Positions 1 through 64,000 of a DNA stretch of 64,000 nt are shown one piece after another. The position numbers were made by a program, and so were the translations under genes. The DNA is from Blautia sp. (lineage in GTDB: Bacteria > Bacillota > Clostridia > Lachnospirales > Lachnospiraceae). How positions within the stretch are numbered: position 1 is the first letter of the stretch; each line of letters starts with the position of its first letter. The notes beneath the pieces are model-generated. The model did no database searches and was not told the origin of the DNA. It saw nothing but the letters and a program-made list of their open reading frames with translations. Where the stretch lies: assembly GCA_017463155.1 (NCBI GenBank), contig JAFTPT010000023.1:1-64000 (forward strand), written 5' to 3'.

Positions 1-20
1 CCGTTTTTGGCTGTGTAACA

Positions 21-96
21 AAAAAAAGACAGGTGACGGTTCTGTGTCTTGTTTGCTGAAGCAAACAAGACACAGAACCGTCCCCTGTCTTTTTTT
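21..96. repeat. 76-bp near-perfect palindrome (terminator-like repeat, copy 1)
   Basis: Two 36-nt arms (21-56 and 61-96) pair around a 4-nt loop with one mismatch. The arms end in A and T runs, so the hairpin could terminate transcription in both directions. It lies 8 bases beyond the stop of the URO-D-like gene. The inner sequence (GACGGTTCTGTGTCTTGTTT and its complement) recurs at 27231-27308, so this is a dispersed repeat rather than a private terminator. Confidence 0.85.
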
Positions 97-103
97 TCCG
101 TTA

Positions 104-1099
104 TCAATACGGGCAGTCCTGTCCGAATTCCCGATAGATCTTGTCGAACATGTCCTGCATCTGCTTGTCCGTAAAGCCTCGGGTCAGGGCGATCCAGATG
201 TTCGCCCCCTTGTACTCGTCGATGAATTCCTGCACGATCGCGTCGGCTTCCTCGTCGGACGGTGCGTGATCCGAAGGTGCCACGATCTCCACGCCGAATT
301 TGAAACGGTCCCCGTACTCCCGGACCAGGGCCGGCTTGTCGTTGACGACCGGCTGTCCGCGCCAGGAATCAAGGCCTGCTTCGATCATGTTCGGGACCAG
401 CGTCCCGATGCATCCGCAGGAGTGCATCTCCACGTACACGCCCATCTCATGAGCTGCCTCGACGATCCGTTTGATGCAGGGAACGATCAGCTCCCTGTGG
501 GTATCCACCGAGAAGAAGGTCGATTTCTGGCTGCCCCAGTCATCGTGGAAATAGATGTGCTCCGTGTTGAAATACGTATGGTAATGACGGATCAGGTCGA
601 TGTAGAAGTCCGTCAGCTTGTCGAACAGCTCCCGGACATCGTCCTCCACGTCCGGATCGATCATCGCCACGGCGGCATCCTCGAATCCGAGGAAAGAGAT
701 CAGCCTCTCAAAATAACCGGTAAAGATCGTGGAATCGATCATCTTGTCGGTCGTCAGATACGCCTGATTCTCTTTGGCGCAGCCTTCCCAGTCAAGCTTG
801 GAAAGATCCGGGAAGGTCACGTAATCCCGCCAGTCGCTGATGTCGTCCATCATCACATAGCCGGGGACCTCGATGGAGCCTCTCTCCGCGGGTACATAGA
901 CCCAGGGAACCCCGAAGAAGTCCTTTCCGCCGAACTGGTCATCCGTAAAATGCCCGGATTCATTCACCATCCCCCGGGCCATGTTCTCCGGGATCAGGGA
1001 CGGATTGAACCGGAGCAGATCCCTGCTCGAAGGCGTCCACTGGACAGGTTCATTCTTAAAAAAACGGATAAAATTCTCACGTGGCGTCAGTTGTTCCAT
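104..1099 (-). CDS. Uroporphyrinogen decarboxylase/MtaA-superfamily protein
   Basis: About 331 residues. The C-terminal half carries the URO-D/MtaA barrel pattern: a conserved His-Ser-Cys-Gly (EMHSCGCIGTLVPNMIEAGLD) followed by a strand beginning with Gly-Gln-Pro. Relatives in anaerobes are corrinoid- or coenzyme-M-type methyltransferases, or uncharacterised; true heme-pathway HemE is less likely, since no other heme gene is nearby. The gene starts inside the end of the upstream ATPase gene, so it is translationally coupled to the transporter operon. ATG 1099 has GGAG 8 nt upstream; ATG 1108 is the alternative, and longer 5' extensions run through the ATPase gene. The palindrome at 21-96 closes the operon. 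The family is clear; the substrate is unknown. Confidence 0.75.
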   Translation of the reverse strand: MEQLTPRENFIRFFKNEPVQWTPSSRDLLRFNPSLIPENMARGMVNESGHFTDDQFGGKDFFGVPWVYVPAERGSIEVPGYVMMDDISDWRDYVTFPDLSKLDWEGCAKENQAYLTTDKMIDSTIFTGYFERLISFLGFEDAAVAMIDPDVEDDVRELFDKLTDFYIDLIRHYHTYFNTEHIYFHDDWGSQKSTFFSVDTHRELIVPCIKRIVEAAHEMGVYVEMHSCGCIGTLVPNMIEAGLDSWRGQPVVNDKPALVREYGDRFKFGVEIVAPSDHAPSDEEADAIVQEFIDEYKGANIWIALTRGFTDKQMQDMFDKIYREFGQDCPY

Positions 1100-2063
1100 T
1101 TCCGTCATCTCCAATCTCTTTGCAGAAATGGCAGGCCACCATATGGCCGCCGCCCATATCCTGCAGTTCAGGTGTACAATTGAAACATTTCTCTTTGGCG
1201 TAGATGCACCGCGGCGCAAACCGGCACCGGTTGCCGGGGTTGACAGGCGATGTCAGCTCGCCCTTCAGAAGGATCCTCTCCCGCCGGTTCTTGAGCGACG
1301 GTACCGGGATCGCCGAAAGCAGCGCTTTGGTGTAGGGGTGCATCGTATGGGCAAACAGCGTCGGCGTATCGCATTTCTCGACCACCTGCCCCAGGTACAT
1401 GACGCAGATGTTGTGGGAGATATGCTTGACCACCGAAAGGTCATGCGTGATAAACAGATAGGTCAGGCCTTTCTCCTTCTGCAGGTCCTGCAGAAGGTTC
1501 AGGATCTGGGCCTGGATCAGCACATCCAGCGCGGAAACCGGCTCATCGCAGATGATCAGCTTGGGCTCCAGGGCAAGTCCCCGGGCAATGCCGATCCTCT
1601 GGCGGCGGCCGCCGTCCAGCTCATGCGGGTATGTATCCGCGTACCGTCTGGCCAGGCCGACCGTGTCCATCAGCTCCAGCACCTTCTTTTCCCTCTCCTG
1701 CCTGTCCGGGATGGTCTTGTAGATCAGCATCGGCTCTTCGATCTGTTCCTTGACGCTCATCCTGGGATTCAACGAAGACATCGGGTCCTGGAAGATCATC
1801 TGCAGATCCGGGCGGAGTTTTTTGAACTCGGCGTCGGACAGCTTGGTGATGTCCTGCCCGTTGTACAGGATCTCCCCGTCCGTCGGCGGTGTCAGGCGGA
1901 GGATCGTCTTGCCTAGGGTCGATTTACCGCAGCCGGATTCTCCGACGATGCCGAGAGTCTCTCCCTTCTCCACCGACAGAGTCACGTCGTCCACCGCATG
2001 CAGCATACCGCCGGAAACACTGTAATACTTTTTGAGATTGCGGATCTCCAGCAATGTGCTCAT
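1077..2063 (-). CDS. Peptide/nickel-type ABC transporter ATPase (OppF/DppF-like)
   Basis: 328 residues. Walker A is GESGCGKST at about 41-49, the Q-loop is at FQDP, and Walker B is LIICDEP at about 169-175. The C-terminal oligopeptide-transporter extension carries a cysteine cluster (CRFAPRC...C...C). The signature motif reads LDGGRRQR rather than LSGGQRQR, a variant I recall from clostridial DppF-like proteins. It should pair with the neighbouring ATPase at 2060-3076 to power the two permeases. Its start overlaps the end of that gene by 4 bases (ATGA), and its own end overlaps the URO-D-like gene. Confidence 0.9.
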   Translation of the reverse strand: MSTLLEIRNLKKYYSVSGGMLHAVDDVTLSVEKGETLGIVGESGCGKSTLGKTILRLTPPTDGEILYNGQDITKLSDAEFKKLRPDLQMIFQDPMSSLNPRMSVKEQIEEPMLIYKTIPDRQEREKKVLELMDTVGLARRYADTYPHELDGGRRQRIGIARGLALEPKLIICDEPVSALDVLIQAQILNLLQDLQKEKGLTYLFITHDLSVVKHISHNICVMYLGQVVEKCDTPTLFAHTMHPYTKALLSAIPVPSLKNRRERILLKGELTSPVNPGNRCRFAPRCIYAKEKCFNCTPELQDMGGGHMVACHFCKEIGDDGNGTTDAT

Positions 2064-3076
2064 TTCTCTTCCTCCTCAGACGATATCCGCAGACACCGGA
2101 CAAAATGTCCGGGCTCCACTTCCGTAAGTGCCGGGTCGCAGTTTTTGCACGCGTCGCAGCGATGGTTGCAGCGGTCATAAAAGCTGCAGTATTCCGGCAG
2201 ATCCATGGGATCCGACATCAGGCCCTCGATCGCCTGCAGCCTTTCCACCTCGGTATCGAGGCTTGGCAGAGCCGCAAAAAGAGCCAGCGTGTACGGATGC
2301 TTCGGATTGTTGAAAACATGCTCCAGCGTCCCGTACTCCACGATCTGGCCGGCATAGATGACCGCGCATTTGTCGCAGATGTCCGCCACAACGCCCAGGT
2401 CATGGGTGATCATCAGCATGGCCGTGTTGAATTCCTTCCGGAGTCCGCGCATCAGCTCCAGCACCTGCGCCTGGATCGTCACGTCCAGCGCCGTCGTGGG
2501 CTCATCCGCGATCAAAAGCCTCGGGCTGCAGGCCAGGGCCATGGCGATCACGATACGCTGCTTCATGCCGCCCGAAAACTCGTGCGGATAGTTCTTGAAC
2601 CGTTCGCCGGGGATCCCGACAAGCTCCATCATATCCACAGCCTTTTTGTTGGCCTCCGCCCGGGAGACCTTGTTGTGAAGCCGTATGACCTCCGCGATCT
2701 GTTCTCCGACCGTGTAGACCGGATTCAGCGCGGACATGGGGTCCTGAAAAATCATGCCCACCTTGTTGCCGCGGATCTTGCGGAAGTATTTGTCGTTTTT
2801 GTTGCTCTGGCGCCGGTTGTTGGTCATATACCGGGTGATCTCCTCGCCGTCCAGCGTGATCTTCCCCTGGATCACGTGACCGCCGGGCTGGGGCAGAAGC
2901 CCCATGATCGTGAGGGCGATCGTCGTCTTGCCGGCACCTGTTTCGCCAACGAGCCCCAGTGTCTCACCGGGAAGGATCTCGAGGCTGACGTTGTTCACGG
3001 CTTCCGCCACTCCGGTCCTGGTCTCATAATGAACGACCAGGTCTTCAATTCGTAAAATCGGTTCATTCATAGCCAT
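2060..3076 (-). CDS. Peptide/nickel-type ABC transporter ATPase (OppD/DppD-like)
   Basis: 338 residues with Walker A GETGAGKT near residue 44-51, the canonical signature FSGGMKQR, Walker B LLIADEP and a conserved H-loop (MITHD). The C-terminal region has the Cys-rich oligopeptide-transporter tail ([17 protein letters not shown]). It is the second ATPase of the transporter. The upstream permease gene ends at 3083, 6 bases away. Two ATGs are possible: 3076, which is only 3 nt from AGGAG, and 3070, which is 9 nt away. The second may be the real start. Confidence 0.9.
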
Positions 3077-3082
3077 ACTCTC

Positions 3083-3994
3083 CTACTTAAGCCTTGGATC
3101 CAGTGCGTCCCGCAGCCCGTCACCGAACAGGTTGAGGGCCAGGACCGTGATCATGATGGCGGCTCCGGGGAAGATCAGTATGTGCGGGGCGGTCCGGATG
3201 AAGGACCGGCCTGCGGACAGCATGGAGCCCCATTCCGGCGTGGGCGCCGCAATGCCCAGGCCCAGATAGCTCATCGAAGAGACTGTCAGGATCGCCGTAG
3301 CGATGCTGAAGGTGATATTGGTAAGGATCGGTCCCAGCGCGTTCGGAAGCATGTACTTGAGCAGCTGCCTCCGGCTGCCTGCGCCTATACAGCGGGCCGA
3401 TTCCACATAGTCGCTGTTCTTGACCGAGAGGATCGCCGCCCGGACGATCCTTGCACGGGCCGGCATGGTACTCACGGAGATCGCGATCACCAGATTGACC
3501 ACGCCTGTTCCCAGGGACGCCGCGATGGCGATCGCCATCAGCATGGGCGGGATCGACTGGAAGATATCCAGGATCCGCATGATGATCATGTCCGCCTTGC
3601 CGCCGTAGAAAGCTGCGAGAGCGCCCAGGACGCCTCCGAACAGGTAGGCGATGAACACGCAGATCAGGCCGATGGGCAGAGAGATCCGCGTTCCGTAAAC
3701 GACCCGGCTGAAGATATCCCGACCGTAATTGTCCGTTCCGAACAGGTGATGAAGGCTGGGCCCCTGCAGTGCGTCCGTATAGTTCTGTTCATCGATCCCG
3801 TAGGGAGCGATGACGTCCGCGAAGATTGCCGTCAGGATCAGGATCGCGAGGATCACCATCCCCACGACGGCCAGCCGGTTCCTTTTGAGGCGGATCCATG
3901 CCTCCCTCGCCGGGGAGGACGGTCTCTGGGCGGAGCGGCTGCGGGAACGCTTTTTATCAAGCTTTGCCATGGCTGGCGTATACATTTTAGCCAT
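3083..3994 (-). CDS. Peptide/nickel-type ABC transporter permease (OppC/DppC-like)
   Basis: 303 residues. A basic N-terminal tail (KKRSRSRSAQRPSS) precedes the first membrane segment at about 40-60, followed by five or so further segments. The coupling loop is of the BPD type (SARCIGAGSRRQLLKYMLPN), and the DNYGRDIFSRVVYG motif is typical of the OppC/DppC family. The start codon overlaps the upstream permease stop by one base (TAATG), which implies translational coupling. It forms the heterodimeric channel with the 3994-4968 product. Confidence 0.92.
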   Translation of the reverse strand: MAKMYTPAMAKLDKKRSRSRSAQRPSSPAREAWIRLKRNRLAVVGMVILAILILTAIFADVIAPYGIDEQNYTDALQGPSLHHLFGTDNYGRDIFSRVVYGTRISLPIGLICVFIAYLFGGVLGALAAFYGGKADMIIMRILDIFQSIPPMLMAIAIAASLGTGVVNLVIAISVSTMPARARIVRAAILSVKNSDYVESARCIGAGSRRQLLKYMLPNALGPILTNITFSIATAILTVSSMSYLGLGIAAPTPEWGSMLSAGRSFIRTAPHILIFPGAAIMITVLALNLFGDGLRDALDPRLK

Positions 3995-4968
3995 TATACC
4001 GCCGCTCCTTCCTTCTTGTGTCTGCGGATCTTATTTCTGGACTGGAATTCTGTTTTCAGTCTCGGATCCACGATCGTGTACACGATATCGACCAGGAGCA
4101 TGACCACACTGAAGGTGATCGCCAGGATGACGATACCACCCTGTACAGAGGGCCAGTCCCTCGAATTGATCGCGTTCAGCATGAACTGCCCGACTCCCGG
4201 GATCGAAAAGATGCTTTCCGCCACCACCGCGCCGCCAAGCGATACGCCGATCGTGTTTCCTACGTTGGCGATTACGGGCATCAGGGCGTTGCGGAGGCCG
4301 TGCTTGAAGATCACCACGGATTTCTTCTGGCCTTTGGCCCGGGCAGTCCGGATATAATCCTGGCGGATGACCTCCAGCATACTGGAGCGCGTGACCCTGG
4401 CCAGGTTTCCGACATTGCCGACGCCGATCATCGCCACCGGAAGGATCCAGCTGGCGATCCCGTTGATCCCGCTGGCCGGCAGCAACTGCAGCTTGACCGA
4501 GAAGATCAGGAGCAGCATGAGGGCAAACCAGAACTGCGGGATCGAGACGAAGAACAAAGCCGAGGCCATCGTCACGTTATCCACCCAGGAATATTGATAG
4601 ACAGCGGACAGAACGCCCAGTGGCAGCGCGATCAAAAGCGCGACGGTCACGGACGCCAGCGTCAGCTTGAGCGTCACCGGGAACCGGTGCATGATCTCCT
4701 TGACCACCGGCTGGTGGTTGGTATAGGATTTCCCAAGATCGCCCCGGGTCACTACACCCCATACATATTTGCCAAACCGGACATAGACGGGATCGTTGAG
4801 TCCCATCTCCTCGCGGGCTGCTTCCCTGGCTTCCACCGTTGCGTCCGGGCCGACCACATTGTCCACCGGATCACCCGGAGTGATCACGCTCAGGACAAAG
4901 ACGATCAGCAGGACGCCCAGGATCACCGGGATCATCCAGAGCAATCGTTTGATAATATAATTCAGCAT
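3994..4968 (-). CDS. Peptide/nickel-type ABC transporter permease (OppB/DppB-like)
   Basis: 324 residues with six predicted membrane segments starting at residue 5. The OppB/DppB N-terminal pattern is present (LLWMIPVILGVLLIVFVLSV... TPGDPV), and the loop RTARAKGQKKSVVIFKHGLR is the EAA-type coupling helix. The start has GAGGAAACGCT before the ATG. It sits downstream of the binding-protein gene, separated by the 14-bp-stem hairpin at 4991-5023. Confidence 0.92.
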   Translation of the reverse strand: MLNYIIKRLLWMIPVILGVLLIVFVLSVITPGDPVDNVVGPDATVEAREAAREEMGLNDPVYVRFGKYVWGVVTRGDLGKSYTNHQPVVKEIMHRFPVTLKLTLASVTVALLIALPLGVLSAVYQYSWVDNVTMASALFFVSIPQFWFALMLLLIFSVKLQLLPASGINGIASWILPVAMIGVGNVGNLARVTRSSMLEVIRQDYIRTARAKGQKKSVVIFKHGLRNALMPVIANVGNTIGVSLGGAVVAESIFSIPGVGQFMLNAINSRDWPSVQGGIVILAITFSVVMLLVDIVYTIVDPRLKTEFQSRNKIRRHKKEGAAV

Positions 4969-4990
4969 AGCGTTTCCTCATTTATGTGAC

Positions 4991-5023
4991 ATGTGGGCCG
5001 CGGGAGTTGCCCGCGGCCCACAT
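4991..5023 (-). other. Intercistronic hairpin, 14-bp perfect stem
   Basis: ATGTGGGCCGCGGG and its exact complement are separated by five bases. No T-run follows on either strand, so this is not a classical terminator. It lies between the binding-protein gene and the first permease gene of the same operon. That is the usual place for a structure that stabilises the 5' mRNA segment and lets the binding protein be made in excess. Confidence 0.8.
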
Positions 5024-5055
5024 AAGCGGGGGATTTCACTACATTGTCATTGTGA

Positions 5056-6618
5056 TCATTCTGCTTTGTACGCCTTGGAGAAGTCGATATCGCAGAACTC
5101 GGTCAGGGTGATTCCCTGAATATTGGAATCAGCCGCGCAGACCTTGTTGGGGGAGTAGAGCGGAATGGTGGGAACGCCGCCGTTCACGATCGTCTGGATC
5201 TGCTTGTAGAGCTCCATGCTCTTGTCGGGATCCAGCTCGACCTTGGCCTGATCCATCAGATCCAGCAGTTCCTGCGGAGCATCCACCCATCCGCAGCCGC
5301 CGCGCATGGTCTGGAAATCGATCCTGCTGTCAAAATAGCGGAAGATGATCGCCGGATCCGGATTTGCGCAGTTAACGATATGGGCATCGAAATTACCGGC
5401 GGAAATAATATCATAGAACTCGGAGGAAGCGACCGGAACCGGTGTCACCGTGATGCCGATCTGGGACAGCTGGTTCTGGATCATCTCACTGTAGGAGTTG
5501 AAGGTCGGAGCCTCTGCATAGAGCAGTTCGAAGGAGAAGCCGTCCGGATATGCGGACTGTGCAAGTTCTTCCTTGGCTGCCTCGAGGTCATTGTGATAAT
5601 AGCTGGTATATCCGCCGTCTTCCGCAGAGATGTAACGGCTGGATGCCGGCGGCAGGAAGCTGTCGGAAAGGACGCCATAGCCGCTGGCTGCGATCGCCAG
5701 GTTTGCCTCGTAGTTGAGGGCCAGGGCGACGGCCTTTCTCGCGTGCTCATCGTTGAAGGGCTCCTTGGAGCAGTTCAGCTGCATGTTGGTGGAGTTGGAG
5801 GTCGGATAGTTGATGATGCTCACATCCGGGTTGCCTTCCAGCTCGGCGACCTGTACGTTGTCGGGATCCAGTGCGATGTTGACATCGTGGGATTCAAGGT
5901 TCATGATACGGGCGGCCGCATCGCCGATGATACGGATCTCAACCTCTTTGTAATAAGGAGTCTCGCCCCAGTAGTCCTCGTTCCTCTCCAGCTTGATGTA
6001 GGAGCCGTCGGACCATTCCACGAACTTGTAGGGGCCGGTTCCGGCCGTCGGATTGAGGGCCTGCGCTTCCGGACCGCCGCCGGCTTCCACGGAAGCCTCC
6101 ACGACCATGCCAAGCGGCACGTTGGACAGGGTGTACAGGAAGTAGGGATCTGCGGTGTTGGTAGCCAGAATGACCGTATGGTCATCCTCGGCCTTGCACT
6201 CGTCATAGTTGAACATGCCATAGTAGTTGGACAGAGCGCCGCTGTCGATGGCGAGCTTGATGGTATACAGCACGTCGCTGGCCGTAAACGGATCGCCGGC
6301 ATGGCTGGTCACATCGTCACGAAGTGTGAAGCGTACATGGGTATCATCGATGTACTCCCACTCGGTAGCGAGCATCGGGCCTACCGTATCGCTCTCGGCA
6401 TCATAGGAGACCAGGCGGTCGTACAGAGTCTCACTCACCGGTGTGTTGACGCTGACGGCGGAGACCGTCGGATGGAAAAGGCTGGTGGGATTGCCCTTGT
6501 GGGCAACGACCAGTGTCTCATCGGAGGGCGTATACTCAGCCGCGCTGACCGAAGCCGTCCCCAGAAGCATGCCTGCCGTCATGGCAGCTGCCAGAAGAAT
6601 TGCCATACATTTTTTCAT
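5056..6618 (-). CDS. ABC transporter substrate-binding protein, family 5 (OppA/DppA-like)
   Basis: 520 residues. The secretion signal is MKKCMAILLAAAMTAGML followed by a predicted signal-peptidase I site at SVSA-AEYT. There is no lipobox cysteine, which is unusual for a monoderm Firmicute. The body matches SBP family 5: an early TLVVAHKGNPTSLFHP strand, a TSHAGDPFTASDVLYTIKLA segment, and a hinge region. The start at 6618 has AAAGGA upstream; the frame stays open further upstream but without a ribosome binding site. First gene of the transporter operon, facing the PucR-like regulator. The ligand could be a peptide, nickel complex or other small solute; the URO-D-like gene in the operon suggests it need not be a peptide. 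Confidence 0.92.
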   Translation of the reverse strand: MKKCMAILLAAAMTAGMLLGTASVSAAEYTPSDETLVVAHKGNPTSLFHPTVSAVSVNTPVSETLYDRLVSYDAESDTVGPMLATEWEYIDDTHVRFTLRDDVTSHAGDPFTASDVLYTIKLAIDSGALSNYYGMFNYDECKAEDDHTVILATNTADPYFLYTLSNVPLGMVVEASVEAGGGPEAQALNPTAGTGPYKFVEWSDGSYIKLERNEDYWGETPYYKEVEIRIIGDAAARIMNLESHDVNIALDPDNVQVAELEGNPDVSIINYPTSNSTNMQLNCSKEPFNDEHARKAVALALNYEANLAIAASGYGVLSDSFLPPASSRYISAEDGGYTSYYHNDLEAAKEELAQSAYPDGFSFELLYAEAPTFNSYSEMIQNQLSQIGITVTPVPVASSEFYDIISAGNFDAHIVNCANPDPAIIFRYFDSRIDFQTMRGGCGWVDAPQELLDLMDQAKVELDPDKSMELYKQIQTIVNGGVPTIPLYSPNKVCAADSNIQGITLTEFCDIDFSKAYKAE

Positions 6619-6722
6619 AGTATCATCCTTTCTTTTCATTACCGGAGAGCTGCTTCGCTCCCTCCGCCGTACCTTCGGATACAAGTCCACTATAGCATCT
6701 TGCACGTCGCTCAGCCATATAC

Positions 6723-6770
6723 ACGGTGAACACCGTTTTTTACTGCAATTTGTGCACCGTGAACAAGTGC
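6723..6770. promoter_or_regulatory. Candidate operator pair in the divergent control region
   Basis: ACGGTG-aa-CACCGT (6723-6736) is a perfect 6-2-6 inverted repeat. A second copy of the core GTGAACA occurs 33 bases further on (6726 and 6759), about three helical turns away, within CACCGTGAACAAGTG. The region lies between the transporter operon and the PucR-like regulator gene, so binding by that regulator is the natural guess. Confidence 0.5.
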
Positions 6771-6778
6771 CTGAGCTA

Positions 6779-6807
6779 TTGCTTCCTGTACAGAACTTCT
6801 GTATACT
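6779..6807 (+). promoter_or_regulatory. Sigma-A-type promoter of the PucR-like gene
   Basis: TTGCTT and TATACT are separated by 17 bases, with the -10 about 50 bases upstream of the chosen ATG. It adjoins the operator-like repeats at 6723-6770. Confidence 0.6.
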
Positions 6808-6858
6808 GAAAGAAAGGTTTTTTGTGGGATTTTCATAAAAATGCAGGAGGACATCCCT

Positions 6859-8472
6859 ATGTTCAGAGCAGAACTGCTGATAAACGAGACCCCTTTTCCG
6901 CTGGTCTATCAGCATATACAGCTGAAATCACTCGCGCATATCCGCAGCATCCTCTTCCTGGAGCCCGCCGGGGAACCGCTTCCGGAGCACATCTATTTGT
7001 GCACCCTTGATTCCTTTCCGGAAAGCTTTGTACGGGCAGCGGACTGCACGTATCTGCTGTGCACGGACCCGGACGGGGAGGTGGATCCGCAGGCTCTTCT
7101 TACCCGTTTCGGGGACAGTCCTTCCAATATCCTTGTCTACCGGGCCGGGATCTTCCAGCTGTACAACCATGTATCGACGATCTTCATGTCCTATCATCAG
7201 TGGCAGTTCGATCTGCGTTCCACCGATGATGTCCAGATCCTGGCAGAGTACTTTTTTATCCGCACCAGGATCCCCATCGCGGTCCTTGGTTCCTTTTTCC
7301 AGCAGATCGCCTTCTGCTCCAACCGCCAGGACACGGATCCTCTGTTTCCGATCCTTGGGACGGGTGACCCCCTCCCCCACAGCCTGGTCAAGGAGCTTCT
7401 CGTGACCGAGCGGAAGCAGCGGCCGCACATGACCATTACCTTCCGGATGGACGGCCATACCTATCTGGCCCACCACATCCGCAAAAACGACAAGACCGTC
7501 GCGCGGATCCTCTTCAGTCTGCCCGGGGAGGAGCTCACAGACCGCAGCGAACACTACATCGATGACTTCATCCATGTGGTCACGCCCATCATCCTCACCA
7601 ACGACGCCATGGCCCAGCTGTCCAAGGACGCGTTTGGATCCCTGATCGCCGACCTGGTGGATCTCAGGATCAAGGACACGGAGGAGCTGCAGCGGCGGCT
7701 GGAACTGGAGCCCGGGATCCTGAAGGGCAAATTCTTCCACGTGATCGTCATCCGTTTTTCCCGGACGGACAGGGCCATCCCCTATCATTATATTTCCGGG
7801 CAGCTGGAGCAGATCTTCCCGAACAGCAGCGCGACCTCCTACGAGGACACACTGGTCGTGATCGCTTCCAAGGGCACCTACGACGAGGAGGTCTGTTACG
7901 ACGAGGGTCTCCTTACCGATCTGCTGGTCAGCTTCGACGCCTACGCGGGGATCGGCAACTGTACGCGCTTCCTGATCAACATGCGTTCGCTGTACCTGCA
8001 GGCCCTGGCTACCGCGAGGCTCGGCAGGATTTATTGTAAAGAAAAAAAGCAGCGGATCTTCCGCTACAATGATTACATGGTCTATTTCATTACGGACCTG
8101 TGCTTTGAAGCAGCCGTCAAGCTGCATCAGTTCACCTATCCGGCGCATCTGTGCCACCCGGGTGTGATCGCCATTCTCCAGTATGACAAGAGCAACGGGA
8201 CCTCCCTGGAGAAGACGCTGCGGGCTTACCTGCATTGCAACTGCAACGCCACACTGTGCGCCAAGGAGCTTTTTGTACACAGGAACACCATCAACTACCG
8301 GATCGGCGTCATCGAGGACCTGCTGAAGGGCTCCCTTTCGGATCCCATGCTGCGCACGGAGATCCTGCTGTCCCTGCGGATCCTGGAGCACGAAAAACAA
8401 TACCACGGAATCGACGAGCTGGCCCGGATCGAAAAGACCGCGATGAATTCCGATATACGGATAAAAAAATGA
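6859..8472 (+). CDS. PucR/CdaR-like helix-turn-helix transcriptional regulator
   Basis: 537 residues from ATG 6859, which has AGGAGG eight bases upstream; the earlier in-frame ATG at 6841 has none. The C-terminal about 55 residues carry the PucR-type HTH (LRAYLHCNCNATLCAKELFVHRNTINYRIGVIEDLL), with the typical HRNT-x-NYR core. The roughly 480 residues before it show no domain I recognise with confidence and probably sense a ligand or carry a degenerate GGDEF-like fold, as in CdaR/PucR proteins. It is divergent from the transporter operon, so it is the likely regulator of that operon. No membrane segment is evident. Confidence 0.8.
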   Translation: MFRAELLINETPFPLVYQHIQLKSLAHIRSILFLEPAGEPLPEHIYLCTLDSFPESFVRAADCTYLLCTDPDGEVDPQALLTRFGDSPSNILVYRAGIFQLYNHVSTIFMSYHQWQFDLRSTDDVQILAEYFFIRTRIPIAVLGSFFQQIAFCSNRQDTDPLFPILGTGDPLPHSLVKELLVTERKQRPHMTITFRMDGHTYLAHHIRKNDKTVARILFSLPGEELTDRSEHYIDDFIHVVTPIILTNDAMAQLSKDAFGSLIADLVDLRIKDTEELQRRLELEPGILKGKFFHVIVIRFSRTDRAIPYHYISGQLEQIFPNSSATSYEDTLVVIASKGTYDEEVCYDEGLLTDLLVSFDAYAGIGNCTRFLINMRSLYLQALATARLGRIYCKEKKQRIFRYNDYMVYFITDLCFEAAVKLHQFTYPAHLCHPGVIAILQYDKSNGTSLEKTLRAYLHCNCNATLCAKELFVHRNTINYRIGVIEDLLKGSLSDPMLRTEILLSLRILEHEKQYHGIDELARIEKTAMNSDIRIKK

Positions 8473-8484
8473 ACCAAACGGACG

Positions 8485-8515
8485 AAAAAAGGAGCCTCTC
8501 ATAAGAGAGGCTCCT
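8485..8515 (-). terminator. Rho-independent terminator of the membrane/kinase-like fusion gene
   Basis: An 11-bp stem (AGGAGCCTCTC-ataa-GAGAGGCTCCT) is followed on the minus strand by six Ts. It ends the gene at 8525-9850, and the stem may also serve the convergent PucR-like gene. Confidence 0.85.
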
Positions 8516-8524
8516 ATAGTAAGG

Positions 8525-9850
8525 TCATCTGCATGACTTCCAGTACTCGATCGCGTCGCAGATCAGTTCCAGATCCTTGGGCTTGGAGAAGCTGGAGGTG
8601 CTGAGGGTCAGGTCGTAATTCTTGGCCTGTCCCCACATCTCGCCGGTAAAGTCGTGATGATATTTGGCCCTGGAATGGTCCGTGGCAGTCATCGCCTGCT
8701 TTGCGGCACCCGCATCGGTTTGATTGCGGTTCACGGCCCAGCGTACCCGGTCGTCGGTATCCGCATGAACAAAAAGCTTGAAGCAGTTCGGGTCATCCCG
8801 GAGGATGTAGTTTCCGCAGTGCCCAAGGATCACCGCAGCCTTTTCCGTAGCCGCGATCTGCCTGAGCACGCTCACCTGCGCCGCATAGAGCTGTTCAAGC
8901 GGGTCCAGGGACTGCTGGATCCGGTAGGCGTACGTCGCGTAATCGTAGATTGCGCTGTGCCGCATCAGACGCTCGTGGATCGTCACAAAGCGCTCCGGAA
9001 GACCGGACTCTTTGATCTCCATCTCGACAAGCTCGTCGTTGGAGTAGATCTTGGCGCCGAGCTTCTCCGCCAGGGAGCGGGCCAGCAGGTCGCCGCAGGA
9101 GGAGAACTCCCAGTCGATGGTGATGATCAGCTTGCCGGGATCCACTACAGGCGCAGGAGCATTCTCCATCGCCGCCTCGGTCTTTGTCTTCAGGCCGCAG
9201 AAGCTTGTCAGCGGCTTCTCGATCGCATTCATGATCGGCTTCATGACCGGACCGAGGGTGAAGGCGCAGATTATAGTACCTTCACGGATGCCCACGAGTC
9301 CGTGGAAATAGACCAGTGAAAGGATCACACCGATCGACACGATGCAGATGTCAAAGACCAGCAGGCATCGGGGTACAGGCCATCCGATCTTCTGGGACAG
9401 GGCCGCGGTGACACCCTCCGCGGGCGCCGGGGATATCTGCGGGATGACGTAAATGGCGATACCGGCAGACATGATGGGGATACTGATGACCAGATAGACG
9501 ATCTGGATAAAATAGTTCTGCGGGGCCGGCACGAAAGCCAGAAGATGCTGCCCCAGCGTCACAAAGTAGCCGAAAATGAAGGAGACCGCGATCTCGAGCA
9601 GCATTCTCACCTTGAAATCGCGCCGCAGCAGGATGAGCTGCACCAGAATATATACACAGTAGATTGCCGTTGTGCAGGTACCAAGGGCGATCGCTGTGTT
9701 GCCCTGATCCTGCAGGATATTGTAGATTACATTGGGTATTGCTGTTGTCGGACTTGCGCCGAGGTTCGCTTTGATGGCCAGCACGACACCACATGCCAGC
9801 ACAAACTGTCCAAGGCAGAAGACCAGAAGGCGTTTCAACAGGTTCGTCAT
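8525..9850 (-). CDS. YitT/YczE-type membrane protein fused to a cytidylate-kinase-like domain
   Basis: 441 residues. Residues 1-210 hold about five hydrophobic segments and the YczE/DUF6198 pattern (LGQFVLACGVVLAIKANLGASP; ISPAPAEGVTAALSQ). After a linker at about 215-235, residues 238-440 match the cytidylate-kinase-like family (Cytidylate_kin2), including the late block ATDHSRAKYHHDFTGEMWG and YDLTLST. The P-loop is degraded: the family's REFGSGG reads WEFSSCG. The kinase-like part may therefore bind without phosphorylating. Organisms of this group more often carry the two parts separately. A terminator follows at 8485-8515. Substrate of either part is unknown. Confidence 0.8.
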   Translation of the reverse strand: MTNLLKRLLVFCLGQFVLACGVVLAIKANLGASPTTAIPNVIYNILQDQGNTAIALGTCTTAIYCVYILVQLILLRRDFKVRMLLEIAVSFIFGYFVTLGQHLLAFVPAPQNYFIQIVYLVISIPIMSAGIAIYVIPQISPAPAEGVTAALSQKIGWPVPRCLLVFDICIVSIGVILSLVYFHGLVGIREGTIICAFTLGPVMKPIMNAIEKPLTSFCGLKTKTEAAMENAPAPVVDPGKLIITIDWEFSSCGDLLARSLAEKLGAKIYSNDELVEMEIKESGLPERFVTIHERLMRHSAIYDYATYAYRIQQSLDPLEQLYAAQVSVLRQIAATEKAAVILGHCGNYILRDDPNCFKLFVHADTDDRVRWAVNRNQTDAGAAKQAMTATDHSRAKYHHDFTGEMWGQAKNYDLTLSTSSFSKPKDLELICDAIEYWKSCR

Positions 9851-9908
9851 TGTCGTTAAGTTCCTTTCCGTCTTTTTCGTTCAAGATACACAGAATTGTC
9901 TGCAGGAC

Positions 9909-10142
9909 TCAGCTCTTTAACGAATGAAGGAGTTTCAGGGTCTCCACATCCTCGGGGGTCAGCTTCATGTTCGTCACATAATTGTTACCCTCGTTATCCG
10001 TCACCTTGAGCTCCAGGATCATTCCGGGCTCGAGGCCCTTCTCATTGATCTTCCTGAAAAATAAGGGCACCTTCGGATGCTGCCTGGAAAAGATCGAAAA
10101 TCGTTCCTTAAGCTTCAGAAGTGCCATCGGGTTTACTGCCAT
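9909..10142 (-). CDS. Small conserved hypothetical protein
   Basis: 77 residues, no signal peptide or membrane segment. It begins AVNPMALLKLKERFSIFSRQHP and ends in a helix (TPEDVETLKLLHSL). The middle KINEKGLEPGMILELKVTDNEG reads as beta strands. I recall proteins of this form in Lachnospiraceae, without known function. A good ribosome binding site (GAGGAGAG) precedes the ATG. It lies 22 bases downstream of the YfcE-like gene and is probably cotranscribed with it. Confidence 0.75.
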   Translation of the reverse strand: MAVNPMALLKLKERFSIFSRQHPKVPLFFRKINEKGLEPGMILELKVTDNEGNNYVTNMKLTPEDVETLKLLHSLKS

Positions 10143-10164
10143 ATCACTTCTCTCCTCTCGTTAT

Positions 10165-10668
10165 TCAGACGTCCCAGACCGACGGAGGCAGTTCTTTTAT
10201 GTCCGCACGGGGAAAACTCCCCTCCGTGATCGTGAGGATCGCATAGGTCCTACGCCTGGTCTGTTGTCTTGGTTTTGCAAGGCTTCCCGGATTAACGGCC
10301 AGGATCCCGTATCTTTCTTCAATCTCCGGCATATGGGAATGGCCGAACAGGATCACGTCCGCGCTGCTTTGGGAGGCGGCGCGGAATAATGCGTCGTTGC
10401 TGTAGCGAACCGCATGTTCATGGCCATGCACCACAAGGATCCGTTTGTCCTCCACCGTGAGGATCAGCCTGTCCGGATAGCCGGAATAGTCGCAGTTGCC
10501 GCGGACGGCATGAAACTCATAGCCCGGGTCGGGGCCCAGGATCGAATACAGGTTGCCCTCCACGTCGCCACAGTGGATCAGCATATCGAAAGGATGCTCC
10601 AGTGCGATCGCGTCATGCATATAGCTGTTTTTCCCATGCGTATCCGAAACCACCAGAATCTTGGTCAT
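10165..10668 (-). CDS. YfcE/MJ0936-family metallophosphoesterase
   Basis: 167 residues from ATG 10668 (AGGAG about 9 nt upstream); the frame stays open upstream without a better start. All metal-binding blocks of the calcineurin-like fold are visible in order: VVSDTHGK, HCGDVEG, VRGNCD, VVHGHEH and LFGHSH. The length is normal for the YfcE/MJ0936 group, which hydrolyses phosphodiester bonds with Mn or Ni. The physiological substrate is not known for most members. Confidence 0.92.
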   Translation of the reverse strand: MTKILVVSDTHGKNSYMHDAIALEHPFDMLIHCGDVEGNLYSILGPDPGYEFHAVRGNCDYSGYPDRLILTVEDKRILVVHGHEHAVRYSNDALFRAASQSSADVILFGHSHMPEIEERYGILAVNPGSLAKPRQQTRRRTYAILTITEGSFPRADIKELPPSVWDV

Positions 10669-10887
10669 AAAATGAGTCTCCTGCGCGCGTTGACGCACAC
10701 CACGTTTGCGAAAGCCGGATGGCTCCGCTGCTTCGCAGCTCCCGCCATCCTTCGAGAAACATTCGGAAATCGCCCCGCTCTCTTCGTTCGCGTGACTTTT
10801 TTCCTCATGTTTCTCTGCCCGCGCTATGTCTGCTCATGCTGGCATGCAAGCATGCCGCATGGCAGCCGCACCGCGGGGCTTTCTCTT
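10669..10887. other. Intergenic region with two hairpins
   Basis: No gene is supported. GGATGGC (10717-10723) pairs with GCCATCC (10744-10750), with an inner CTGC/GCAG pair. GGCATGC-aa-GCATGCC (10841-10856) is a perfect 7-2-7 palindrome. Neither is followed by a T-run. Both lie between nrdD and the phosphoesterase gene, downstream of nrdD. Confidence 0.55.
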
Positions 10888-13023
10888 TCACATTGACTTT
10901 CTCTCTGCTATTTCGGCCATCTTGGCGTCGTTGAGGCGGGTGTCGCCGTGGACGCGGGAGTAGCTTAAGTAGCCGTTCATGCGGTCGATCTTGGTCAGAT
11001 TGCGGGAGCCGCAGACCGGGCACACGTCCATCTCCAGTTCCTCGTGGCCGCAGTCATCACAGTAGGCCAGCGACAGGTTGACGCCCTCATAATACCCGAG
11101 CTTCATGGCCCGGCGGATCAGGGTACGGACAGCCTCCTTGTTGTAGCTGATGGGATACCGCACATACTGGATCTTGCCGCCGTTGCAGAGCTCCCAGAAG
11201 CGTCCTTCCAGATCCTGCTTCTCGATCGGGGTGACATCCTCGGTCACATGGCAGTGGAAGCTGTTGCTCACATAGGGGCGGTCGGACACGCCGGCCACGA
11301 TCCCGTACATCTTGCGGAACTGCTCCACCTGAAGACCGCAGAGACTCTCCGCGGGCGTTCCGTAGATGGCATACAGGTTGCCGTCTTCTTTTTTGTACTG
11401 GTTGACTTTATCGTTGATGTAGCGAAGGATCTCCAGCGCGAACTGTCCGTCCTCGGCGATGGACTTGCCGTTGTACAGCTCCTGGAGTTCATTCAGCGCC
11501 GTAATACCGAAGGAGGCCGTCATGGGCTTCAGGATCTTGCCGATCTTCTCATGAGGATCCAGATGACCGCCGTAGAAGCCGCCCTCGCAGTAGGCAAGCG
11601 GATTGGTGGAAGCGCGCATCTGTCCCAGATACTCATAGGTGCGGATGTGCAGGTTCCGGATCATTTCCAGATAGAAATCCAGCACCTCATAGAAGTCCCG
11701 GCTCTCCGAGCGGGCCTTTGCCAGGATCATCGGAAGATGCAGGCTGACGGCGCCCACATTGAACCGTCCTACGAATACCGGTACGTCATCCTCATCCGCA
11801 GGCTGCATCCCGCCCCTCTCATACCAGGGGCTTAAGAAAGCCCGGCATCCCATGGGGCTGATGACCTTTTTGTATTTCTTGTACATGCTGGCGATATAGC
11901 CTTCGCCGGACAGAGACAGCCAGTCGGGATACATGGTGCGGGACGAGCAGTCCACGCCAGCTTCGAACACATCCTCGGCGATCTTGCCCTTGCCATGGAT
12001 CTCCTCATCATAGAGGAACACGATCTTCGGGAACAGCACCGGCTTTTTGTGTCCGGCTTTGCCCTGCCCTCCCTCATGGACCTTCAGAAGGGAGATCGTG
12101 CACATCTTTTCAAACTGTTCCACGCCGAGTCCCAGCGTCACCGTGACGAACGGATAATCGCCGCGGGAAGAACCGACCGTGTTCAGCTTGTACTCGATTC
12201 CCTGCCAGCCCTGGTCGTAGTCACGGCGCACCTTGTCGAGAGCGTACTCGATCGCCTTTTCCTCACGGCCGGCCCAGCTTTCATCGGCATATTTCAGGAA
12301 TTCGCCGATGTATTTGTCATAGCTCTTCTGCGCGTAGGGGGCCAGGATCTTGTCCACCTCCGGCACCGTAAAGCCGCCGTACTGCTGGGCGGCCGTGCTC
12401 AGGATGATGTCCCCCATCACGTCAAAAGCCGTGTCGAGTGTCTTGGGCTCGTTGTACCAGACATTGCCCATCTCAAAGCCGCCTTTCAGCACGTTCGCCA
12501 CGTCAAACAGGCAGCAGTTCATGGTATCCAGGCGCGCGGACTGGTCGTGGATGTAGATATAGCCGTCCTTGCAGGCCTGCAGCTCGTTGCGGTTCATGAA
12601 AAACTTGCGGTAGAGCTCCTTGTTGAGTTCATTGAAGATCAGGCTGCGCTTGGTGGCCACAAGGGCACTGTCCGTATTGGCGTTGCTCTTGTCGCCGATG
12701 TAACGGATCGCCTGGCTCTTGGTGTAGACATCATCCATCATATGGATGAAGTCAAGCTTATAATTCCTGTAATCCCGGTAGCTCTTGGCTACGGCCGGGT
12801 TCACTCTCTCCAGGGCACCCTCCACGATATTGTGCATCTCCTGGATCTGGATCCCTTCCTTGCCGAGGGCTTCGGCCTTCTCCTGGGCAAAGCGGCAGAT
12901 GAAATCCTTTTCCTCATCGGAGAAGGTATACAGGATCCGCGCGGCGGATTTATTGACGGCCGCCACGATCTTCTGCGGATTGAAATCCTCTCTCGTCCCG
13001 TCCTTCTTGATCACGTAAAGCAT
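10888..13023 (-). CDS. nrdD: Anaerobic (class III) ribonucleoside-triphosphate reductase
   Basis: 711 residues from ATG 13023, which has GAGGTG six bases upstream. An ATP-cone lies at the N-terminus (YVIKKDGTREDFNPQKIVAAVNKS split over residues 3-27). The body carries the NrdD pattern. The C-terminal zinc site is CDDCGHEELEMDVCPVCGSRN, followed by the glycyl-radical loop DRMNGYLS. It makes deoxyribonucleotides under anaerobic conditions and needs the radical-SAM activase NrdG. No nrdG gene follows, as it commonly does; the next gene is a phosphoesterase. Tandem NrdR boxes sit in its promoter (13065-13112). Confidence 0.97.
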   Translation of the reverse strand: MLYVIKKDGTREDFNPQKIVAAVNKSAARILYTFSDEEKDFICRFAQEKAEALGKEGIQIQEMHNIVEGALERVNPAVAKSYRDYRNYKLDFIHMMDDVYTKSQAIRYIGDKSNANTDSALVATKRSLIFNELNKELYRKFFMNRNELQACKDGYIYIHDQSARLDTMNCCLFDVANVLKGGFEMGNVWYNEPKTLDTAFDVMGDIILSTAAQQYGGFTVPEVDKILAPYAQKSYDKYIGEFLKYADESWAGREEKAIEYALDKVRRDYDQGWQGIEYKLNTVGSSRGDYPFVTVTLGLGVEQFEKMCTISLLKVHEGGQGKAGHKKPVLFPKIVFLYDEEIHGKGKIAEDVFEAGVDCSSRTMYPDWLSLSGEGYIASMYKKYKKVISPMGCRAFLSPWYERGGMQPADEDDVPVFVGRFNVGAVSLHLPMILAKARSESRDFYEVLDFYLEMIRNLHIRTYEYLGQMRASTNPLAYCEGGFYGGHLDPHEKIGKILKPMTASFGITALNELQELYNGKSIAEDGQFALEILRYINDKVNQYKKEDGNLYAIYGTPAESLCGLQVEQFRKMYGIVAGVSDRPYVSNSFHCHVTEDVTPIEKQDLEGRFWELCNGGKIQYVRYPISYNKEAVRTLIRRAMKLGYYEGVNLSLAYCDDCGHEELEMDVCPVCGSRNLTKIDRMNGYLSYSRVHGDTRLNDAKMAEIAERKSM

Positions 13024-13064
13024 TGTTCCCACCTCATAATAAAAAGCTGTATCATCTCTGTTCG

Positions 13065-13112
13065 GTACTATATATTGTACTGGATTCTCACATTTTCAAC
13101 TACATCTTGTGT
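13065..13112 (-). promoter_or_regulatory. Tandem NrdR boxes over the nrdD promoter
   Basis: GTACTATATATTGTAC (13065-13080) and CAACTACATCTTGTGT (13097-13112) each match the NrdR consensus at 12 of 16 positions. Their starts are 32 bases apart, close to three helical turns, as in known NrdR targets. On the minus strand TTGAAA and AATATA with a 17-base spacer overlap both boxes, as expected for repression of a sigma-A promoter. Confidence 0.85.
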
Positions 13113-13264
13113 TTTATTGCCAGATACATAGTATACCACATTCCCGCTCAAAGTGCAAGGAGATACGACGGCGCAGCGATTCCAAGGAGACAAGCGTGTC
13201 CCGGGCAGCCACATATCTCGTACCTCCCCCAAGCGGCATGCAAGCGAGCCACATTATTTCGCCC

Positions 13265-13684
13265 TCAACACCCTTGCATATACGCGATGACAAACACGAT
13301 GATCAGGATGGCAAAATAGAACAGTGCCGATCCGGAGGATTCCTCCTTTTTGCCGTTATTCTGCCCGGGCCTTTGTCCCGCAGCCGCTCCTTTGGGCGGA
13401 ATACTCTTGGGATACTCCCTCGACAGAGGGACCGCCGGCTGCCGCTTCGCATTCTGACCGGCAGGCCTCTGGACCGCGGTGGGCCTGTTCCTGTCCGGAA
13501 GCGGAACTTCCGCCTCCCGCATCATCTGTTTTTCACGCCAGGAGGCGTGTGCGTAGTGGTCACGCCGGTTTTCATTCAGATGATATAATTCATCATCGTT
13601 GCGGTACGGCATCCCGCAAAGCTTGCAGCGGCCGTTCACGACCGGTCCGTCACATACCTGACATCGCTTCATGATCTTTCCCAT
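13265..13684 (-). CDS. Zinc-ribbon, single-pass membrane protein of unknown function
   Basis: 139 residues from ATG 13684 (AGGAG 7 nt upstream). The N-terminus has a zinc-ribbon (CQVCDGPVVNGRCKLCGMPY, four cysteines in two C-x2-C pairs). A proline- and charge-rich linker at about 45-115 follows. A C-terminal membrane helix (ALFYFAILIIVFVIAYMQG) comes next, leaving a C-terminal cysteine. This order suggests a tail-anchored protein with a cytoplasmic zinc finger. I do not recognise the family. Confidence 0.7.
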   Translation of the reverse strand: MGKIMKRCQVCDGPVVNGRCKLCGMPYRNDDELYHLNENRRDHYAHASWREKQMMREAEVPLPDRNRPTAVQRPAGQNAKRQPAVPLSREYPKSIPPKGAAAGQRPGQNNGKKEESSGSALFYFAILIIVFVIAYMQGC

Positions 13685-13810
13685 ACTCTATCTCCTTCAT
13701 GCTACATGACCAGGTTCTCTTCCTGTTTTTATTGTAACGATTCCGGATGATTCTGTAAAGAGCCTGGTACTGTCCCTTCCGCATTCACAAAAAAGTACAT
13801 TTTAAACATT

Positions 13811-13828
13811 TTGTTCGGTAACGAACAA
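13811..13828. promoter_or_regulatory. 7-4-7 inverted repeat upstream of the metal ATPase gene
   Basis: TTGTTCG-gtaa-CGAACAA is a perfect inverted repeat about 95 bases upstream of the ATPase start. Its half sites point the opposite way to a LexA box, so it is not that. It could be an operator or a small hairpin. Confidence 0.35.
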
Positions 13829-13883
13829 AGTGGCGTTTTTGCATCTTGCAGGCAGACCTGTCCATCGTCTATCCTAAAGTCAG

Positions 13884-13903
13884 TATCCCCCCTGGGGGGT
13901 ATT
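13884..13903. promoter_or_regulatory. CsoR/RcnR-type operator-like palindrome
   Basis: Six Cs, one T and six Gs (13887-13899), flanked by TAT on each side, lie 17 to 37 bases before the ATPase start codon. CsoR-family metal repressors bind A/T-flanked C-tract/G-tract palindromes of this design. No csoR gene is in the window. Confidence 0.55.
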
Positions 13904-13920
13904 TCGGGAGTGTGACTCAT

Positions 13921-15786
13921 ATGATCAAAAAAATCAATGATATTCTGGCCGGATGGCCGATGACGATCATCGGCGGTGTTTTCCTGGCTGCTTCCTTTAT
14001 TCTTCCGAGGGCCGGATGGCCCGCCGGCGAAAATCTGGCATGGGTGTGCGTCGTGATCTGCGGCCTGCCTCTTTTGTACCTGGCCATCTACCGCCTCATC
14101 CACAACAAAGGGATCTCCAAGATCTCATCCTGCCTCCTGATCTCCATGGCCATGATCGCCGCGCTCATGATCGGCGATCTGTTTGCCGCCGGAGAAGTCG
14201 CCTTTATCATGGAGATCGGCGCGCTGCTGGAGGACATGACGACCCGCCGGGCCAGAAAAGGACTTCGGAATCTGATCGAACTTGCTCCGGACACCGGACG
14301 TGTCATCCGGAACGGGACCGAAGAGATCATTCCCGTTTCCGGCATCCGCAAAGATGATCTGGTCAGGGTCTTTCCCGGCGAGACGATTCCCGTGGACGGT
14401 GTGATCGTAAGCGGGGAAACGTCCGTCGACCAGTCCGTGATGACCGGGGAAAGCCTCCCCGTCGACAAGGGGATCGGTGACTCTGTCTACAGCGGAACCA
14501 TCAACCGCTTCGGCTCCTTTGATCTCCGGGCCGACAAGGTCGGGGAGGACAGCTCTCTCCAGAAGCTGATCCGCATGGTGGAGGAGGCGGACAGGAACCA
14601 GGCGCCTACCCAGAGGATCGCCGATAAATGGGCCAGCATCCTGGTGCCGGTCGCTCTTCTCATCGCGATCCTCGCCTATGTCTTTACCGGAAACATCGTG
14701 CGGGCGGTCACCGTCATGGTCGTCTTCTGCCCCTGCGCGCTGGTCCTGGCCACCCCGACGGCGATCATCGCCGCCATCGGGCAGGCAGCCAGAAACGGCG
14801 TTATCATCAAATCAGGGGAAGCCCTTGAAAAAATGGCCGGGGTCGACGCCATCGCCTTTGACAAGACCGGTACGCTGACGTACGGACACCTGGAGGTCAG
14901 TGACATTATCCCCCTGGGGGGGATTGACCGTCAGGATCTGCTGCTTCTTGCCGCGGCGGCGGAGAGCCGCAGTGAGCATCCCCTGGGAAAAGCCGTCACG
15001 GAAAAAGCAAAGGAAGAGGGCTTTACTCTTCCGGAGATTGAAAACTTCCGGATGACCGCGGGCAGAGGCGTTTCCGCTTCCATACAGGGAACGACCTGTT
15101 ATTTCGGAAACAGATCCTTCCTCCGGGAGGCAGGCATTCCGGAAAGCCCTGACCTGCCGGAGCTCCTTCTCCGCCTCAGCGGGGAAGGCAAAGCCGCGAT
15201 CATCGCCGCCGACAGCAGCCACGTTCTCGGCGTCATCGCTCTCTCGGACGTCCTTCGTCCGGAGGCGGCCGACATGGTAGCGCGTCTGAACCGCATGGGC
15301 GCGAGGACCGTACTCCTGACCGGCGACAATCCGAAAGCCGCCGCTTTCTTTGCCGGCAAGGCCGGGATCAGCGAGATCCATGCCGGTCTTCTTCCCGAGC
15401 AGAAGGTGGAAGAGCTTCGCGCTCTTCAGAAAAACGGCCGGGTATGCATGGTCGGCGACGGTGTCAACGACGCGCCGGCGCTAAAAACCGCCGACGTAGG
15501 CGCCGCCATGGGCGTCATGGGCAGCGATATCGCCGTTGACGCGGCGGACGTGGCTCTCATGACCGATGACATCACGCGCCTGCCCTATCTCAAGTGGCTG
15601 TCCGGCACCACCGTCCGGACCATCCGCGGTGCGATCGCCCTCTCCATGTGCATCAACCTGGTCGCGATCATCCTCTCCGTGACCGGCGTGCTCACACCCA
15701 CCACCGGGGCTCTCGTCCACAATGCGGGATCCTGTTTTGTGGTCCTCCTGGCCGCCCTTCTCTATGATAGAAAGTATCCATATTGA
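13921..15786 (+). CDS. P1B-type heavy-metal-translocating ATPase
   Basis: 621 residues from ATG 13921 (GGGAG about 10 nt upstream). The metal-channel motif is CPC in VVFCPCALVLATPTA. Phosphorylation is at DKTGTLT, the actuator loop is MTGES, HP is in SEHPLG, and the hinge is GDGVNDAP. The last membrane helices contain TTGALVHNAGS, which is neither the classical CopA (YN/MxxSS) nor ZntA (Dxx G) signature, so the metal is uncertain. The soluble N-terminal HMA domain with CxxC is absent; the protein begins almost directly with membrane helices. The CsoR-like operator upstream favours copper or a related thiophilic metal. A terminator follows at 15801-15839. Confidence 0.93.
   Translation: MIKKINDILAGWPMTIIGGVFLAASFILPRAGWPAGENLAWVCVVICGLPLLYLAIYRLIHNKGISKISSCLLISMAMIAALMIGDLFAAGEVAFIMEIGALLEDMTTRRARKGLRNLIELAPDTGRVIRNGTEEIIPVSGIRKDDLVRVFPGETIPVDGVIVSGETSVDQSVMTGESLPVDKGIGDSVYSGTINRFGSFDLRADKVGEDSSLQKLIRMVEEADRNQAPTQRIADKWASILVPVALLIAILAYVFTGNIVRAVTVMVVFCPCALVLATPTAIIAAIGQAARNGVIIKSGEALEKMAGVDAIAFDKTGTLTYGHLEVSDIIPLGGIDRQDLLLLAAAAESRSEHPLGKAVTEKAKEEGFTLPEIENFRMTAGRGVSASIQGTTCYFGNRSFLREAGIPESPDLPELLLRLSGEGKAAIIAADSSHVLGVIALSDVLRPEAADMVARLNRMGARTVLLTGDNPKAAAFFAGKAGISEIHAGLLPEQKVEELRALQKNGRVCMVGDGVNDAPALKTADVGAAMGVMGSDIAVDAADVALMTDDITRLPYLKWLSGTTVRTIRGAIALSMCINLVAIILSVTGVLTPTTGALVHNAGSCFVVLLAALLYDRKYPY
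14907..14925. other. Internal copy of the C-tract/G-tract palindrome
   Basis: Within the ATPase coding sequence, five Cs, a T and seven Gs (14910-14922) are flanked by AT and AT. It encodes Ile-Pro-Leu-Gly-Gly, so coding constraint may explain it. It resembles the upstream operator closely enough to note. Confidence 0.35.
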
Positions 15787-15800
15787 TCAAACGTTCTTCC

Positions 15801-15839
15801 GGCAGACATGCGCTCATCCCGCTGTCTGCCTTTTCTTTT
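15801..15839 (+). terminator. Rho-independent terminator of the metal ATPase gene
   Basis: GGCAGAC (15801-15807) pairs with GTCTGCC (15824-15830), followed by TTTTCTTTT. It lies 15 bases after the stop codon. Confidence 0.75.
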
Positions 15840-15937
15840 GCGCGATAAGCAAAAAAGCGGGGCGGCGATGGAAGTCTTCCTTTTATGATCTGCTTCATGT
15901 ATAATAGAGAAAACAGTATTCTGAGGAGGTGTCCCGC

Positions 15938-16975
15938 ATGTCCGGAAAAAAAAGGCTGATGAAAGCGGTCCGGGTCGAAGCCCCGGGCCGGATCCATCTT
16001 GTACAGACAGATATACCCGAACCGACCCCCGGTTTTGCCCGGATCCGGGTCAAAGCCGCGGCGGTCTGTGCCACCGACCTGGAGGTGATCGACGGCCGTA
16101 TTCCGGCCAGGTATCCCCTGATCCCGGGGCATGAATGGAGCGGCATCGTCGACGCCGTCGGAAGTCCTGCAGATGAAGCCCGGATCGGAAAGGCAGTCAT
16201 CGGCAGCAATGATGTGGTGTGTCTCACCTGTGATGCCTGCCGCAGCGGAAACTGGCGCTACTGCGAGCATTTTGAAGAGATCGGTTTCAAGCGTGACGGT
16301 GCCTACGGGGAGTACTTTCTTGTCCCCGTCTACGGGCTTGTCGAAAAGCCGGAGAATCTCTCTTTTGAGGAAGCGGCTCTCAATGAGCCTCTCGGCGTTG
16401 CCCTGGGCAGCATGCAGAAAGGCGGGGCGGCCTTCGGGGACACGCTGACGATCTTCGGCGCCGGAAGCATCGGCCTGTGCATCCTCGCGGTCGGAAAGGC
16501 CATGGGGATGCGGCGGATCACCGTCGTCGCTTCCTCCGATAAGCGGCTGTCCATCGCCAAAGAGCTCGGCGCCGACCGCGTGATCGCGACTGACAGCGAA
16601 GATCCCGAGGAGGTGCTCCGTACTTATCATCCGGGCGGTTCCGACCTCGTCGTGGACGCGACCGGGATCGAATCCTGCATCCAGGCTTCTTTCCGGATCG
16701 CCCGCAAAGGAGGTACCGTCGTACTGGCGGGTTACGGGCGCGGCCGACAGATGTCGCTCCGCATCGACGACGTCCACATCAACAATCTGCGGGTCGTCGG
16801 AGCCGGCAACAACTGGAACATGCACAAAAAAGCCATCACCCTCATGGGCGACCGGGTGATCGACCTTCGTCCTCTGGTCTCCCGCACGCTTCGCCCGGAG
16901 GATTATGAAGAAGGGATCGAGCTGGTGCGGACACGGCCGGCCGGCTTTGTAAAGGCGGTGTTCGTCCATGAATAA
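15938..16975 (+). CDS. Zinc-dependent medium-chain alcohol/polyol dehydrogenase
   Basis: 345 residues from ATG 15938, seven bases after GAGGAGGT. The catalytic zinc pocket is present (CATDLEV, PGHEWSG). The structural zinc loop is CLTCDACRSGNWRYC, and the Rossmann motif is GAGSIGLC followed by an acidic/serine turn (VASSDK), typical of NAD-dependent sorbitol/threonine-dehydrogenase relatives. It oxidises a secondary alcohol of a sugar or polyol in the cytoplasm. First gene of a six-gene operon; a TATAAT at 15900-15905 may be its -10. The gene overlaps the kinase gene by 8 bases. Confidence 0.9.
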   Translation: MSGKKRLMKAVRVEAPGRIHLVQTDIPEPTPGFARIRVKAAAVCATDLEVIDGRIPARYPLIPGHEWSGIVDAVGSPADEARIGKAVIGSNDVVCLTCDACRSGNWRYCEHFEEIGFKRDGAYGEYFLVPVYGLVEKPENLSFEEAALNEPLGVALGSMQKGGAAFGDTLTIFGAGSIGLCILAVGKAMGMRRITVVASSDKRLSIAKELGADRVIATDSEDPEEVLRTYHPGGSDLVVDATGIESCIQASFRIARKGGTVVLAGYGRGRQMSLRIDDVHINNLRVVGAGNNWNMHKKAITLMGDRVIDLRPLVSRTLRPEDYEEGIELVRTRPAGFVKAVFVHE

Positions 16976-18374
16976 CGCCGTTCTCGGCATCGACATCGGC
17001 ACCTCCGCCCTCAAGATCCTCTATGTACAGAACGGAAAAATCCTGCAGCGAAGCCGCTGCTCTTATGAAGAGGAATCCCCGGAGGGATGGTGGAAGGCGT
17101 TTCTGTCGGCACTTTCAGATCTTCAGGATCTCTCATCGGTACGGGCGGTCGGCTTTTCCTCCCAGGTAGGCACCTATCTCATCAACGGACAGCATCTGCT
17201 CCCGTGGAGCAGTCCGGAGGGCGCGGAATATGTGGACAGGATCCTGGAGCGTTACCCGGAGGAGGATTTCATCCCGGAGATCGGCATGCCGCACCCGCGG
17301 CTTTCGTCCTACCCGCTGCCAAAGCTATGGTACGCCGCCGCGCGGTATGGATCCGTGACCCGTGTCCTGCAGCCGAAGGACCTGTTTGTACAGCGGCTGA
17401 CCGGGCAGTGTGTCTCCGACCCGTATTCATGGCGGGGACTTGCACATACTGCATCCGGTGATACGGCCTCGGCGCAGGGAAGTCACGACACGGCAGGAAT
17501 CACGCCCTGCACCTACAGCCGCCGTTTTCTGCGGGATGCCGGCATCGATCCGTCCGCACTTCCGGCCCTCAAAATGCCCTGGGAGACTGCGGGACGGCTT
17601 CTTCCCGAGGCTGCCGCACGGACCGGTCTTCCGGCAGGCCTGCCGGTATATACGGGCCTGAATGATTTCTACGCCGCTCTTCTCGGCATGGGGATCCACG
17701 GTCCCGGCTGCTGGTTTGACATTACCGGAAGCAGCGAGCATCTCGGACTTGTGGAGGAGCAGCTTCACACCGGATCAGACCTGATCTCCTCTCCGTTTTT
17801 TTCGGGCTATGTCCATTACGGCGTGACGGCTTCATCCGGCGTTTCCCTTTCCTTTAGAAAAGAGGTCTTTCCCTGTGATATCCGGGACCCCCGCAGACTC
17901 CTGGATGACGCGCCGGTCTTTCTCCCCTACCTGAACGGAGAACGCGCGCCGGTCTTTGACCCTGCTGCCAGGGGAACCTTTTACGGGATCACCGGCAAAA
18001 CAGGCGCGGCGCACATGGCCTACGCCGTGCAGGAGGGCGTCGCCTTCAGCATCTTTCATATTTACAGTCATCTCGGCGCCGAAGGAGGCGATTCCGTTCG
18101 TGTCTGCGGCGGTGCTTCCGGAAATCCGCTCCTCAACTATCTGAAGGCGGAGCTGCTCCAAAAGACCATCACGGTGATCGGGGAAAAGGACGCATCCGCT
18201 CTTGGCGGAGCGGTCACGGCGCTTCTGGGCGAAGGGCTTCTTTCTTCGATCCGCGAGGCAGCCGGACTAGCCGGTATCTCCGAAGAGGTCAGGCCCGACG
18301 GCCGGCTTCGCAGGCGTCTTCTCGAACGGTTTGATATCTATACAGCCCTGTACCGGCGGGTGCGCGGGCTCTAA
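16968..18374 (+). CDS. FGGY-family carbohydrate kinase (xylulokinase-like)
   Basis: 468 residues, slightly shorter than XylB. The FGGY start GIDIGTSALKILYV gives the phosphate-1 motif, and the C-terminal domain has CGGASGNPLLNYLKAELLQK, the FGGY adenosine-binding segment. It should phosphorylate a ketose or polyol with ATP. The substrate is not evident from sequence. Translationally coupled to the preceding dehydrogenase (8-base overlap) and followed 24 bases later by the first mannitol-dehydrogenase-family gene. Confidence 0.88.
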   Translation: MNNAVLGIDIGTSALKILYVQNGKILQRSRCSYEEESPEGWWKAFLSALSDLQDLSSVRAVGFSSQVGTYLINGQHLLPWSSPEGAEYVDRILERYPEEDFIPEIGMPHPRLSSYPLPKLWYAAARYGSVTRVLQPKDLFVQRLTGQCVSDPYSWRGLAHTASGDTASAQGSHDTAGITPCTYSRRFLRDAGIDPSALPALKMPWETAGRLLPEAAARTGLPAGLPVYTGLNDFYAALLGMGIHGPGCWFDITGSSEHLGLVEEQLHTGSDLISSPFFSGYVHYGVTASSGVSLSFRKEVFPCDIRDPRRLLDDAPVFLPYLNGERAPVFDPAARGTFYGITGKTGAAHMAYAVQEGVAFSIFHIYSHLGAEGGDSVRVCGGASGNPLLNYLKAELLQKTITVIGEKDASALGGAVTALLGEGLLSSIREAAGLAGISEEVRPDGRLRRRLLERFDIYTALYRRVRGL

Positions 18375-18398
18375 GCATCATAAGGAGGTCAGAACAAC

Positions 18399-19568
18399 AT
18401 GTCATGTGTGATATTCGGAGCCGGCAAGATCGCCCGGGGCTTTCTCGGGCATCTGCTGTATCTCAGCGGGATCCCCTTCGTCTTTGTGGAAAGATCCGAA
18501 GATCTGGTACGGCTCCTCAACGAACGGGGTGAATACACCGTCAATATTCTCGGAGCCCCCGAAAAGAACTGCGTCGTAAAGAATGTAAGGGCACTTTCCT
18601 ACGACCAGAAATCCGCCGTCGTGGACGTCCTCGCCAAAGCGGACGCCGTGTTCAACGCGGTGGGCGGTAAGAGCCTGGCGGAGCTGGTCCCCTACTATGC
18701 GGCAGGCATCGAAAAAAGAGCTGCCACCGGAAAGCCGCTGAATTTCGTCACCTGCGAAAACTGGACAAAGCCCGCGGACGTACTGAAAGCCGGCATCGAG
18801 CCGCTTCTTTCCCCGGAAGGCAGGGCTTATTATGAGAAAAGCGTCGGGATCACGGAAGCGGTCATCCTGCGGAGCGCGATCGAAGCAGAAAAAGAGCAGC
18901 TCGCTGTCGATCCCCTGATCGTCAACGTACAGGATTACTGGGATCTGCACGTGGACGCCTCCAGGCTTCGGGGACCTCTGCCGGACATCAGGGGCCTGCA
19001 CCTGATCCAGGAATTCGGAGGCTTTCTCGAACGGAAATTCTACACCTACAACGCGGCCAACGGGACGACTTCTTTTCTCGGCGCCCTGCTGGGATACGAG
19101 ATCCTGGCCGACGCAGCGCACGATACGTTCATCCTATCCGTGCTGGACGGGGTGTACCGGGAGACCTCGAAGGCTCTGTGCCTGAAATACGGCTTCTCAG
19201 AAGAAGAACAGTTCGCCTTTACGAGAGGCTCTTTCAATAAGCTGCAGAATTACGTGATCGTGGACAAGATCGAGCGGAACGCCCGGGATCCGATGCGGAA
19301 GCTTGGACCGGACGACCGGCTGGTGGGCTCCGCCCGCATGGTCGAGTCCTTCGGGATCCGGCCGGAAAATCTCTGTACCGGCATCGCCGCGGCGATCTAT
19401 TACACAAACGACGATGGTCCGTCCGCCGTCGCGCTCAGGGAGCTTCGCAGCAGCCGCGGCGTCGACGCCGTCCTTGCAGAAGTATGTAAGCTCGATCCGG
19501 AAGGGAGCCTTGGACTTCTGATCAAGGAAAAGATCCGTTTCCTGCAGGAAAAAGGATATATCCGGTAA
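18399..19568 (+). CDS. Mannitol-1-phosphate 5-dehydrogenase-family enzyme (first paralogue)
   Basis: 389 residues. The N-terminal Rossmann motif is FGAGKIARGFLG, followed by FVERSEDLVRLLNERGEY, matching the polyol-specific long-chain dehydrogenase (MtlD) family. The C-terminal helical domain contains the catalytic-site segment RKFYTYNAANGTTSFLG; the lysine-position residue differs from canonical MtlD. It would interconvert a sugar phosphate and a polyol phosphate with NAD(H). It has an AAGGAGGT ribosome binding site and a close paralogue immediately downstream. Confidence 0.88.
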   Translation: MSCVIFGAGKIARGFLGHLLYLSGIPFVFVERSEDLVRLLNERGEYTVNILGAPEKNCVVKNVRALSYDQKSAVVDVLAKADAVFNAVGGKSLAELVPYYAAGIEKRAATGKPLNFVTCENWTKPADVLKAGIEPLLSPEGRAYYEKSVGITEAVILRSAIEAEKEQLAVDPLIVNVQDYWDLHVDASRLRGPLPDIRGLHLIQEFGGFLERKFYTYNAANGTTSFLGALLGYEILADAAHDTFILSVLDGVYRETSKALCLKYGFSEEEQFAFTRGSFNKLQNYVIVDKIERNARDPMRKLGPDDRLVGSARMVESFGIRPENLCTGIAAAIYYTNDDGPSAVALRELRSSRGVDAVLAEVCKLDPEGSLGLLIKEKIRFLQEKGYIR

Positions 19569-19592
19569 TACACAAAAAAACAGGAGGTATCC

Positions 19593-20654
19593 ATGAGCAA
19601 ACAGATCACCATCATCGGCGCCGGCAAGACCGGGCGCGGTTTTCTGGCACGCCTGGCCGCCGAGAAGGATGTACCTGTCTCCTTCATCGACAAGGACGCG
19701 GCGCTGGTGCAAAGGCTCAACGAAGAAGGCAGCTATACCGTCCGCTTTTTTGGCGGCGGCCGGCAGAGCCTCACCATCAAAAACTATACAGTATCCACCT
19801 GGGAAAATGCCGATCTTTCCGGAAGCGGCACGATCCTGGTGAGCGTCGGTGCGGCGAATCTCCCCGACGTGGGGCACGCCCTCCGGCAAAGGCTTCTCCC
19901 CGGAAAAGACTGCCGGATCATCACCTGTGAAAACGCGGTGGGACCTGCAGAGCTGCTGGCGGACGCGATCGGCATGGATAACGTCCTTGTCAGCGAAGCG
20001 GCCGTTTTCTGCACGACCATCGAGGATGAGGGCCTTTCGATCGCATCCGAAAACTATCCGTATCTGCCCTTTGACAAAGACCGTCTTCCGGACTTCGATC
20101 CGGAGATCCCTACGCTCCGGCCCACCGCTCACTTCGGCGATTTCCTGAAGAGAAAGATCTTCACGTACAATTCCGCCAGCGGGGTGATCGCCTACATGGG
20201 CTGGCTGTACGGCTACAAGGTCTACGGCGAAGCCGCCAACGATCCGCGGATCCAGGAGCTCCTCACCCGGCACTATGAAGCGGTCAACCGGGCTCTCTGC
20301 CGGGAATTCGGTTATGACCCCGCGGACCAGCAGGAATTTGCCGCTCTTTCCCGGGCTAAATTCTGCAATCGGGAGATCGTGGACACCATCGAACGAAACG
20401 CCCGGCAGGCCAGACGAAAGCTCGGACGCATCGAGCGGATCTTCGGGCCTATGGAGCTGCTCAGGCAATACGGGGAGGACACTTCTGTCCTCCAGAAAAC
20501 GGCAGCCGCCGCCATCCTCTACGCCGGACAGATCGAAAAAGAAACGGAAACGCCGGAAGAACTCATCCGGGCGGGGGCGCCCTGGATGGATGCCGGAACA
20601 CGTGAAGAGATTTTGACTTACTGCCATACCTTTGAAAAAGAAAGACGCGCCTGA
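19593..20654 (+). CDS. Mannitol-dehydrogenase-family enzyme (second paralogue)
   Basis: 353 residues, about 36 shorter than the upstream paralogue at the C-terminus. It has the same layout: GAGKTGRGFLARL, FIDKDAALVQRLNEEGSY, and RKIFTYNSASGVIAYMG in the second domain. The two genes are divergent enough to be separate functions rather than a recent duplication. Spacing to the upstream gene is 24 bases, and AGGAGG precedes the ATG. It probably handles a second polyol phosphate or the reverse step. Confidence 0.85.
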   Translation: MSKQITIIGAGKTGRGFLARLAAEKDVPVSFIDKDAALVQRLNEEGSYTVRFFGGGRQSLTIKNYTVSTWENADLSGSGTILVSVGAANLPDVGHALRQRLLPGKDCRIITCENAVGPAELLADAIGMDNVLVSEAAVFCTTIEDEGLSIASENYPYLPFDKDRLPDFDPEIPTLRPTAHFGDFLKRKIFTYNSASGVIAYMGWLYGYKVYGEAANDPRIQELLTRHYEAVNRALCREFGYDPADQQEFAALSRAKFCNREIVDTIERNARQARRKLGRIERIFGPMELLRQYGEDTSVLQKTAAAAILYAGQIEKETETPEELIRAGAPWMDAGTREEILTYCHTFEKERRA

Positions 20655-20675
20655 AAGGCGCAGGAGGTGCTGATA

Positions 20676-21518
20676 ATGAAGAACCGGATTCTCTCCCTGG
20701 ATCTTGCTCCCGGGCAGGCTGCCCTGTTTTATCTCGGGCAGGTCGGCTTTCTGCTGAAATATGCCGGCAGATATATCCTGATCGATGGCTACCTGACAGA
20801 CTATGTGGACCGGAACTGCTGTACCGAGGCAGTCACATGGGTCCGCCTGTATGCGCCTCCGCTGAAGCCGGAGGAGCTGGATTTTGTCGATTTCGTTTTC
20901 TGTACCCACGCGCATTTTGACCACATGGATCCCTGGACCCTCGCCGCGATCGCAAAGGTGAACAATAAAGCACGGTTTTACGGCCCCCGCTCCGTCACAT
21001 CCCTGCTGCCGGAGTACGGGATCCCTGCTTCGGCCATCACGGAAGTCCGGACCGATCAGGCCATGAACCTTGGCGATGGTATTTCCTTCACGGCCATCCC
21101 CTCCGCCCACGAGGAGCTTCATCCTGACGGGGAAAACAGCTATCTCGAGGTTGGATACATATTCACACTGGGAAACCTGCGGATCTACCACTCCGGTGAC
21201 TGCTGCCTGTATGACGGGCTCGAGGAACGGATCATGCATATGGACGCTCTTCTGCTGCCGATCAACGGACGGGATTATTACCGTACGGTCAGAAAAGACA
21301 TCATCGGCTGCTTTGACAGTGTGGAAGCCATCACGCTGGCCAAAAACACGGGAGCGGGCCTGCTGATCCCGATGCACTATGACCTGTATGATGTCAACGC
21401 CGTCAATCCGGCTTACTTCATCGACTGCCTGAAGGCCCAAAGCCCGGCGCAGTCCTTTCACCTGTTCACGCCCGGCGAAGGATACATCCTGTCAAAAGGC
21501 ACGATCCGCCCCGACTGA
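20676..21518 (+). CDS. Metallo-beta-lactamase-fold hydrolase (UlaG-like)
   Basis: 280 residues from ATG 20676 (AGGAGG eight nt upstream). Zinc ligands are in THAHFDHMD, with a further His in SAHEE and Asp in HSGDCC. The C-terminal IPMHYD supplies the last ligand. The layout resembles UlaG, L-ascorbate-6-phosphate lactonase, more than glyoxalase II. In this operon it may open a sugar-acid lactone made by one of the dehydrogenases. Confidence 0.8.
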   Translation: MKNRILSLDLAPGQAALFYLGQVGFLLKYAGRYILIDGYLTDYVDRNCCTEAVTWVRLYAPPLKPEELDFVDFVFCTHAHFDHMDPWTLAAIAKVNNKARFYGPRSVTSLLPEYGIPASAITEVRTDQAMNLGDGISFTAIPSAHEELHPDGENSYLEVGYIFTLGNLRIYHSGDCCLYDGLEERIMHMDALLLPINGRDYYRTVRKDIIGCFDSVEAITLAKNTGAGLLIPMHYDLYDVNAVNPAYFIDCLKAQSPAQSFHLFTPGEGYILSKGTIRPD

Positions 21519-21547
21519 AACGGGCGGTATCCCGAAGGATAAAGGCA

Positions 21548-22333
21548 ATGCAAGATCAGATCTACTTCTCGGACCTGCTCCCGGAGCAGGATATGTACAG
21601 CATCATCGAAAAGACCGGCATGGGGCTTGAGAGCATCCGGTTTTCCATCGCGGAAAACCTGGATGTCTTTTCACAGACTCTAAAAAAAGAAAAAGCGCGT
21701 CTTCACGCGCTTTGTGTCCCTGCTCTCACCCTTCACGGGCCTTTTCTGGATCTCAATCCGATGTGCTTTGACCGCCTGGTGCGGGAGGCGACCCTCTATC
21801 GCTTTTCCCAGGCCTACGAAGCCGCCGAGATCCTGGGCGCCGGTAAGATCGTATACCACAGCTGCTTTGTTCCCGGCGTCTACTATCTGGAAGGATGGGC
21901 GGAACGGATGGCGGACTTCTGGAACCATTTTCTGGAAGACCGCCGCGGCATCGCCGTCTGCATGGAAAATGTCCTGGATCCCTATGCCGCACCCTTTCTC
22001 GAAGTGGCCGGCGCCGTAGAGAGCCCGGATTTCGGGATCTGTCTGGACATCGGACATGCCTTCTGCTACGGCCGGGACGCCCTCCCGGTCTTTACAGATA
22101 CGTTAAAAGACCGGATCCGGCATGTGCACCTGCATGACAACCACGGGCAGGCGGATGAGCACCTCGGCCTGGGACAGGGGACCCTCCCCGTCCGGGACAC
22201 GCTCCGTGCTCTCGCCGCGCAGGAATCCCCGCCTTCCTGGACCATCGAATGTGCCGATCCGGAGGCTGTCCTCGGGAGCTTCTCCTGCCTGAAGGACACC
22301 CTGTCAGAACAAAAAATTTCTCCGCGATCCTGA
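21548..22333 (+). CDS. Sugar phosphate isomerase/epimerase (xylose-isomerase-like TIM barrel)
   Basis: 261 residues. The AP-endonuclease-2/xylose-isomerase-like pattern is visible: HGPFLDLNP, KIVYHSCF, CMENV (metal-binding Glu), CLDIGHAF and HVHLHDNHG, and the closing WTIECAD. These supply the usual Glu/Asp/His metal site. It ends the carbohydrate operon and probably isomerises or epimerises its intermediate. No terminator with a T-run is obvious between this gene and the convergent deacylase gene. Confidence 0.85.
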   Translation: MQDQIYFSDLLPEQDMYSIIEKTGMGLESIRFSIAENLDVFSQTLKKEKARLHALCVPALTLHGPFLDLNPMCFDRLVREATLYRFSQAYEAAEILGAGKIVYHSCFVPGVYYLEGWAERMADFWNHFLEDRRGIAVCMENVLDPYAAPFLEVAGAVESPDFGICLDIGHAFCYGRDALPVFTDTLKDRIRHVHLHDNHGQADEHLGLGQGTLPVRDTLRALAAQESPPSWTIECADPEAVLGSFSCLKDTLSEQKISPRS

Positions 22334-22387
22334 CAGGGACATCTTCTCAATGCCCGGTACGCATCCATGCCGGATCAGCCGGCCGTT

Positions 22388-22933
22388 TCAGTCCTCTCCG
22401 GTCAGATGGACAACGACCGGTTCATGACCGACCGCCGGAAGGAATTTCTCCAGTACATCCTTCGTCTTCATCTTGAGGCTGGATGTGTTCATGCAGGGAT
22501 GGCATCCCAGATATTCGTCCTTTAATACATCTTCATCGATCAGAAGCTGCACCTCGCTGCCGTGATCGTTCATGAGTCCCATGATGCTGAGCGATCCGGG
22601 CTCTATGTCCAGGAGCCTGACCATATCTTCCCCGCTCGCGAAGGAAAGCCTGGCGGAGTTGATCTGGCTTGAGAGCTCCTTGGTCTTGAATTTCTTGTCT
22701 CCCGGCATCATCAGCAGGTAATACCTGGTCTTCTGCCGGTTGCACAGAAACAGATTCTTACAGATCAGTACGTGCAGGACCGCGTCGATCCTGTCACAGG
22801 CCTCCATGTTGGTCGCCGGCTCATGGTCCGTCCTTTCATAAGCAATTCCCAGCCTGTCCAGCAGATCATACGTCCTGATCTCACGCGGAAGCCTTCCTTC
22901 GGTATTTTCGGGCCTTCCTTTATATAATTCCAT
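22388..22933 (-). CDS. PrdX/ProX-family aminoacyl-tRNA deacylase (YbaK-type fold)
   Basis: 181 residues, one YbaK/aaRS-editing domain without fusion to a synthetase. Visible features: YELLDRLGI-like start (YDLLDRLGIAYERTDHEPA), CKNLFLCNRQKTRYYLLMMPGDKKFKTKEL, and a C-terminal HPCMNTSSLKMK with a conserved Asn-Thr-Ser. This form is the free-standing prolyl-tRNA-editing protein (PrdX/ProX) that clears mis-charged Ala- or Cys-tRNA(Pro). Lone gene, convergent with the carbohydrate operon. Confidence 0.88.
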   Translation of the reverse strand: MELYKGRPENTEGRLPREIRTYDLLDRLGIAYERTDHEPATNMEACDRIDAVLHVLICKNLFLCNRQKTRYYLLMMPGDKKFKTKELSSQINSARLSFASGEDMVRLLDIEPGSLSIMGLMNDHGSEVQLLIDEDVLKDEYLGCHPCMNTSSLKMKTKDVLEKFLPAVGHEPVVVHLTGED

Positions 22934-23061
22934 ATTCCGATCTCCCCTCTGCTAACTGATATGAATCCTGCATCATCATACCTCAATCGATCCCGTTTGT
23001 CCATATCCGGCGTTTTAAGCGGCTTCGGGACGTTTTGGGGAGTCTGTGTTCCATCTCCAGG

Positions 23062-24045
23062 TTATTTCTTCCTCAACACTCTCGCCACAGCTATGACGAC
23101 TCCATATCCGACGCCTGCGACCGGCCAAACGATCCATGTCTTTTCCCAGGCATTCGTCAGAAAACTGACTGCCAGATAAATGGCCACAGCCAGTCCCCAG
23201 TAGATCTCTGCGACAAGAGCATTCTTCTGCTCGTCCTGTTTTCGCTCGACCGTATAATCGCCCTCCTGAAGAAGAGCCTGATAGCCGCCCCAGACCATGC
23301 ATGTCCGCACGATCAGGAACACGCCGACCGCTACGACCACCAGCAAAACAGCAACCGCTGCGGACACAGCAGCATTATTCTCCCCAAAGGCGATCAGCGC
23401 TATGAAAATCGGTATTGCCGAAACCACACAGAGAACGATCCCTGTAACCAGCTGTACGGAATAGGTATGGCGGTATCTTTCCTGCCGTTCCCTGACCATG
23501 CCGTTCACGCCATATTCTGTATCGATCTCCTCTTTTTCCAGATACTCAAACCGCTGCCCCTGAAGGCCGGTTGTGATAAAGAGCGCGACGGCTCCGCCCA
23601 CAAGCATGAGCAGGACGATCAGCCCGATCCCGGTAACTGCCGCCTCCGAAAGAGCGATCAGCGATCCCTCCCGCAGGCTGGCAAGTACAATGAGAAGTAC
23701 CGGGGACAGAATACACATCATCACACCGATGGCAACTCTCCCGGATGCCTTTTCCCTGTGGGCAAGGAAGGAGGCCGCTTCCTCCATGGAAACTGCCCTT
23801 GCATTTCCGGCATCACTCTCCGGAAGCACTTCTCCGGGCAGCGAGTCGATGGTGTCCTTCAGAAGATAGTCGGTCGAAACCCCGAAGATTTCTGACATTT
23901 TCAGGATACGGTTCATATCAGGAACCGACTGGGCGCCCTCCCATTTGGAGATGGACTGGCGGCTCACATCCAGCTTCTCCGCCAGCTCTTCCTGGGACCA
24001 GCCGTTCTTTTTTCTGAGTTCTGTGATTTTATCTGCGAGTATCAT
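23062..24045 (-). CDS. XRE-family HTH regulator with multi-pass membrane domain
   Basis: 327 residues. Residues 1-60 are a Cro/CI helix-turn-helix (WSQEELAEKLDVSRQSISKWE). Membrane segments follow at about 105-125, 135-160, 200-225, 230-255, 285-305 and 305-325. This type is common in Firmicutes next to ABC transporters. It starts with GGAGGAGG six bases upstream. It is divergent from the GntR-ABC operon, and palindromes at 24095-24142 lie just upstream, so it may regulate itself or its neighbour. Confidence 0.88.
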   Translation of the reverse strand: MILADKITELRKKNGWSQEELAEKLDVSRQSISKWEGAQSVPDMNRILKMSEIFGVSTDYLLKDTIDSLPGEVLPESDAGNARAVSMEEAASFLAHREKASGRVAIGVMMCILSPVLLIVLASLREGSLIALSEAAVTGIGLIVLLMLVGGAVALFITTGLQGQRFEYLEKEEIDTEYGVNGMVRERQERYRHTYSVQLVTGIVLCVVSAIPIFIALIAFGENNAAVSAAVAVLLVVVAVGVFLIVRTCMVWGGYQALLQEGDYTVERKQDEQKNALVAEIYWGLAVAIYLAVSFLTNAWEKTWIVWPVAGVGYGVVIAVARVLRKK

Positions 24046-24094
24046 ATGGAACCTCCTCCGTTTGTTTTTTGTGCCTTAACTATAGCCAAACAGA

Positions 24095-24142
24095 CGGTTG
24101 CAGACTACCAACCGGACTTGGAAATCTGTCAACCGGCGGTTG
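24095..24142. promoter_or_regulatory. Pair of CAACCG/CGGTTG inverted repeats
   Basis: CGGTTG (24095-24100) pairs with CAACCG (24109-24114). A second, compact copy CAACCG-g-CGGTTG (24130-24142) lies 16 bases on. Both sit in the divergent control region between the XRE-membrane gene and the GntR operon; the XRE protein is the natural candidate binder. Confidence 0.55.
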
Positions 24143-24199
24143 CAGCCCCCTCCGGAGCCGGTCGAATCGTTCTGTTTCAGCTTTTTTTCAAAAAAACTC

Positions 24200-24250
24200 T
24201 TGACGAAATCATTTTCTTAGTGTACTATGTGACTAGTTCACTAGATTACA
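24200..24250 (+). promoter_or_regulatory. Promoter and GntR-type operator of the GntR-ABC operon
   Basis: TTGACG and TACTAT (24223-24228) are 17 bases apart. The following bases hold GTGA-ctagt-TCAC and a direct repeat of ACTAG, which overlap the expected start of transcription. YtrA-type GntR repressors bind this kind of site, so autoregulation is likely. Confidence 0.65.
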
Positions 24251-24272
24251 CATACATTCGCGAGGTGTGAAC

Positions 24273-24647
24273 ATGAAATATGATAATGCCATACCGATCT
24301 ACCTGCAGGTCATCCGGGTGATCGAACGCGACATTGTCACCGGTCGGCTCGCCCCTGGCGACAAGCTGCCTTCTGCCAGGGATCTGGCGCTCGTCCATGG
24401 CATCAACCCCAACACGGCCGCCCGGGTCTACCGGGAGCTGGAGCAGTCCGGCGTCTGTTTTACCCGCCGGGGCCTGGGGACGTTTGTCACAGAAGACGAG
24501 GGCAGGATCCGGGCACTCCATGAGGAGATGGCCGACGACATCGTATCCCGCTTTGTAAGCGAGATCATGGAGATCGGAATGACCAGAGAAGAAACCATCA
24601 GTTTATTGGAAAAGAGGATCGAATCATGCTCGAAAGCAGAGAATTAA
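24273..24647 (+). CDS. YtrA-subfamily GntR transcriptional regulator
   Basis: 124 residues from ATG 24273; a GTG at 24267 is possible but lies too close to the GAGGTG site. It has a GntR winged helix (PIYLQVIRVIERDIVTGRLAPGDKLPSARDLA...NPNTAARVYRELE), then a short helical tail with no ligand domain, as in the YtrA subfamily. Such repressors sit at the head of ABC exporter operons and respond to cell-wall stress or metabolites. It overlaps the ATPase gene by 22 bases. Confidence 0.92.
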   Translation: MKYDNAIPIYLQVIRVIERDIVTGRLAPGDKLPSARDLALVHGINPNTAARVYRELEQSGVCFTRRGLGTFVTEDEGRIRALHEEMADDIVSRFVSEIMEIGMTREETISLLEKRIESCSKAEN

Positions 24648-25327
24648 CCAAAAAATACGGAAGCAAAACCGCCGTAGATCATGTCTCCATCAGCCTTGAA
24701 CCGGGACATATCTACGCCATGCTCGGACCCAACGGAAGCGGCAAGACCACCTGGATGAAAATGGCCGGGGGCCTCGTAAAGCCCACCTCCGGAGAGATCC
24801 TTTACAACGGAGCCCCCATCGGGATCAACAGCAAACGGGACATCGCGTACATGTCCACAGAGCCCTATTTCTACAACTGGATGACCGCAAAGGACGTGGG
24901 AAAATATTACCAGGACTTTTTTGCGGACTTCTCCATGGAGAGATATCATGAACTGCTCGAACGGATGGAGCTGACGCCGGACCTTAAGACCAAAGCACTC
25001 TCCAGTGGTATGATGGCCAAGCTCAAGATCGCGGTCACCATGGCCCGCGACGCACGCGTATATCTGCTCGACGAGCCTCTCAACGGGATCGACCTGCTGG
25101 CCCGCGACGAGATCATGCGCAGCATCCTGCAGTCTTCCGGCAGCGACAAGCTGCTCCTGATCTCCAGCCATCTGGTGGAAGAACTCGAGACGATCGCCGA
25201 TTACGCGATCTTCCTGAAGCAGAGCCATCTCATCGAGATCGTCGCGACCGACACGCTTCGCGAAGAACAGGGTAAATCCGTAGCGGACCGTTACCGCGAG
25301 ATCTATGGACATGGAGGTGAAAACTGA
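24626..25327 (+). CDS. ABC transporter ATPase (YtrB/BcrA-type)
   Basis: 233 residues. Walker A is GPNGSGKTT, the signature is LSSGMMAKLKIAV (SSG in place of SGG), and Walker B is VYLLDEPLNG. The H-loop is SSHLVEEL. Length and single-domain layout fit a half-transporter ATPase paired with the following permease. It overlaps the regulator gene upstream and the permease gene by one base (TGATG). Confidence 0.93.
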   Translation: MLESRELTKKYGSKTAVDHVSISLEPGHIYAMLGPNGSGKTTWMKMAGGLVKPTSGEILYNGAPIGINSKRDIAYMSTEPYFYNWMTAKDVGKYYQDFFADFSMERYHELLERMELTPDLKTKALSSGMMAKLKIAVTMARDARVYLLDEPLNGIDLLARDEIMRSILQSSGSDKLLLISSHLVEELETIADYAIFLKQSHLIEIVATDTLREEQGKSVADRYREIYGHGGEN

Positions 25328-26085
25328 TGGGTAAGCTGTTAAAATATGAATTCCGAAAAACAATGTTCCTGAAACTGATCATGCTGGTCCTGACGGCGGT
25401 CGCCGAGGTTCTGTTCCTGTTCGCCGCATACAGGAAGGACCCTGATTCTCCGCTGATCGGGATCTCCATCTTCCTGCTGGTCATGATCGCTTCGGCCGGT
25501 ATCACCTTTATCGGGCTGTACAGTATGCTCGTTCTTCAGAGAGACCTGAATACCAAGCAGAGCTACATGCTCTTTATGACGCCCCATTCCGGGTACACGA
25601 TCGTAGGCGCCAAGGTTCTGGAAAACGGCATTTCCCTTTTGCTGACAGGTGTTTTTTACTCCCTGCTGGCAGCGCTTGACATCTACATCATATTTAAACA
25701 GTATGTAACGCTGGATGACATTGTACGGATGATCCAGGATATGCTGAGGTCGATGGACCTTCCGACCGAGCTTTCGGCCACGACCGCGGTGCTCATCTTC
25801 TTCACGCTCCTGGCAAGCTGGCTCTCCACCATCGTCTGCGCCTATCTGGCGATCATCCTCTCCGCCGCCGTACTGGCCGGAAAACGATTCTCGGGCGTTG
25901 TGAGCTTTATCCTGTTCCTGGCGATCACCATTGCCTTCGGCCGGATCGCCAATCTGATCCTGAAGGCACTGCCCTCCATGAAGATCGAATCCTCCATGCT
26001 GGTCCAGATCGGGATGTCCCTGGTGCTGTCTGTCATCCTGTATCTCATCTCCGGATGGATGGTCGACAAAAAACTGAGTGTATAA
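25327..26085 (+). CDS. ABC-2-type permease
   Basis: 252 residues with six hydrophobic segments (about 17-35, 47-70, 95-120, 155-185, 195-215, 225-245). It begins directly in the cytoplasmic MGKLLKYEFRKT tail typical of ABC-2 permeases and has no periplasmic domain of size. It should form an exporter with the preceding ATPase. Cargo unknown. A strong terminator at 26098-26132 ends the three-gene operon. Confidence 0.88.
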   Translation: MGKLLKYEFRKTMFLKLIMLVLTAVAEVLFLFAAYRKDPDSPLIGISIFLLVMIASAGITFIGLYSMLVLQRDLNTKQSYMLFMTPHSGYTIVGAKVLENGISLLLTGVFYSLLAALDIYIIFKQYVTLDDIVRMIQDMLRSMDLPTELSATTAVLIFFTLLASWLSTIVCAYLAIILSAAVLAGKRFSGVVSFILFLAITIAFGRIANLILKALPSMKIESSMLVQIGMSLVLSVILYLISGWMVDKKLSV

Positions 26086-26097
26086 CATGTGATGACT

Positions 26098-26132
26098 GCC
26101 TGTGCCTGCTTTTTGGGGCACAGGCTTTTTTT
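26098..26132 (+). terminator. Rho-independent terminator of the GntR-ABC operon
   Basis: GCCTGTGCC pairs with GGCACAGGC around a nine-base loop, followed by seven Ts. Confidence 0.92.
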
Positions 26133-26142
26133 CTATACTCCA

Positions 26143-26171
26143 TTGCATTAGAGGTGATGACCTGTTATAAT
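26143..26171 (+). promoter_or_regulatory. Promoter of asnA
   Basis: TTGCAT and TATAAT are 17 bases apart, 46 bases before the asnA start. The leader is too short for a T-box. Confidence 0.75.
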
Positions 26172-26216
26172 ACTTTTTTGTATATAAAACGACGCGAGAT
26201 AAGGAGGCAGAATCGT

Positions 26217-27224
26217 ATGGATACCATCAAGATCCCGCTGGGCTACAGTTCAGACCTTTCGCTGCACGACACCCAGATCGCCATCAAGACCGTCAAGGAC
26301 TTTTTTCAGCAGACACTGGCGCAGAAGCTCAATCTTCTCCGCGTTTCCGCACCCGTTTTCGTGGACCCCCGGTCCGGCCTGAACGACAATCTGAACGGCG
26401 TCGAACGCCCTGTCAGCTTTGATATCAAGGGTTTTGACGGAAACGCCGAGATCGTACATTCGCTGGCCAAGTGGAAACGCTATGCGCTTCAGCAGTATGG
26501 TTTTCAGAAGGGCGAAGGCCTCTACACCGATATGGTCGCGATCCGCAGGGACGAGGACGTGGACAACATCCACTCCATCTATGTGGACCAGTGGGACTGG
26601 GAAAAGATCATCGGCAAGGAAGAACGCACCATGGAGACCCTGATCAACACCGTACGGGCCATCTACAGTGCACTTCGAAAGACCGAAAAATACATGGCCG
26701 TCCAGTATGATTACATTGAGGAGATCCTCCCGAGGGAGATCGCCTTTGTATCCACCCAGGAGCTGGTGGACATGTACCCGGATCTCACGCCGAAGGAACG
26801 GGAGTACAAGGCCGTCAAGGAAAAGGGCGCCGTGTTCCTGATGCAGGTAGGCAAAAAGCTCAGCAACGGCGAGCGCCACGACGGACGTGCGCCGGACTAT
26901 GATGACTGGGAGCTGAACGGGGACATCCTCGTCTACTATCCGGTCCTCGATATCGCGCTGGAGCTTTCCTCCATGGGCATCCGTGTCGACGAGAAGGCGC
27001 TTGACCAGCAGCTGACCGAAGCCGGCTGCGACGACCGCCGCGAGCTGCCCTTCCAGAAGGCTGTCCTGAACGGCGAGCTGCCCTACACGATCGGCGGCGG
27101 TATCGGCCAGTCCAGGATCTGTATGTTCTATCTTCGCAAAGCCCACATCGGCGAGGTGCATGTATCCCTCTGGCCGGAGGAAATGCGCACCACAGCCGCC
27201 GAGAACGGGATCGTGCTGCTGTAA
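26217..27224 (+). CDS. asnA: Aspartate--ammonia ligase (asparagine synthetase A)
   Basis: 335 residues, close to the E. coli AsnA length of 330. It starts at ATG 26217 with AAGGAGG nine bases upstream. Class II aaRS-like fold: FDPRSGLNDNLNG-type loop (VDPRSGLNDNLNGVERPV), LAKWKRYAL, DMVAIRRDED and IYVDQWDWEK, and the motif-3-like GGGIGQSR near the C-terminus. It makes asparagine from aspartate, ammonia and ATP. It is transcribed alone, with its own promoter and a palindromic terminator repeat. Confidence 0.97.
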   Translation: MDTIKIPLGYSSDLSLHDTQIAIKTVKDFFQQTLAQKLNLLRVSAPVFVDPRSGLNDNLNGVERPVSFDIKGFDGNAEIVHSLAKWKRYALQQYGFQKGEGLYTDMVAIRRDEDVDNIHSIYVDQWDWEKIIGKEERTMETLINTVRAIYSALRKTEKYMAVQYDYIEEILPREIAFVSTQELVDMYPDLTPKEREYKAVKEKGAVFLMQVGKKLSNGERHDGRAPDYDDWELNGDILVYYPVLDIALELSSMGIRVDEKALDQQLTEAGCDDRRELPFQKAVLNGELPYTIGGGIGQSRICMFYLRKAHIGEVHVSLWPEEMRTTAAENGIVLL

Positions 27225-27230
27225 CAAAAC

Positions 27231-27308
27231 GGGGAAAAGACAGGGGACGGTTCTGTGTCTTGTTTGACGGAGCAAACAAGACACAGAACCGTCCCCTGTC
27301 CTTTCCCC
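27231..27308. repeat. 78-bp near-perfect palindrome (terminator-like repeat, copy 2)
   Basis: Arms 27231-27266 and 27273-27308 pair with one mismatch around a six-base loop. The central sequence matches the palindrome at 21-96 almost base for base. It lies between the convergent asnA gene and the membrane-protein gene at 27322, so it can act as a bidirectional terminator. Confidence 0.88.
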
Positions 27309-27321
27309 ATTCCGCCCTGTT

Positions 27322-27909
27322 TCACTTTCGTTTATCCATGATCCACGTAGGCTGCTGAGCTTCCTCATCATTTCGGATCCGGTAGATCAGAATGCCGATC
27401 GCAAGTGCCGAGAGCAGCGCGACCCAGGCACCAATTCCGGCCGTGGTAAGCTGCATGTTTACACTGCTGCTGTCCATATAGTCCGAAAGCTCCTCTCCCA
27501 GAAGGTTCCGAAGCTGCGGGTTCAGAAGCCTGCACAGGATCCGGATCCCGAGCCAGGACAGAAGGTCGAACACGGCGGCGAGCACGGCGAACAGCTGCCG
27601 GTGGCTTTCCCTGCGGAGGATGCCGCGCACAACGACCAGCAGGTTCAGAAGGAACATCACCGTGATCAGGATGCAGACCGGGATCACGGTGCCCGAGACC
27701 TTCGGAATATGATAAACACCGGTGTACATTCCCGAAAGATTCAGGATCCCGAGCGGGACCACATCCTCGATCGTATCCGCCAGAAGAGGATCAAGGCTGA
27801 TCCAGGGCAGGAACACGGACAGGCAGGCGATCACCGCCGAAGCCGTCACCAGATGCCACTTCCTCTGCACCGTACGGGCAGAGGGTTCGTAGAATTGTCT
27901 GTATTTCAT
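27322..27909 (-). CDS. Membrane protein of unknown function, four segments
   Basis: 195 residues with hydrophobic stretches at about 18-40, 75-100, 105-128 and 155-178. The N-terminal tail YRQFYEPSARTVQRK is cytoplasmic by the positive-inside rule, and the C-terminal tail is polar (RNDEEAQQPTWIMDKRK). No family recognised. It lies 21 bases after the transglutaminase-like gene, so the two are probably cotranscribed, which would suggest a cell-envelope role. Confidence 0.65.
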   Translation of the reverse strand: MKYRQFYEPSARTVQRKWHLVTASAVIACLSVFLPWISLDPLLADTIEDVVPLGILNLSGMYTGVYHIPKVSGTVIPVCILITVMFLLNLLVVVRGILRRESHRQLFAVLAAVFDLLSWLGIRILCRLLNPQLRNLLGEELSDYMDSSSVNMQLTTAGIGAWVALLSALAIGILIYRIRNDEEAQQPTWIMDKRK

Positions 27910-27930
27910 CTTCTTTTCTCCCGAAATCTT

Positions 27931-29025
27931 TCAAAGCCATTTTACAACGCCTTTGACGATCTTCATGGTGTACACGTCGTCTCTTCGAAGACGGAACGGA
28001 TATTTGGCCGGATCCAGCATATACAGGCTTGTTTTCGGACGAGGCCGCTGCATGGACGTGTCGCACATGTACCAGACATCGTCCTTTTTGATCTCTGTCC
28101 AGCCGTGGGTCGAAAGACTTCCGGTCGGATGGCTTGACACGCCGCCGACCCCGACCCGCACTTCGTAACCGATCGCCTTGGCCGCATAGGCCAGTGCGAC
28201 GGCTCCCCGGTAGCAGTTGCCTTTTTTATTGGTGAACATATACGCGGCGTAGGAAGGCATCTTGGATTTTGACACAGCATCGTGGGGACCGCCGTACCGG
28301 TAGACGCTCCACATCACATCATAGCATTTTTTCAGCTTCTGTTCTCTGGTCCAGCCGTTTTTGGTATATTTCCGGACGTAGGCGACCGCCTGCTTCATCA
28401 CCTTGTCGGTGACCCGGATCCCGCTGCCGTCCACATAGTAATAGCCGGAAGAATCCCCGACGATGGCGTTCTTTTTGAGATGTCCGTCCTTCTTGTCAAA
28501 GAAGTAGGTATAGCTGCCGATCTTCCGCCAGCCGTACACTTTTTTACCGTTCAGGTAATAGTAGGATTTATTCGCCTCCGTGACCCAGAGCTTATGCGGG
28601 CTGGTCTGTCCGCGGATCGAACTGTAGGCCGGAACGCCGAGGAGTTTTTTATCGCCGGAACGGATCCAGGTTCGGACGGTATAGGCGTATTTGACTGCCG
28701 GAAGGATCTTATGGGCCGCCGATGACGTGTGCACGTAGGAATGCTGCGGCGCCTCCACCGAAGCGATCTGCACCCATTTATCGTTCTCTTTACGATATAC
28801 ATAGTATCCGTCTGCCCCTTTGACCGTAGTCCAGGTGATCCGGAGGCTCGTATTGCCGGCGGAAACCACCTTGCCGAGCTTTACGGAGGGAAGTGTGTTT
28901 TTGACCGGAAGCGGGTTTTCTGTTTCCTGCGATACCGTCTCCGCCATGATCGTGGACGGAAGGCCTGCCAGGCAGATCAGGAAAAGAAAAACTGCTATCG
29001 TCAGATAAAATCGATTTTTTGACAC
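27931..29025 (-). CDS. Secreted transglutaminase-like protein with wall-associated repeats
   Basis: 364 residues from GTG 29025, which has AGGAGGG about 11 nt upstream and gives a clean signal peptide (SKNRFYLTIAVFLFLIC). An ATG at 29061 would add 12 residues. A fibronectin-type-III-like segment (SLRITWTTVKGADGYYVYRK) follows the signal, then tyrosine-rich repeats (YYYLNGKKVYGWRK, YTYFFDKKDGHLKKNA), which resemble choline/glucan-binding repeats. The C-terminal transglutaminase-like core has Cys (GNCYRGA), His (STHGWTEI) and Asp (YMCDTSM) in triad order. It probably acts outside the cell as a protease or crosslinking enzyme, or is surface-bound. Confidence 0.85.
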   Translation of the reverse strand: MSKNRFYLTIAVFLFLICLAGLPSTIMAETVSQETENPLPVKNTLPSVKLGKVVSAGNTSLRITWTTVKGADGYYVYRKENDKWVQIASVEAPQHSYVHTSSAAHKILPAVKYAYTVRTWIRSGDKKLLGVPAYSSIRGQTSPHKLWVTEANKSYYYLNGKKVYGWRKIGSYTYFFDKKDGHLKKNAIVGDSSGYYYVDGSGIRVTDKVMKQAVAYVRKYTKNGWTREQKLKKCYDVMWSVYRYGGPHDAVSKSKMPSYAAYMFTNKKGNCYRGAVALAYAAKAIGYEVRVGVGGVSSHPTGSLSTHGWTEIKKDDVWYMCDTSMQRPRPKTSLYMLDPAKYPFRLRRDDVYTMKIVKGVVKWL

Positions 29026-29157
29026 GGGATGCGAGCCCTCCTTCCGGTTCATCGCTTGCATATACCAGCTCTGTTTTTATCGGATGCAACTTATCCTGAT
29101 TATACGACGGATTGAAAAATCAGGCAACTTCTTCTCCGGACTTTAGAAAAAATTTAT

Positions 29158-29186
29158 TTGACACTGTATTCCCTTCATACTATCAT
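29158..29186 (+). promoter_or_regulatory. Promoter of the CBS-domain gene
   Basis: A perfect TTGACA -35 and a TATCAT -10 are separated by 17 bases, ending 31 bases before the GTG start. Confidence 0.85.
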
Positions 29187-29217
29187 ATTTATATAGTTTT
29201 TATATCGAGGTACTACC

Positions 29218-29640
29218 GTGAACATTTTATTTTTTCTGACACCCAAGAGTGATGTCGCCTATATCTACGAGAACGAGACGCTCCGTCAGGCACTCGAAAA
29301 GATGGAGCACCGTAAGTTCAGCTGTATTCCCCTTCTGAATGCCGACGGCAAATATACCGGCACCATCTCCGAGGGGGATCTTCTCTGGGGAATGCGCCAC
29401 CTGAACATCCAGGACCAGAAGGACGCAGAGGGTGTCTCCATCATGGCGATTCCGAGACGGGCGGCCTACAAGCCGGTCAAGGCCAGCGCCAACATCGAGG
29501 ATGTTCTGGACTGCGCCATCAACCAGAATTTTGTCCCCGTCGTCGACGACATGGGCTCCTTCATCGGCCTGGTCACGCGCAAGGAGATTCTGAAATACTG
29601 CTATAAGGAACTGAAAAAAGCTGCCCGGCGGGACGGATAA
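29218..29640 (+). CDS. Tandem-CBS-domain protein
   Basis: 140 residues starting at GTG 29218 (GAGGT 8 nt upstream). It consists of a pair of CBS motifs (ETLRQALEKMEHRKFSCIPLLNADGKYTGTISEGDLL and ASANIEDVLDCAINQNFVPVVDDMGSFIGLVTRKEIL), and nothing else. Stand-alone CBS pairs bind adenine nucleotides and act as energy sensors or regulate a partner. No partner is linked here. It ends in a terminator that overlaps its 3' end. Confidence 0.92.
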   Translation: MNILFFLTPKSDVAYIYENETLRQALEKMEHRKFSCIPLLNADGKYTGTISEGDLLWGMRHLNIQDQKDAEGVSIMAIPRRAAYKPVKASANIEDVLDCAINQNFVPVVDDMGSFIGLVTRKEILKYCYKELKKAARRDG

Positions 29641-29663
29641 GTCCCGGGGCAGCTTCTTTTTTT
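29618..29663. terminator. Terminator between convergent CBS and amino-acid-transport genes
   Basis: AAGCTGCCC near 29618-29626 pairs with GGGCAGCTT (29647-29655), preceded by six As and followed by CTTTTTTT. The left arm lies in the CBS coding region. It can work in both directions. Confidence 0.85.
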
Positions 29664-29666
29664 GTC

Positions 29667-30413
29667 TTACAGAACCTTTGACAGGAAGTCCCGGAGGCGC
29701 GGATTCTTCGGATTTGCAAAGAACTCCGCCGGCTCGTTCTCTTCCTGGATCTTTCCATCATCGATAAAGATCACGCGGGTTCCCACCTCACGGGCAAAGC
29801 CCATCTCATGGGTCACCACGACCATGGTCATACCGGATCTCGCCAGCTCCTTCATCAGCTCAAGCACCTCCCCGACCATCTCAGGGTCGAGCGCGCTGGT
29901 GGGCTCGTCGAACAGCATCACATCGGGGTTCATCGCAAGGGCTCTTGCGATGGCCACGCGCTGCTTCTGTCCGCCGGACAGCATATCCGGATAGGTATCC
30001 GCCTTTTCGGGAAGGCCGATCCTGGCCAGCAGCTCTTCTGCCCGTCTGGAAGCCTCCTCCTGCGTCATCAGTTTCAGCTTGACCGGCGCCATCATGATGT
30101 TTTCCTTCACGGTCTTGTGCGGAAACAGGTTAAACTGCTGGAAAACCATGCCGATCTTCTGTCTGTGCTTGTTGATATCCACCTTTGGATCCGTAATGTC
30201 GGTCCCTTCAAAAAGGATCCTTCCACCCGTGGGCGTCTCCAGAAGATTCAGCGAACGGAGAAAGGTGGATTTGCCGGAACCGGAAGGACCTATGACAACA
30301 ACTACCTCTCCCTGGTGAATATCCGTGGTGATCCCGTCCAGAACCTGGTTGTCGCCGAAAGCTTTTTCCAGCCCCTGTACCTCGATCAGCACACTACCCT
30401 TCTCTACGTTCAT
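29667..30413 (-). CDS. Polar amino-acid ABC transporter ATPase (GlnQ-like)
   Basis: 248 residues. Walker A is GPSGSGKST, the signature is [15 protein letters not shown], Walker B is [12 protein letters not shown] and the H-loop is VVTHEMGF. The layout and the FFANPKNPR tail are standard for glutamine/histidine/cystine importers. Overlaps the permease gene by 20 bases. Last gene of a three-gene importer operon (binding protein, permease, ATPase). Confidence 0.95.
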
Positions 30414-31104
30414 TTTTACGAAGTCTCCTTTCCAGTCTGGTCATCAGGAAGCTCAGCAGCATGACAATAGCCAGATAGATCAGTGCTGCCGCGATCAGGG
30501 GCATAAATGCATTGTAGGTCCGGCTCTGGATCAGCATGGCCCCTTTGGTCAGATCCATCATGCCGATATAACCGATGATCGAGGTCTCTTTCAGAAGAAC
30601 GATCAGCTCATTTACCAGCGCCGGCAGAACGTTCTTGAAGGCCTGCGGCATGACGATCATGCTCATGGTCTGTTTGAAATTCAATCCCAGGCTCCGTCCT
30701 GCCTCCGTCTGGCCTTTGTCTACCGACATGATCCCGGAACGGACGATCTCCGCCACGTAGGCGCCGGAGTTGATGCCGAAGGCGATCGTGCCCACGAGGA
30801 TCTTGTTCAGATTGACACTGGCAAAGATCACGTAGTTTACGATCAGCAGCTGGATCATGCTGGGTGTACCGCGGATAACCGTCAGGTAAACGACGCAGAT
30901 CGCGTTCAGAAGCTTCGGCCTGCCGGTCTTGTCGTAGGTGGACCGGATGATTGCCACCAGAAAGCCGATCACGATGCCCAGAAGAGAAGCCAGGATCGTG
31001 ATGATCAGGGTCGTTTTGAGACCGTCGACCAGCCACAGGTACCTGTCATCCTTGATAAAATTGAGATAAAAGTCATCTGCAAAGCTAGCTGTTAAAAAGT
31101 TCAT
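30394..31104 (-). CDS. Polar amino-acid ABC transporter permease (HisMQ/GlnP-like)
   Basis: 236 residues from ATG 31104 (GGGGAG six nt upstream). Five to six membrane helices are present, and the coupling helix is [23 protein letters not shown], a full EAA motif. The binding-protein gene precedes it by 91 bases that contain a 12-bp hairpin (31129-31161). Confidence 0.94.
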
Positions 31105-31128
31105 TTTTTTCTCCCCGCCCACATGCGA

Positions 31129-31161
31129 ACAGAGCTGCCGGCCTATCGTCGGCAGCTCTGT
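31129..31161 (-). other. Intercistronic hairpin, 12-bp perfect stem
   Basis: ACAGAGCTGCCG pairs with CGGCAGCTCTGT around a nine-base loop; no T-run follows on the minus strand. It lies between the binding-protein gene and the permease gene of the amino-acid importer. Its position matches that of the hairpins at 4991-5023 and 56199-56229. Confidence 0.8.
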
Positions 31162-31195
31162 CTGTTTCTATGGAGTCCTCAATCTAAAATGCTGA

Positions 31196-31981
31196 TTATT
31201 TCTTGACAATGATGACCTGCTTCGCGTTGGTGTACGGTTCGGTAAAGTTTACGCTGGCCATACGGTCTTCCGTGATGGTCATGCCGGCGGCGCCGAAATC
31301 GGCCTTTCCGGACTGCACGGCCGGAAGGATCGCGTCAAATTCCATGTCGCTGATCTCCAGCTCATAGCCGAGCTTGTCGCAGATCGCCTGGGCGATATCC
31401 GCGTCGATACCGATGATCTCGTCGCCTTCATGATATTCATAGGGCTCGAATTCCGCGTTGGTAGCCATGACGAGGGTTCCGTTGGAACGATCCACATTCT
31501 CCGGAGAGGTGTAGGGGGTCTGGCCTGCCGCATCACCGATATAGTTGTTGATGATGCTGTCCAGTACGCCGCCGTCCTTCATCTCGGCGAGGGCACCGTT
31601 CATGGCCTCCAGAAGCTCCTCGTTGTCCTTTTTGAGGCAGATCGCATATTCTTCATCCGCGAAGGGCTCGTCCAGGATCTGCAGCTCGTCGGGATTCTTC
31701 TCGACAAATTTGGCTGCCGGCTCGGAGTCGATGATCACACAGTCCACCTGGCCTGCCAGAAGGGCCTGTACGGCTTCGCTTCCCTTGTTGTAACGCTCAA
31801 TGGTGGAGCCTTCGGCTTCGTAATCGGACGCGTAGATGTCGCCGGTCGTTCCCAGCTGTACGCCGATGGTCTTGCCCGGAAGGTCGTCAATGGAGGCGAC
31901 TTCCGCAAAAGAGACGGATGCCATGCCAAGGGTCATTGCTGCGCCAAGTACCAGTGCTGTGATTTTTTTCAGGTTTTTCAT
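31196..31981 (-). CDS. Amino-acid ABC transporter substrate-binding protein (SBP family 3)
   Basis: 261 residues from ATG 31981 (AGGAGG seven nt upstream). The signal peptide is MKNLKKITALVLGAAMTLG and ends near SFA-EVAS, without a lipobox cysteine. The mature part has the family-3 pattern: GKTIGVQLGTTGDIYA, AGQVDCVIIDSEPA, GTLVMATNAEFEPYEY, and IGIDADIAQAI, plus the late AAGMTITEDRMASVNFTEPY. Two tandem SBP-3 lobes appear permuted, since the GTLVMATNAEFEPYEY lobe that normally comes first here lies at about 140-260. The permuted order is known in some family members. Confidence 0.9.
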   Translation of the reverse strand: MKNLKKITALVLGAAMTLGMASVSFAEVASIDDLPGKTIGVQLGTTGDIYASDYEAEGSTIERYNKGSEAVQALLAGQVDCVIIDSEPAAKFVEKNPDELQILDEPFADEEYAICLKKDNEELLEAMNGALAEMKDGGVLDSIINNYIGDAAGQTPYTSPENVDRSNGTLVMATNAEFEPYEYHEGDEIIGIDADIAQAICDKLGYELEISDMEFDAILPAVQSGKADFGAAGMTITEDRMASVNFTEPYTNAKQVIIVKK

Positions 31982-32075
31982 GAATAATCCTCCTTTTTTC
32001 CGTTCAAGGATCCACGTTTTCAAGTGGAACGGTTGAATAAATATACACAAATCGTGCATATGTTTCTGGTTCTCT

Positions 32076-32103
32076 ATTATACCCTGTTTCCATCAAAATG
32101 CAA
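32076..32103 (-). promoter_or_regulatory. Promoter of the amino-acid importer operon
   Basis: On the minus strand TTGCAT and TATAAT are separated by 16 bases, about 95 bases upstream of the binding-protein start. Confidence 0.7.
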
Positions 32104-32140
32104 GAGCAGAGTTTTGGAAAATTGACGCCCGATGCGGATA

Positions 32141-33037
32141 TCACCTGAAATCCGGAAGGATGATCTCCCCCGAAAAGACCTCCTCGGCCGGACCGGTCAT
32201 GTAGACCGTGTCTTCGGTGCGGTCCCACTCGATCATAAGATCTCCGCCCAGAAGCTGCACCGTCACAGGTCCGTCCGGGGAAACAACGCCGTTCAGGATC
32301 GAAGCGACGGCGGAAGCACAGGCGCCGGTCCCGCAGGCCAGGGTCTCGCCGCTGCCACGCTCCCAGACCCGCATCCGGATCGTATGCGCATCCACCTTCG
32401 ATACAAATTCGGTATTGACTCTGTCCGGAAAGCAGGGATGGTTTTCAAAAAAAGGGCCTATCTTCGGAAGATCCAGTTCTCCGGGATCCTCCACAAACAC
32501 GACCGCGTGGGGATTGCCCATGGATACCGCCGTAAAACGCCACAGCTGTCTGTCAACCATATACGGAACATCGATGATCCTGCCGGATGCTTCCGCATTC
32601 CGGCATTCCTCCGGGGCGTCCTTCGCGAGCGCTGCAAGGTCCACGGGGATCGCCTCCGGTGAAAAGACCGGCTTTCCCATGTTCACCCGTACCTTAGCCA
32701 CCTTTCCATCCTGCACTGTCAGGTCCAGGGTCTTGATCCCGGCGCCGGTGGCCACCGTGATGCGCTCTTTGTCCACGATCCCGTGATCGTAGGCATATTT
32801 GGCCACACAGCGGATCCCGTTTCCGCACATGGCACCCCTGGAGCCGTCCAGGTTGTACATGTCCATCTCACAGTCCGCCACATCGGACGGCCTGATCAGG
32901 ATCAGCCCGTCCGAGCCGATCCCGAAATGACGGTCGCTCACGAACCGGGCTGTACCGGCCGGATCATCCACCGTCTCTTCAAAGCAGTTCACATATACGT
33001 AATCGTTTCCGATCCCCTGCATCTTCGTAAACTTCAT
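32141..33037 (-). CDS. dapF: Diaminopimelate epimerase
   Basis: 298 residues from ATG 33037 (GAGGTG upstream). The two catalytic cysteines are in the expected blocks MCGNGIRCVAKY and ACGTGACASAV, with a QGIGNDYVYVN N-terminus. The enzyme converts LL- to meso-diaminopimelate for lysine and peptidoglycan synthesis. The aldo/keto reductase gene precedes it by 20 bases, probably in one transcript. No other dap gene is in the window. Confidence 0.97.
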   Translation of the reverse strand: MKFTKMQGIGNDYVYVNCFEETVDDPAGTARFVSDRHFGIGSDGLILIRPSDVADCEMDMYNLDGSRGAMCGNGIRCVAKYAYDHGIVDKERITVATGAGIKTLDLTVQDGKVAKVRVNMGKPVFSPEAIPVDLAALAKDAPEECRNAEASGRIIDVPYMVDRQLWRFTAVSMGNPHAVVFVEDPGELDLPKIGPFFENHPCFPDRVNTEFVSKVDAHTIRMRVWERGSGETLACGTGACASAVASILNGVVSPDGPVTVQLLGGDLMIEWDRTEDTVYMTGPAEEVFSGEIILPDFR

Positions 33038-33057
33038 AGTCACCTCTGTTTTTCCTG

Positions 33058-34194
33058 TCACTGATCAAAATGCGCCGATACCTTTTTCATCAGACGGATG
33101 ATCGGTAGATGCTGGGGACATACCTCCTCGCACTGGCCGCACTCCACACAGTCAGCCGCCTTCCCGAAGTCCCTTGCCAGGGCTTCATAATTGGAAAAAT
33201 TCACGGTCCAGCCCTTCTCCGCAAGATCCTCCCGCATATTCTCGTTATACAAGGAGAAATACTTCGGGATCGGAATGCTCTGCGGACATCCTTCCGTGCA
33301 GTAAGAGCAGCCGGTACAGGGGATCTCGATCTGGTCGTTGATGATCTGAGCCACGCGGAAGCAGAGTGCTTTTTCCTCCTCATTCAGCGGGGTAAACGAC
33401 TTCATGTAGGAGAGGTTGTCCTCCATCTGCGCATAGCTGCTCATACCGGAGAGGACCACCATCACATTCGGCAGGCTGGCTGCAAAGCGGATCGCCCAGC
33501 TGGGCAGGGACATGCCCGGTGCAGCGTTCGTAAGCAGGCTTTCGGCCTTCTTCGGCATTTTTGCAAGCGTCCCGCCCTTGACCGGCTCCATGACGATCAC
33601 GGGCTTGTTGTGCCTGACCGCGACCTCATAGCACTCCCGGGAACGGACCCACTCGCTTTCCCAGTCAAGATAATTGATCTGCAGCTGAACAAATTCCACC
33701 TCCGGGTGGTCTGTCAGGATCCGGTCCAGCACCTCCGGCTTATCGTGGAACGAAAAGCCCGCGTGCCGGATCAGCCCCTGCTGCTTTTTCTCCTGCTGCC
33801 AGGCAAAGCAGTCGAATTTCTCGTATTTGCCGATGCTGCCCGCGTCTATACCGTGCAGCAGGTAATAGTCGAAATAGCCGGCTCCGGTCTTCGCAAGCTG
33901 CTCATTGAAGACCTTGTCCCGGTCCTCCAGGGAATCGAAGAAGCCGGCATGCAGCTTCGTCGCCAGTGTAAAGCTCTCCCTCGGGTAGCGGTCTACCAGC
34001 GCCTCCTTTGCAAAATTCTCGCTTTTGAACCCCTGGTACATCCACGCCGTGTCAAAATAGGTGAAGCCGTTCTCCATGAACAGATCCACCATTCTCTTCA
34101 TCTGCTCCACATCCACATCCGCTTCATTCTTCGGGTCCAGGAGCGGCAGCCGCATGAGGCCGAATCCCAGTTTTTTTGCAGGTCTGAAATCCAT
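33058..34194 (-). CDS. Aldo/keto reductase with C-terminal 4Fe-4S domain
   Basis: 378 residues from ATG 34194 (GGAG 7 nt upstream); ATG 34200 is too close to the same site. AKR barrel: GFGLMRLPLLDP, FDTAWMYQG with Tyr, ATKLHAG with Lys, YYLLHGID with His, completing the tetrad. The C-terminal about 90 residues add two ferredoxin-type clusters (CTGCSYCTEGCPQSIP and CVECGQCEEVCPQHLP). This type is common in anaerobic Firmicutes; the natural substrate is unknown. Confidence 0.93.
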   Translation of the reverse strand: MDFRPAKKLGFGLMRLPLLDPKNEADVDVEQMKRMVDLFMENGFTYFDTAWMYQGFKSENFAKEALVDRYPRESFTLATKLHAGFFDSLEDRDKVFNEQLAKTGAGYFDYYLLHGIDAGSIGKYEKFDCFAWQQEKKQQGLIRHAGFSFHDKPEVLDRILTDHPEVEFVQLQINYLDWESEWVRSRECYEVAVRHNKPVIVMEPVKGGTLAKMPKKAESLLTNAAPGMSLPSWAIRFAASLPNVMVVLSGMSSYAQMEDNLSYMKSFTPLNEEEKALCFRVAQIINDQIEIPCTGCSYCTEGCPQSIPIPKYFSLYNENMREDLAEKGWTVNFSNYEALARDFGKAADCVECGQCEEVCPQHLPIIRLMKKVSAHFDQ

Positions 34195-34245
34195 CTTCAT
34201 TCTCCTTTCATTCTTTTTCTCTTTTTTTATCATAACAGGCCTTAC

Positions 34246-34563
34246 CTACGGCAGAAACGCGATCACGCGCTCCGCGATGAACACGGCGCAGCAGGCCACG
34301 ACCGCAACGGTAAGCAGGCTTTTTTCGAAATAGGCTGCCACGAGGGCGGCCGCAAAGCCGACGGCCCCCGCGAGGAGGCTTCCCGGCGCTGACAGAATTG
34401 CCGGAAAGGTCATGGCTGCCAGGCAGGCGTAGGGCACATAGTACAAAAATGACCGGACATGCACATTTTTGATCTCCCTGCGGGAAAGCACCAGCGGCAG
34501 CATCCGGATCAGATAGGTGACTCCTGCCATCACCAGGATATAAATATAGATATTTCCCCTCAT
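34246..34563 (-). CDS. azlD: AzlD-family branched-chain amino-acid transport subunit
   Basis: 105 residues, four predicted membrane segments. The AzlD hallmark is present: ILVMAGVTYLIRMLPLVLSRREI and LYYVPYACLAAMTFPAIL. It follows azlC without a gap and should form with it a two-component exporter of branched-chain amino acids or analogues. Confidence 0.92.
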   Translation of the reverse strand: MRGNIYIYILVMAGVTYLIRMLPLVLSRREIKNVHVRSFLYYVPYACLAAMTFPAILSAPGSLLAGAVGFAAALVAAYFEKSLLTVAVVACCAVFIAERVIAFLP

Positions 34564-35262
34564 CTATGCCTCCTCGACCGGGGCGATAAACGCGGCGATC
34601 CCGGCCACCAGCAATGTAATGATGATGATCACAAAGCCCGACGATACCTGTTGCAGCACCGGCACCCAGGCGAACAGGCAGCTCACCGCCATGGCCGCGA
34701 TGACCACGGCCAGCACGGAACGGTTCTTCTTGGCCGGTGGAACGATCACCGCCAGGAACATCCCGTAGATCGCCACGCTCAGGGCACTCATGATGAAATC
34801 CGGAAGCACGCTTCCCGAAAAAGCACCGATGACCGTACCGATCGTCCAGCCCGGAATGGCCAGACACATGACGCCGTAATTATAGAACGGGTGAACCTTG
34901 CCCGGCTGACTCGCGCTGACGCCGAAGATCTCGTCCGTGACCCCGAAGGCCACCAGATAGCGATGTGCCCAGGGCACGTCCCTGCGGAGCTTCTGCGACA
35001 GCGAGAAAGACATCAGGCAGTACCGGAGATTGATCACCAGCTGGGTGAGTGCCATCTCCCAGTAAGTTCCCTGCGCAAATATGATCTCCAGACCGGCAAA
35101 CTGGCCGGCGGAGGTAAGATTTGTCAGTGAGATCAGACCGGCCTGCCAGATCGTGAGGCCTCCCTGGACCGCCATCATACCGAAGGCAAAGGATACCGCA
35201 AAATAGCCCAGGCCTATGGGGATCCCGTCCCGCAGGCCCTTCTTAAAGCTTTCTGCTTTCAT
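34564..35262 (-). CDS. azlC: AzlC-family branched-chain amino-acid permease
   Basis: 232 residues. The AzlC start GLRDGIPIGLGYFAVSFAFG and SLTNLTSAGQFAGLEII are clear, with six to seven hydrophobic segments. It is coupled to the ACT gene upstream by a 4-base ATGA overlap and to azlD directly downstream. Confidence 0.93.
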   Translation of the reverse strand: MKAESFKKGLRDGIPIGLGYFAVSFAFGMMAVQGGLTIWQAGLISLTNLTSAGQFAGLEIIFAQGTYWEMALTQLVINLRYCLMSFSLSQKLRRDVPWAHRYLVAFGVTDEIFGVSASQPGKVHPFYNYGVMCLAIPGWTIGTVIGAFSGSVLPDFIMSALSVAIYGMFLAVIVPPAKKNRSVLAVVIAAMAVSCLFAWVPVLQQVSSGFVIIIITLLVAGIAAFIAPVEEA

Positions 35263-35711
35263 CTGGCTTCATACGCCTCCTGTTCCTTCAGTTCGTCCAT
35301 GGAATCCAGCACCCGGAAACCATTTCCCTTGAGAATACTCTCCGTCACAAACATATCCTCCGCCGCGTACATGACGGCTACGGGCACGCCCGTCGAACGG
35401 TGGAAAGAGGTGTAGATGTAATTCAGGTTCACATTGCTCTCCGCCATCACGTCCAGGATCTCATCCAGCCCATCCACCTCATCCTTCATACTGACGACGA
35501 TGACCGGGGTGATCCGGTTCATATATCCGTTTTCACTCAGGACCTGCTCTGCCTGGTCCGGATCATTGCAGATCATGCGGAACAGAGCATATTCCGGTGC
35601 GTCAAAGCAGGCGAAGCCATAGATCCGTATCTGCTTTTCTGCCAGAAGCGCCGTGACCTTGCGGAGACTTCCCGCCTTGTTTTCCACAAAAACGATATTC
35701 TGTCTGATCAT
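35259..35711 (-). CDS. ACT-domain protein upstream of azlC
   Basis: 150 residues. It holds two ACT-like units: NIVFVENKAGSLRKVTALLAEK at the N-terminus and PVIVVSMKDEVDGLDEILDVMAESNVNLNYIY in the middle. There is no enzyme domain. ACT domains bind amino acids, so it may sense the substrate of AzlCD. The overlap with azlC strengthens that link. A promoter for this operon is not obvious in the region up to 35760. Confidence 0.88.
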   Translation of the reverse strand: MIRQNIVFVENKAGSLRKVTALLAEKQIRIYGFACFDAPEYALFRMICNDPDQAEQVLSENGYMNRITPVIVVSMKDEVDGLDEILDVMAESNVNLNYIYTSFHRSTGVPVAVMYAAEDMFVTESILKGNGFRVLDSMDELKEQEAYEAR

Positions 35712-35809
35712 TTTGTCAATCTCCTCTTCTTTATCTCATTATAGTAGCACATCGCTAAAGATATGGCAAATGATACCTGCCGGTATTTACCGCACGTACT
35801 CGTTTCTGA

Positions 35810-35838
35810 TTGCTTTTGGCGCCCGTTTTCGTTATAAT
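35810..35838 (+). promoter_or_regulatory. Promoter of the amidohydrolase gene
   Basis: TTGCTT and TATAAT with a 17-base spacer, about 105 bases before the start codon. Confidence 0.75.
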
Positions 35839-35943
35839 GTGCAAAGCGCAGGCTTCAAACTACCGAAGAGGCCCGAAGGCGCCGCGGAGTGACATGTCAT
35901 CCCCGCAAATTCGATAATATACATGACGGAGGGCTGATACATC

Positions 35944-36762
35944 ATGGTCATTGATTTTCATACACACATCTTTCCCGACAGAGTAGCGCCGAAGGCCATC
36001 TCCTCCCTTGCACCGATCATCCGCATCGAACCGTCCATGGACGCGACCCGCGCGGGCCTTCTCTCCTCCATGGAGCAGAGCGGGATCGACCTGTCCGTGG
36101 TCCTTCCCGTCATCACCGATCCGCACCAGTTCGATTCGATCCTCCGCTTCGCGGCCGAGACAAACGAGCTGTATGGAAAGGGGCCGGGACTGCGTCTCTG
36201 CTCTTTTGCAGGCATCCACCCGGAATCATCGGATTACAGGGAGCAGATCCGTCAGGTCCGCCGGGAAGGGATCCCGGGCATCAAGCTCCATCCGTATTTT
36301 CAGGGGCATGACATTGATGATCCCCTGTACCTGCGGATCATCGAGGCCGCCTCGGAGGAAAGTCTGATCATCGTGACCCATGCGGGCTTCGACCCGATCG
36401 CTCCCGACCGGCAGATGGCCGGTCCCGATATGCTTCTCAACGTGATCCGGGAGGTGCGTCCATCTCGTTTTGTACTTGCCCACATGGGCAATAACCGGAA
36501 TCATGATGAATGCCTGGAAAAGCTTTGCGGACAGGACGTCTTCTTTGATACTTCCTTCTCCGTCCTTCATACGCCGGCCGAAACGCTGCTGCGCCTGATC
36601 AAGGCCCACGGCACCGACAAAGTACTTTTCGCGACCGACGCTCCCTGGACCGGACAGAAGGAAGCGCTGGAGCAGTTCCTCTCCCTGGACGGACTTTCCG
36701 GGGAGGAAAAGCAGCAGATCCTTTCCGGGAATGCATCTTCGCTTCTCTCCCTCCCGACATGA
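35944..36762 (+). CDS. Amidohydrolase family 2 (TIM-barrel metal hydrolase)
   Basis: 272 residues. The metal-dependent hydrolase pattern is in order: DFHTHIFP (HxH), GIKLHPYFQG, VTHAGF (His), LAHMGN (His), and FATDAPWTG (Asp). This belongs to the PF04909-type amidohydrolases, which decarboxylate or hydrolyse diverse carboxylates. Monocistronic with its own promoter and the terminator at 36831-36876. The substrate is not evident. Confidence 0.88.
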   Translation: MVIDFHTHIFPDRVAPKAISSLAPIIRIEPSMDATRAGLLSSMEQSGIDLSVVLPVITDPHQFDSILRFAAETNELYGKGPGLRLCSFAGIHPESSDYREQIRQVRREGIPGIKLHPYFQGHDIDDPLYLRIIEAASEESLIIVTHAGFDPIAPDRQMAGPDMLLNVIREVRPSRFVLAHMGNNRNHDECLEKLCGQDVFFDTSFSVLHTPAETLLRLIKAHGTDKVLFATDAPWTGQKEALEQFLSLDGLSGEEKQQILSGNASSLLSLPT

Positions 36763-36830
36763 CCGCCATCTTCCGGCAGACCGTCCGCCAAACGGCAGCC
36801 CTCATTTATTCTTTCCCACAGCAGGAGAAC

Positions 36831-36876
36831 GATACCCCGGCGATGACTGCAGAATGTCACCACCGGGGTATCTTTT
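36831..36876. terminator. Terminator between the convergent amidohydrolase and symporter genes
   Basis: GATACCCCGG pairs with CCGGGGTATC around a 22-base loop, followed by five Ts. Confidence 0.8.
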
Positions 36877-36901
36877 TAAGGAGAAGTCTATACGGTTTGT
36901 T

Positions 36902-38437
36902 TTATTCTTCCTCATCCTCAGGGAGAGCTGTCTTTCTCTTGACATGGACCTCTTCATCATAGCAGCTGAAGATCCGGTCCACGGCCTGTTTATCCTGTGA
37001 AGGCGTGATCAGGCTCACCACCGGGACCACGATCAGGCCTGCGATCATGGCCGCCGCTCCGGCGTTGATCGGGGAAGCGATAAACTTAATAAACATGTTC
37101 AGCACCGTGATGCCGACACCGACGATAAAGCTGGCCCACACAGCTGCTTTGGTGGTCTTTTTCCAGAAAAGGCCGTACAGGAAGGGAGCCAGGAAAGCAC
37201 CTGCCAGCGCGCCCCAGGAGATACCCATCAGCTGTGCGATAAAGGTCGGCGGATTCAGCGCCAGCACGACCGAGATCACGATAAAGAACACGATGAGGAT
37301 CCGCATGATCAGGAGCTGTTTCTTTTCATTCAGGTCCTTGACGATGTTCCCCTTGATGAAGTCCAGCGTGAGCGTCGAACTGGAGGTCAGCACCAGCGAC
37401 GACAGCGTCGACATGGAGGCGGAAAGCACCAGGATCACCACGACGCCGATCAGAATGTCGGGCAGTGTCGACAGCATGGACGGGATGATCGCGTCATAGG
37501 CGATCCCCTTTTCCGTGTAGATCGAAGGATTGTCAAACAAGCGTCCGAAGCCGCCCAGGAAATAGCAGCCGCCGGCGATGATGATGGCAAACACCGTGGA
37601 GATCACGGTACCGGTCTTGACGGCTTTTTCATTACGGATGGTGTAGAATTTGTGTACCATCTGCGGCAGGCCCCAGGTTCCAAGCGAGGTCAGCACGATG
37701 ACGCCCAGCAGGTTGACGGGATCCGGTCCGAAGAAGGACGTAAAGGCGCCCGGCTGACCCTGTGTGATCGGGATATCGCTGGGGATCTCCGCCAGCTTGC
37801 CGACAGCCGCCATAAAGCCGCCCTGGCTGTTCAGCACGGCCAGGATCACGGCGATGATGCCGAAGATCATGATGATTCCCTGGATAAAATCGTTGATGGC
37901 TGTCGCCATGTATCCGCCGAGGATGACATAGACACCGGTCAGGGTGGCCATCATGATAACACAGGCCGTGTAAGGAATGTCAAAGGCCATCCCGAACAGG
38001 CGGGAAAGACCATTGTACAGAGATGCCGTATAGGGGATCAGGAAAATGAAGCAGATCGCGGACGCCGCGATCCGGAGGGCGTTACTGTCAAACCGTTTGC
38101 CGAAGAAGTCCGGCATGGTCGCCGCCGTCAGGTGATGCGTCATGATACGGGTCCGCCTGCCGAGGATGATCCAGGCCATCAGGCTGCCGAGTACCGCATT
38201 TCCGATGCCGACCCAGGTCGTAGCGATGCCGTACTTCCAGCCGAACTGTCCGGCGTACCCGACGAACACGACCGCGGAAAAATACGATGTGCCGTAGGCA
38301 AAGGCTGTAAGCCATGGTCCCACGTTCCGTCCGCCAAGGACAAAACCATCCACGGAACCGGCGCTTTTACGGGAAAGCACGCCCACAGTCACCATCACTG
38401 CAAAAAATGCGATCAGCAGAATCACCTTGATAGCCAT
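36902..38437 (-). CDS. Sodium:solute symporter (SSF/PutP family)
   Basis: 511 residues with about 13 membrane helices. The SSF hallmark GGYMATAINDFIQGIIMIFG is present, and the first helices read FVLGGRNVGPWLTAFAYGTSYFSAVVFVGYAG. It imports an organic solute with sodium; the closest functional groups are proline, pantothenate and carboxylate carriers. It is divergent from the acyl-CoA ligase gene and shares an operator-like motif with it (38524 and 38678), so the ligand may be a carboxylate that the ligase activates. Confidence 0.92.
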   Translation of the reverse strand: MAIKVILLIAFFAVMVTVGVLSRKSAGSVDGFVLGGRNVGPWLTAFAYGTSYFSAVVFVGYAGQFGWKYGIATTWVGIGNAVLGSLMAWIILGRRTRIMTHHLTAATMPDFFGKRFDSNALRIAASAICFIFLIPYTASLYNGLSRLFGMAFDIPYTACVIMMATLTGVYVILGGYMATAINDFIQGIIMIFGIIAVILAVLNSQGGFMAAVGKLAEIPSDIPITQGQPGAFTSFFGPDPVNLLGVIVLTSLGTWGLPQMVHKFYTIRNEKAVKTGTVISTVFAIIIAGGCYFLGGFGRLFDNPSIYTEKGIAYDAIIPSMLSTLPDILIGVVVILVLSASMSTLSSLVLTSSSTLTLDFIKGNIVKDLNEKKQLLIMRILIVFFIVISVVLALNPPTFIAQLMGISWGALAGAFLAPFLYGLFWKKTTKAAVWASFIVGVGITVLNMFIKFIASPINAGAAAMIAGLIVVPVVSLITPSQDKQAVDRIFSCYDEEVHVKRKTALPEDEEE

Positions 38438-38523
38438 AAATACCTCCTGTCGTGTGTTACGCTTCCCGGAAACCGGTCCTACATGGCCGGCTTATTAGCT
38501 CTTCGCTTTCGCGCGTTGAAGCG

Positions 38524-38582
38524 TAACGCTTTTAATCGCTAAACTGTTGAATTCAGTATACCATCATTTTTCCAAATGTCAA
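38524..38582 (-). promoter_or_regulatory. Symporter promoter with operator-like motif
   Basis: On the minus strand TTGACA (38577-38582) and TATACT (38555-38560) are 16 bases apart. Downstream lies TTTAGCGA-N6-GCGTTA (38524-38543), the motif found again at the opposing promoter. Confidence 0.75.
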
Positions 38583-38644
38583 TCATTTTTTTCGCAGAGA
38601 AACCATGCTTTTTTTGCGATACGCTTGCTTCTTTTAGAAAGCGG

Positions 38645-38700
38645 TTGACATTTGCAGTGGAATTCGGTATTATAGACTTTAGCGAATTTATGCGTTAAAG
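38645..38700 (+). promoter_or_regulatory. Acyl-CoA ligase promoter with operator-like motif
   Basis: TTGACA (38645-38650) and TATTAT (38668-38673) are 17 bases apart. TTTAGCGA-N6-GCGTTA (38678-38697) follows immediately, and an inverted repeat TGCGAA/TTCGCA (38701-38720) precedes the ribosome binding site. Confidence 0.8.
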
Positions 38701-38733
38701 TGCGAATCTGCCCGTTCGCAGGAAAGGGGAACT

Positions 38734-40368
38734 ATGCCAATCACTGATATCCTGGAGAGAAATGTAAATCTGTACGGAGATGACGTCTGCCTGGTGGAGC
38801 TGAACCCGGAGATTCCGGAGCCCAGACGCGTCACCTGGAAGGAATATGAACTGATCGAGCCCTCCCGTGCTCCTTACTACCGGAGGGAGATCACCTGGAA
38901 TGTGTTTAATGAGAAGGCAAACCGGTTTGCCAATCTTCTGCTGGAACGGGGCGTCAAAAAGGGCGACAAGGTCGCCATCCTGCTCATGAACTGTCTGGAA
39001 TGGCTCCCGATCTATTTCGGTATCCTTAAATCCGGCGCGCTGGCCGTCCCGCTCAACTTCCGCTATTCCGCCGAGGAGATCCAGTACTGCCTGGACCTGG
39101 CCGAAGTGGATATCCTGGTCTTCGGGCCCGAGTTCATCGGACGGGTGGAGGAAGTGGCCGACGAGATCGGCAAGCACCGCCTCCTGTACTATGTAGGCGA
39201 GACCTGCCCCGGCTTTGCCGAAGATTACACGACCCAGGCTGCCAACTGTTCCAGCCGTCCTCCGCAGGTCCTTCTGACCGACGAGGATGACGCAGCGATC
39301 TATTTCTCCTCCGGAACCACCGGCTTCCCGAAGGCGATCCTGCACAAACACCGTGCCCTGATGCATTCCGCCGCCATGGAGCAGAATCACCATGGCCAGA
39401 CAAAAGATGATGTATTCCTGTGCATCCCGCCGCTTTATCACACCGGCGCCAAAATGCACTGGTTCGGCAGCTTCCTGACCGGCGGCAAGGCCGTCCTTCT
39501 GAAGGGAACCAATCCGAAATTCATCCTGGAGGCCGTCTCCAAGGAAAAATGCACCATCGTATGGCTGCTGGTTCCCTGGGCACAGGATCTGCTGCTGGCC
39601 CTGGACAGCGGCGAAGTCAAGCTTGAAGATTACCAGCTGGACCAGTGGCGGCTCATGCACATCGGCGCGCAGCCGGTCCCGCAGAGCCTGATCAAGCACT
39701 GGCTGGAATATTTCCCGCATCACAAATACGACACCAACTACGGCCTCAGCGAGTCCACAGGACCCGGCTGCGTCCATCTGGGCCTCGGCAACATCCACAA
39801 GGTCGGCGCCATCGGCATTCCCGGCTATGGCTGGGAGGTCAAGATCATCGACGAGAACGGAAATCCTGTTCCGCAGGGTGAAACCGGCGAGCTGGCCGTC
39901 AAGGGCCCCGGCGTCATGGTCTGCTACTACAATGATCCCGAAGCGACCGCGGAAGTACTGCACGATGGATGGCTGTACACAGGTGACATGGCCATGCAGG
40001 ACGAGGATGGCTTTATCTTCCTGGTCGACCGTAAGAAGGACGTCATCATCAGCGGCGGCGAGAACCTGTACCCGGTGCAGATTGAGGACTTCCTCCGCAC
40101 CAACGACAAGATCCTCGACGTGGCCGTCATCGGCCTGCCCGACAAGCGTCTCGGCGAGATCGCTGCAGCCATCATCGAGCTGAAGCCCGATGTAACCTGT
40201 GATGAGGAGGAGATCGATCTTTTCTGCAAGCAGCTGCCCCGCTACAAGCGTCCCCGCAAGATCATCTTTGCAGATGTTCCCAGGAACGCGACCGGCAAGA
40301 TCGAAAAGCCGAAGCTCCGTGAGATCTACGGCGCGACCAATCTGGTGGCTGAGCAGAACCAGAGCTGA
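38734..40368 (+). CDS. AMP-forming acyl-CoA synthetase
   Basis: 544 residues. The P-loop-like YFSSGTTGFPKA, the YGLSESTGPG motif, the GWLYTGD hinge region and the catalytic lysine segment RNATGKIEKPKLRE are all present. It ligates CoA to a carboxylic acid with ATP hydrolysis to AMP. Fatty, aromatic and carnitine-type acids are all possible. Ribosome binding site GGAAAGGGG. It shares a divergent control region with the sodium symporter. Confidence 0.95.
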   Translation: MPITDILERNVNLYGDDVCLVELNPEIPEPRRVTWKEYELIEPSRAPYYRREITWNVFNEKANRFANLLLERGVKKGDKVAILLMNCLEWLPIYFGILKSGALAVPLNFRYSAEEIQYCLDLAEVDILVFGPEFIGRVEEVADEIGKHRLLYYVGETCPGFAEDYTTQAANCSSRPPQVLLTDEDDAAIYFSSGTTGFPKAILHKHRALMHSAAMEQNHHGQTKDDVFLCIPPLYHTGAKMHWFGSFLTGGKAVLLKGTNPKFILEAVSKEKCTIVWLLVPWAQDLLLALDSGEVKLEDYQLDQWRLMHIGAQPVPQSLIKHWLEYFPHHKYDTNYGLSESTGPGCVHLGLGNIHKVGAIGIPGYGWEVKIIDENGNPVPQGETGELAVKGPGVMVCYYNDPEATAEVLHDGWLYTGDMAMQDEDGFIFLVDRKKDVIISGGENLYPVQIEDFLRTNDKILDVAVIGLPDKRLGEIAAAIIELKPDVTCDEEEIDLFCKQLPRYKRPRKIIFADVPRNATGKIEKPKLREIYGATNLVAEQNQS

Positions 40369-40459
40369 TTGGTCGATCAAGAACCCCTTGACAGCATATC
40401 TGCAAAGCAGCAGCCGGTCCTCCGGCCACCATAGACAGATTTCATAGAAGAGTATATTC

Positions 40460-40498
40460 GAACAGGCACAGAATCCATAACCGGATCTGTGCCTGTTC
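40460..40498. other. 13-bp hairpin after the acyl-CoA ligase gene
   Basis: GAACAGGCACAGA pairs with TCTGTGCCTGTTC around a 13-base loop. No T-run follows at once (TGCTCTGATAC, then TTTTTT from 40513), so it may be a weak terminator for both converging genes. The rest of 40369-40582 holds nothing I recognise. Confidence 0.6.
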
Positions 40499-40582
40499 TG
40501 CTCTGATACTATCTTTTTTCATATAAATGAATTACGTACGCGGAGTGCCGCCTGTCTCCCACGTCTTTCCGTCCCGTATGTT

Positions 40583-41458
40583 TTATCTTCTCCCGCCCCG
40601 GAATCTCTCCCGGACCTCCTGCTCCCCGGCCGTAAGCCACGCATGGACCTCCGGTGTATCCCCGAGAATCCTCGTGAACGCCTGGTATTCATTGACAAGC
40701 CCCGTCCCGTGCAGCACCATGTGGGCTCCCGCATCGCTTCCGAGGGCGGCTTTGGCGCCTTTCTGATACGCAAGCCTCAGATTCTCTGCCGCCTTGTCGC
40801 GGATCCTTTTCAACGCTTCATCCGGGAAACGTCCGCAGCCGATCAGGTTCTCCACCGTCACCAGGGTCGGCACCCACACGGTATCCGAATCCGCCAGCAT
40901 GCCGATGGTCTCCTCATCCATAAAATTCCCGTGCTCCAGGCTGTCCACGCCGGCACAGATGGCCGCCTGCGCCCCGTATACGCCGTTGGTATGGCTCATG
41001 ACGGCCATGCCTTCTTCGTGCGCGATTCGTACCAGCTCCTTGACCTCCTGTGCAGGCAGGGGTGTGCCGGTGATCTTCCCTTCGTTGGCAAAATCCATGA
41101 TCCCGGTGGTCATGATCTTGATAAAATCGGCGCCTTCCCGGATCGCCTGTAAAACCAGCTGATGGTATTCCTTCAGATCATGATATCCGAACCCTACGAT
41201 CCCGCCGTAACAGCCCTCCCTGTGGATGGCAAACACCGGCGTCCGGTAATCGATCCCGTAGAGCGGAGCCAGTTCCTTCGCCCGCCTGGAAACGCCGAGC
41301 GCGTCTCCGCCATCCCGCACAAAACGGATCTCCTGCTTCTGGTAGGCACGAAAGTGTCCGTGGATCACCTCGTCCTGCACCTGCTCCCGGTGGAGATCCA
41401 CCGCTTTTCTGTAATTCCACCCATCCATGATCAGATGGGCGTGACATTCTCCAAACAT
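40583..41458 (-). CDS. Amidohydrolase-superfamily protein with a minimal N-terminus
   Basis: 291 residues. The HxH metal motif lies at residues 5-7 (ECHAHLIMDG), so the usual N-terminal beta-sandwich of cyclic amidohydrolases is missing. A lysine for carboxylation is in FIKIMTTG, further His in MSHTNG and EHGNF, and Asp in LGSDAGAH. The set fits an imidazolonepropionase/prolidase-like subgroup. Its short form may be natural, since AAAGGG sits ahead of the ATG. Function unknown. Confidence 0.8.
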   Translation of the reverse strand: MFGECHAHLIMDGWNYRKAVDLHREQVQDEVIHGHFRAYQKQEIRFVRDGGDALGVSRRAKELAPLYGIDYRTPVFAIHREGCYGGIVGFGYHDLKEYHQLVLQAIREGADFIKIMTTGIMDFANEGKITGTPLPAQEVKELVRIAHEEGMAVMSHTNGVYGAQAAICAGVDSLEHGNFMDEETIGMLADSDTVWVPTLVTVENLIGCGRFPDEALKRIRDKAAENLRLAYQKGAKAALGSDAGAHMVLHGTGLVNEYQAFTRILGDTPEVHAWLTAGEQEVRERFRGGRR

Positions 41459-41542
41459 ATCTGACCCTTTATCTGTATCCGCTATTCATCCTGCGGATTC
41501 CCTTCGTGATTGATGATTCTCTTCCTGTCGAAAGACCACTGT

Positions 41543-42721
41543 TCAGTCCGTCGTCTGCCGTACGGAAAAGAAGTCCCGGATCGCCTGCTCCTCTGCCTTT
41601 ACGGAGCCCTGAACAAAGAAGGGCTTTCCGCCTCCGCGGCCGTCGAGCGCCGCGTTCATTTCTTTTGTCAGTGTGCGCAGATCTCCATCGATCTGTCCCA
41701 TCGCGTATTTAAAGCTGCCGTCCGGGTTCTTTGAAAAGACCGCGCAGCGTCCGCCGCAGGTGTGCATCACGGCATCCGTAAGCCTGCGCACGGCGTCCGC
41801 CTCCATCTCCGGCTTAAACAGGAGCACGTCCCCTTTGCCCTCGTACTTTTCCGCTTCCGCCGCAAAGCTCTCGGCCTCCATATGCTGGAGCCTGCCCCGC
41901 AGGCTAAAGTTCTCCTCCTGCATATGCTGTACCGCCTTCGCCGTTTCGTGCGGTTTGGCTGACAAAAGAACGGATACCTGATGATTCTGTGTGCTGACCA
42001 TCTGCAGGTACTGAAGTACCCGCCGGCCGCTGATCATTTCCACCCGGACGCCCTCCCGGAACCTGACCACCGACAGGAGCTTTACCATGCCGATCTCGCC
42101 CGTCCGTGCCACATGCGTACCGCAGCAGGCGCACAGGTCCACGCCGGGAAATTCCACGATCCGCACGTCCCCGGTGAGCTCCTTCTTGCTGCGGTAGGGC
42201 AGGGCCTTCAGTTCCTCCGGGCCCGGATACCAGATCCGAACCTCCTTGTTCTCCCAGATCCTCTCGTTGACCTGATCCTCGATCTCCAGCAGCTGCTCCT
42301 CCGTGAGCGGACCGTTAAAATCGATGGTGATCACGTCGCTGCCCATGTGAAAGCCCACATTGTCATAGCCGTAAGCCGCATGGACCAGACCGCTGACCAT
42401 GTGCTCACCGGAATGCTGCTGCATCAGGTCAAATCGCCTGTCCCAGTCGATCACGCCCCGGACACGGGTACCGGCCGGAATCTCCTCCGCCGTATAGTGG
42501 AGCAGCTCTCCGTCCTTCTCGTGGACCTCCGACACGGCTGTCTCATTCAAAAAGCCCGTATCGCTCGGCTGGCCGCCGCCCTCCGGGTAGAAAGCACTTT
42601 TGTCCAGCACGACTGCGTATTTTTTGCCCAGAGGCCGGCACTCCAGCACCTCCGCCTCGAATTCTTTTGTATATACATCCTCGTAGTATAATCTTCTGGT
42701 TTCCATCATCGCTGTTTTCAT
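41543..42721 (-). CDS. AlaX-type alanyl-tRNA editing protein with DHHA1 domain
   Basis: 392 residues. The N-terminal segment resembles the AlaRS second additional domain (DKSAFYPEGGGQPSDTG). The zinc/editing motif HxxxH is in QQHSGEHMVSG, and the second half is CACCGTHVARTG. Residues about 240-390 are a coiled coil plus a DHHA1-like domain that ends GGGKPFFVQGSV. There is no synthetase core, so this is a long free-standing AlaX (AlaX-L) that deacylates Ser- or Gly-tRNA(Ala). Start overlaps the upstream gene by 4 bases. Confidence 0.93.
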   Translation of the reverse strand: MKTAMMETRRLYYEDVYTKEFEAEVLECRPLGKKYAVVLDKSAFYPEGGGQPSDTGFLNETAVSEVHEKDGELLHYTAEEIPAGTRVRGVIDWDRRFDLMQQHSGEHMVSGLVHAAYGYDNVGFHMGSDVITIDFNGPLTEEQLLEIEDQVNERIWENKEVRIWYPGPEELKALPYRSKKELTGDVRIVEFPGVDLCACCGTHVARTGEIGMVKLLSVVRFREGVRVEMISGRRVLQYLQMVSTQNHQVSVLLSAKPHETAKAVQHMQEENFSLRGRLQHMEAESFAAEAEKYEGKGDVLLFKPEMEADAVRRLTDAVMHTCGGRCAVFSKNPDGSFKYAMGQIDGDLRTLTKEMNAALDGRGGGKPFFVQGSVKAEEQAIRDFFSVRQTTD

Positions 42722-43545
42722 CTCTTTCTCAGGATCAATCCGGAACTTTCCTTGAACCAGCCGGTCCTTCCGCCGACAGAGGCCTGGTAGTACTGGACGC
42801 CTTTGCTGTTGAAGTAAATATGTGTGATCTTGAAGGTCTGGCCTTTCTGGATCGTGGGGCCGTTCATTTTGGAGGGTTTGGAAATGCTGGCCGCTGTTTT
42901 AATCGCTTTGTTGGCATAAAGGCTGATGCTCTTCTTCACCGTGGTGTTGCGGGTGTGAAGCTTTGGCACGCCGGATTTGAGCGTGAAATAGGACCGCACC
43001 GCAAAGTCTTCCGGGTTCAGGTAGCGGAAGGCGCCGTTGGAGGCAAAGAATTTCGGATAGGATTCAATGACGAGTTTATCCCCGCTTGCCTTGAACGTAT
43101 TGTTGAGATAAAAGCCCACGCCGTTTTCCAGATCCTTGTTGACGCATTTGACCTTACCGCCCTGATATGCGTAAACGCGGAAATCATTCGACCCGCCGGC
43201 ATAGTGTGTCTGGCAGATCAGGAACACATTTTTGGAATTGAATTTGCAGAAATAGTAGATGCCCCCGCGGGAAGAACGGATCGACACCACCTTCTTGCCA
43301 TTCAGGTACAGGCGGGTCTCGTGAATGCCGTTCCGCTGATAGTAACTGTTATCCGTCATCGTGTAGCGGATCTTGTCCTTCTTGCCATTCTTTGTAAAAT
43401 CATAGCCTGTATAGGTAGTCCCGGCTTTCAGCTGGCGGATCGCCACCGCTGCCTGCGCCGGAACCGCCCGCAGCATAAGCAGCACAAAAAGAACGATGCA
43501 ACACATAAACAGAATTCCGGATCTACGTTTGGTTTCGGTTGTCAT
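42718..43545 (-). CDS. Secreted protein of unknown function
   Basis: 275 residues from ATG 43545 (AGGAG seven nt upstream). An N-terminal signal or anchor segment GILFMCCIVLFVLLMLRAVPA ends near AQA. The mature part contains NGKKDKIRYTMTD and RLYLNGKKVVSI strands. A C-terminal SH3-like wall-binding segment (YYQASVGGRTGWFKES) follows. It is probably exported and cell-wall-associated. Its 3' end overlaps the AlaX gene. Confidence 0.7.
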   Translation of the reverse strand: MTTETKRRSGILFMCCIVLFVLLMLRAVPAQAAVAIRQLKAGTTYTGYDFTKNGKKDKIRYTMTDNSYYQRNGIHETRLYLNGKKVVSIRSSRGGIYYFCKFNSKNVFLICQTHYAGGSNDFRVYAYQGGKVKCVNKDLENGVGFYLNNTFKASGDKLVIESYPKFFASNGAFRYLNPEDFAVRSYFTLKSGVPKLHTRNTTVKKSISLYANKAIKTAASISKPSKMNGPTIQKGQTFKITHIYFNSKGVQYYQASVGGRTGWFKESSGLILRKR

Positions 43546-43608
43546 GGGTGGTCTCCTTTCTCTACGATTGTCACATGTTCTATATAATGTTATACCGCTC
43601 ACCGTATA

Positions 43609-43670
43609 AAGCGGTGGAGGGGGAACGAACGGACGCTGCCAAGGGGGTGAAGATCTTCGCCCTCCGTTCC
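43609..43670 (+). repeat. Partial copy of a foldback-element arm
   Basis: GTGGAGG, CGGACGCTGCC and GAAGATCT occur in this order, as in the arms of the foldback at 45552-45791. GGAACG near 43622 can pair with CGTTCC at 43665-43670. It lies between the secreted-protein gene and the DUF4143 ATPase gene, so the ATPase is bracketed by related sequences. Confidence 0.5.
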
Positions 43671-43719
43671 GTTTTATATATTGTTGCGGATCAGCCCGGA
43701 GCTCGAATCCGGTACTTTA

Positions 43720-44994
43720 TCAGTCTTTCAGACATCCTATCGGAACAATTAGTATTCCGTCTTGCCGTCTGTACGCATATTTGCCATTTGCGGTAAGTAT
43801 CATTCGAAATGCTGGTGCTTTCATCCTGGCGGTATCGATCAAGCCGGCCAGGGATGTCAAAGTCTCAACGCCTTCGTTGATCAGTTTATCTCCGCCCAGC
43901 TTGATCTCAATGAGGCCATATGACCCGTTTCTAAGATGTACTACCGCATCACATTCAAGTCCTGCTTTATTCCTGAAATGATATACGTTTCCACCCAATG
44001 CTTCCGCATATACGCGTAAGTCCCGTACGCACATAGTCTCAAACAGAAAGCCCATCGTCTTCAGATCATCGAGCAGGTCATTGGGGCCAATTCCAAGTGC
44101 TGCTGTTGCGATAGAGGCATCCACAAAATAACGCGTGTCCGACGTTCGGATTGCAGTTTTTGAGCGCAGATTCGGATTCCATGCGGGCATGTCCTCAACA
44201 ACAAAAATCTTCTTCAGAGCGGTCACATAGGAAGCGACCGTTTCTTGATTGATCGGCGTCCCATCGTTCGCTGTTATATCAGCCACTAATGCTGTGTTCG
44301 CTATCTGCTGACCCTGATTTCTGGCCAATGAACGCATCAGGCGTTTTACACGTTCCGGATTCTTCTCTACCCCATCCGCTCGATTGATGTCGGAATGGAC
44401 GACCGCATCATAATAGTCTACCGCCTGATTCAATGCGATCCTCTCCCTCATATCAACGGAACGAGGCCAGCCTCCACGACAGATCAAAAAAGCAATCTGT
44501 TCAAGATCCAGCTCTGCCGCTCCATCGATCTCCGCCTGTCCTGCAAACAGCTTTGACAGGCTCACATCACCTGTCGATTCACCAGACTCAAAAAGGCTCA
44601 TCGGCCGCATCATTAACCAGGAAAATCTCCCCGTGCCAGAATGCATGATTTCTTTCGTATCAGGTGGAACAGCCGAACCGGTAAGAACAAATTGCCCCAT
44701 ATCATCGCGATGATCCACCTCAAAACGGATCGCATCCCACAATTTGGGGGCAATCTGCCATTCGTCAATCAGGCGAGGGGTATCACCCTGAAGCAGCCTC
44801 TTGGGATTCATGGATACCATACTGATATTTTGTTCAATAGCCTGTGGGTCGTCCATATACAGGACGCTCCTGGCAATCTGCTCAGCCGTTGTAGTCTTCC
44901 CACACCATTTGGGGCCTTCGATCAAAACGGCCCCCTTTCCTTCAAGTTTATCCTGCAGTATGGAATCAACCACTCGATTACGATAATTCTTCAT
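43720..44994 (-). CDS. DUF4143-family AAA ATPase
   Basis: 424 residues from ATG 44994, which has GGTGAT upstream; the 30 extra codons beyond it run into the tandem repeats. Walker A is EGPKWCGKTTTAEQ, then the Arg-rich LIDEWQIAPKLWD (Walker-B-like) and TGSAVPP. The C-terminal DUF4143 region ends KAGLECDAVVHLRNGSYGLIEIKLGG, a restriction-like E-x-K motif. The role of this large family is not established. The gene looks more AT-rich than its neighbours and is bracketed by repeats on both sides, which suggests horizontal gain. Confidence 0.9.
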   Translation of the reverse strand: MKNYRNRVVDSILQDKLEGKGAVLIEGPKWCGKTTTAEQIARSVLYMDDPQAIEQNISMVSMNPKRLLQGDTPRLIDEWQIAPKLWDAIRFEVDHRDDMGQFVLTGSAVPPDTKEIMHSGTGRFSWLMMRPMSLFESGESTGDVSLSKLFAGQAEIDGAAELDLEQIAFLICRGGWPRSVDMRERIALNQAVDYYDAVVHSDINRADGVEKNPERVKRLMRSLARNQGQQIANTALVADITANDGTPINQETVASYVTALKKIFVVEDMPAWNPNLRSKTAIRTSDTRYFVDASIATAALGIGPNDLLDDLKTMGFLFETMCVRDLRVYAEALGGNVYHFRNKAGLECDAVVHLRNGSYGLIEIKLGGDKLINEGVETLTSLAGLIDTARMKAPAFRMILTANGKYAYRRQDGILIVPIGCLKD

Positions 44995-45047
44995 AAATAT
45001 CACCCATCTCAAGCTTACCACAAAGCATTGCCCAGGACAAGCAAAAT

Positions 45048-45196
45048 CCGACGATTGGCACATTTTCATTCCGATGATTGGCACGTTTTTATTCCGATTA
45101 TTGGCTCGTTTTTATTCCGATGATTGGCTCGTTTTTATTCCGATGATTGGCACGTTTTCATTCCGACGATTGGCTCGTTTTCATTCCGACAATTGA
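45048..45196 (-). repeat. 23-bp tandem repeat, six copies and a partial seventh
   Basis: Units start at 45048, 45071, 45094, 45117, 45140 and 45163; consensus CCGATGATTGGCWCGTTTT followed by (T/C)ATT. Copies differ at a few positions. The array lies 54 bases upstream of the ATPase start. The period is not a multiple of three, so it is not coding. There are no spacers, so it is not CRISPR. Confidence 0.95.
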
Positions 45197-45391
45197 TAGA
45201 TCGCTACTCTGTCAAATTGTACCAGTCAAGAAAAGTCGCATCATGAAACAATTCGCATACTATAGCAAACAATCCGGTAATCTGCCATTTACTTTGACCA
45301 TCCCCCAAAAAAATGGTCAACTAAAACGCCCTTCTCACAAACCACGATACCCCGTGAGCGAACCGACGAACGGAGAGGTGAAGACCGGACA
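45197..45391. other. Gene-free region between the 23-bp array and the GAACGAAG repeats
   Basis: No supported gene. TTGACCAT (45294-45301) pairs with ATGGTCAA (45313-45320), a small hairpin with a loop rich in C and A. GAGCGAACCGA occurs here at about 45357 and again near 45532. Confidence 0.6.
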
Positions 45392-45490
45392 GAACGAAGA
45401 ACCGTCCCTCCGTTCTTCCGGAACGAAGAACCGTCCCCCCGTTCTCAGTCCCCCCGTTCTTCCGGAACGAAGAACCGTCCCCCCGTTCTC
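45392..45490. repeat. Cluster of GAACGAAGAACCGTCC repeats
   Basis: Three copies start at 45392, 45421 and 45465, each ending CCGTTC, which pairs with the leading GAACG; the middle one carries an extra internal CCCCCCGTTC. The core GAACCGTCCC also appears in the palindromes at 21-96 and 27231-27308, so the families may be related. Confidence 0.8.
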
Positions 45491-45551
45491 TTCTCAGATA
45501 CTCCCTGGCCGACAGCACCGCAGCCTAGGCGAGCGAACCGATTAAAACCAT

Positions 45552-45791
45552 GTGGAGGTTGGACGGAACAGCTGCCGGGAGGGTAAAGATCATCTCTGCC
45601 ATAGCAAGGGCTTTTGAGGGCGGTCTTAGGCGAGGCGAAATCCAGATCCTACGGAAACTCAGAACGCGAAGCCTCTGCTGAGCGTTCTGTTAGTTGCAGT
45701 TGGATCTTAGTTCGCCGCAGCCGTTGCCCGGGTCCTTGCGGGCAGAGAGATCTTCCTCCCTCCCCGGCAGCGTCCGTCCTCACTCCGCCAC
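45552..45791. other. 240-bp foldback element or structured RNA candidate
   Basis: The region folds on itself along nearly its whole length. GCTGCCGGGAGGG (45571-45583) faces CCCTCCCCGGCAGC, which ends at 45771, and CTCTGCC (45594-45600) faces GGCAGAG (45741-45747). At the tip CAGAACGC (45660-45667) pairs with GCGTTCTG (45682-45689). GTGG at 45552 faces CCAC at 45788-45791. The pairing is imperfect and long, with no protein-coding support. It may be a non-coding RNA or a foldback mobile element. Confidence 0.65.
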
Positions 45792-45814
45792 TTTAAGCTG
45801 TGAGCGAGCTGCAC

Positions 45815-46174
45815 TTATATCCCGCTCACACCCCAATCTTCCGCCACATTCCTGAGTCCGTCCAGAACCTCTTCCCTGGAGTAGTCGTGGTTGTCCAGAA
45901 AGTCCGTATCCATATCGTTCAGATGCAGGTAGAACGTCAGCATCAGCTCCAGGTCATCCCGGGTATCGCCGGCCTCGGTCAGAAGCATGTTCTCGGCCTC
46001 ATTGATGCTGCCCTGGTCCGCCAGGTCCATCACCGTCTCAAAGAGCCGTTCCCTTTCGGGATCTGTGCCCGTCGCCCGGTAATCCGGCATCTTTGCCTCG
46101 CCGAACAGGAGCTTTGTGATCAGCCTCGCCGTGTCCTTTATATTATTGACCATGTAGTCATCCTGATAACCCAT
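45815..46174 (-). CDS. DUF6483-family protein
   Basis: 119 residues from ATG 46174 (AGGAG six nt upstream). All helical by appearance, acidic, without a signal peptide; it begins GYQDDYMVNNIKDTARLITKLLFGE and has a TPR-like middle (DLADQGSINEAENMLL). This is my recollection of the DUF6483 family common in Lachnospiraceae, of unknown function. It lies immediately downstream of the HD-domain gene. Confidence 0.75.
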   Translation of the reverse strand: MGYQDDYMVNNIKDTARLITKLLFGEAKMPDYRATGTDPERERLFETVMDLADQGSINEAENMLLTEAGDTRDDLELMLTFYLHLNDMDTDFLDNHDYSREEVLDGLRNVAEDWGVSGI

Positions 46175-46175
46175 A

Positions 46176-46709
46176 TCATTCTCCTTTGCCGTCCTGCTTT
46201 TTGCCGGACTCCGCAGCTGGATCCGGAGCTTTCCGGGACTGCTCCTCCTCTTCACGCCCGAGCGGTTTCTTTTTACGATGAAAGAGCGTCTCCTTGGCCG
46301 AACAGTACTTGTCCGCCAGACAGACGATCCACGCCTCCTTGTTTTTCGGCACACGTGTGATATTCAGAGGCCACATGTGGCTGTAAATGATCCTGGCCTC
46401 CTTGTCTGAAATATGAAAGCGCTTCCGGGCATTCTCGAGGGCCTTGTCCGCATGGTGATAGCCATGAAGCGGCCGGGTCTCGTCCTTATCATGCCAGTCG
46501 TACAGATAAAAATCATGCAGCATGGCTCCACGCACCAGGGCCTCTTCGTCTCCATGCAGATGCAGGAGCTTATTCAGCCGGCGGCTGGTCCGCGCCACGC
46601 TTTCGCAATGATCGTAGGTCGATACCGAGCCGTGCTGCGTATACTGCTTCATCCGCTGCACCTCCGGATCATTCTTCAGTTTTTCCAAAACCGTATCTGC
46701 TTTATCCAA
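46176..46709 (-). CDS. HD-domain phosphohydrolase-like protein
   Basis: 177 residues. Metal ligands of the HD fold are in [13 protein letters not shown] (His), [10 protein letters not shown] (His-Asp), HGYHHADKA (His) and CLADKYCS (Asp). This single-domain form is common in Clostridia; many act on nucleotides or phosphate esters. The C-terminus is a charged, low-complexity tail ([18 protein letters not shown]). It ends one base before the DUF6483 start and is probably cotranscribed with ThpR upstream. Confidence 0.88.
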
Positions 46710-46731
46710 TCTTATTCTCCCGGATCCTCCG

Positions 46732-47229
46732 TCAGTTCACGGAGAAGATCTCCTTGTACACCGTCTTGCCGTTTTTCTGCTCTGATTTCATGAGCGACAC
46801 TTTTTTGACCGTCATCTCCTGCTTCGGGATCGCAAGCGACGCGGGCCGGCGGCCGGTCACCTTGCGGATGATGGTGATGTGCGGTTCAAATTTGGACCGG
46901 TCATAGGAGACGCCGTTCTTATCCAGCTCCTTTTTGAGGTCGCTTGCATACTTTTTGATCTTCTGGTTCCCTTTGACGCCCACATACAGAAGATCGCCGA
47001 AAAAGCCGTGCCCGTCCAGACTGATCCGGTACTGCTCGAGCGGGACCGCCTGCATGGCCGCCTTGATCCCTTCTATATCGTTCACCTCACCGATAAAGGC
47101 AAGGGTCATATGCAGATTCTGGGCAGGTACATAGTTCCCGCCGAGTCCCAGCTTTTTTGTCTCATGCATGACCTTGATCAGGGCGTTCCTGAGATCGTCC
47201 GATGGCTGCACCGCTAGAAACACTCTCAT
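46732..47229 (-). CDS. thpR: RNA 2',3'-cyclic phosphodiesterase
   Basis: 165 residues from ATG 47229 (AGGAGG six nt upstream). The two His-x-Thr motifs of the 2H phosphoesterase family are visible as [10 protein letters not shown] and HITIIRKV. Normal length. ThpR (LigT) opens 2',3'-cyclic phosphates on RNA ends. Divergent from the adenosine-deaminase-SLOG gene and first in the thpR-HD-DUF6483 set. Confidence 0.93.
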
Positions 47230-47332
47230 AAGCAACCTCCTTATCATCGCCTGTGCCAAAGCGCCCCTGCCTCCTTCTGCTGTGCGGATCGTACGGGCGT
47301 CCGGCATCTGCAGGCACTATTTCACTGTACCC

Positions 47333-47362
47333 ATAGTACCATACAAAACTATTCTCTTGCAA
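47333..47362 (-). promoter_or_regulatory. Promoter of the thpR operon
   Basis: Minus-strand TTGCAA and TACTAT with an 18-base spacer, 104 bases upstream of the start. Confidence 0.6.
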
Positions 47363-47393
47363 TGCCGCCCCGCAAAATCGGCGCATACAAGCG

Positions 47394-47422
47394 TTGCCTT
47401 TTGGGCGGCAGTCGGGTATAAT
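47394..47422 (+). promoter_or_regulatory. Promoter of the adenosine-deaminase-SLOG gene
   Basis: TTGCCT and TATAAT with a 17-base spacer, 86 bases before the start codon. Confidence 0.75.
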
Positions 47423-47507
47423 CGGTTCATACCGGAAAGGCAGCTGACACAGCTTCTGCCCGTGCCTGGACAGACAGCCGGACAAAAAAACGCAGGAGGC
47501 CGTCCCC

Positions 47508-49946
47508 ATGATCTTTTTTCAACAGTTTTATCTGGACAGGGAGAAAGACATCGTCGTAGACCTGTATATGGAAGGATCACGCATGTATTTTGTGATCCGA
47601 ACTCCCAATCATCACACGCAGAATCTGATCTGCAATCTGGCAAAGCTCTGTGCTCTCGCCACATCACGGGACCAGAACGGCCTGACCGTGATCCGCGGAG
47701 AGGTGCCCTGCTATATCGACGGCGACAACCGGCAGATGTACATACTCCGGCTGGGGAATACCAAGATCGCCAACATCTATCCCAACGGACAGGTGGAACT
47801 CAAGGCCTCGATCCCCGCCATCTCCAAGACGCTCATGAGCCAGACCAAGGATTACCGCCTGGGGATCGAAAAAACGATCGTGAAGACCTACATCATGAAC
47901 GACTGCAAGTTCCGGACGGACCTGCACACGCACATGAACGGAAACCTCCCCCCGGACGTCCTGATCGCCCTGGGGATCACGCACCAGATCCGCTACCCTT
48001 ACTACTATATCAAAAAGCTGAACCTGAAGTGTACACCATCTCAGCTGGAAGCACTGGAAGAACGGCGCGTCGCGGCGGAACAGAACCTTGGTAGTACGAC
48101 CCTGACCGGGCGTTACCGGGAGCGACGGATCGACGACCTCACCTTTATCAATTTCGCGGATCTGATCCTCGGAAATCCCGGGGATGCCGCCGGCAATATC
48201 GAACGGATCCGGAATTCCCTTACCATCCCGAAGGACGGCCAGGCCGTGTTCGCGGATCTGGAAAAAGTCTATCTGTACCGGTATGTCTTTACCAAAGGCA
48301 GGCGCTACGAGGAGCCTTACAGCGGTATCAACATTGACGGGATCCCGGACCGGGAGGTGGCCGCCTACGCTGCGCGGATGCTGCGCGACCGGGAGGATGA
48401 CCGTTACCGCGGGAATACCCTGTACCAGGATCTGCTCCTGTGGATCGCCCGGATGTACCAGCAATGGGGAATCGAATATGCGGAGATCTCCGACACCTCC
48501 CTCCTGAACCGGATGGAATTTCCTGACAAACTGCGGCAGATCCACGAGGTCATGCCGAACATCACCCGGGAAACCGGCGTGCTTCTCCGGTTTCTGGCCG
48601 GAATCCGGAGGATCCCGCTCACGATCGTACGCGACCAGGTGACGCCCAATGATTATCTTGCCGAAAACCTTCGCTGTCTTAGGGTGATCGCGCCGGACCC
48701 CTATGTGGCCGGCAGCGACATCATCGGTGAAGAGATCAACGATATCATGGAACTCAAAAACGTCATCCGCGAACTGGCAGATATCGCCGGCCGGAATCCG
48801 GGATTCGTGCTGCGCATCCACGCAGGTGAAAATGACAGTCTTCGGGACAACGTGGCAAACAGTATCCACTGCGTGGTGGAAGCACTGCACGAAGGCCAGC
48901 GGATGCCCTTCCTTCGCCTCGGCCATGGTCTGTACACCTGTGACCTGAAAAGCGCCAAGGGCAGAAAGCTGCTGGAGGAAATGCGAAGAACCGGCGTCAC
49001 GCTGGAATTCCAGATCACCTCCAACGTGCGTCTCAATAACCTGAGCCGTCTGGAACGCCACCCTCTTCCCGAATACCTGAAAGCAGGCATCAAATGTGTG
49101 CAGGGCACCGACGGAGGCGCGCTGTACGGGACGAACTCCATCGATGAGGAGCTCAGCCTTGAAAAGCTCCTGGGGCTCACCCACAATGAACTTCGGATGA
49201 TGCGGGAAGCCGAGGACCGGATCCTGCAGGAAAGCTACCGGGTCTTCCGGGATAAACGCGAAAGCTTCCGCCGGGACTGCCCGGGCGGTGATATCGGCAT
49301 CTACTACCAGGTCCGCCTGGAGAATGCCCGACAGCTCACCACGGATCTGTGGCATGATTCCCGGAAGATCGACGCAGAGTCTGCGCTCCATGCACAGCTC
49401 TCCTCCTTTCCGGAAGGACTTTTCCCGATCATTCTGATGGGCGGAAGCTTCAACAACAGCCAGCACCGGACCCGGATCACCGATGACGACCGGACATTTA
49501 TCGACGCCCTGACAGCACACGCGGATCCGCAGCGGGTCTTCTTTGTCGTCGGACACACGCTCTCCGGCCAGGAAGGATACCTGGTCCGAAAGGCCGCCGG
49601 ACGTTTTCGCCTGTTTGCCATCGTGCCGAACCGGATCACGTCCGCCGAAAAAAAACGCCTCACCGCTTCCGGCATCGGCGTACTTGTATCGATCGAGAGC
49701 TCCGGCATGGGCCTGTACAAAAGCTTTGCCTATGAAATATTCAAACGTATGCCCTCCGCGCTCCTGGCCTTCGACGGAAATTCCGCCGCGCTGAACCTGA
49801 TCCAGGAGGCAAGGAACGGAAAGAAAAAATGCAGTATCTATATCAACCCGAAGTCCCGGGGACTTTCCGTCAAGACAAAGCTTCTCAAGGGATATACAAA
49901 ACCTCTCGCGGATGCGGAGGCCCTGCTGCAGGAGCTTCCGTTGTAA
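47508..49946 (+). CDS. Adenosine-deaminase domain fused to a SLOG-like Rossmann domain
   Basis: 812 residues. Residues 1-130 are an N-terminal region I do not recognise. Residues 136-550 form an adenosine/AMP-deaminase barrel. The metal ligands are His140 and His142 (TDLHTHMNGN), His438 (RIHAGEND, with the catalytic Glu441) and Asp535 (GTDGG); TSN lies at 504-506 and HGL at 473. The Asp that follows the zinc Asp in true ADA (TDDP) is Gly here, so substrate specificity may differ. The gap between the HxH and the HAGE is about 300 residues against about 200 in classic ADA. Residues 636-790 are a Rossmann-like domain (IILMGGSFNN ... FFVVGHTLSGQEGYL ... SIESSGMGLYKSF) resembling SLOG nucleotide-sensing domains. 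It has an AGGAGG ribosome binding site. The GH5 gene follows 13 bases later. The role is unknown; a nucleotide-signalling or anti-phage function is possible. Confidence 0.85.
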   Translation: MIFFQQFYLDREKDIVVDLYMEGSRMYFVIRTPNHHTQNLICNLAKLCALATSRDQNGLTVIRGEVPCYIDGDNRQMYILRLGNTKIANIYPNGQVELKASIPAISKTLMSQTKDYRLGIEKTIVKTYIMNDCKFRTDLHTHMNGNLPPDVLIALGITHQIRYPYYYIKKLNLKCTPSQLEALEERRVAAEQNLGSTTLTGRYRERRIDDLTFINFADLILGNPGDAAGNIERIRNSLTIPKDGQAVFADLEKVYLYRYVFTKGRRYEEPYSGINIDGIPDREVAAYAARMLRDREDDRYRGNTLYQDLLLWIARMYQQWGIEYAEISDTSLLNRMEFPDKLRQIHEVMPNITRETGVLLRFLAGIRRIPLTIVRDQVTPNDYLAENLRCLRVIAPDPYVAGSDIIGEEINDIMELKNVIRELADIAGRNPGFVLRIHAGENDSLRDNVANSIHCVVEALHEGQRMPFLRLGHGLYTCDLKSAKGRKLLEEMRRTGVTLEFQITSNVRLNNLSRLERHPLPEYLKAGIKCVQGTDGGALYGTNSIDEELSLEKLLGLTHNELRMMREAEDRILQESYRVFRDKRESFRRDCPGGDIGIYYQVRLENARQLTTDLWHDSRKIDAESALHAQLSSFPEGLFPIILMGGSFNNSQHRTRITDDDRTFIDALTAHADPQRVFFVVGHTLSGQEGYLVRKAAGRFRLFAIVPNRITSAEKKRLTASGIGVLVSIESSGMGLYKSFAYEIFKRMPSALLAFDGNSAALNLIQEARNGKKKCSIYINPKSRGLSVKTKLLKGYTKPLADAEALLQELPL

Positions 49947-49959
49947 GAAAGGAGTCAGC

Positions 49960-50991
49960 ATGATGAGAGAATGGAAAGGATATAAAAAAGGAGTCAACCT
50001 GGGCGGATGGCTTTCACAGTGCCCCCATACCGAAGAACGCTACACGGAATTCATAAAGGAAGAGGATTTTGCGGTGATCAGGGACTGGGGCGTCGACCAT
50101 GTACGCGTCCCGATCGACTATGAACTGGTGGACGGCCCGGAAGAAACACTGATTGAAAGCGGCTGCCGCCATATCGAAGATGCGATCACATGGTGCCGGA
50201 AATACGGTCTCAACATGATCCTTGACCTTCATAAGACCAAAGGATTCTCCTTTGACGTGGGCGAAAGCGAGGCCGGCTTCTTCGAAAGTGAAGCGTATCA
50301 GGAGCATTTTTACCGGCTGTGGGAAAACCTGGCGCAGCGTTTCGGAAAGCATGAGGACATGCTCGCGTTTGAACTGCTGAACGAGGTCACGGACCGCGCA
50401 TACTGCGAGGAGTGGAACCGTATCTCCACGGAATGCATCCGGCATATCCGTGCCAAGACCCCGACGATCCGGATCCTGGTCGGAGGGTATCACAATAACA
50501 GCGTCGAGGCCGTCAAGGACCTGGCCCTGCCTTTTGATGAAAATATCGTCTATAATTTCCATTGCTACGAGCCGCTGATCTTCACGCACCAGGGTGCCTA
50601 CTGGATTCCGGGCATGGACACCTCGTTCCGGATCCCGATCAACGCCTCCTATGGTACCATGAAGCAGAAGACCGAAGAGCTGATCAAAATGAAGTCCGCA
50701 GGCTTTGATGATCTTCCGGACGAGGAAGCGTTGACCGGAGCCTATTTTGAGAAGATCTTTGCGGAAGCCGTCCATGTCGCAGAAGAACGAAACGTCCCGC
50801 TCTACTGCGGTGAGTACGGGGTGATCGATCTTGCCGACCCCGCTGAAACGGTCTCCTGGTACCGCCTGATCCATGCCGCCTTTGAAAAATACGGCATCGG
50901 CCGGGCTGCCTGGAGCTATAAGGAAATGGACTTCGGCCTTGCGGATCCGCGGCTTGACGAAGTACGTGCGGAGATCCTCACGTGTCTGTGA
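49960..50991 (+). CDS. GH5-type glycoside hydrolase (cellulase-like)
   Basis: 343 residues from ATG 49960 (AAAGGAG five nt upstream; ATG 49963 is equally possible). The barrel shows GVNLGGWLS at the start, DHVRVPIDYEL, the acid/base in FELLNEVTD, and the nucleophile in YCGEYGVID. No signal peptide, so it acts in the cytoplasm on oligosaccharides. Same operon position as the deaminase-SLOG gene but no evident functional tie. Confidence 0.9.
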   Translation: MMREWKGYKKGVNLGGWLSQCPHTEERYTEFIKEEDFAVIRDWGVDHVRVPIDYELVDGPEETLIESGCRHIEDAITWCRKYGLNMILDLHKTKGFSFDVGESEAGFFESEAYQEHFYRLWENLAQRFGKHEDMLAFELLNEVTDRAYCEEWNRISTECIRHIRAKTPTIRILVGGYHNNSVEAVKDLALPFDENIVYNFHCYEPLIFTHQGAYWIPGMDTSFRIPINASYGTMKQKTEELIKMKSAGFDDLPDEEALTGAYFEKIFAEAVHVAEERNVPLYCGEYGVIDLADPAETVSWYRLIHAAFEKYGIGRAAWSYKEMDFGLADPRLDEVRAEILTCL

Positions 50992-51006
50992 CCGCGCTCG
51001 GCGCGA

Positions 51007-51032
51007 GTGTCTCGCAAGCGAGACACTTTTTT
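51007..51032 (+). terminator. Rho-independent terminator after the GH5 gene
   Basis: GTGTCTCGC-aa-GCGAGACAC followed by six Ts; it overlaps the last bases of the convergent birA gene. Confidence 0.85.
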
Positions 51033-52002
51033 ATGATTCTTCAAGCATGATCGAGACCTCGCCGAACAGCAGGTTCGTCTCAGTCCCGTCCGATTCCCGG
51101 ACACGCAGACGGCCGTCCGGACAGATCCGGAGCGCATCGGCGAGGCGGGTCCTCTCTCCGTCGATAATGCGGATACGTTTGCCGGGGATCATGTTATGCT
51201 CCACATACTCCGGGGACAGCTTTGGTTCCCGCGCTTCTTCCACCAGTTCGCTGGTGATCTGTGCCGCCAGGCGGTTGATGTCCATCCGCTTGTAGGCCTC
51301 CCGATCGTCAAAGATCGGTCCTGCGATCCCCTGCAGCTCCGCGGGCAGATTGGCCGGATCGAGGTACAGGTTCAGGCCGATCCCGACAACCACCGACTCG
51401 ATCGCACCACTCTCAAAATCCGTCACCGCCTCGGTCAGGATCCCCGTCACCTTGCGGCCCTGATAATACAGGTCATTGACCCATTTGATCTCCAGTTCCC
51501 TTCCGCACACATCCCGCACGGCCCGGTACACGGCCGTGGCCGCAGACGTCGTCAGAAGAAGCGAATCCTCCAGGTTTGTCATGGGGCGAAGGACGATACT
51601 CAGATACAGTCCGCCCTCCGGTGAATAGAAGGAGCGGCCGCGCCGGCCCCGGCCCTTGTTCTGGCGCCTAGCAATGTAGACGGAGCCATGCGGGGCCCCC
51701 TGCTCCGCGGCGCTCCTGGCCACCCGGTTGGTGGAATCGGTCTCATCCATGACCTGTACCTCAACATCCGGATAACGCAGATGCAGCCGGACTCCCTCCG
51801 CCGACAGGCGATTGGTATCCGGAGACAGGCAATACCCGCGGTTGGGACCGGCTTCGATCTGATAGCCCTCCTCGCGGAGTGCCTGGATCCCCTTCCAGAC
51901 GGCAGCCCGGGTACAGCCAAGCTGTTCCGCCAGACCTTCTCCCGAAAGAGTCTCCCCTTTATGCTGCTCCAAATACTCCAGTAATCGTGATTTTACAGTC
52001 AT
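51031..52002 (-). CDS. birA: Biotin--protein ligase with N-terminal repressor domain
   Basis: 323 residues, the two-domain BirA form. The N-terminal winged helix is SGEGLAEQLGCTRAAVWKGIQAL. The catalytic part has the biotin/ATP loop RRQNKGRGRRGRSFYS and KWVNDLYY, with the C-terminal SH3-like domain at about 270-320. It biotinylates carboxylases and represses biotin genes. The WYL regulator gene precedes it by 33 bases. Confidence 0.95.
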   Translation of the reverse strand: MTVKSRLLEYLEQHKGETLSGEGLAEQLGCTRAAVWKGIQALREEGYQIEAGPNRGYCLSPDTNRLSAEGVRLHLRYPDVEVQVMDETDSTNRVARSAAEQGAPHGSVYIARRQNKGRGRRGRSFYSPEGGLYLSIVLRPMTNLEDSLLLTTSAATAVYRAVRDVCGRELEIKWVNDLYYQGRKVTGILTEAVTDFESGAIESVVVGIGLNLYLDPANLPAELQGIAGPIFDDREAYKRMDINRLAAQITSELVEEAREPKLSPEYVEHNMIPGKRIRIIDGERTRLADALRICPDGRLRVRESDGTETNLLFGEVSIMLEES

Positions 52003-52035
52003 TTGTCATTATACAGAGCCCTGCAGCCGCCCCGA

Positions 52036-53055
52036 TCATACGATCGCCTGCTCGGACTCCTCCTCCGTGTCATGATAAGGTTCCAGGGATTTCCGTAAAA
52101 ACCGCTGGTATTCGAACCGGGTCCTCCGGGACAGGACGAGTTCCACGCCCGGTCCAAGGCCGGCCAGCCAGCCAAAGAACTGCCGGCTCACATGCACCCG
52201 CAGAAGTGCCCGGAAATGCTCCTTATCCCTGGGAATGATCCGCACATCCTCGCCGAAGCGGTCGATCAGGACACCGATAAAATGATTCTCCATCTCGAGC
52301 GTCACGGTCTCCTCGCGTCCGCCGAACATGCCGAATGTCCTGGCCGAAAACTCCGGAGCGCTGAACCGCTCGAACATGTCCGCCCCGCTCCGGTGCCGCG
52401 GCTCGTTCTGCACGTCCTGCATCTTGTCGATCCGGTAATGCTTGACGATCCCGCTCTTCTCGTCGATGGCGACCAGGTAGAAGTTGCCTTCCTTCCAGAC
52501 GATGCCCCAGGGGCTCACCCGGTAGCGCTCCCCGTTCCGTTTGAGGCGGAGCTTTTTGGCCACGGTCCACTCCAGATAGCCGAAGGTGATCTGCAGATCG
52601 TGCTTCATCGCCATGCGGATCGTGTCGACCTGGTCATAAATGCCCTCATCCAGCGCGTTCGCGCGCTTTTCCACAAAGAGCGGCTGGCGGAGCTGCTGCG
52701 CTCCGTGGATACCGGCCAGCTTTTCGAATTTACGGCAGAGCTGTTCGGATTTGGCGTCGGAGATAAACTCCGCGGACCGCACGGCATCGCAGAGAAGACG
52801 AAGCTCCCCCTGGTCAAACGAACGGCTGCCTATATAAAATCCCGCCGGGCGGGACCGCCTGTTCCGCACATCCATTCCGAAGATGCGGAGTGTATCGATA
52901 TCGTCGTAGATCGCCTTGCGCTCCGCCCGGATCCCCAGGCCGTGCAGATAGGCGATCAGGGCGGTCGCGGACATGGGATGCTCCTCATCCGTCTGTTCCA
53001 TCAGCGCCCTGGCGACATACAGGATCTTCAGTTTTTGCTGAGATGATCTGGCCAT
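52036..53055 (-). CDS. WYL-domain transcriptional regulator
   Basis: 339 residues from ATG 53055, six bases after GAGGGGG; a 5-codon extension would overlap the upstream gene. An N-terminal helix-turn-helix (MSATALIAYLHGLGIRAERKAIYDDIDTL, split over about 28-57) is followed by a WYL domain (KKLRLKRNGERYRVSPWGIVWKEGNFYLVAIDE) and a WCX-like C-terminus. WYL regulators often respond to nucleic-acid or nucleotide ligands and control defence or DNA repair. It follows a small membrane-protein gene that has a LexA-like box. Confidence 0.9.
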   Translation of the reverse strand: MARSSQQKLKILYVARALMEQTDEEHPMSATALIAYLHGLGIRAERKAIYDDIDTLRIFGMDVRNRRSRPAGFYIGSRSFDQGELRLLCDAVRSAEFISDAKSEQLCRKFEKLAGIHGAQQLRQPLFVEKRANALDEGIYDQVDTIRMAMKHDLQITFGYLEWTVAKKLRLKRNGERYRVSPWGIVWKEGNFYLVAIDEKSGIVKHYRIDKMQDVQNEPRHRSGADMFERFSAPEFSARTFGMFGGREETVTLEMENHFIGVLIDRFGEDVRIIPRDKEHFRALLRVHVSRQFFGWLAGLGPGVELVLSRRTRFEYQRFLRKSLEPYHDTEEESEQAIV

Positions 53056-53066
53056 GACACGCCCCC

Positions 53067-53324
53067 TCACTTATCGGTCAGTACCGCTACAACTCCAGAA
53101 TATAATACCATAAACGACAGAGCCAGGGCAATGCCGTCCGCTCTCAAAAAGTCAAGATTCAGGATCATGGCGCCTGCCACCATGATCTCCAGCGTCACCA
53201 GGATGCCCAGCAGCATCGCCATCGCCCGGGAAAGTCTCTCCGGGGCCTTTTTTTCCTCCTCAAAGATACTGCCGTCCGCCATCGCGATCCGTCTTCTGTC
53301 TGTGCTGCGTGTTTCTCCCCTCAT
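53067..53324 (-). CDS. Small two-segment membrane protein behind a LexA-like box
   Basis: 85 residues from ATG 53324 (GGGAGGT six nt upstream). A polar N-terminus of about 35 residues (ETRSTDRRRIAMADGS) is followed by two hydrophobic segments (MAMLLGILVTLEIMVAGAMI and IALALSFMVLYSGVVAVL) with a short DFLRADG turn between them. No family recognised. The predicted promoter carries a LexA-like box at 53385-53398, so it may be damage-induced. The gene leads into the WYL and birA genes on the same strand. Confidence 0.7.
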   Translation of the reverse strand: MRGETRSTDRRRIAMADGSIFEEEKKAPERLSRAMAMLLGILVTLEIMVAGAMILNLDFLRADGIALALSFMVLYSGVVAVLTDK

Positions 53325-53384
53325 GTCTGTACCTCCCACTCACGAACGATCTGTTTGCTTTCATTTTCATGTTCGGATTAAAAG

Positions 53385-53425
53385 CGAACATATATTCGTG
53401 TTTTTCTTTCTCTAGTGGCATTATA
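53385..53425 (-). promoter_or_regulatory. LexA-like SOS box with -10 element
   Basis: On the minus strand CGAATATATGTTCG (53385-53398) matches the Bacillus-type LexA box (CGAAC-N4-GTTCG) with one change. A TATAAT -10 occurs at 53420-53425. An overlapping larger inverted repeat, ATGTTCG-N9-CGAACAT (53369-53391), adds further GTTCG/CGAAC half-sites. The -35 is weak. Confidence 0.6.
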
Positions 53426-53467
53426 GCACAGGTATATGTCCAATAAACAGGGATGAAACTATCTTTT

Positions 53468-56173
53468 TTACCGAATATCAAAAACACTTCGTGCCTTCAG
53501 GCCGCACGGCTTGCCCCGCAGGACGCGTACGAGCCGGGAGCTGGCGTTCATGTCAAAAAAGTTGTCCTCCAGAAGAAGATCCTCCGCACCATAGATCTCC
53601 ACGCTTCTTGCATAGGCCCCTGCCTCCACCCGGATCCAGTCGCTTCCGTCCTTTCGTACGACGGACAACGAAAGATGCGGATCTTCAAACCGGAAGAATT
53701 TGGGCGGTGCAAACAGAACCGTTCCGGAGGATACGATCGTTCCGGTTTCTTCCAGTTCATAGCTTACATACTGGCAGAAAATATCAAGCGCGGGGAGTTC
53801 TTCCTTCGGAAGCCACGCAGAAGAAAACGGAGGCACCGTAAGTTCTGTACAGCCGCCGGAGCTGTACGCTGCGTCATCTGCCGCCGCCATAACACAGACC
53901 GGACTTCCTTCCGATCCTTCCCTGTCCCCTCCGCACAAGGGATCTGCGGTCCTTCCGGACGGCTTTGCCCAGCTGTCGCTTCCCGGCACAAATCCACTGT
54001 ATGCCGGCGCAAACGGCGAACATTCCTCCTTGGGCAGCCGGACGGGGCTTCCGTCTGAAGCGCGCACCTGCCAGCGGACACGAACCGTACGACTTTTCCC
54101 GGTCTCATTCGATACACAGAGCCGGATCGACTTCTCCATCCGGTAGGGCTCGGCGTTGACATTCGGATCCTGTGAGATCATGCTCTCCTCCTCGCAGGAC
54201 AGAAGAAGCGGCGCAAAAAAGCGCTTTTCCATATAGTGGAGCGCTTTCCACCGTCCGAAATAATCGATGGAGGACCAGCTGGCGGCCGGCATGATGTCGT
54301 TCAGCTGCCAGACGATCGCACCCATGCAACGGCCCCTGTGCCGGCGGAGGTGCTCCACCCCATAGCGGATGGCATCCGCCTGGAGGAGCTGCGAGGCATA
54401 GATGAACACGTCGAACCCGGAGGGATACAGGTACGTCTGCTCCATATACCGCATGATCGTCCCGTTGGCTGCGTTGTTGCGCTGGTGTTTTTCCATCACA
54501 TAGGAAAAAACATTCCGGTCCTCCGGCCGTGTGAAGGCCTCGATCGTCGCGAGCGGCGGGAAGGATTGGAATCCGAATTCCGAAAGATACCGGAAATGGA
54601 ACTTCCGGTACTCCGTAAACGGTTTTCCTCCATGCCATACATCCCAGTAATGCACGTCGCCGCGGTCCTCTCCGTCCGGATCATCGAACGCGCCTCCGGA
54701 GGAGGGACTGGACGGCCAGTAAAAAGCGTCCGGATCGTTCTCCCGGATCACTCCGGGCAGGATGTGCTCGTACATCCGCACATAATCGGACAGCTGGGAA
54801 GGCTTCCAGCACCAGGCCGCCCTGTCACGGGCGATAAACGATTCCATCTCATTGTTGCCGCACCACAGGGCCAGCGAGGGATGATGCCGGAGTCTGCGTA
54901 CATTATCGATAAATTCCGCGGTAATACTCTCTTCAAATTCCGGTGTAAGGTCATAGACCGCGCACGCAAACATAAAGTCCTGCCAGACAAGAAGTCCCAG
55001 CTCGTCACACAGATCATAGAAAAAGTCTTCCGGATAGTACCCGCCGCCCCACACACGGATCGTATTATGGTTCGCAAGGACCGCATCCCGCAGCAGCCTC
55101 TCCGTCCGTTCCCTGGTCACGCGGCGAAGGATGTTGTCCTCCGGAATATAATCCGCGCCCATGGCAAAGACGGGGACACCGTTCACAACATGGCAGAATC
55201 GCTCTCCCCACTGGTCTTTTGTGCGATCCACCGTCAACGTGCGGAAGCCGATCCGGCGGCTCCAGACATCCAGAGCGTCGTCTTCGTACAGAAGTTCTGC
55301 CGTCAGACGATACAGCGGCTGTTCGCCGTACCCGTGCGGCCACCACAGCTGCGCCTGCAGAACCGTAAGCTCCATCACCTCCGAGAGAGAAAAGCGTTCC
55401 TGCCGGACCATCTCTCCCTCCGGACCGGTCAGTGTCACCTGCAGGGCATAGGATGACAGATCTTCATCTGCCGTTTTTTCCTGAAGACCTGACAGCCATT
55501 TCCCATCCGCCGTGAACACCTCCGGTTTCAGCGTAAGCATCACCTTTTCCGCATATACGCCGTTCTCCACAATCCCTTCTATTTTCTGTCCGACATAAAC
55601 ACTTGCAAGTCCGGCCTTCTGTACGCCCGTCAGCACAACGGGACGCCAGATGCCCGCATCCGGAAGCCTGGCTCCCCAGTCCCAGCCCATCATGCAGTGC
55701 GCTTTCCGGAGCCTGGCAAATCCCCGCATGCAGTCCGTGGTCCCGTACAGCGGATCCCCGTCATAGGATTCCCGGATGAACCGGTTCGGAGAATGAAAGC
55801 GGATCTGAAGGTGGTTCCCCCTGTTCCGGAGCAGTTTTTTTACGGGGAGGCGGTATTCACGGTGCATATTATCCGCCTCCAGGATGACGGATCCGTTCAG
55901 CAAAACCGTCGCCAGTGTGTCAAGCCCGTAAAAAACGAGCCAGTACTCCGCGTACTCCTCCGGATCCTCCTCCATGTCGAAGATCGTCTCGTACTCATAA
56001 TCCGCTTCCATGCGGGCCAGGGCATCCAGTTCATTGTCCCGGTACCAGGGCTCCTCCATCCTGCCTGCCGCCAACAGATCCGCATAGACGGATCCCGGAA
56101 CTTCTGCCGGGATCCATTCCTCCGCTCCTGTCTCACGCATACGCCAGTTGTCGTGCAAAAATTTCCTCCACAT
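53468..56173 (-). CDS. GH2-type beta-mannosidase
   Basis: 901 residues from ATG 56173 (GGGAGG six nt upstream); an eight-codon extension is unsupported. The GH2 jelly-roll domain begins at about 20 (AEVPGSVYADLLAAG), and the immunoglobulin-like domain follows. The barrel has the acid/base Glu in WCGNNEMES and the nucleophile Glu in YLSEFGFQSFP. Beta-mannosidases hydrolyse terminal beta-mannose from N-glycans or mannan oligosaccharides. No signal peptide. The last gene of the uptake operon with the 56266-59897 transporter. Confidence 0.93.
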   Translation of the reverse strand: MWRKFLHDNWRMRETGAEEWIPAEVPGSVYADLLAAGRMEEPWYRDNELDALARMEADYEYETIFDMEEDPEEYAEYWLVFYGLDTLATVLLNGSVILEADNMHREYRLPVKKLLRNRGNHLQIRFHSPNRFIRESYDGDPLYGTTDCMRGFARLRKAHCMMGWDWGARLPDAGIWRPVVLTGVQKAGLASVYVGQKIEGIVENGVYAEKVMLTLKPEVFTADGKWLSGLQEKTADEDLSSYALQVTLTGPEGEMVRQERFSLSEVMELTVLQAQLWWPHGYGEQPLYRLTAELLYEDDALDVWSRRIGFRTLTVDRTKDQWGERFCHVVNGVPVFAMGADYIPEDNILRRVTRERTERLLRDAVLANHNTIRVWGGGYYPEDFFYDLCDELGLLVWQDFMFACAVYDLTPEFEESITAEFIDNVRRLRHHPSLALWCGNNEMESFIARDRAAWCWKPSQLSDYVRMYEHILPGVIRENDPDAFYWPSSPSSGGAFDDPDGEDRGDVHYWDVWHGGKPFTEYRKFHFRYLSEFGFQSFPPLATIEAFTRPEDRNVFSYVMEKHQRNNAANGTIMRYMEQTYLYPSGFDVFIYASQLLQADAIRYGVEHLRRHRGRCMGAIVWQLNDIMPAASWSSIDYFGRWKALHYMEKRFFAPLLLSCEEESMISQDPNVNAEPYRMEKSIRLCVSNETGKSRTVRVRWQVRASDGSPVRLPKEECSPFAPAYSGFVPGSDSWAKPSGRTADPLCGGDREGSEGSPVCVMAAADDAAYSSGGCTELTVPPFSSAWLPKEELPALDIFCQYVSYELEETGTIVSSGTVLFAPPKFFRFEDPHLSLSVVRKDGSDWIRVEAGAYARSVEIYGAEDLLLEDNFFDMNASSRLVRVLRGKPCGLKARSVFDIR

Positions 56174-56198
56174 CGGTTTCCTCCCGTAATCTGCCAAA

Positions 56199-56229
56199 CG
56201 GGCCGGGGCGTTTTCACGCCGCCGGCCCG
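56199..56229 (-). other. Intercistronic GC-rich hairpin
   Basis: CGGGCCGG and CCGGCCCG pair, with an inner GGCG/CGCC, between the sugar-binding-protein gene and the mannosidase gene. No T-run follows. It matches the hairpins after the other two binding-protein genes. Confidence 0.75.
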
Positions 56230-56265
56230 CTGCAATAAGCTTTATTCATCGTGTATCCGTCAGGA

Positions 56266-57996
56266 TCAGTTTACAGAGAATTCCTCAGCCGCAGCCTTCG
56301 CCTCGTCATACAGCTGCTTCATTTCTTCCGTTGCCTGCGGAAGATTCATCGCATCCAGCTGCTCCATAGCCTCTTCACGCACCGCTGCAAATTCATCCTC
56401 ATCCGCTGCCATGATTGCCTTCACGCCCTGTACGTTCATGTACTGGTTGCACTGATCGATAATGTTCAGTGTCTCATCGCTCGGATTCTGTACCAGGCTG
56501 GTGAAAAGAAGATACTCGGATTGAGATGCAAGCTCACCTTTTTCTTTCAGGTCGTTCAGCACCATACCCGGATACAGGTACTCTCCTCCAAGTTTTTCAC
56601 TATAATATTCGCAATAATCCTTATCAATGTCAAGCATATTGTTGGCCTTTTCCTCATTGGAAAGGAAAATGTTGGCCGGTGCGCCGTCAGACATGACCTG
56701 GATGTCCCGCATGCCGCTAAGCTTATTATACAGGGTAACACCTGTGGAAGTCGTGTAGGAGCTGTCGGTTTTGATCTTCTCCTTCATCTCCTCCGTAGGG
56801 ACTAACTTGCCGTCCTCATACTGCCAGTGAACACCTTCCTCACCGGAGTAAAGCAGGCGGGCCCCTTCCTCGGAATTACAGAAGTCGATCAGTTCCATCG
56901 CTTTTTCGGGATATTCACAGCTGGTCGTGATAGCGGTTGCGTACTCAATTCCCTGCCCCAGAGGTGCATTTGTCGAGTTCACGCCGGAGATGAACGGATA
57001 TCCGTCGTGCGGAAGCTTTTCAAAGCCCCAGTCTGCATGACCGTTGGCAACGAGTGTCTTATTCATGTTTTCACTCTGCCAGCTTGCATACGTCATCAGG
57101 ACCTGGCCGTTATGGCACTTTTCCCAGAACTGGTCATTCTTCATGGTGAAGGCTTCCGGATCCACGAGTCCCATGTTATATGCCTTGTTATAGAATGCGA
57201 GGGAATCCCAGAAGGCATCCGTATTGTAGATAATATCCGTCTCTAAGGTCTCACGGTTTACGATCACGTTATTGTTCAGGTCAAGCCAGCCCAGTTCTCT
57301 GGCATTTGCCAGCCACCAGGGCCACAGCCCCCAGTCTGACCATCCACTGATCGCATAGATCTGTTTGCCGTCCGCAAGATCGTTTTCTCTTGCGTAATCC
57401 TGCATTTCCTTGAGTACTTCCAGGAAATCATCGGTCGTCTCGATCTCCGGGCAGCCGATTGCCCTGTATACATCCCACCGGACCTCAAGTCCTACATTTT
57501 CGATCGTATAGCTGATATCCGGATGCTCCGGATCCTCCTCGTAGCAAAGCACCGGGATATAATAGATCTTGTCCTGGCCGTTGCTTGCATATTTTTTGGA
57601 GAACTCCAGTCTCACGGGGAAATTCGCCTTGATATTCGGCCCATACTCCTCGATCAGGTCATCCAGAGGGATCAACTGTCCGGAAGAGATCAGGGACGCA
57701 CTGTCTACGCCCTGCTGCGCGTAATTGCTGTAGACAATATCCGGAAGATCCCCTCCGGCCAGCAATACACTGAATTTCTGGGAATCGCCGGAAATAATGT
57801 CCATCTTGATTCCCAAACGTTCTTCAATAACCTTTGCGACATCGTTGTCCTGCAGCCCCGGTGCCATCACTTCATTGTTCCAGATGGTCAGCGTGACCGT
57901 GCCATCATCATCGGCTGCCATTGCCGGCACAGAGATACCGCTCATGAGCATGGTGGTTGTTAAAGCTGCGATCATACTTTTTTTCAGGTTTCTCAT
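56266..57996 (-). CDS. Sugar ABC transporter substrate-binding protein (SBP family 1, LplA-type)
   Basis: 576 residues, longer than most family-1 binding proteins, as in LplA-type ones. The signal MRNLKKSMIAALTTTMLMSG ends near PAMA-ADDD; there is no lipobox cysteine. The mature part has TLTIWNNEVMAPG, GDLPDIVYSNYA, and WPWWLANAREL. The ligand is probably a mannose-containing oligosaccharide given the mannosidase. Placed after the two permease genes in the operon, with AAAGGAGG upstream. Confidence 0.93.
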   Translation of the reverse strand: MRNLKKSMIAALTTTMLMSGISVPAMAADDDGTVTLTIWNNEVMAPGLQDNDVAKVIEERLGIKMDIISGDSQKFSVLLAGGDLPDIVYSNYAQQGVDSASLISSGQLIPLDDLIEEYGPNIKANFPVRLEFSKKYASNGQDKIYYIPVLCYEEDPEHPDISYTIENVGLEVRWDVYRAIGCPEIETTDDFLEVLKEMQDYARENDLADGKQIYAISGWSDWGLWPWWLANARELGWLDLNNNVIVNRETLETDIIYNTDAFWDSLAFYNKAYNMGLVDPEAFTMKNDQFWEKCHNGQVLMTYASWQSENMNKTLVANGHADWGFEKLPHDGYPFISGVNSTNAPLGQGIEYATAITTSCEYPEKAMELIDFCNSEEGARLLYSGEEGVHWQYEDGKLVPTEEMKEKIKTDSSYTTSTGVTLYNKLSGMRDIQVMSDGAPANIFLSNEEKANNMLDIDKDYCEYYSEKLGGEYLYPGMVLNDLKEKGELASQSEYLLFTSLVQNPSDETLNIIDQCNQYMNVQGVKAIMAADEDEFAAVREEAMEQLDAMNLPQATEEMKQLYDEAKAAAEEFSVN

Positions 57997-58058
57997 AGTA
58001 TCCTCCTTTATATTTGAAACTGCCTGTCTTCTCAGTTTCTTGTACGTATGTCAAGGGC

Positions 58059-58973
58059 TCAGCCCTTTACTGCTCCCATCATGATCCCTTTTACAAAGTA
58101 CCTTTGTAAAAACGGATACACACACATGATGGGGATGACAACGATCACGGTGATACACATCTTGATCGATGTCGGCGTGATCAGGGAGACGGCTGCCGAA
58201 GAGTCCATGGCCGAACTGGACATCTGCTGAAAGCGGTTTGCCTGGTTCAGGTAATTGTAAAGGATCATCTGCAATGTCTGCAGCTTTGAATCGCTGATCA
58301 GAAAATAGTTGTCCGTCCAGGAGTTCCAGTGTCCGACGATCGCATATACGGCGATCGTGGCGAGAATAGGCTTGGACAGAGGCATATATATTTTCCAGAA
58401 CCGGGTCAGGATCCCCGCTCCGTCGATCTTGGCCGATTCCTCCAGCTCCCTGGGGAGCGATTCAAAGTATGTCTTGATCAAGATCACATAGTAAGCTGTA
58501 ACGATCCCCGGAACAATATAAAGCAGATAATTATTCTGCAGATGGTAGGCTTTCATGGTCATGTACCAGGGGATCAGGCCGGCATTCAGATACATGGTCA
58601 GCACGACAAGTCTGTAGACGACCTTCCGTCCTGCCATTTTCTCCTGGGTCACCAGATACGCAAAAAGCGAGGAGCCCAGGATCGTGGTAACTGCACCAAT
58701 GATGCTTCGACTCACCGAGATCAGCAGTGCCTGAGGAATGTCATTCAGCTTAAAAATCCCGCGGAAGGTCTCCAGCGAAAACCCTTTCGGAAGAAATACA
58801 AGACCGGAAGCTGCTTTGTTCGGATCGCTGATGGAATAAATGATCACATAATAAAACGGATAGATGCACACCAGAACAAACATAAGGCTGAGCACGGTGA
58901 TGATCACATCTGCCGTTCTGCTCCTTGTTGATTGTCTGATATGGCCGGCTGTCTGTAACTTTGTTCTTCCCAT
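58059..58973 (-). CDS. Sugar ABC transporter permease (LplC/MalG-type)
   Basis: 304 residues with six helices. The coupling helix is LPRELEESAKIDGAGILTRFWKIYMPLSKP, the EAA motif of CUT1 permeases. The N-terminal segment resembles LplC (GLVFLPKGFSLETFRGIF). It pairs with the upstream LplB-type permease. A hairpin-like AAGGGCT/AGCCCTT surrounds its stop. Confidence 0.94.
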   Translation of the reverse strand: MGRTKLQTAGHIRQSTRSRTADVIITVLSLMFVLVCIYPFYYVIIYSISDPNKAASGLVFLPKGFSLETFRGIFKLNDIPQALLISVSRSIIGAVTTILGSSLFAYLVTQEKMAGRKVVYRLVVLTMYLNAGLIPWYMTMKAYHLQNNYLLYIVPGIVTAYYVILIKTYFESLPRELEESAKIDGAGILTRFWKIYMPLSKPILATIAVYAIVGHWNSWTDNYFLISDSKLQTLQMILYNYLNQANRFQQMSSSAMDSSAAVSLITPTSIKMCITVIVVIPIMCVYPFLQRYFVKGIMMGAVKG

Positions 58974-58988
58974 GGCTGTTCCCTCTTT

Positions 58989-59897
58989 TTAAATGATCGA
59001 ATTCCCTCTGACCTTTTTGGACAGCGCATTGGCTCCGAAAAGCAGCGTTACACTGACCACGGTCTTAAACATCCCCAATGCAATGGACTGCGGATAATTG
59101 TTTGTCAGGACACCGATCTTGTACACATAGTAATCAAGCACTTCGATCTTGTCTGCCGTCAATGGGTTATAGAAGATAAAGTACTGGTCAAAACCGTTAC
59201 TCAGGATATTGCTGATCTGCAGAAGAAGCAGGACAAAGAACGTCGGGTACAGGCCCGGGATCGTCACATGTAAAATACTCTGCCATCGATTGGCACCGTC
59301 CACGTGAGCCGCGTCATACAGTTCCTGATCGATCCCGGCAATCGACGCCATGTAGATGATCGCATTCCACCCCAGCGTCTTCCATGTGGCCAGTCCCCAT
59401 TGGAACATCCATGCATGTTTGCTGTCCCCGATCGGATTTACAATGGATGAGGATCCAAAATGCCGGAGTACATTGTTGACCATGCCGTCGGAGGAAAACA
59501 TGGCAAAGGCAAGGGTGAACACCACGATCCAGCTGATGAAATTCGGCAGTGTGGTAAAGGTCTGTACAAATTTCCTTATCTTCTGCGACTTGATCTCATT
59601 AAGCATGATGGCAAAGGCCATCGGCAGTGGCGAAAACACCAGCCCGATCAGACTAAGCGCAAAGGTATTTCGGAGCACCCGGAACAATTCTCTCCGGTTA
59701 TTCCAGATCGCGATAAACTGCTTGAGCCCCACAAATTCTATGCTCTCCCTCGGCATGCCTGCACGGTAGTTCGTGAAAGCGTAAGACCAGCCAAATAACG
59801 GCACATATGAGAAAGCGATCACAAGAATAACAAACGGCAGGGCCATCAGAAGAAGCCTCTTGCCCTCTTTATCAACTTTTCTCTTTTTGCTTTTCAT
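58989..59897 (-). CDS. Sugar ABC transporter permease (LplB/MalF-type)
   Basis: 302 residues, six helices. The FGWSYAFTNYRAGM strand and EAA helix LYDAAHVDGANRWQSILHVTIPGL are typical of LplB. First gene of the transporter operon; no ATPase gene is linked, as usual for LplBC systems, which share an ATPase elsewhere. An 8-5-8 inverted repeat lies 59 bases upstream. Confidence 0.94.
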   Translation of the reverse strand: MKSKKRKVDKEGKRLLLMALPFVILVIAFSYVPLFGWSYAFTNYRAGMPRESIEFVGLKQFIAIWNNRRELFRVLRNTFALSLIGLVFSPLPMAFAIMLNEIKSQKIRKFVQTFTTLPNFISWIVVFTLAFAMFSSDGMVNNVLRHFGSSSIVNPIGDSKHAWMFQWGLATWKTLGWNAIIYMASIAGIDQELYDAAHVDGANRWQSILHVTIPGLYPTFFVLLLLQISNILSNGFDQYFIFYNPLTADKIEVLDYYVYKIGVLTNNYPQSIALGMFKTVVSVTLLFGANALSKKVRGNSII

Positions 59898-59955
59898 GTT
59901 GATTCCTCATTTCCGGTTTTCTCAGGTGACTGGAACGGTCATTCATTTCCTCATC

Positions 59956-59976
59956 TTCTGTATCCATCATACAGAA
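59956..59976 (-). promoter_or_regulatory. Perfect 8-5-8 inverted repeat in the transporter leader
   Basis: TTCTGTAT and ATACAGAA are separated by five bases, upstream of the LplB-type gene. Its minus-strand TATGAT may be a -10. The YesN-like regulator could bind here. Confidence 0.45.
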
Positions 59977-60096
59977 CTTCCCGGGGGAATACCATCGACG
60001 ATCTTACTGTTTTCTGTTCAGCTCTCGAAACGACCAGTACATATCTTATGATTTCATGTCATTTTTTACACTTCCATAAACATCCGGACAGAACAA

Positions 60097-60123
60097 GAGC
60101 CGCAGCGTCAATGTCTGCGGCTC
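60097..60123 (-). terminator. Weak terminator or hairpin after the kinase gene
   Basis: GAGCCGCAG pairs with CTGCGGCTC around nine bases, between the broken kinase gene and the transporter operon. It is followed on the minus strand by TTGTTC, a poor T-run. The remainder of 59898-60131 holds only this and the inverted repeat at 59956. Confidence 0.5.
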
Positions 60124-60131
60124 TCCATCTG

Positions 60132-61933
60132 TCACGGGATATCCACCCATACCTCCGTTCCTTCTCCTTTTTGACTATGTACCTGTATACCGAAGGGACT
60201 GCCATAATAAACCTGCAGTCTCCGATGCACATTGCGCAGGCCGATATGTCTGCGCCGTCCGTTTTCCGGAACCGCTTCCGGCATCTCCAGACTTTCCGTC
60301 AGAGCGGCAAGCTCCTGCTCCGTCATGCCCGCCCGTCATCTTTCACGATCACACGGCGATGATCCTCGCAGGACCTGATCAGAAGATCGATCCTTCCTTC
60401 TCCCTCCCGTTCCTCAAAGCCGTGGGAGATGGCATTCTCCAGCACCGGCTGCAGGATAAACTGCGGAAAATGATCCTGCCGTACCGACTCCTCACACCGC
60501 AGCTCCATGTGGATTTTTCCTCCGAAGCGATAATTCATGATGCAGATATAATTCTCCAGATACGCAAATTCCTCTGGAATCGTCCATTCCCGTCCGGAAT
60601 TCTGGTAGATCGGCCGTAGAAAATTTCCGAGAGCCGTGATGCACTCCGCAATGTTCCCCGCACCGGCCGCAATTGCCATATACTTAACGTTTGTCAGCGT
60701 ATTGAACAGAAAATGCGGCGTGATCTGCGCCTGGAGGGCATCCTGCTCCAATGTTCGTTTTTCCTGCTCCATCTCACGGTTTTGCGTCACCAGTCTGTCT
60801 ATACTGGTGGACATGGCGTTGAACTGTTCGCCCAGCCGTCCGAGTTCACTCTTGTTTTTCTGTGGGAGCTGTTCGCCGAGGTTTCCTTCCTCCAGGCTTC
60901 CCATCGCCAGCCGGAGTTCATCCAGCGGTTTTGTTATACGATAAAGGAAATATCTGGCTGCCAGAAATCCCAGAAGCATAGCTGCGAGGACAGAACCGAT
61001 AAACCACTTACGAAGCGCTGAGAGTTCTCTGTACAACGTACGGAGCGGAATCCTGGAGATCCATGTCCAGCGAAGCCCTTCGGTATTTCCGATTCTGTGA
61101 TAATTCATCTGGTCCTTGCCGGCAATCTCGGAAGCATATCCCGACCTTCCGAGAGATTCCGCCGCCATCGTCAGATCCATGTCTGATCCGACAAGCGTTT
61201 TATCGGTCGCTGCAATGACTTTCCCGTTCTCATTCACAAGATAGTACGTTGTATCGTCATCCGAGGAGCCGGTAAAATAATTCTGTACCTTTGCGGCATC
61301 AATGTTCATGACAACGGCAGCAAAATGCCGGCCATTCCGGTTAATACTCCTTGCCACAGTAAAATACGGCTGCCCGGCCTCTTCATTATCCAGGAAAAAG
61401 CCGGAAGAATAGGTTCCGAACCACAGGCTTTCCCAGGGCGTCTCCATTACGGCTGTCTGCAGCTCACTTCCATAAAAGCTCTGGCTGAAATCCCGCTCCT
61501 GAAATACCAGGTTCTCCGTTGCAGTCTGTCCGATGACCGTGCCGTTCTCCGCATAATAAAACACCGATTCAATTTCCGGAAAGTACCGCATCAGGCGGGA
61601 TACCTCTTCGAATATGCTCCTGGCACGCAGGATCACATCGACATCATCGGCCCATCCTCTGTCAAGATATCCTTCTACTTCCGAAATCCCGGTCAGCAGC
61701 AAAAGTTCCCTGTTCAGTTCATCGGCATAAGACAAAAAACTCTGTTCTGTCTGGCGCATATTCCGCTGCGTAAGATCAGCCGACTGCCGTTCCATGACTT
61801 TCCGGACCTGGTCATATGTGATGAAACTGGTCATCAGGATCAGCACAGCAAAAATCAACATGAACAATGCCGTAAGCTGTGTGATCAGCCTGGTCCCGAT
61901 ATTCTGCCTGCTGATACTCCTTCTTCTGCTCAT
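60132..61933 (-). pseudogene. YesM-type sensor histidine kinase, split by a one-base frameshift
   Basis: The reading frame from ATG 61933 (GGAGGT six nt upstream) encodes an N-terminal helix, an extracellular sensor region and a second helix with HAMP. The His_kinase domain (ALQAQITPHFLFNTLTN) and the N box (FPQFILQPVLENAISHG) follow. It then stops at 60323 right after VIVKDDGRA. Another frame at once continues GMTEQELAALTES ... RRRHIGLRNVHRRLQVYYG ... GEGTEVWVDIP, the missing G2 and G3 ATP-lid boxes. The total from 61933 to 60132 is 1802 bases, one short of a full frame. Restoring one G in the run near 60325 would join the halves. It may be a sequencing error, a true loss or a frameshift. 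Paired with the response regulator at 61997-63556. Confidence 0.85.
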
Positions 61934-61996
61934 TTCATCACCTCCGGGATCCCTGCCGGCACATGCGCATTCGATCATGGCGCCCGCTTTTTCGCG

Positions 61997-63556
61997 TCAG
62001 CGCTGGTAGGCCTTTTTCCGAAATTCACTGGGCGCCAGCCCCGTAACCTTCTTAAAACTTTTGCTGAAATAACTTTCATCTACAAAACCACAGGCCTCCG
62101 CGATCTCGTAGGACTTCATATTGGTAGAAAAAAACAACTCCTTTGCTCTGTTGATGCGGAATTCCATAACATAGCCGGTGAGGTTTCCTCCTGTCTCCTT
62201 CTTGAACAGGCTGCAGATATAGTTCGGGCTTAATTCAACATACTCCGCAATCCTTGTCAGGCTCAGGTCTCCTCCGTAATTCTTTCGTATGTACTCGATG
62301 ACCATGGCAACCGGTTTACTGAAAGACGCTTGTCTGTCCTGATAATCAGAAAGCTTTTTCTGGCAGTCAATAAACAATGCCGACAGGTCATCAAAATCCT
62401 CAGCGCTCTGCATCCGGTCTATCGTCTGATGAACCAGCATGTACCGGTTCTCACTGTCCAGCACGGCATCTCCGATCTCCACATCGACCAGATGCGTAAA
62501 AAAACGAACAAAATCATGGAAATCCGGTTCCTTCAGAAGCCTCTCTTCCGCCTGATCAAGGAGCTTTCTGCACCTGGCCGGAAGCTCCTCCGAGGAGCAG
62601 AATGTCCTGTATTTTTCCCGCAGCACTGTGGAAACATCCGTATTTTTCAATAGCTCCCATGATAAGAAAGATCCCTGCGGGTATAAAAATGCATATTCCA
62701 GGCATTTCCCTGCCTGAACATATAGATCCGGCAGACTTTCGAGAGAATCTCCCGTTCCGGATACACCAAAAGAAAGCCTGAGCATAAAAACCCGCTTCAG
62801 GCTTTTTCTTATGGTTTCCAGCATTTCCCGTATCTGGTTCTCCATGTTTGCGGCTGCACGCATGCCGGCAACGATATAATACTCCCGGCAGCTTTCCTCC
62901 AGAACCATTCCATCGGCATACTTTTCAAGAATCTCGGCCAGTACATTTCTGACCGCAAACGACAGCAGACCACCGTACGGATCCCGGAGCAGCTCCATGG
63001 TCTCCCCCGGATTCCGAAGAACTATCCCGATTACTCTGAGATTCTTTTCACCGAACGGCAGCGCACTGTTTCGCAGCTCCTCCGGCATACCCCTCCGGTT
63101 ATACCGGAGAAAGTCAAGAACCTTTCCCGCCAGTATAAGAGGATCCGGCAGCTGCAGCTTCTTTCCTTTTCCGTCATATAGCGAAAGCTCCTCGATTGCT
63201 TTATGCAGCACCTTTTCCATATCGGGAATCGACATGGTCAGCTTCAGGATATAATCCGTAACATCCAGCGAGATCGCCTCTTTAACAAGATCAAATTCTT
63301 CCAGACAGCTCAGGATGATAAAGCGGCAGCGCTTGTCCTTTTCCCGTATCGTGCGCATCAGTTCCATGCCGTCCATCATAGGCATTCTTATGTCGGTCAG
63401 GATCAGATCCGGGTGATGTTTTTCGTATTGTTCCAAAGCTGCCTTCCCATTGCTGACATCCGCAACGACCTCTATTCCAAAGCTCTCCCAGTTGATAGAC
63501 ATCTTGACGCCCATCCTGACAAGAAACTCATCCTCGGCTATGATTGCTTTGTACAT
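61997..63556 (-). CDS. YesN-type response regulator with AraC-type DNA-binding domain
   Basis: 519 residues. The receiver domain has the acidic pair AEDE, the phospho-acceptor Asp in LILTDIRMPMMDG, and a Lys in YILKLT. The middle about 250 residues are a linker as in YesN. The C-terminal 100 residues are AraC-like (DLSLTRIAEYVELSPNYICSLFKKE and SYEIAEACGFVDESYFSKSFKK). Probable regulator of the sugar-uptake operon. It lies 63 bases upstream of the kinase start; the promoter at 63590-63618 serves both. Confidence 0.95.
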   Translation of the reverse strand: MYKAIIAEDEFLVRMGVKMSINWESFGIEVVADVSNGKAALEQYEKHHPDLILTDIRMPMMDGMELMRTIREKDKRCRFIILSCLEEFDLVKEAISLDVTDYILKLTMSIPDMEKVLHKAIEELSLYDGKGKKLQLPDPLILAGKVLDFLRYNRRGMPEELRNSALPFGEKNLRVIGIVLRNPGETMELLRDPYGGLLSFAVRNVLAEILEKYADGMVLEESCREYYIVAGMRAAANMENQIREMLETIRKSLKRVFMLRLSFGVSGTGDSLESLPDLYVQAGKCLEYAFLYPQGSFLSWELLKNTDVSTVLREKYRTFCSSEELPARCRKLLDQAEERLLKEPDFHDFVRFFTHLVDVEIGDAVLDSENRYMLVHQTIDRMQSAEDFDDLSALFIDCQKKLSDYQDRQASFSKPVAMVIEYIRKNYGGDLSLTRIAEYVELSPNYICSLFKKETGGNLTGYVMEFRINRAKELFFSTNMKSYEIAEACGFVDESYFSKSFKKVTGLAPSEFRKKAYQR

Positions 63557-63589
63557 ATCTCGTCTCCTGTACTCCGAACTGATGCTATC

Positions 63590-63618
63590 ATTATACTATG
63601 AAATTCTCGGATAAACAA
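63590..63618 (-). promoter_or_regulatory. Promoter of the response-regulator/kinase pair
   Basis: Minus-strand TTGTTT and TATAAT with a 17-base spacer, lying in the last bases of the dehydrogenase gene and the short gap after it. Confidence 0.7.
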
Positions 63619-64000
63619 CACACTTGATGCACGAATCCAGGTGATTGCGGCACAGGTCAAGCCCGTACCCTACCTGGTCGAGCGTCAGACGGTGGGTGAT
63701 CAGTTTCTCCATCGGGATCCGTCCGGATGCCGCCATGTCGTAAGCGTACTGGAAATCCGCAACTGAACCGGACCGTTCCAGATTGTGCCGGTATTTGATG
63801 TTCTTTCTGTTCATGTGGAACGGATTCATCCGGTGATTATGGTGGGAAAGCTTAACCTCCACGTTCAACCCGCTCATACGCCCGTTTTCTTTCAATACTT
63901 CAATGGGAACGTAGAAAGCATCCTGCTCCGGCGAACGGTCCAGGGCAATACACATGAGAGCCGTATCCTGCTCTCCCACCTCCGATACGATCCTTTCCAC
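63596..64000 (-). CDS. Dehydrogenase, probably zinc-dependent MDR family (C-terminal part)
   Basis: Incomplete at the window edge; the visible 134 residues are the C-terminal part. The tail HRLTLDQVGYGLDLCRNH and IKCVVYP fits the end of medium-chain dehydrogenases, where a helix preceding the closing strand is followed by the final KCVVYP strand. The nucleotide-binding site lies outside the window, so subfamily and substrate cannot be told. Confidence 0.7.
   Translation of the reverse strand: MERIVSEVGEQDTALMCIALDRSPEQDAFYVPIEVLKENGRMSGLNVEVKLSHHNHRMNPFHMNRKNIKYRHNLERSGSVADFQYAYDMAASGRIPMEKLITHRLTLDQVGYGLDLCRNHLDSCIKCVVYPRIS

Follow-up and report, generated by a model that had tools for sequence, protein, structure and literature searches.

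An adenosine deaminase barrel fused to a SLOG domain in gut and rumen Clostridia: a probable regulated adenine-nucleotide deaminase

What would a bacterial protein do that joins an adenosine deaminase (ADA) barrel to a C-terminal domain of the SLOG type? The question is raised by a gene in the window, by which we mean the whole 64,000-nucleotide stretch of Blautia sp. DNA analysed here. An initial annotation had placed one 812-residue reading frame at 47508-49946, and we found exactly these boundaries, with an ATG start. It could put no name to the domain combination, and the libraries and open-licence literature that we searched supply none either: no description of an ADA-SLOG fusion was found in that literature, and the accessible portions of PMC7159879, PMC12948488 and PMC9704534 make no mention of one. 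The gene, its putative start signals and its parts are as follows.

47394..47422, + strand: putative promoter-like site TTGCCT-17-TATAAT (pattern match)
47494..47499, + strand: Shine-Dalgarno-like AGGAGG, eight bases 5' of the ADA-SLOG start (read from the sequence)
47508..49946, + strand: ADA-SLOG gene, 812 aa plus stop, ATG start (open reading frame call)
47508..47885, + strand: N-terminal beta-rich domain, residues 1-126 (model secondary structure; Pfam)
47889..49253, + strand: ADA barrel, residues 128-582
47925..47933, + strand: metal-binding HxH, His140-Thr-His142 (both His in 77/77 sequences)
48030..48419, + strand: helical segment inserted in the barrel, about residues 175-304 (specific to the subfamily)
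48819..48830, + strand: HAGE motif with metal ligand His438 and catalytic Glu441 (77/77)
48924..48926, + strand: His473, equivalent of mouse ADA His238 (77/77)
49110..49115, + strand: metal ligand Asp535 followed by Gly536, which corresponds to Asp296 in mouse ADA (each 77/77)
49383..49943, + strand: C-terminal SLOG domain, residues 626-812 (predicted structure and fold matches)

The barrel is recognisable from sequence. PF00962 (A_deaminase) matches the window protein with an E-value of 3.7e-15 and a score of 56.3 bits (cut-off 27), and is the sole Pfam family found in it at E-values up to 1. We aligned the window protein with 76 homologues free of stop codons, at 58-78% identity (median 71.5). 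H140, H142, H438, E441, H473 and D535 are identical in all 77 sequences, which bears out the annotated divergent barrel with its metal ligands and catalytic Glu. Asp296, the second Asp of the DD pair, is typical of most members of the ADA superfamily, and most other ADA relatives keep both Asp19 and Asp296. In ADA-SLOG the second Asp of the TDDP motif is G536 in 77/77 sequences, as had been annotated, and the residue at the Asp19 site is Asn in 65 and Ser in 12. In four distant members, at 25-28% identity, the catalytic residues and the Gly are retained, and the Asp19 site holds Ala or Ser. The ADA fold was also recovered by VIA-align with the whole model, where canonical ADAs (27.7) ranked above Cad1 (23.9). 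The protein shares its barrel and catalytic residues with canonical adenosine deaminase (add; TIGR01430) but lacks the second Asp and carries extra domains on both sides, and its TIGR01430 score of 43.7 bits lies far below the equivalog cut-off of 216.55. A barrel insertion of about 100 residues had also been proposed, and the model agrees: some 180 residues separate the HxH strand (137-142) from the next barrel strand (324-329), whereas the corresponding stretch of the solved ADA 6n9m has about 80. This insertion is specific to the subfamily, since the distant members are without most of it.

Because the ADA part dominates the list of matches to the whole model, we folded the C-terminal domain alone. 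The model of residues 626-812 is confident (pLDDT 91.9, pTM 0.90), and all 17 Foldseek matches at E-values up to 0.001 were to DprA, LOG-like, Moco carrier or TRPM structures, in agreement with the VIA-align matches to DprA, TRPM, LOG and Moco carrier. The proposal of a C-terminal SLOG domain thus stands at the level of predicted fold, but Pfam is silent, with no SLOG match in the window protein sequence. LSDAT_prok (SLOG) was matched by two of the three distant members scanned, at 20.1 and 19.3 bits (E-values 4e-4 and 7e-4), below the cut-off of 25.4. Fourteen residues of the domain (G645, G646, S647, F648, G682, E689, G735, Y737, K738, S739, E743, G757, N763 and Q766) are identical in 77/77 sequences. 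The fold is that of the SLOG superfamily (TRPM MHR1/2 LSDAT, DprA, LOG); the differences are the fusion to a deaminase and the want of the LOG phosphoribohydrolase motif, PGGxGTxxE. This motif occurs in 0/77 aligned sequences, the stretch aligned to it by eye being DGNSAALNL in the window protein, and its absence fits ligand binding rather than cleavage of the LOG type.

Throughout the family seen, an ADA barrel with a complete and invariant catalytic set is fused to a SLOG domain whose loops are conserved. With a profile of the SLOG domain we searched 391 genomes of the class, and all 11 matches (in 11/391 genomes, the window's own counted) were to full-length frames of 823-869 aa. SLOG alone or on other effectors was found in none of the 391; this profile is narrow and missed the genome of a distant member, so wider SLOG fusions are possible. 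Two of the distant proteins differ in layout. One (L149:7060-10080) has about 200 extra residues at its C-terminus, where PGDYG is weakly matched (E-value 0.078, below cut-off), and a very divergent member of 895 aa (L151:3686-6373), whose protein has no Pfam SLOG match, has a longer linker between the barrel and the C-terminal domain.

At the other end of the protein, residues 1-126 have no Pfam match above cut-off. The model places strands at 2-31, a helix at 39-47 and strands at 52-98, which is not a Rossmann alternation, and residues 104-126 have pLDDT values below 50. The gene had been thought to have its own promoter. The pattern TTGCCT-17-TATAAT is indeed present, but sites of this type number 4 in the region against 3.1 expected from shuffles, which is not above the shuffled sequences. 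A promoter-like site with at least 9/12 matches is present upstream of 35 of the 76 homologues, as a raw count without shuffle control.

One of the nearest known counterparts is Cad1/CAAD, the CRISPR-associated CARF-adenosine deaminase, which likewise has an ADA barrel with an intact metal site, changed Asp19 and Asp296 positions and a Rossmann-type domain joined to it. However, Cad1 carries an N-terminal CARF domain, whereas ADA-SLOG has a C-terminal SLOG domain, a different N-terminal domain and the barrel insertion; by model secondary structure, the N-terminal CARF (Rossmann) domain of Cad1 is absent from the window protein. According to the accessible portions of the Cad1 reports, the two positions in TaqCad1 are Asn549 and Gly264, both listed as ATP-recognising residues, and this enzyme does not deaminate adenosine (PMC12669630); BabCad1 did not act significantly on adenosine, AMP or dATP (PMC11645235). 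Since both positions at which canonical ADA holds adenosine (Asp19 and Asp296) are replaced in ADA-SLOG, as in the ATP deaminase Cad1, its substrate would be not adenosine but an adenine nucleotide bearing phosphate, such as ATP or some other adenylate.

This argument from sequence is suggestive, not strong. The residues differ between the two proteins, being Asn549 and Gly264 in TaqCad1 and Gly and Asn or Ser here. As far as the accessible part of the report goes, TaqCad1 with the canonical residues restored did not regain good adenosine deamination, and its authors consider the two positions not to be the sole or main cause of specificity (PMC12669630); two positions therefore cannot settle the substrate of ADA-SLOG. 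In the same portion, a change of Asp296 to Asn is described as severely impairing mouse ADA (PMC12669630), so that efficient deamination by ADA-SLOG is not assured.

The SLOG domain would bind a nucleotide or an NAD-derived ligand, its solved relatives including a TRPM region with an ADP-ribose site. In ThsA, SLOG is described as the signal receptor in the part of the report available (PMC10022894). By analogy with CARF in Cad1 and SLOG in ThsA, the domain may switch the barrel, and the likely result would be a controlled conversion of adenine to hypoxanthine nucleotides that shifts the purine pool in some condition. Our preferred reading is a metal-dependent deaminase of adenine nucleotides that carries a regulatory domain of its own, to which we give a probability of about 0.5, a defence role being counted inside this figure.

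The known defence systems with such domains offer limited parallels. ADA-SLOG is like RdrB of RADAR in being an ADA-type protein with insertions; the accessible portion of the RdrB report describes a metal site formed by a His tetrad, insertions that serve assembly and deamination of ATP and dATP, and mentions no SLOG (PMC9994260). That the barrel insertion of ADA-SLOG serves assembly as in RdrB would be a guess by analogy. A likeness to RdrB suggested earlier from the length of about 800 residues was not borne out: no PADLOC RdrB match to the window protein was found at E-values up to 1, and at 1e-10 the 133 direct neighbours scanned include no RdrA ATPase partner. The SIR2 NADase domain and the TIR partner gene of Thoeris ThsA were not found either: PF00962 is the only Pfam family in the protein at E-values up to 1, and no Thoeris model was matched in the 133 scanned neighbours. 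Models of Cas10 or Csm were found neither among these neighbours, two of which match a generic DEDDh model, nor among 57 window proteins.

We then considered where the family occurs. A scan of a collection of 84,980 species with two exact peptide patterns, which misses more distant members, returned 317 stretches encoding a relative. The best 80 of the 317 were retained, and their record titles name Clostridia under a variety of labels, with ruminant gut sites a frequent source. ADA-SLOG apparently represents a family of proteins in gut and rumen Clostridia that has not been described before. In the window's genus, five of the 36 further genomes carry the gene, one of the five partial, and, with the window's own genome counted, carriers number 18/299 in the family, 12/391 in the class and 2/398 in the phylum. 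The counts for genus and family indicate that the gene is dispensable. Carriage is much denser in two genera. In one of the same family as the window (g26), 31/41 sampled genomes and 21/22 of good quality carry the gene, and in one of another family (g668), 20/39 and 13/21. The distant subgroup was found in 4/147 genomes of a further family (2/107 good ones).

These figures bear on the rival that survives best, namely unregulated purine salvage, in which the protein would be a constitutive deaminase of adenosine, AMP or another purine, with a structural SLOG domain and no role in stress or defence. Its near-universal presence in g26 and its frequency in g668 are what a salvage enzyme would lead one to expect. 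In 20 of the 27 carrier genomes, moreover, no PF00962 protein other than ADA-SLOG was found (at least one more is present in the other 7), which would fit plain salvage as well, and the neighbours of the gene are ordinary (below). Further, a yfbR-type 5'-deoxynucleotidase gene (equivalog NF003009) is present in 24 of 25 g26 genomes, 23 of which carry ADA-SLOG, and in four genomes of one g26 branch (including L177, L178 and L179) ADA-SLOG lies directly 3' of it, a possible nucleotide link. However, the Asp19 and Asp296 equivalents are replaced throughout, which speaks against plain adenosine as the substrate, the gene is dispensable, and its position shifts within a genus. We consider salvage without regulation somewhat unlikely. 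The initial annotation had itself set out the contrary picture of a C-terminal part found in all homologues, a housekeeping salvage role and no defence linkage. Part of this is what we found, with SLOG in every homologue seen and no defence link; the housekeeping salvage role is putative, and the changed active site argues against plain adenosine as the substrate.

The shift in position was examined in 13 g26 genomes, among which ADA-SLOG identity ranges from 74 to 99% (median 77). At ADA-SLOG, 5/78 genome pairs have a flanking protein in common within about 1.5 kb, compared with 48/78 at purA. In 12 genomes, pairwise identities of purA and yfbR were correlated by rank (rho 0.81, reached by 0/2000 permutations), whereas ADA-SLOG gave 0.20 with purA (permutation share 0.05) and 0.11 with yfbR (0.18). 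Without the near-duplicate G915 these values were 0.25 (27.5 per 1000 permutations) and 0.15 (0.14), and over all 78 pairs rho with purA was 0.28, or 0.39 on BLAST identities. The correlation of 0.25 without the near-duplicate indicates that some vertical signal remains. Together, the flanks and correlations suggest that nearly all g26 genomes keep the gene while its place, and perhaps its allele, changes; these tests rest on the small base of two control genes and 13 genomes, and fast divergence without transfer could also produce the weak correlation. In a tree of 119 sequences, the 13 from g26 share a 14-member clade (support 1.0) with one sequence from another genus, and the eight from g668 form a clade of eight (0.975). 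These groups are clades or nearly so, which counts against transfer across genera there. The five sequences taken as the window's genus are not a clade, and come together only in one of 86/119 (0.46).

A second rival holds that ADA-SLOG is a stand-alone effector of defence or dormancy, in which a nucleotide signal of stress or infection would act through SLOG on the barrel to convert ATP to ITP, as in Cad1 and RADAR. The two substrate positions changed as in Cad1, the receptor role of SLOG in ThsA as described in the accessible part of that report (PMC10022894), the patchiness outside a few genera, the shifting position and the weak tie between divergence and species distance in g26 all agree with this. 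The neighbouring genes and features in the window include the following.

45815-47307, divergent from ADA-SLOG: RNA 2',3'-cyclic phosphodiesterase (thpR type, TIGR02258 above cut-off), HD and DUF6483 set
49912-50991, same strand: GH5-type cellulase gene, beginning at or just past the end of the deaminase gene
51005-51028: terminator-like hairpin

The deaminase and cellulase genes may be co-transcribed in the window. A gene for an AAA_14 plus DUF4143 ATPase lies at 43720-45084. The divergent thpR-HD-DUF6483 set had been taken as a further link to nucleotides or RNA; the three gene types are there, but no homologue of any of them was found within the DNA stretches around the 76 other loci (0/76). 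The commonest neighbour family at a fixed position occurs at 5 of 77 loci (the 76 and the window; codon-model gene calling), and on this ground we rejected a conserved operon partner. By scripted gene calls, 25/75 loci have a gene on the same strand no more than 60 bases upstream, and 7/75 have one as close downstream.

The 76 related loci have 148 direct neighbours, of which 133 were scanned with PADLOC and Pfam. At 1e-10, PADLOC matched 11 models, including mad, AriA and PDC, none of them in more than two members, and the commonest Pfam families were GGDEF (5) and MatE, AI-2E transporter, MgtE and GFO/IDH/MocA (4 each). In the window, 57 of 58 genes were scanned at the same threshold and 13 models were matched, none by the deaminase: mad3 by four proteins, mad8 by three and the rest, including WYL, RmrA, AriA and capH, by one each. 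We read these matches as probably generic ones to ATPases, transporters and regulators. No recurrent Thoeris-, CBASS- or RADAR-like partner was found among the direct neighbours, and no recurrent signal-making gene near the ADA-SLOG loci. The window protein itself has one weak PADLOC match, to the CARF-ADA model over residues 339-544 of the ADA part (E-value 4.6e-4). We rejected this as a defence signal because the model also matches in 6/14 control genomes, E. coli among them, and the suspected defence linkage accordingly found no support here.

Mobile carriage was likewise discarded. Viral contigs yielded no ADA-SLOG relative in scans that detect only contigs with a few conserved peptides, and the matches of six plasmid and two phage records cover no more than 35% of the window protein, at 25-26% identity and at the level of ADA; no plasmid or phage record matches a distant family member. 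With no defence family recurring beside it, no recurrent signal-making partner, core status in one genus, some vertical signal and two tested genera that are clades or nearly so, a stand-alone defence effector appears unlikely. A bolder version is distinctly doubtful: a one-gene ATP/dATP deaminase gated through its C-terminal SLOG by an ADP-ribose-type or other nucleotide messenger, Cad1-like but independent of CRISPR, with a gene that is fixed on the chromosome of some gut Clostridia yet changes place within genera. Alternatively, the barrel might edit signals by deaminating the nucleotide captured by SLOG, for example ADP-ribose or a dinucleotide. The replaced adenosine contacts and the TRPM-type SLOG matches permit this reading, but with no recurrent signal-making partner gene found we hold it to be quite improbable. 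A two-step nucleotide scavenger, whose barrel would make IMP and whose LOG-like domain would cut off the base, draws on the fold shared with LOG phosphoribohydrolases, but with the motif lacking in 77/77 sequences we rejected a second activity of the LOG type and regard the scheme as highly improbable.

Within the reading of a regulated adenine-nucleotide deaminase, the core status in one genus, the ordinary neighbours and the absence from mobile records favour control of the purine pool, and the patchiness elsewhere, the shifting position and the changed substrate positions make a role in stress or defence possible. As judged from its sequence, the enzyme probably deaminates an adenine nucleotide and has a built-in domain of a nucleotide-sensing type. 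An ADA barrel with SLOG is a probable sensor-gated nucleotide deaminase. If this is true, sensor-gated nucleotide deaminases reach beyond CRISPR and RADAR to a chromosomal, stand-alone family of rumen and gut Clostridia, and the different sensor domain would be a second evolutionary way of putting an ADA barrel under the control of a ligand. A testable prediction about the substrate would follow. On a metabolic reading too, bacterial purine metabolism would gain a deaminase of nucleotides or purines with an unusual architecture.
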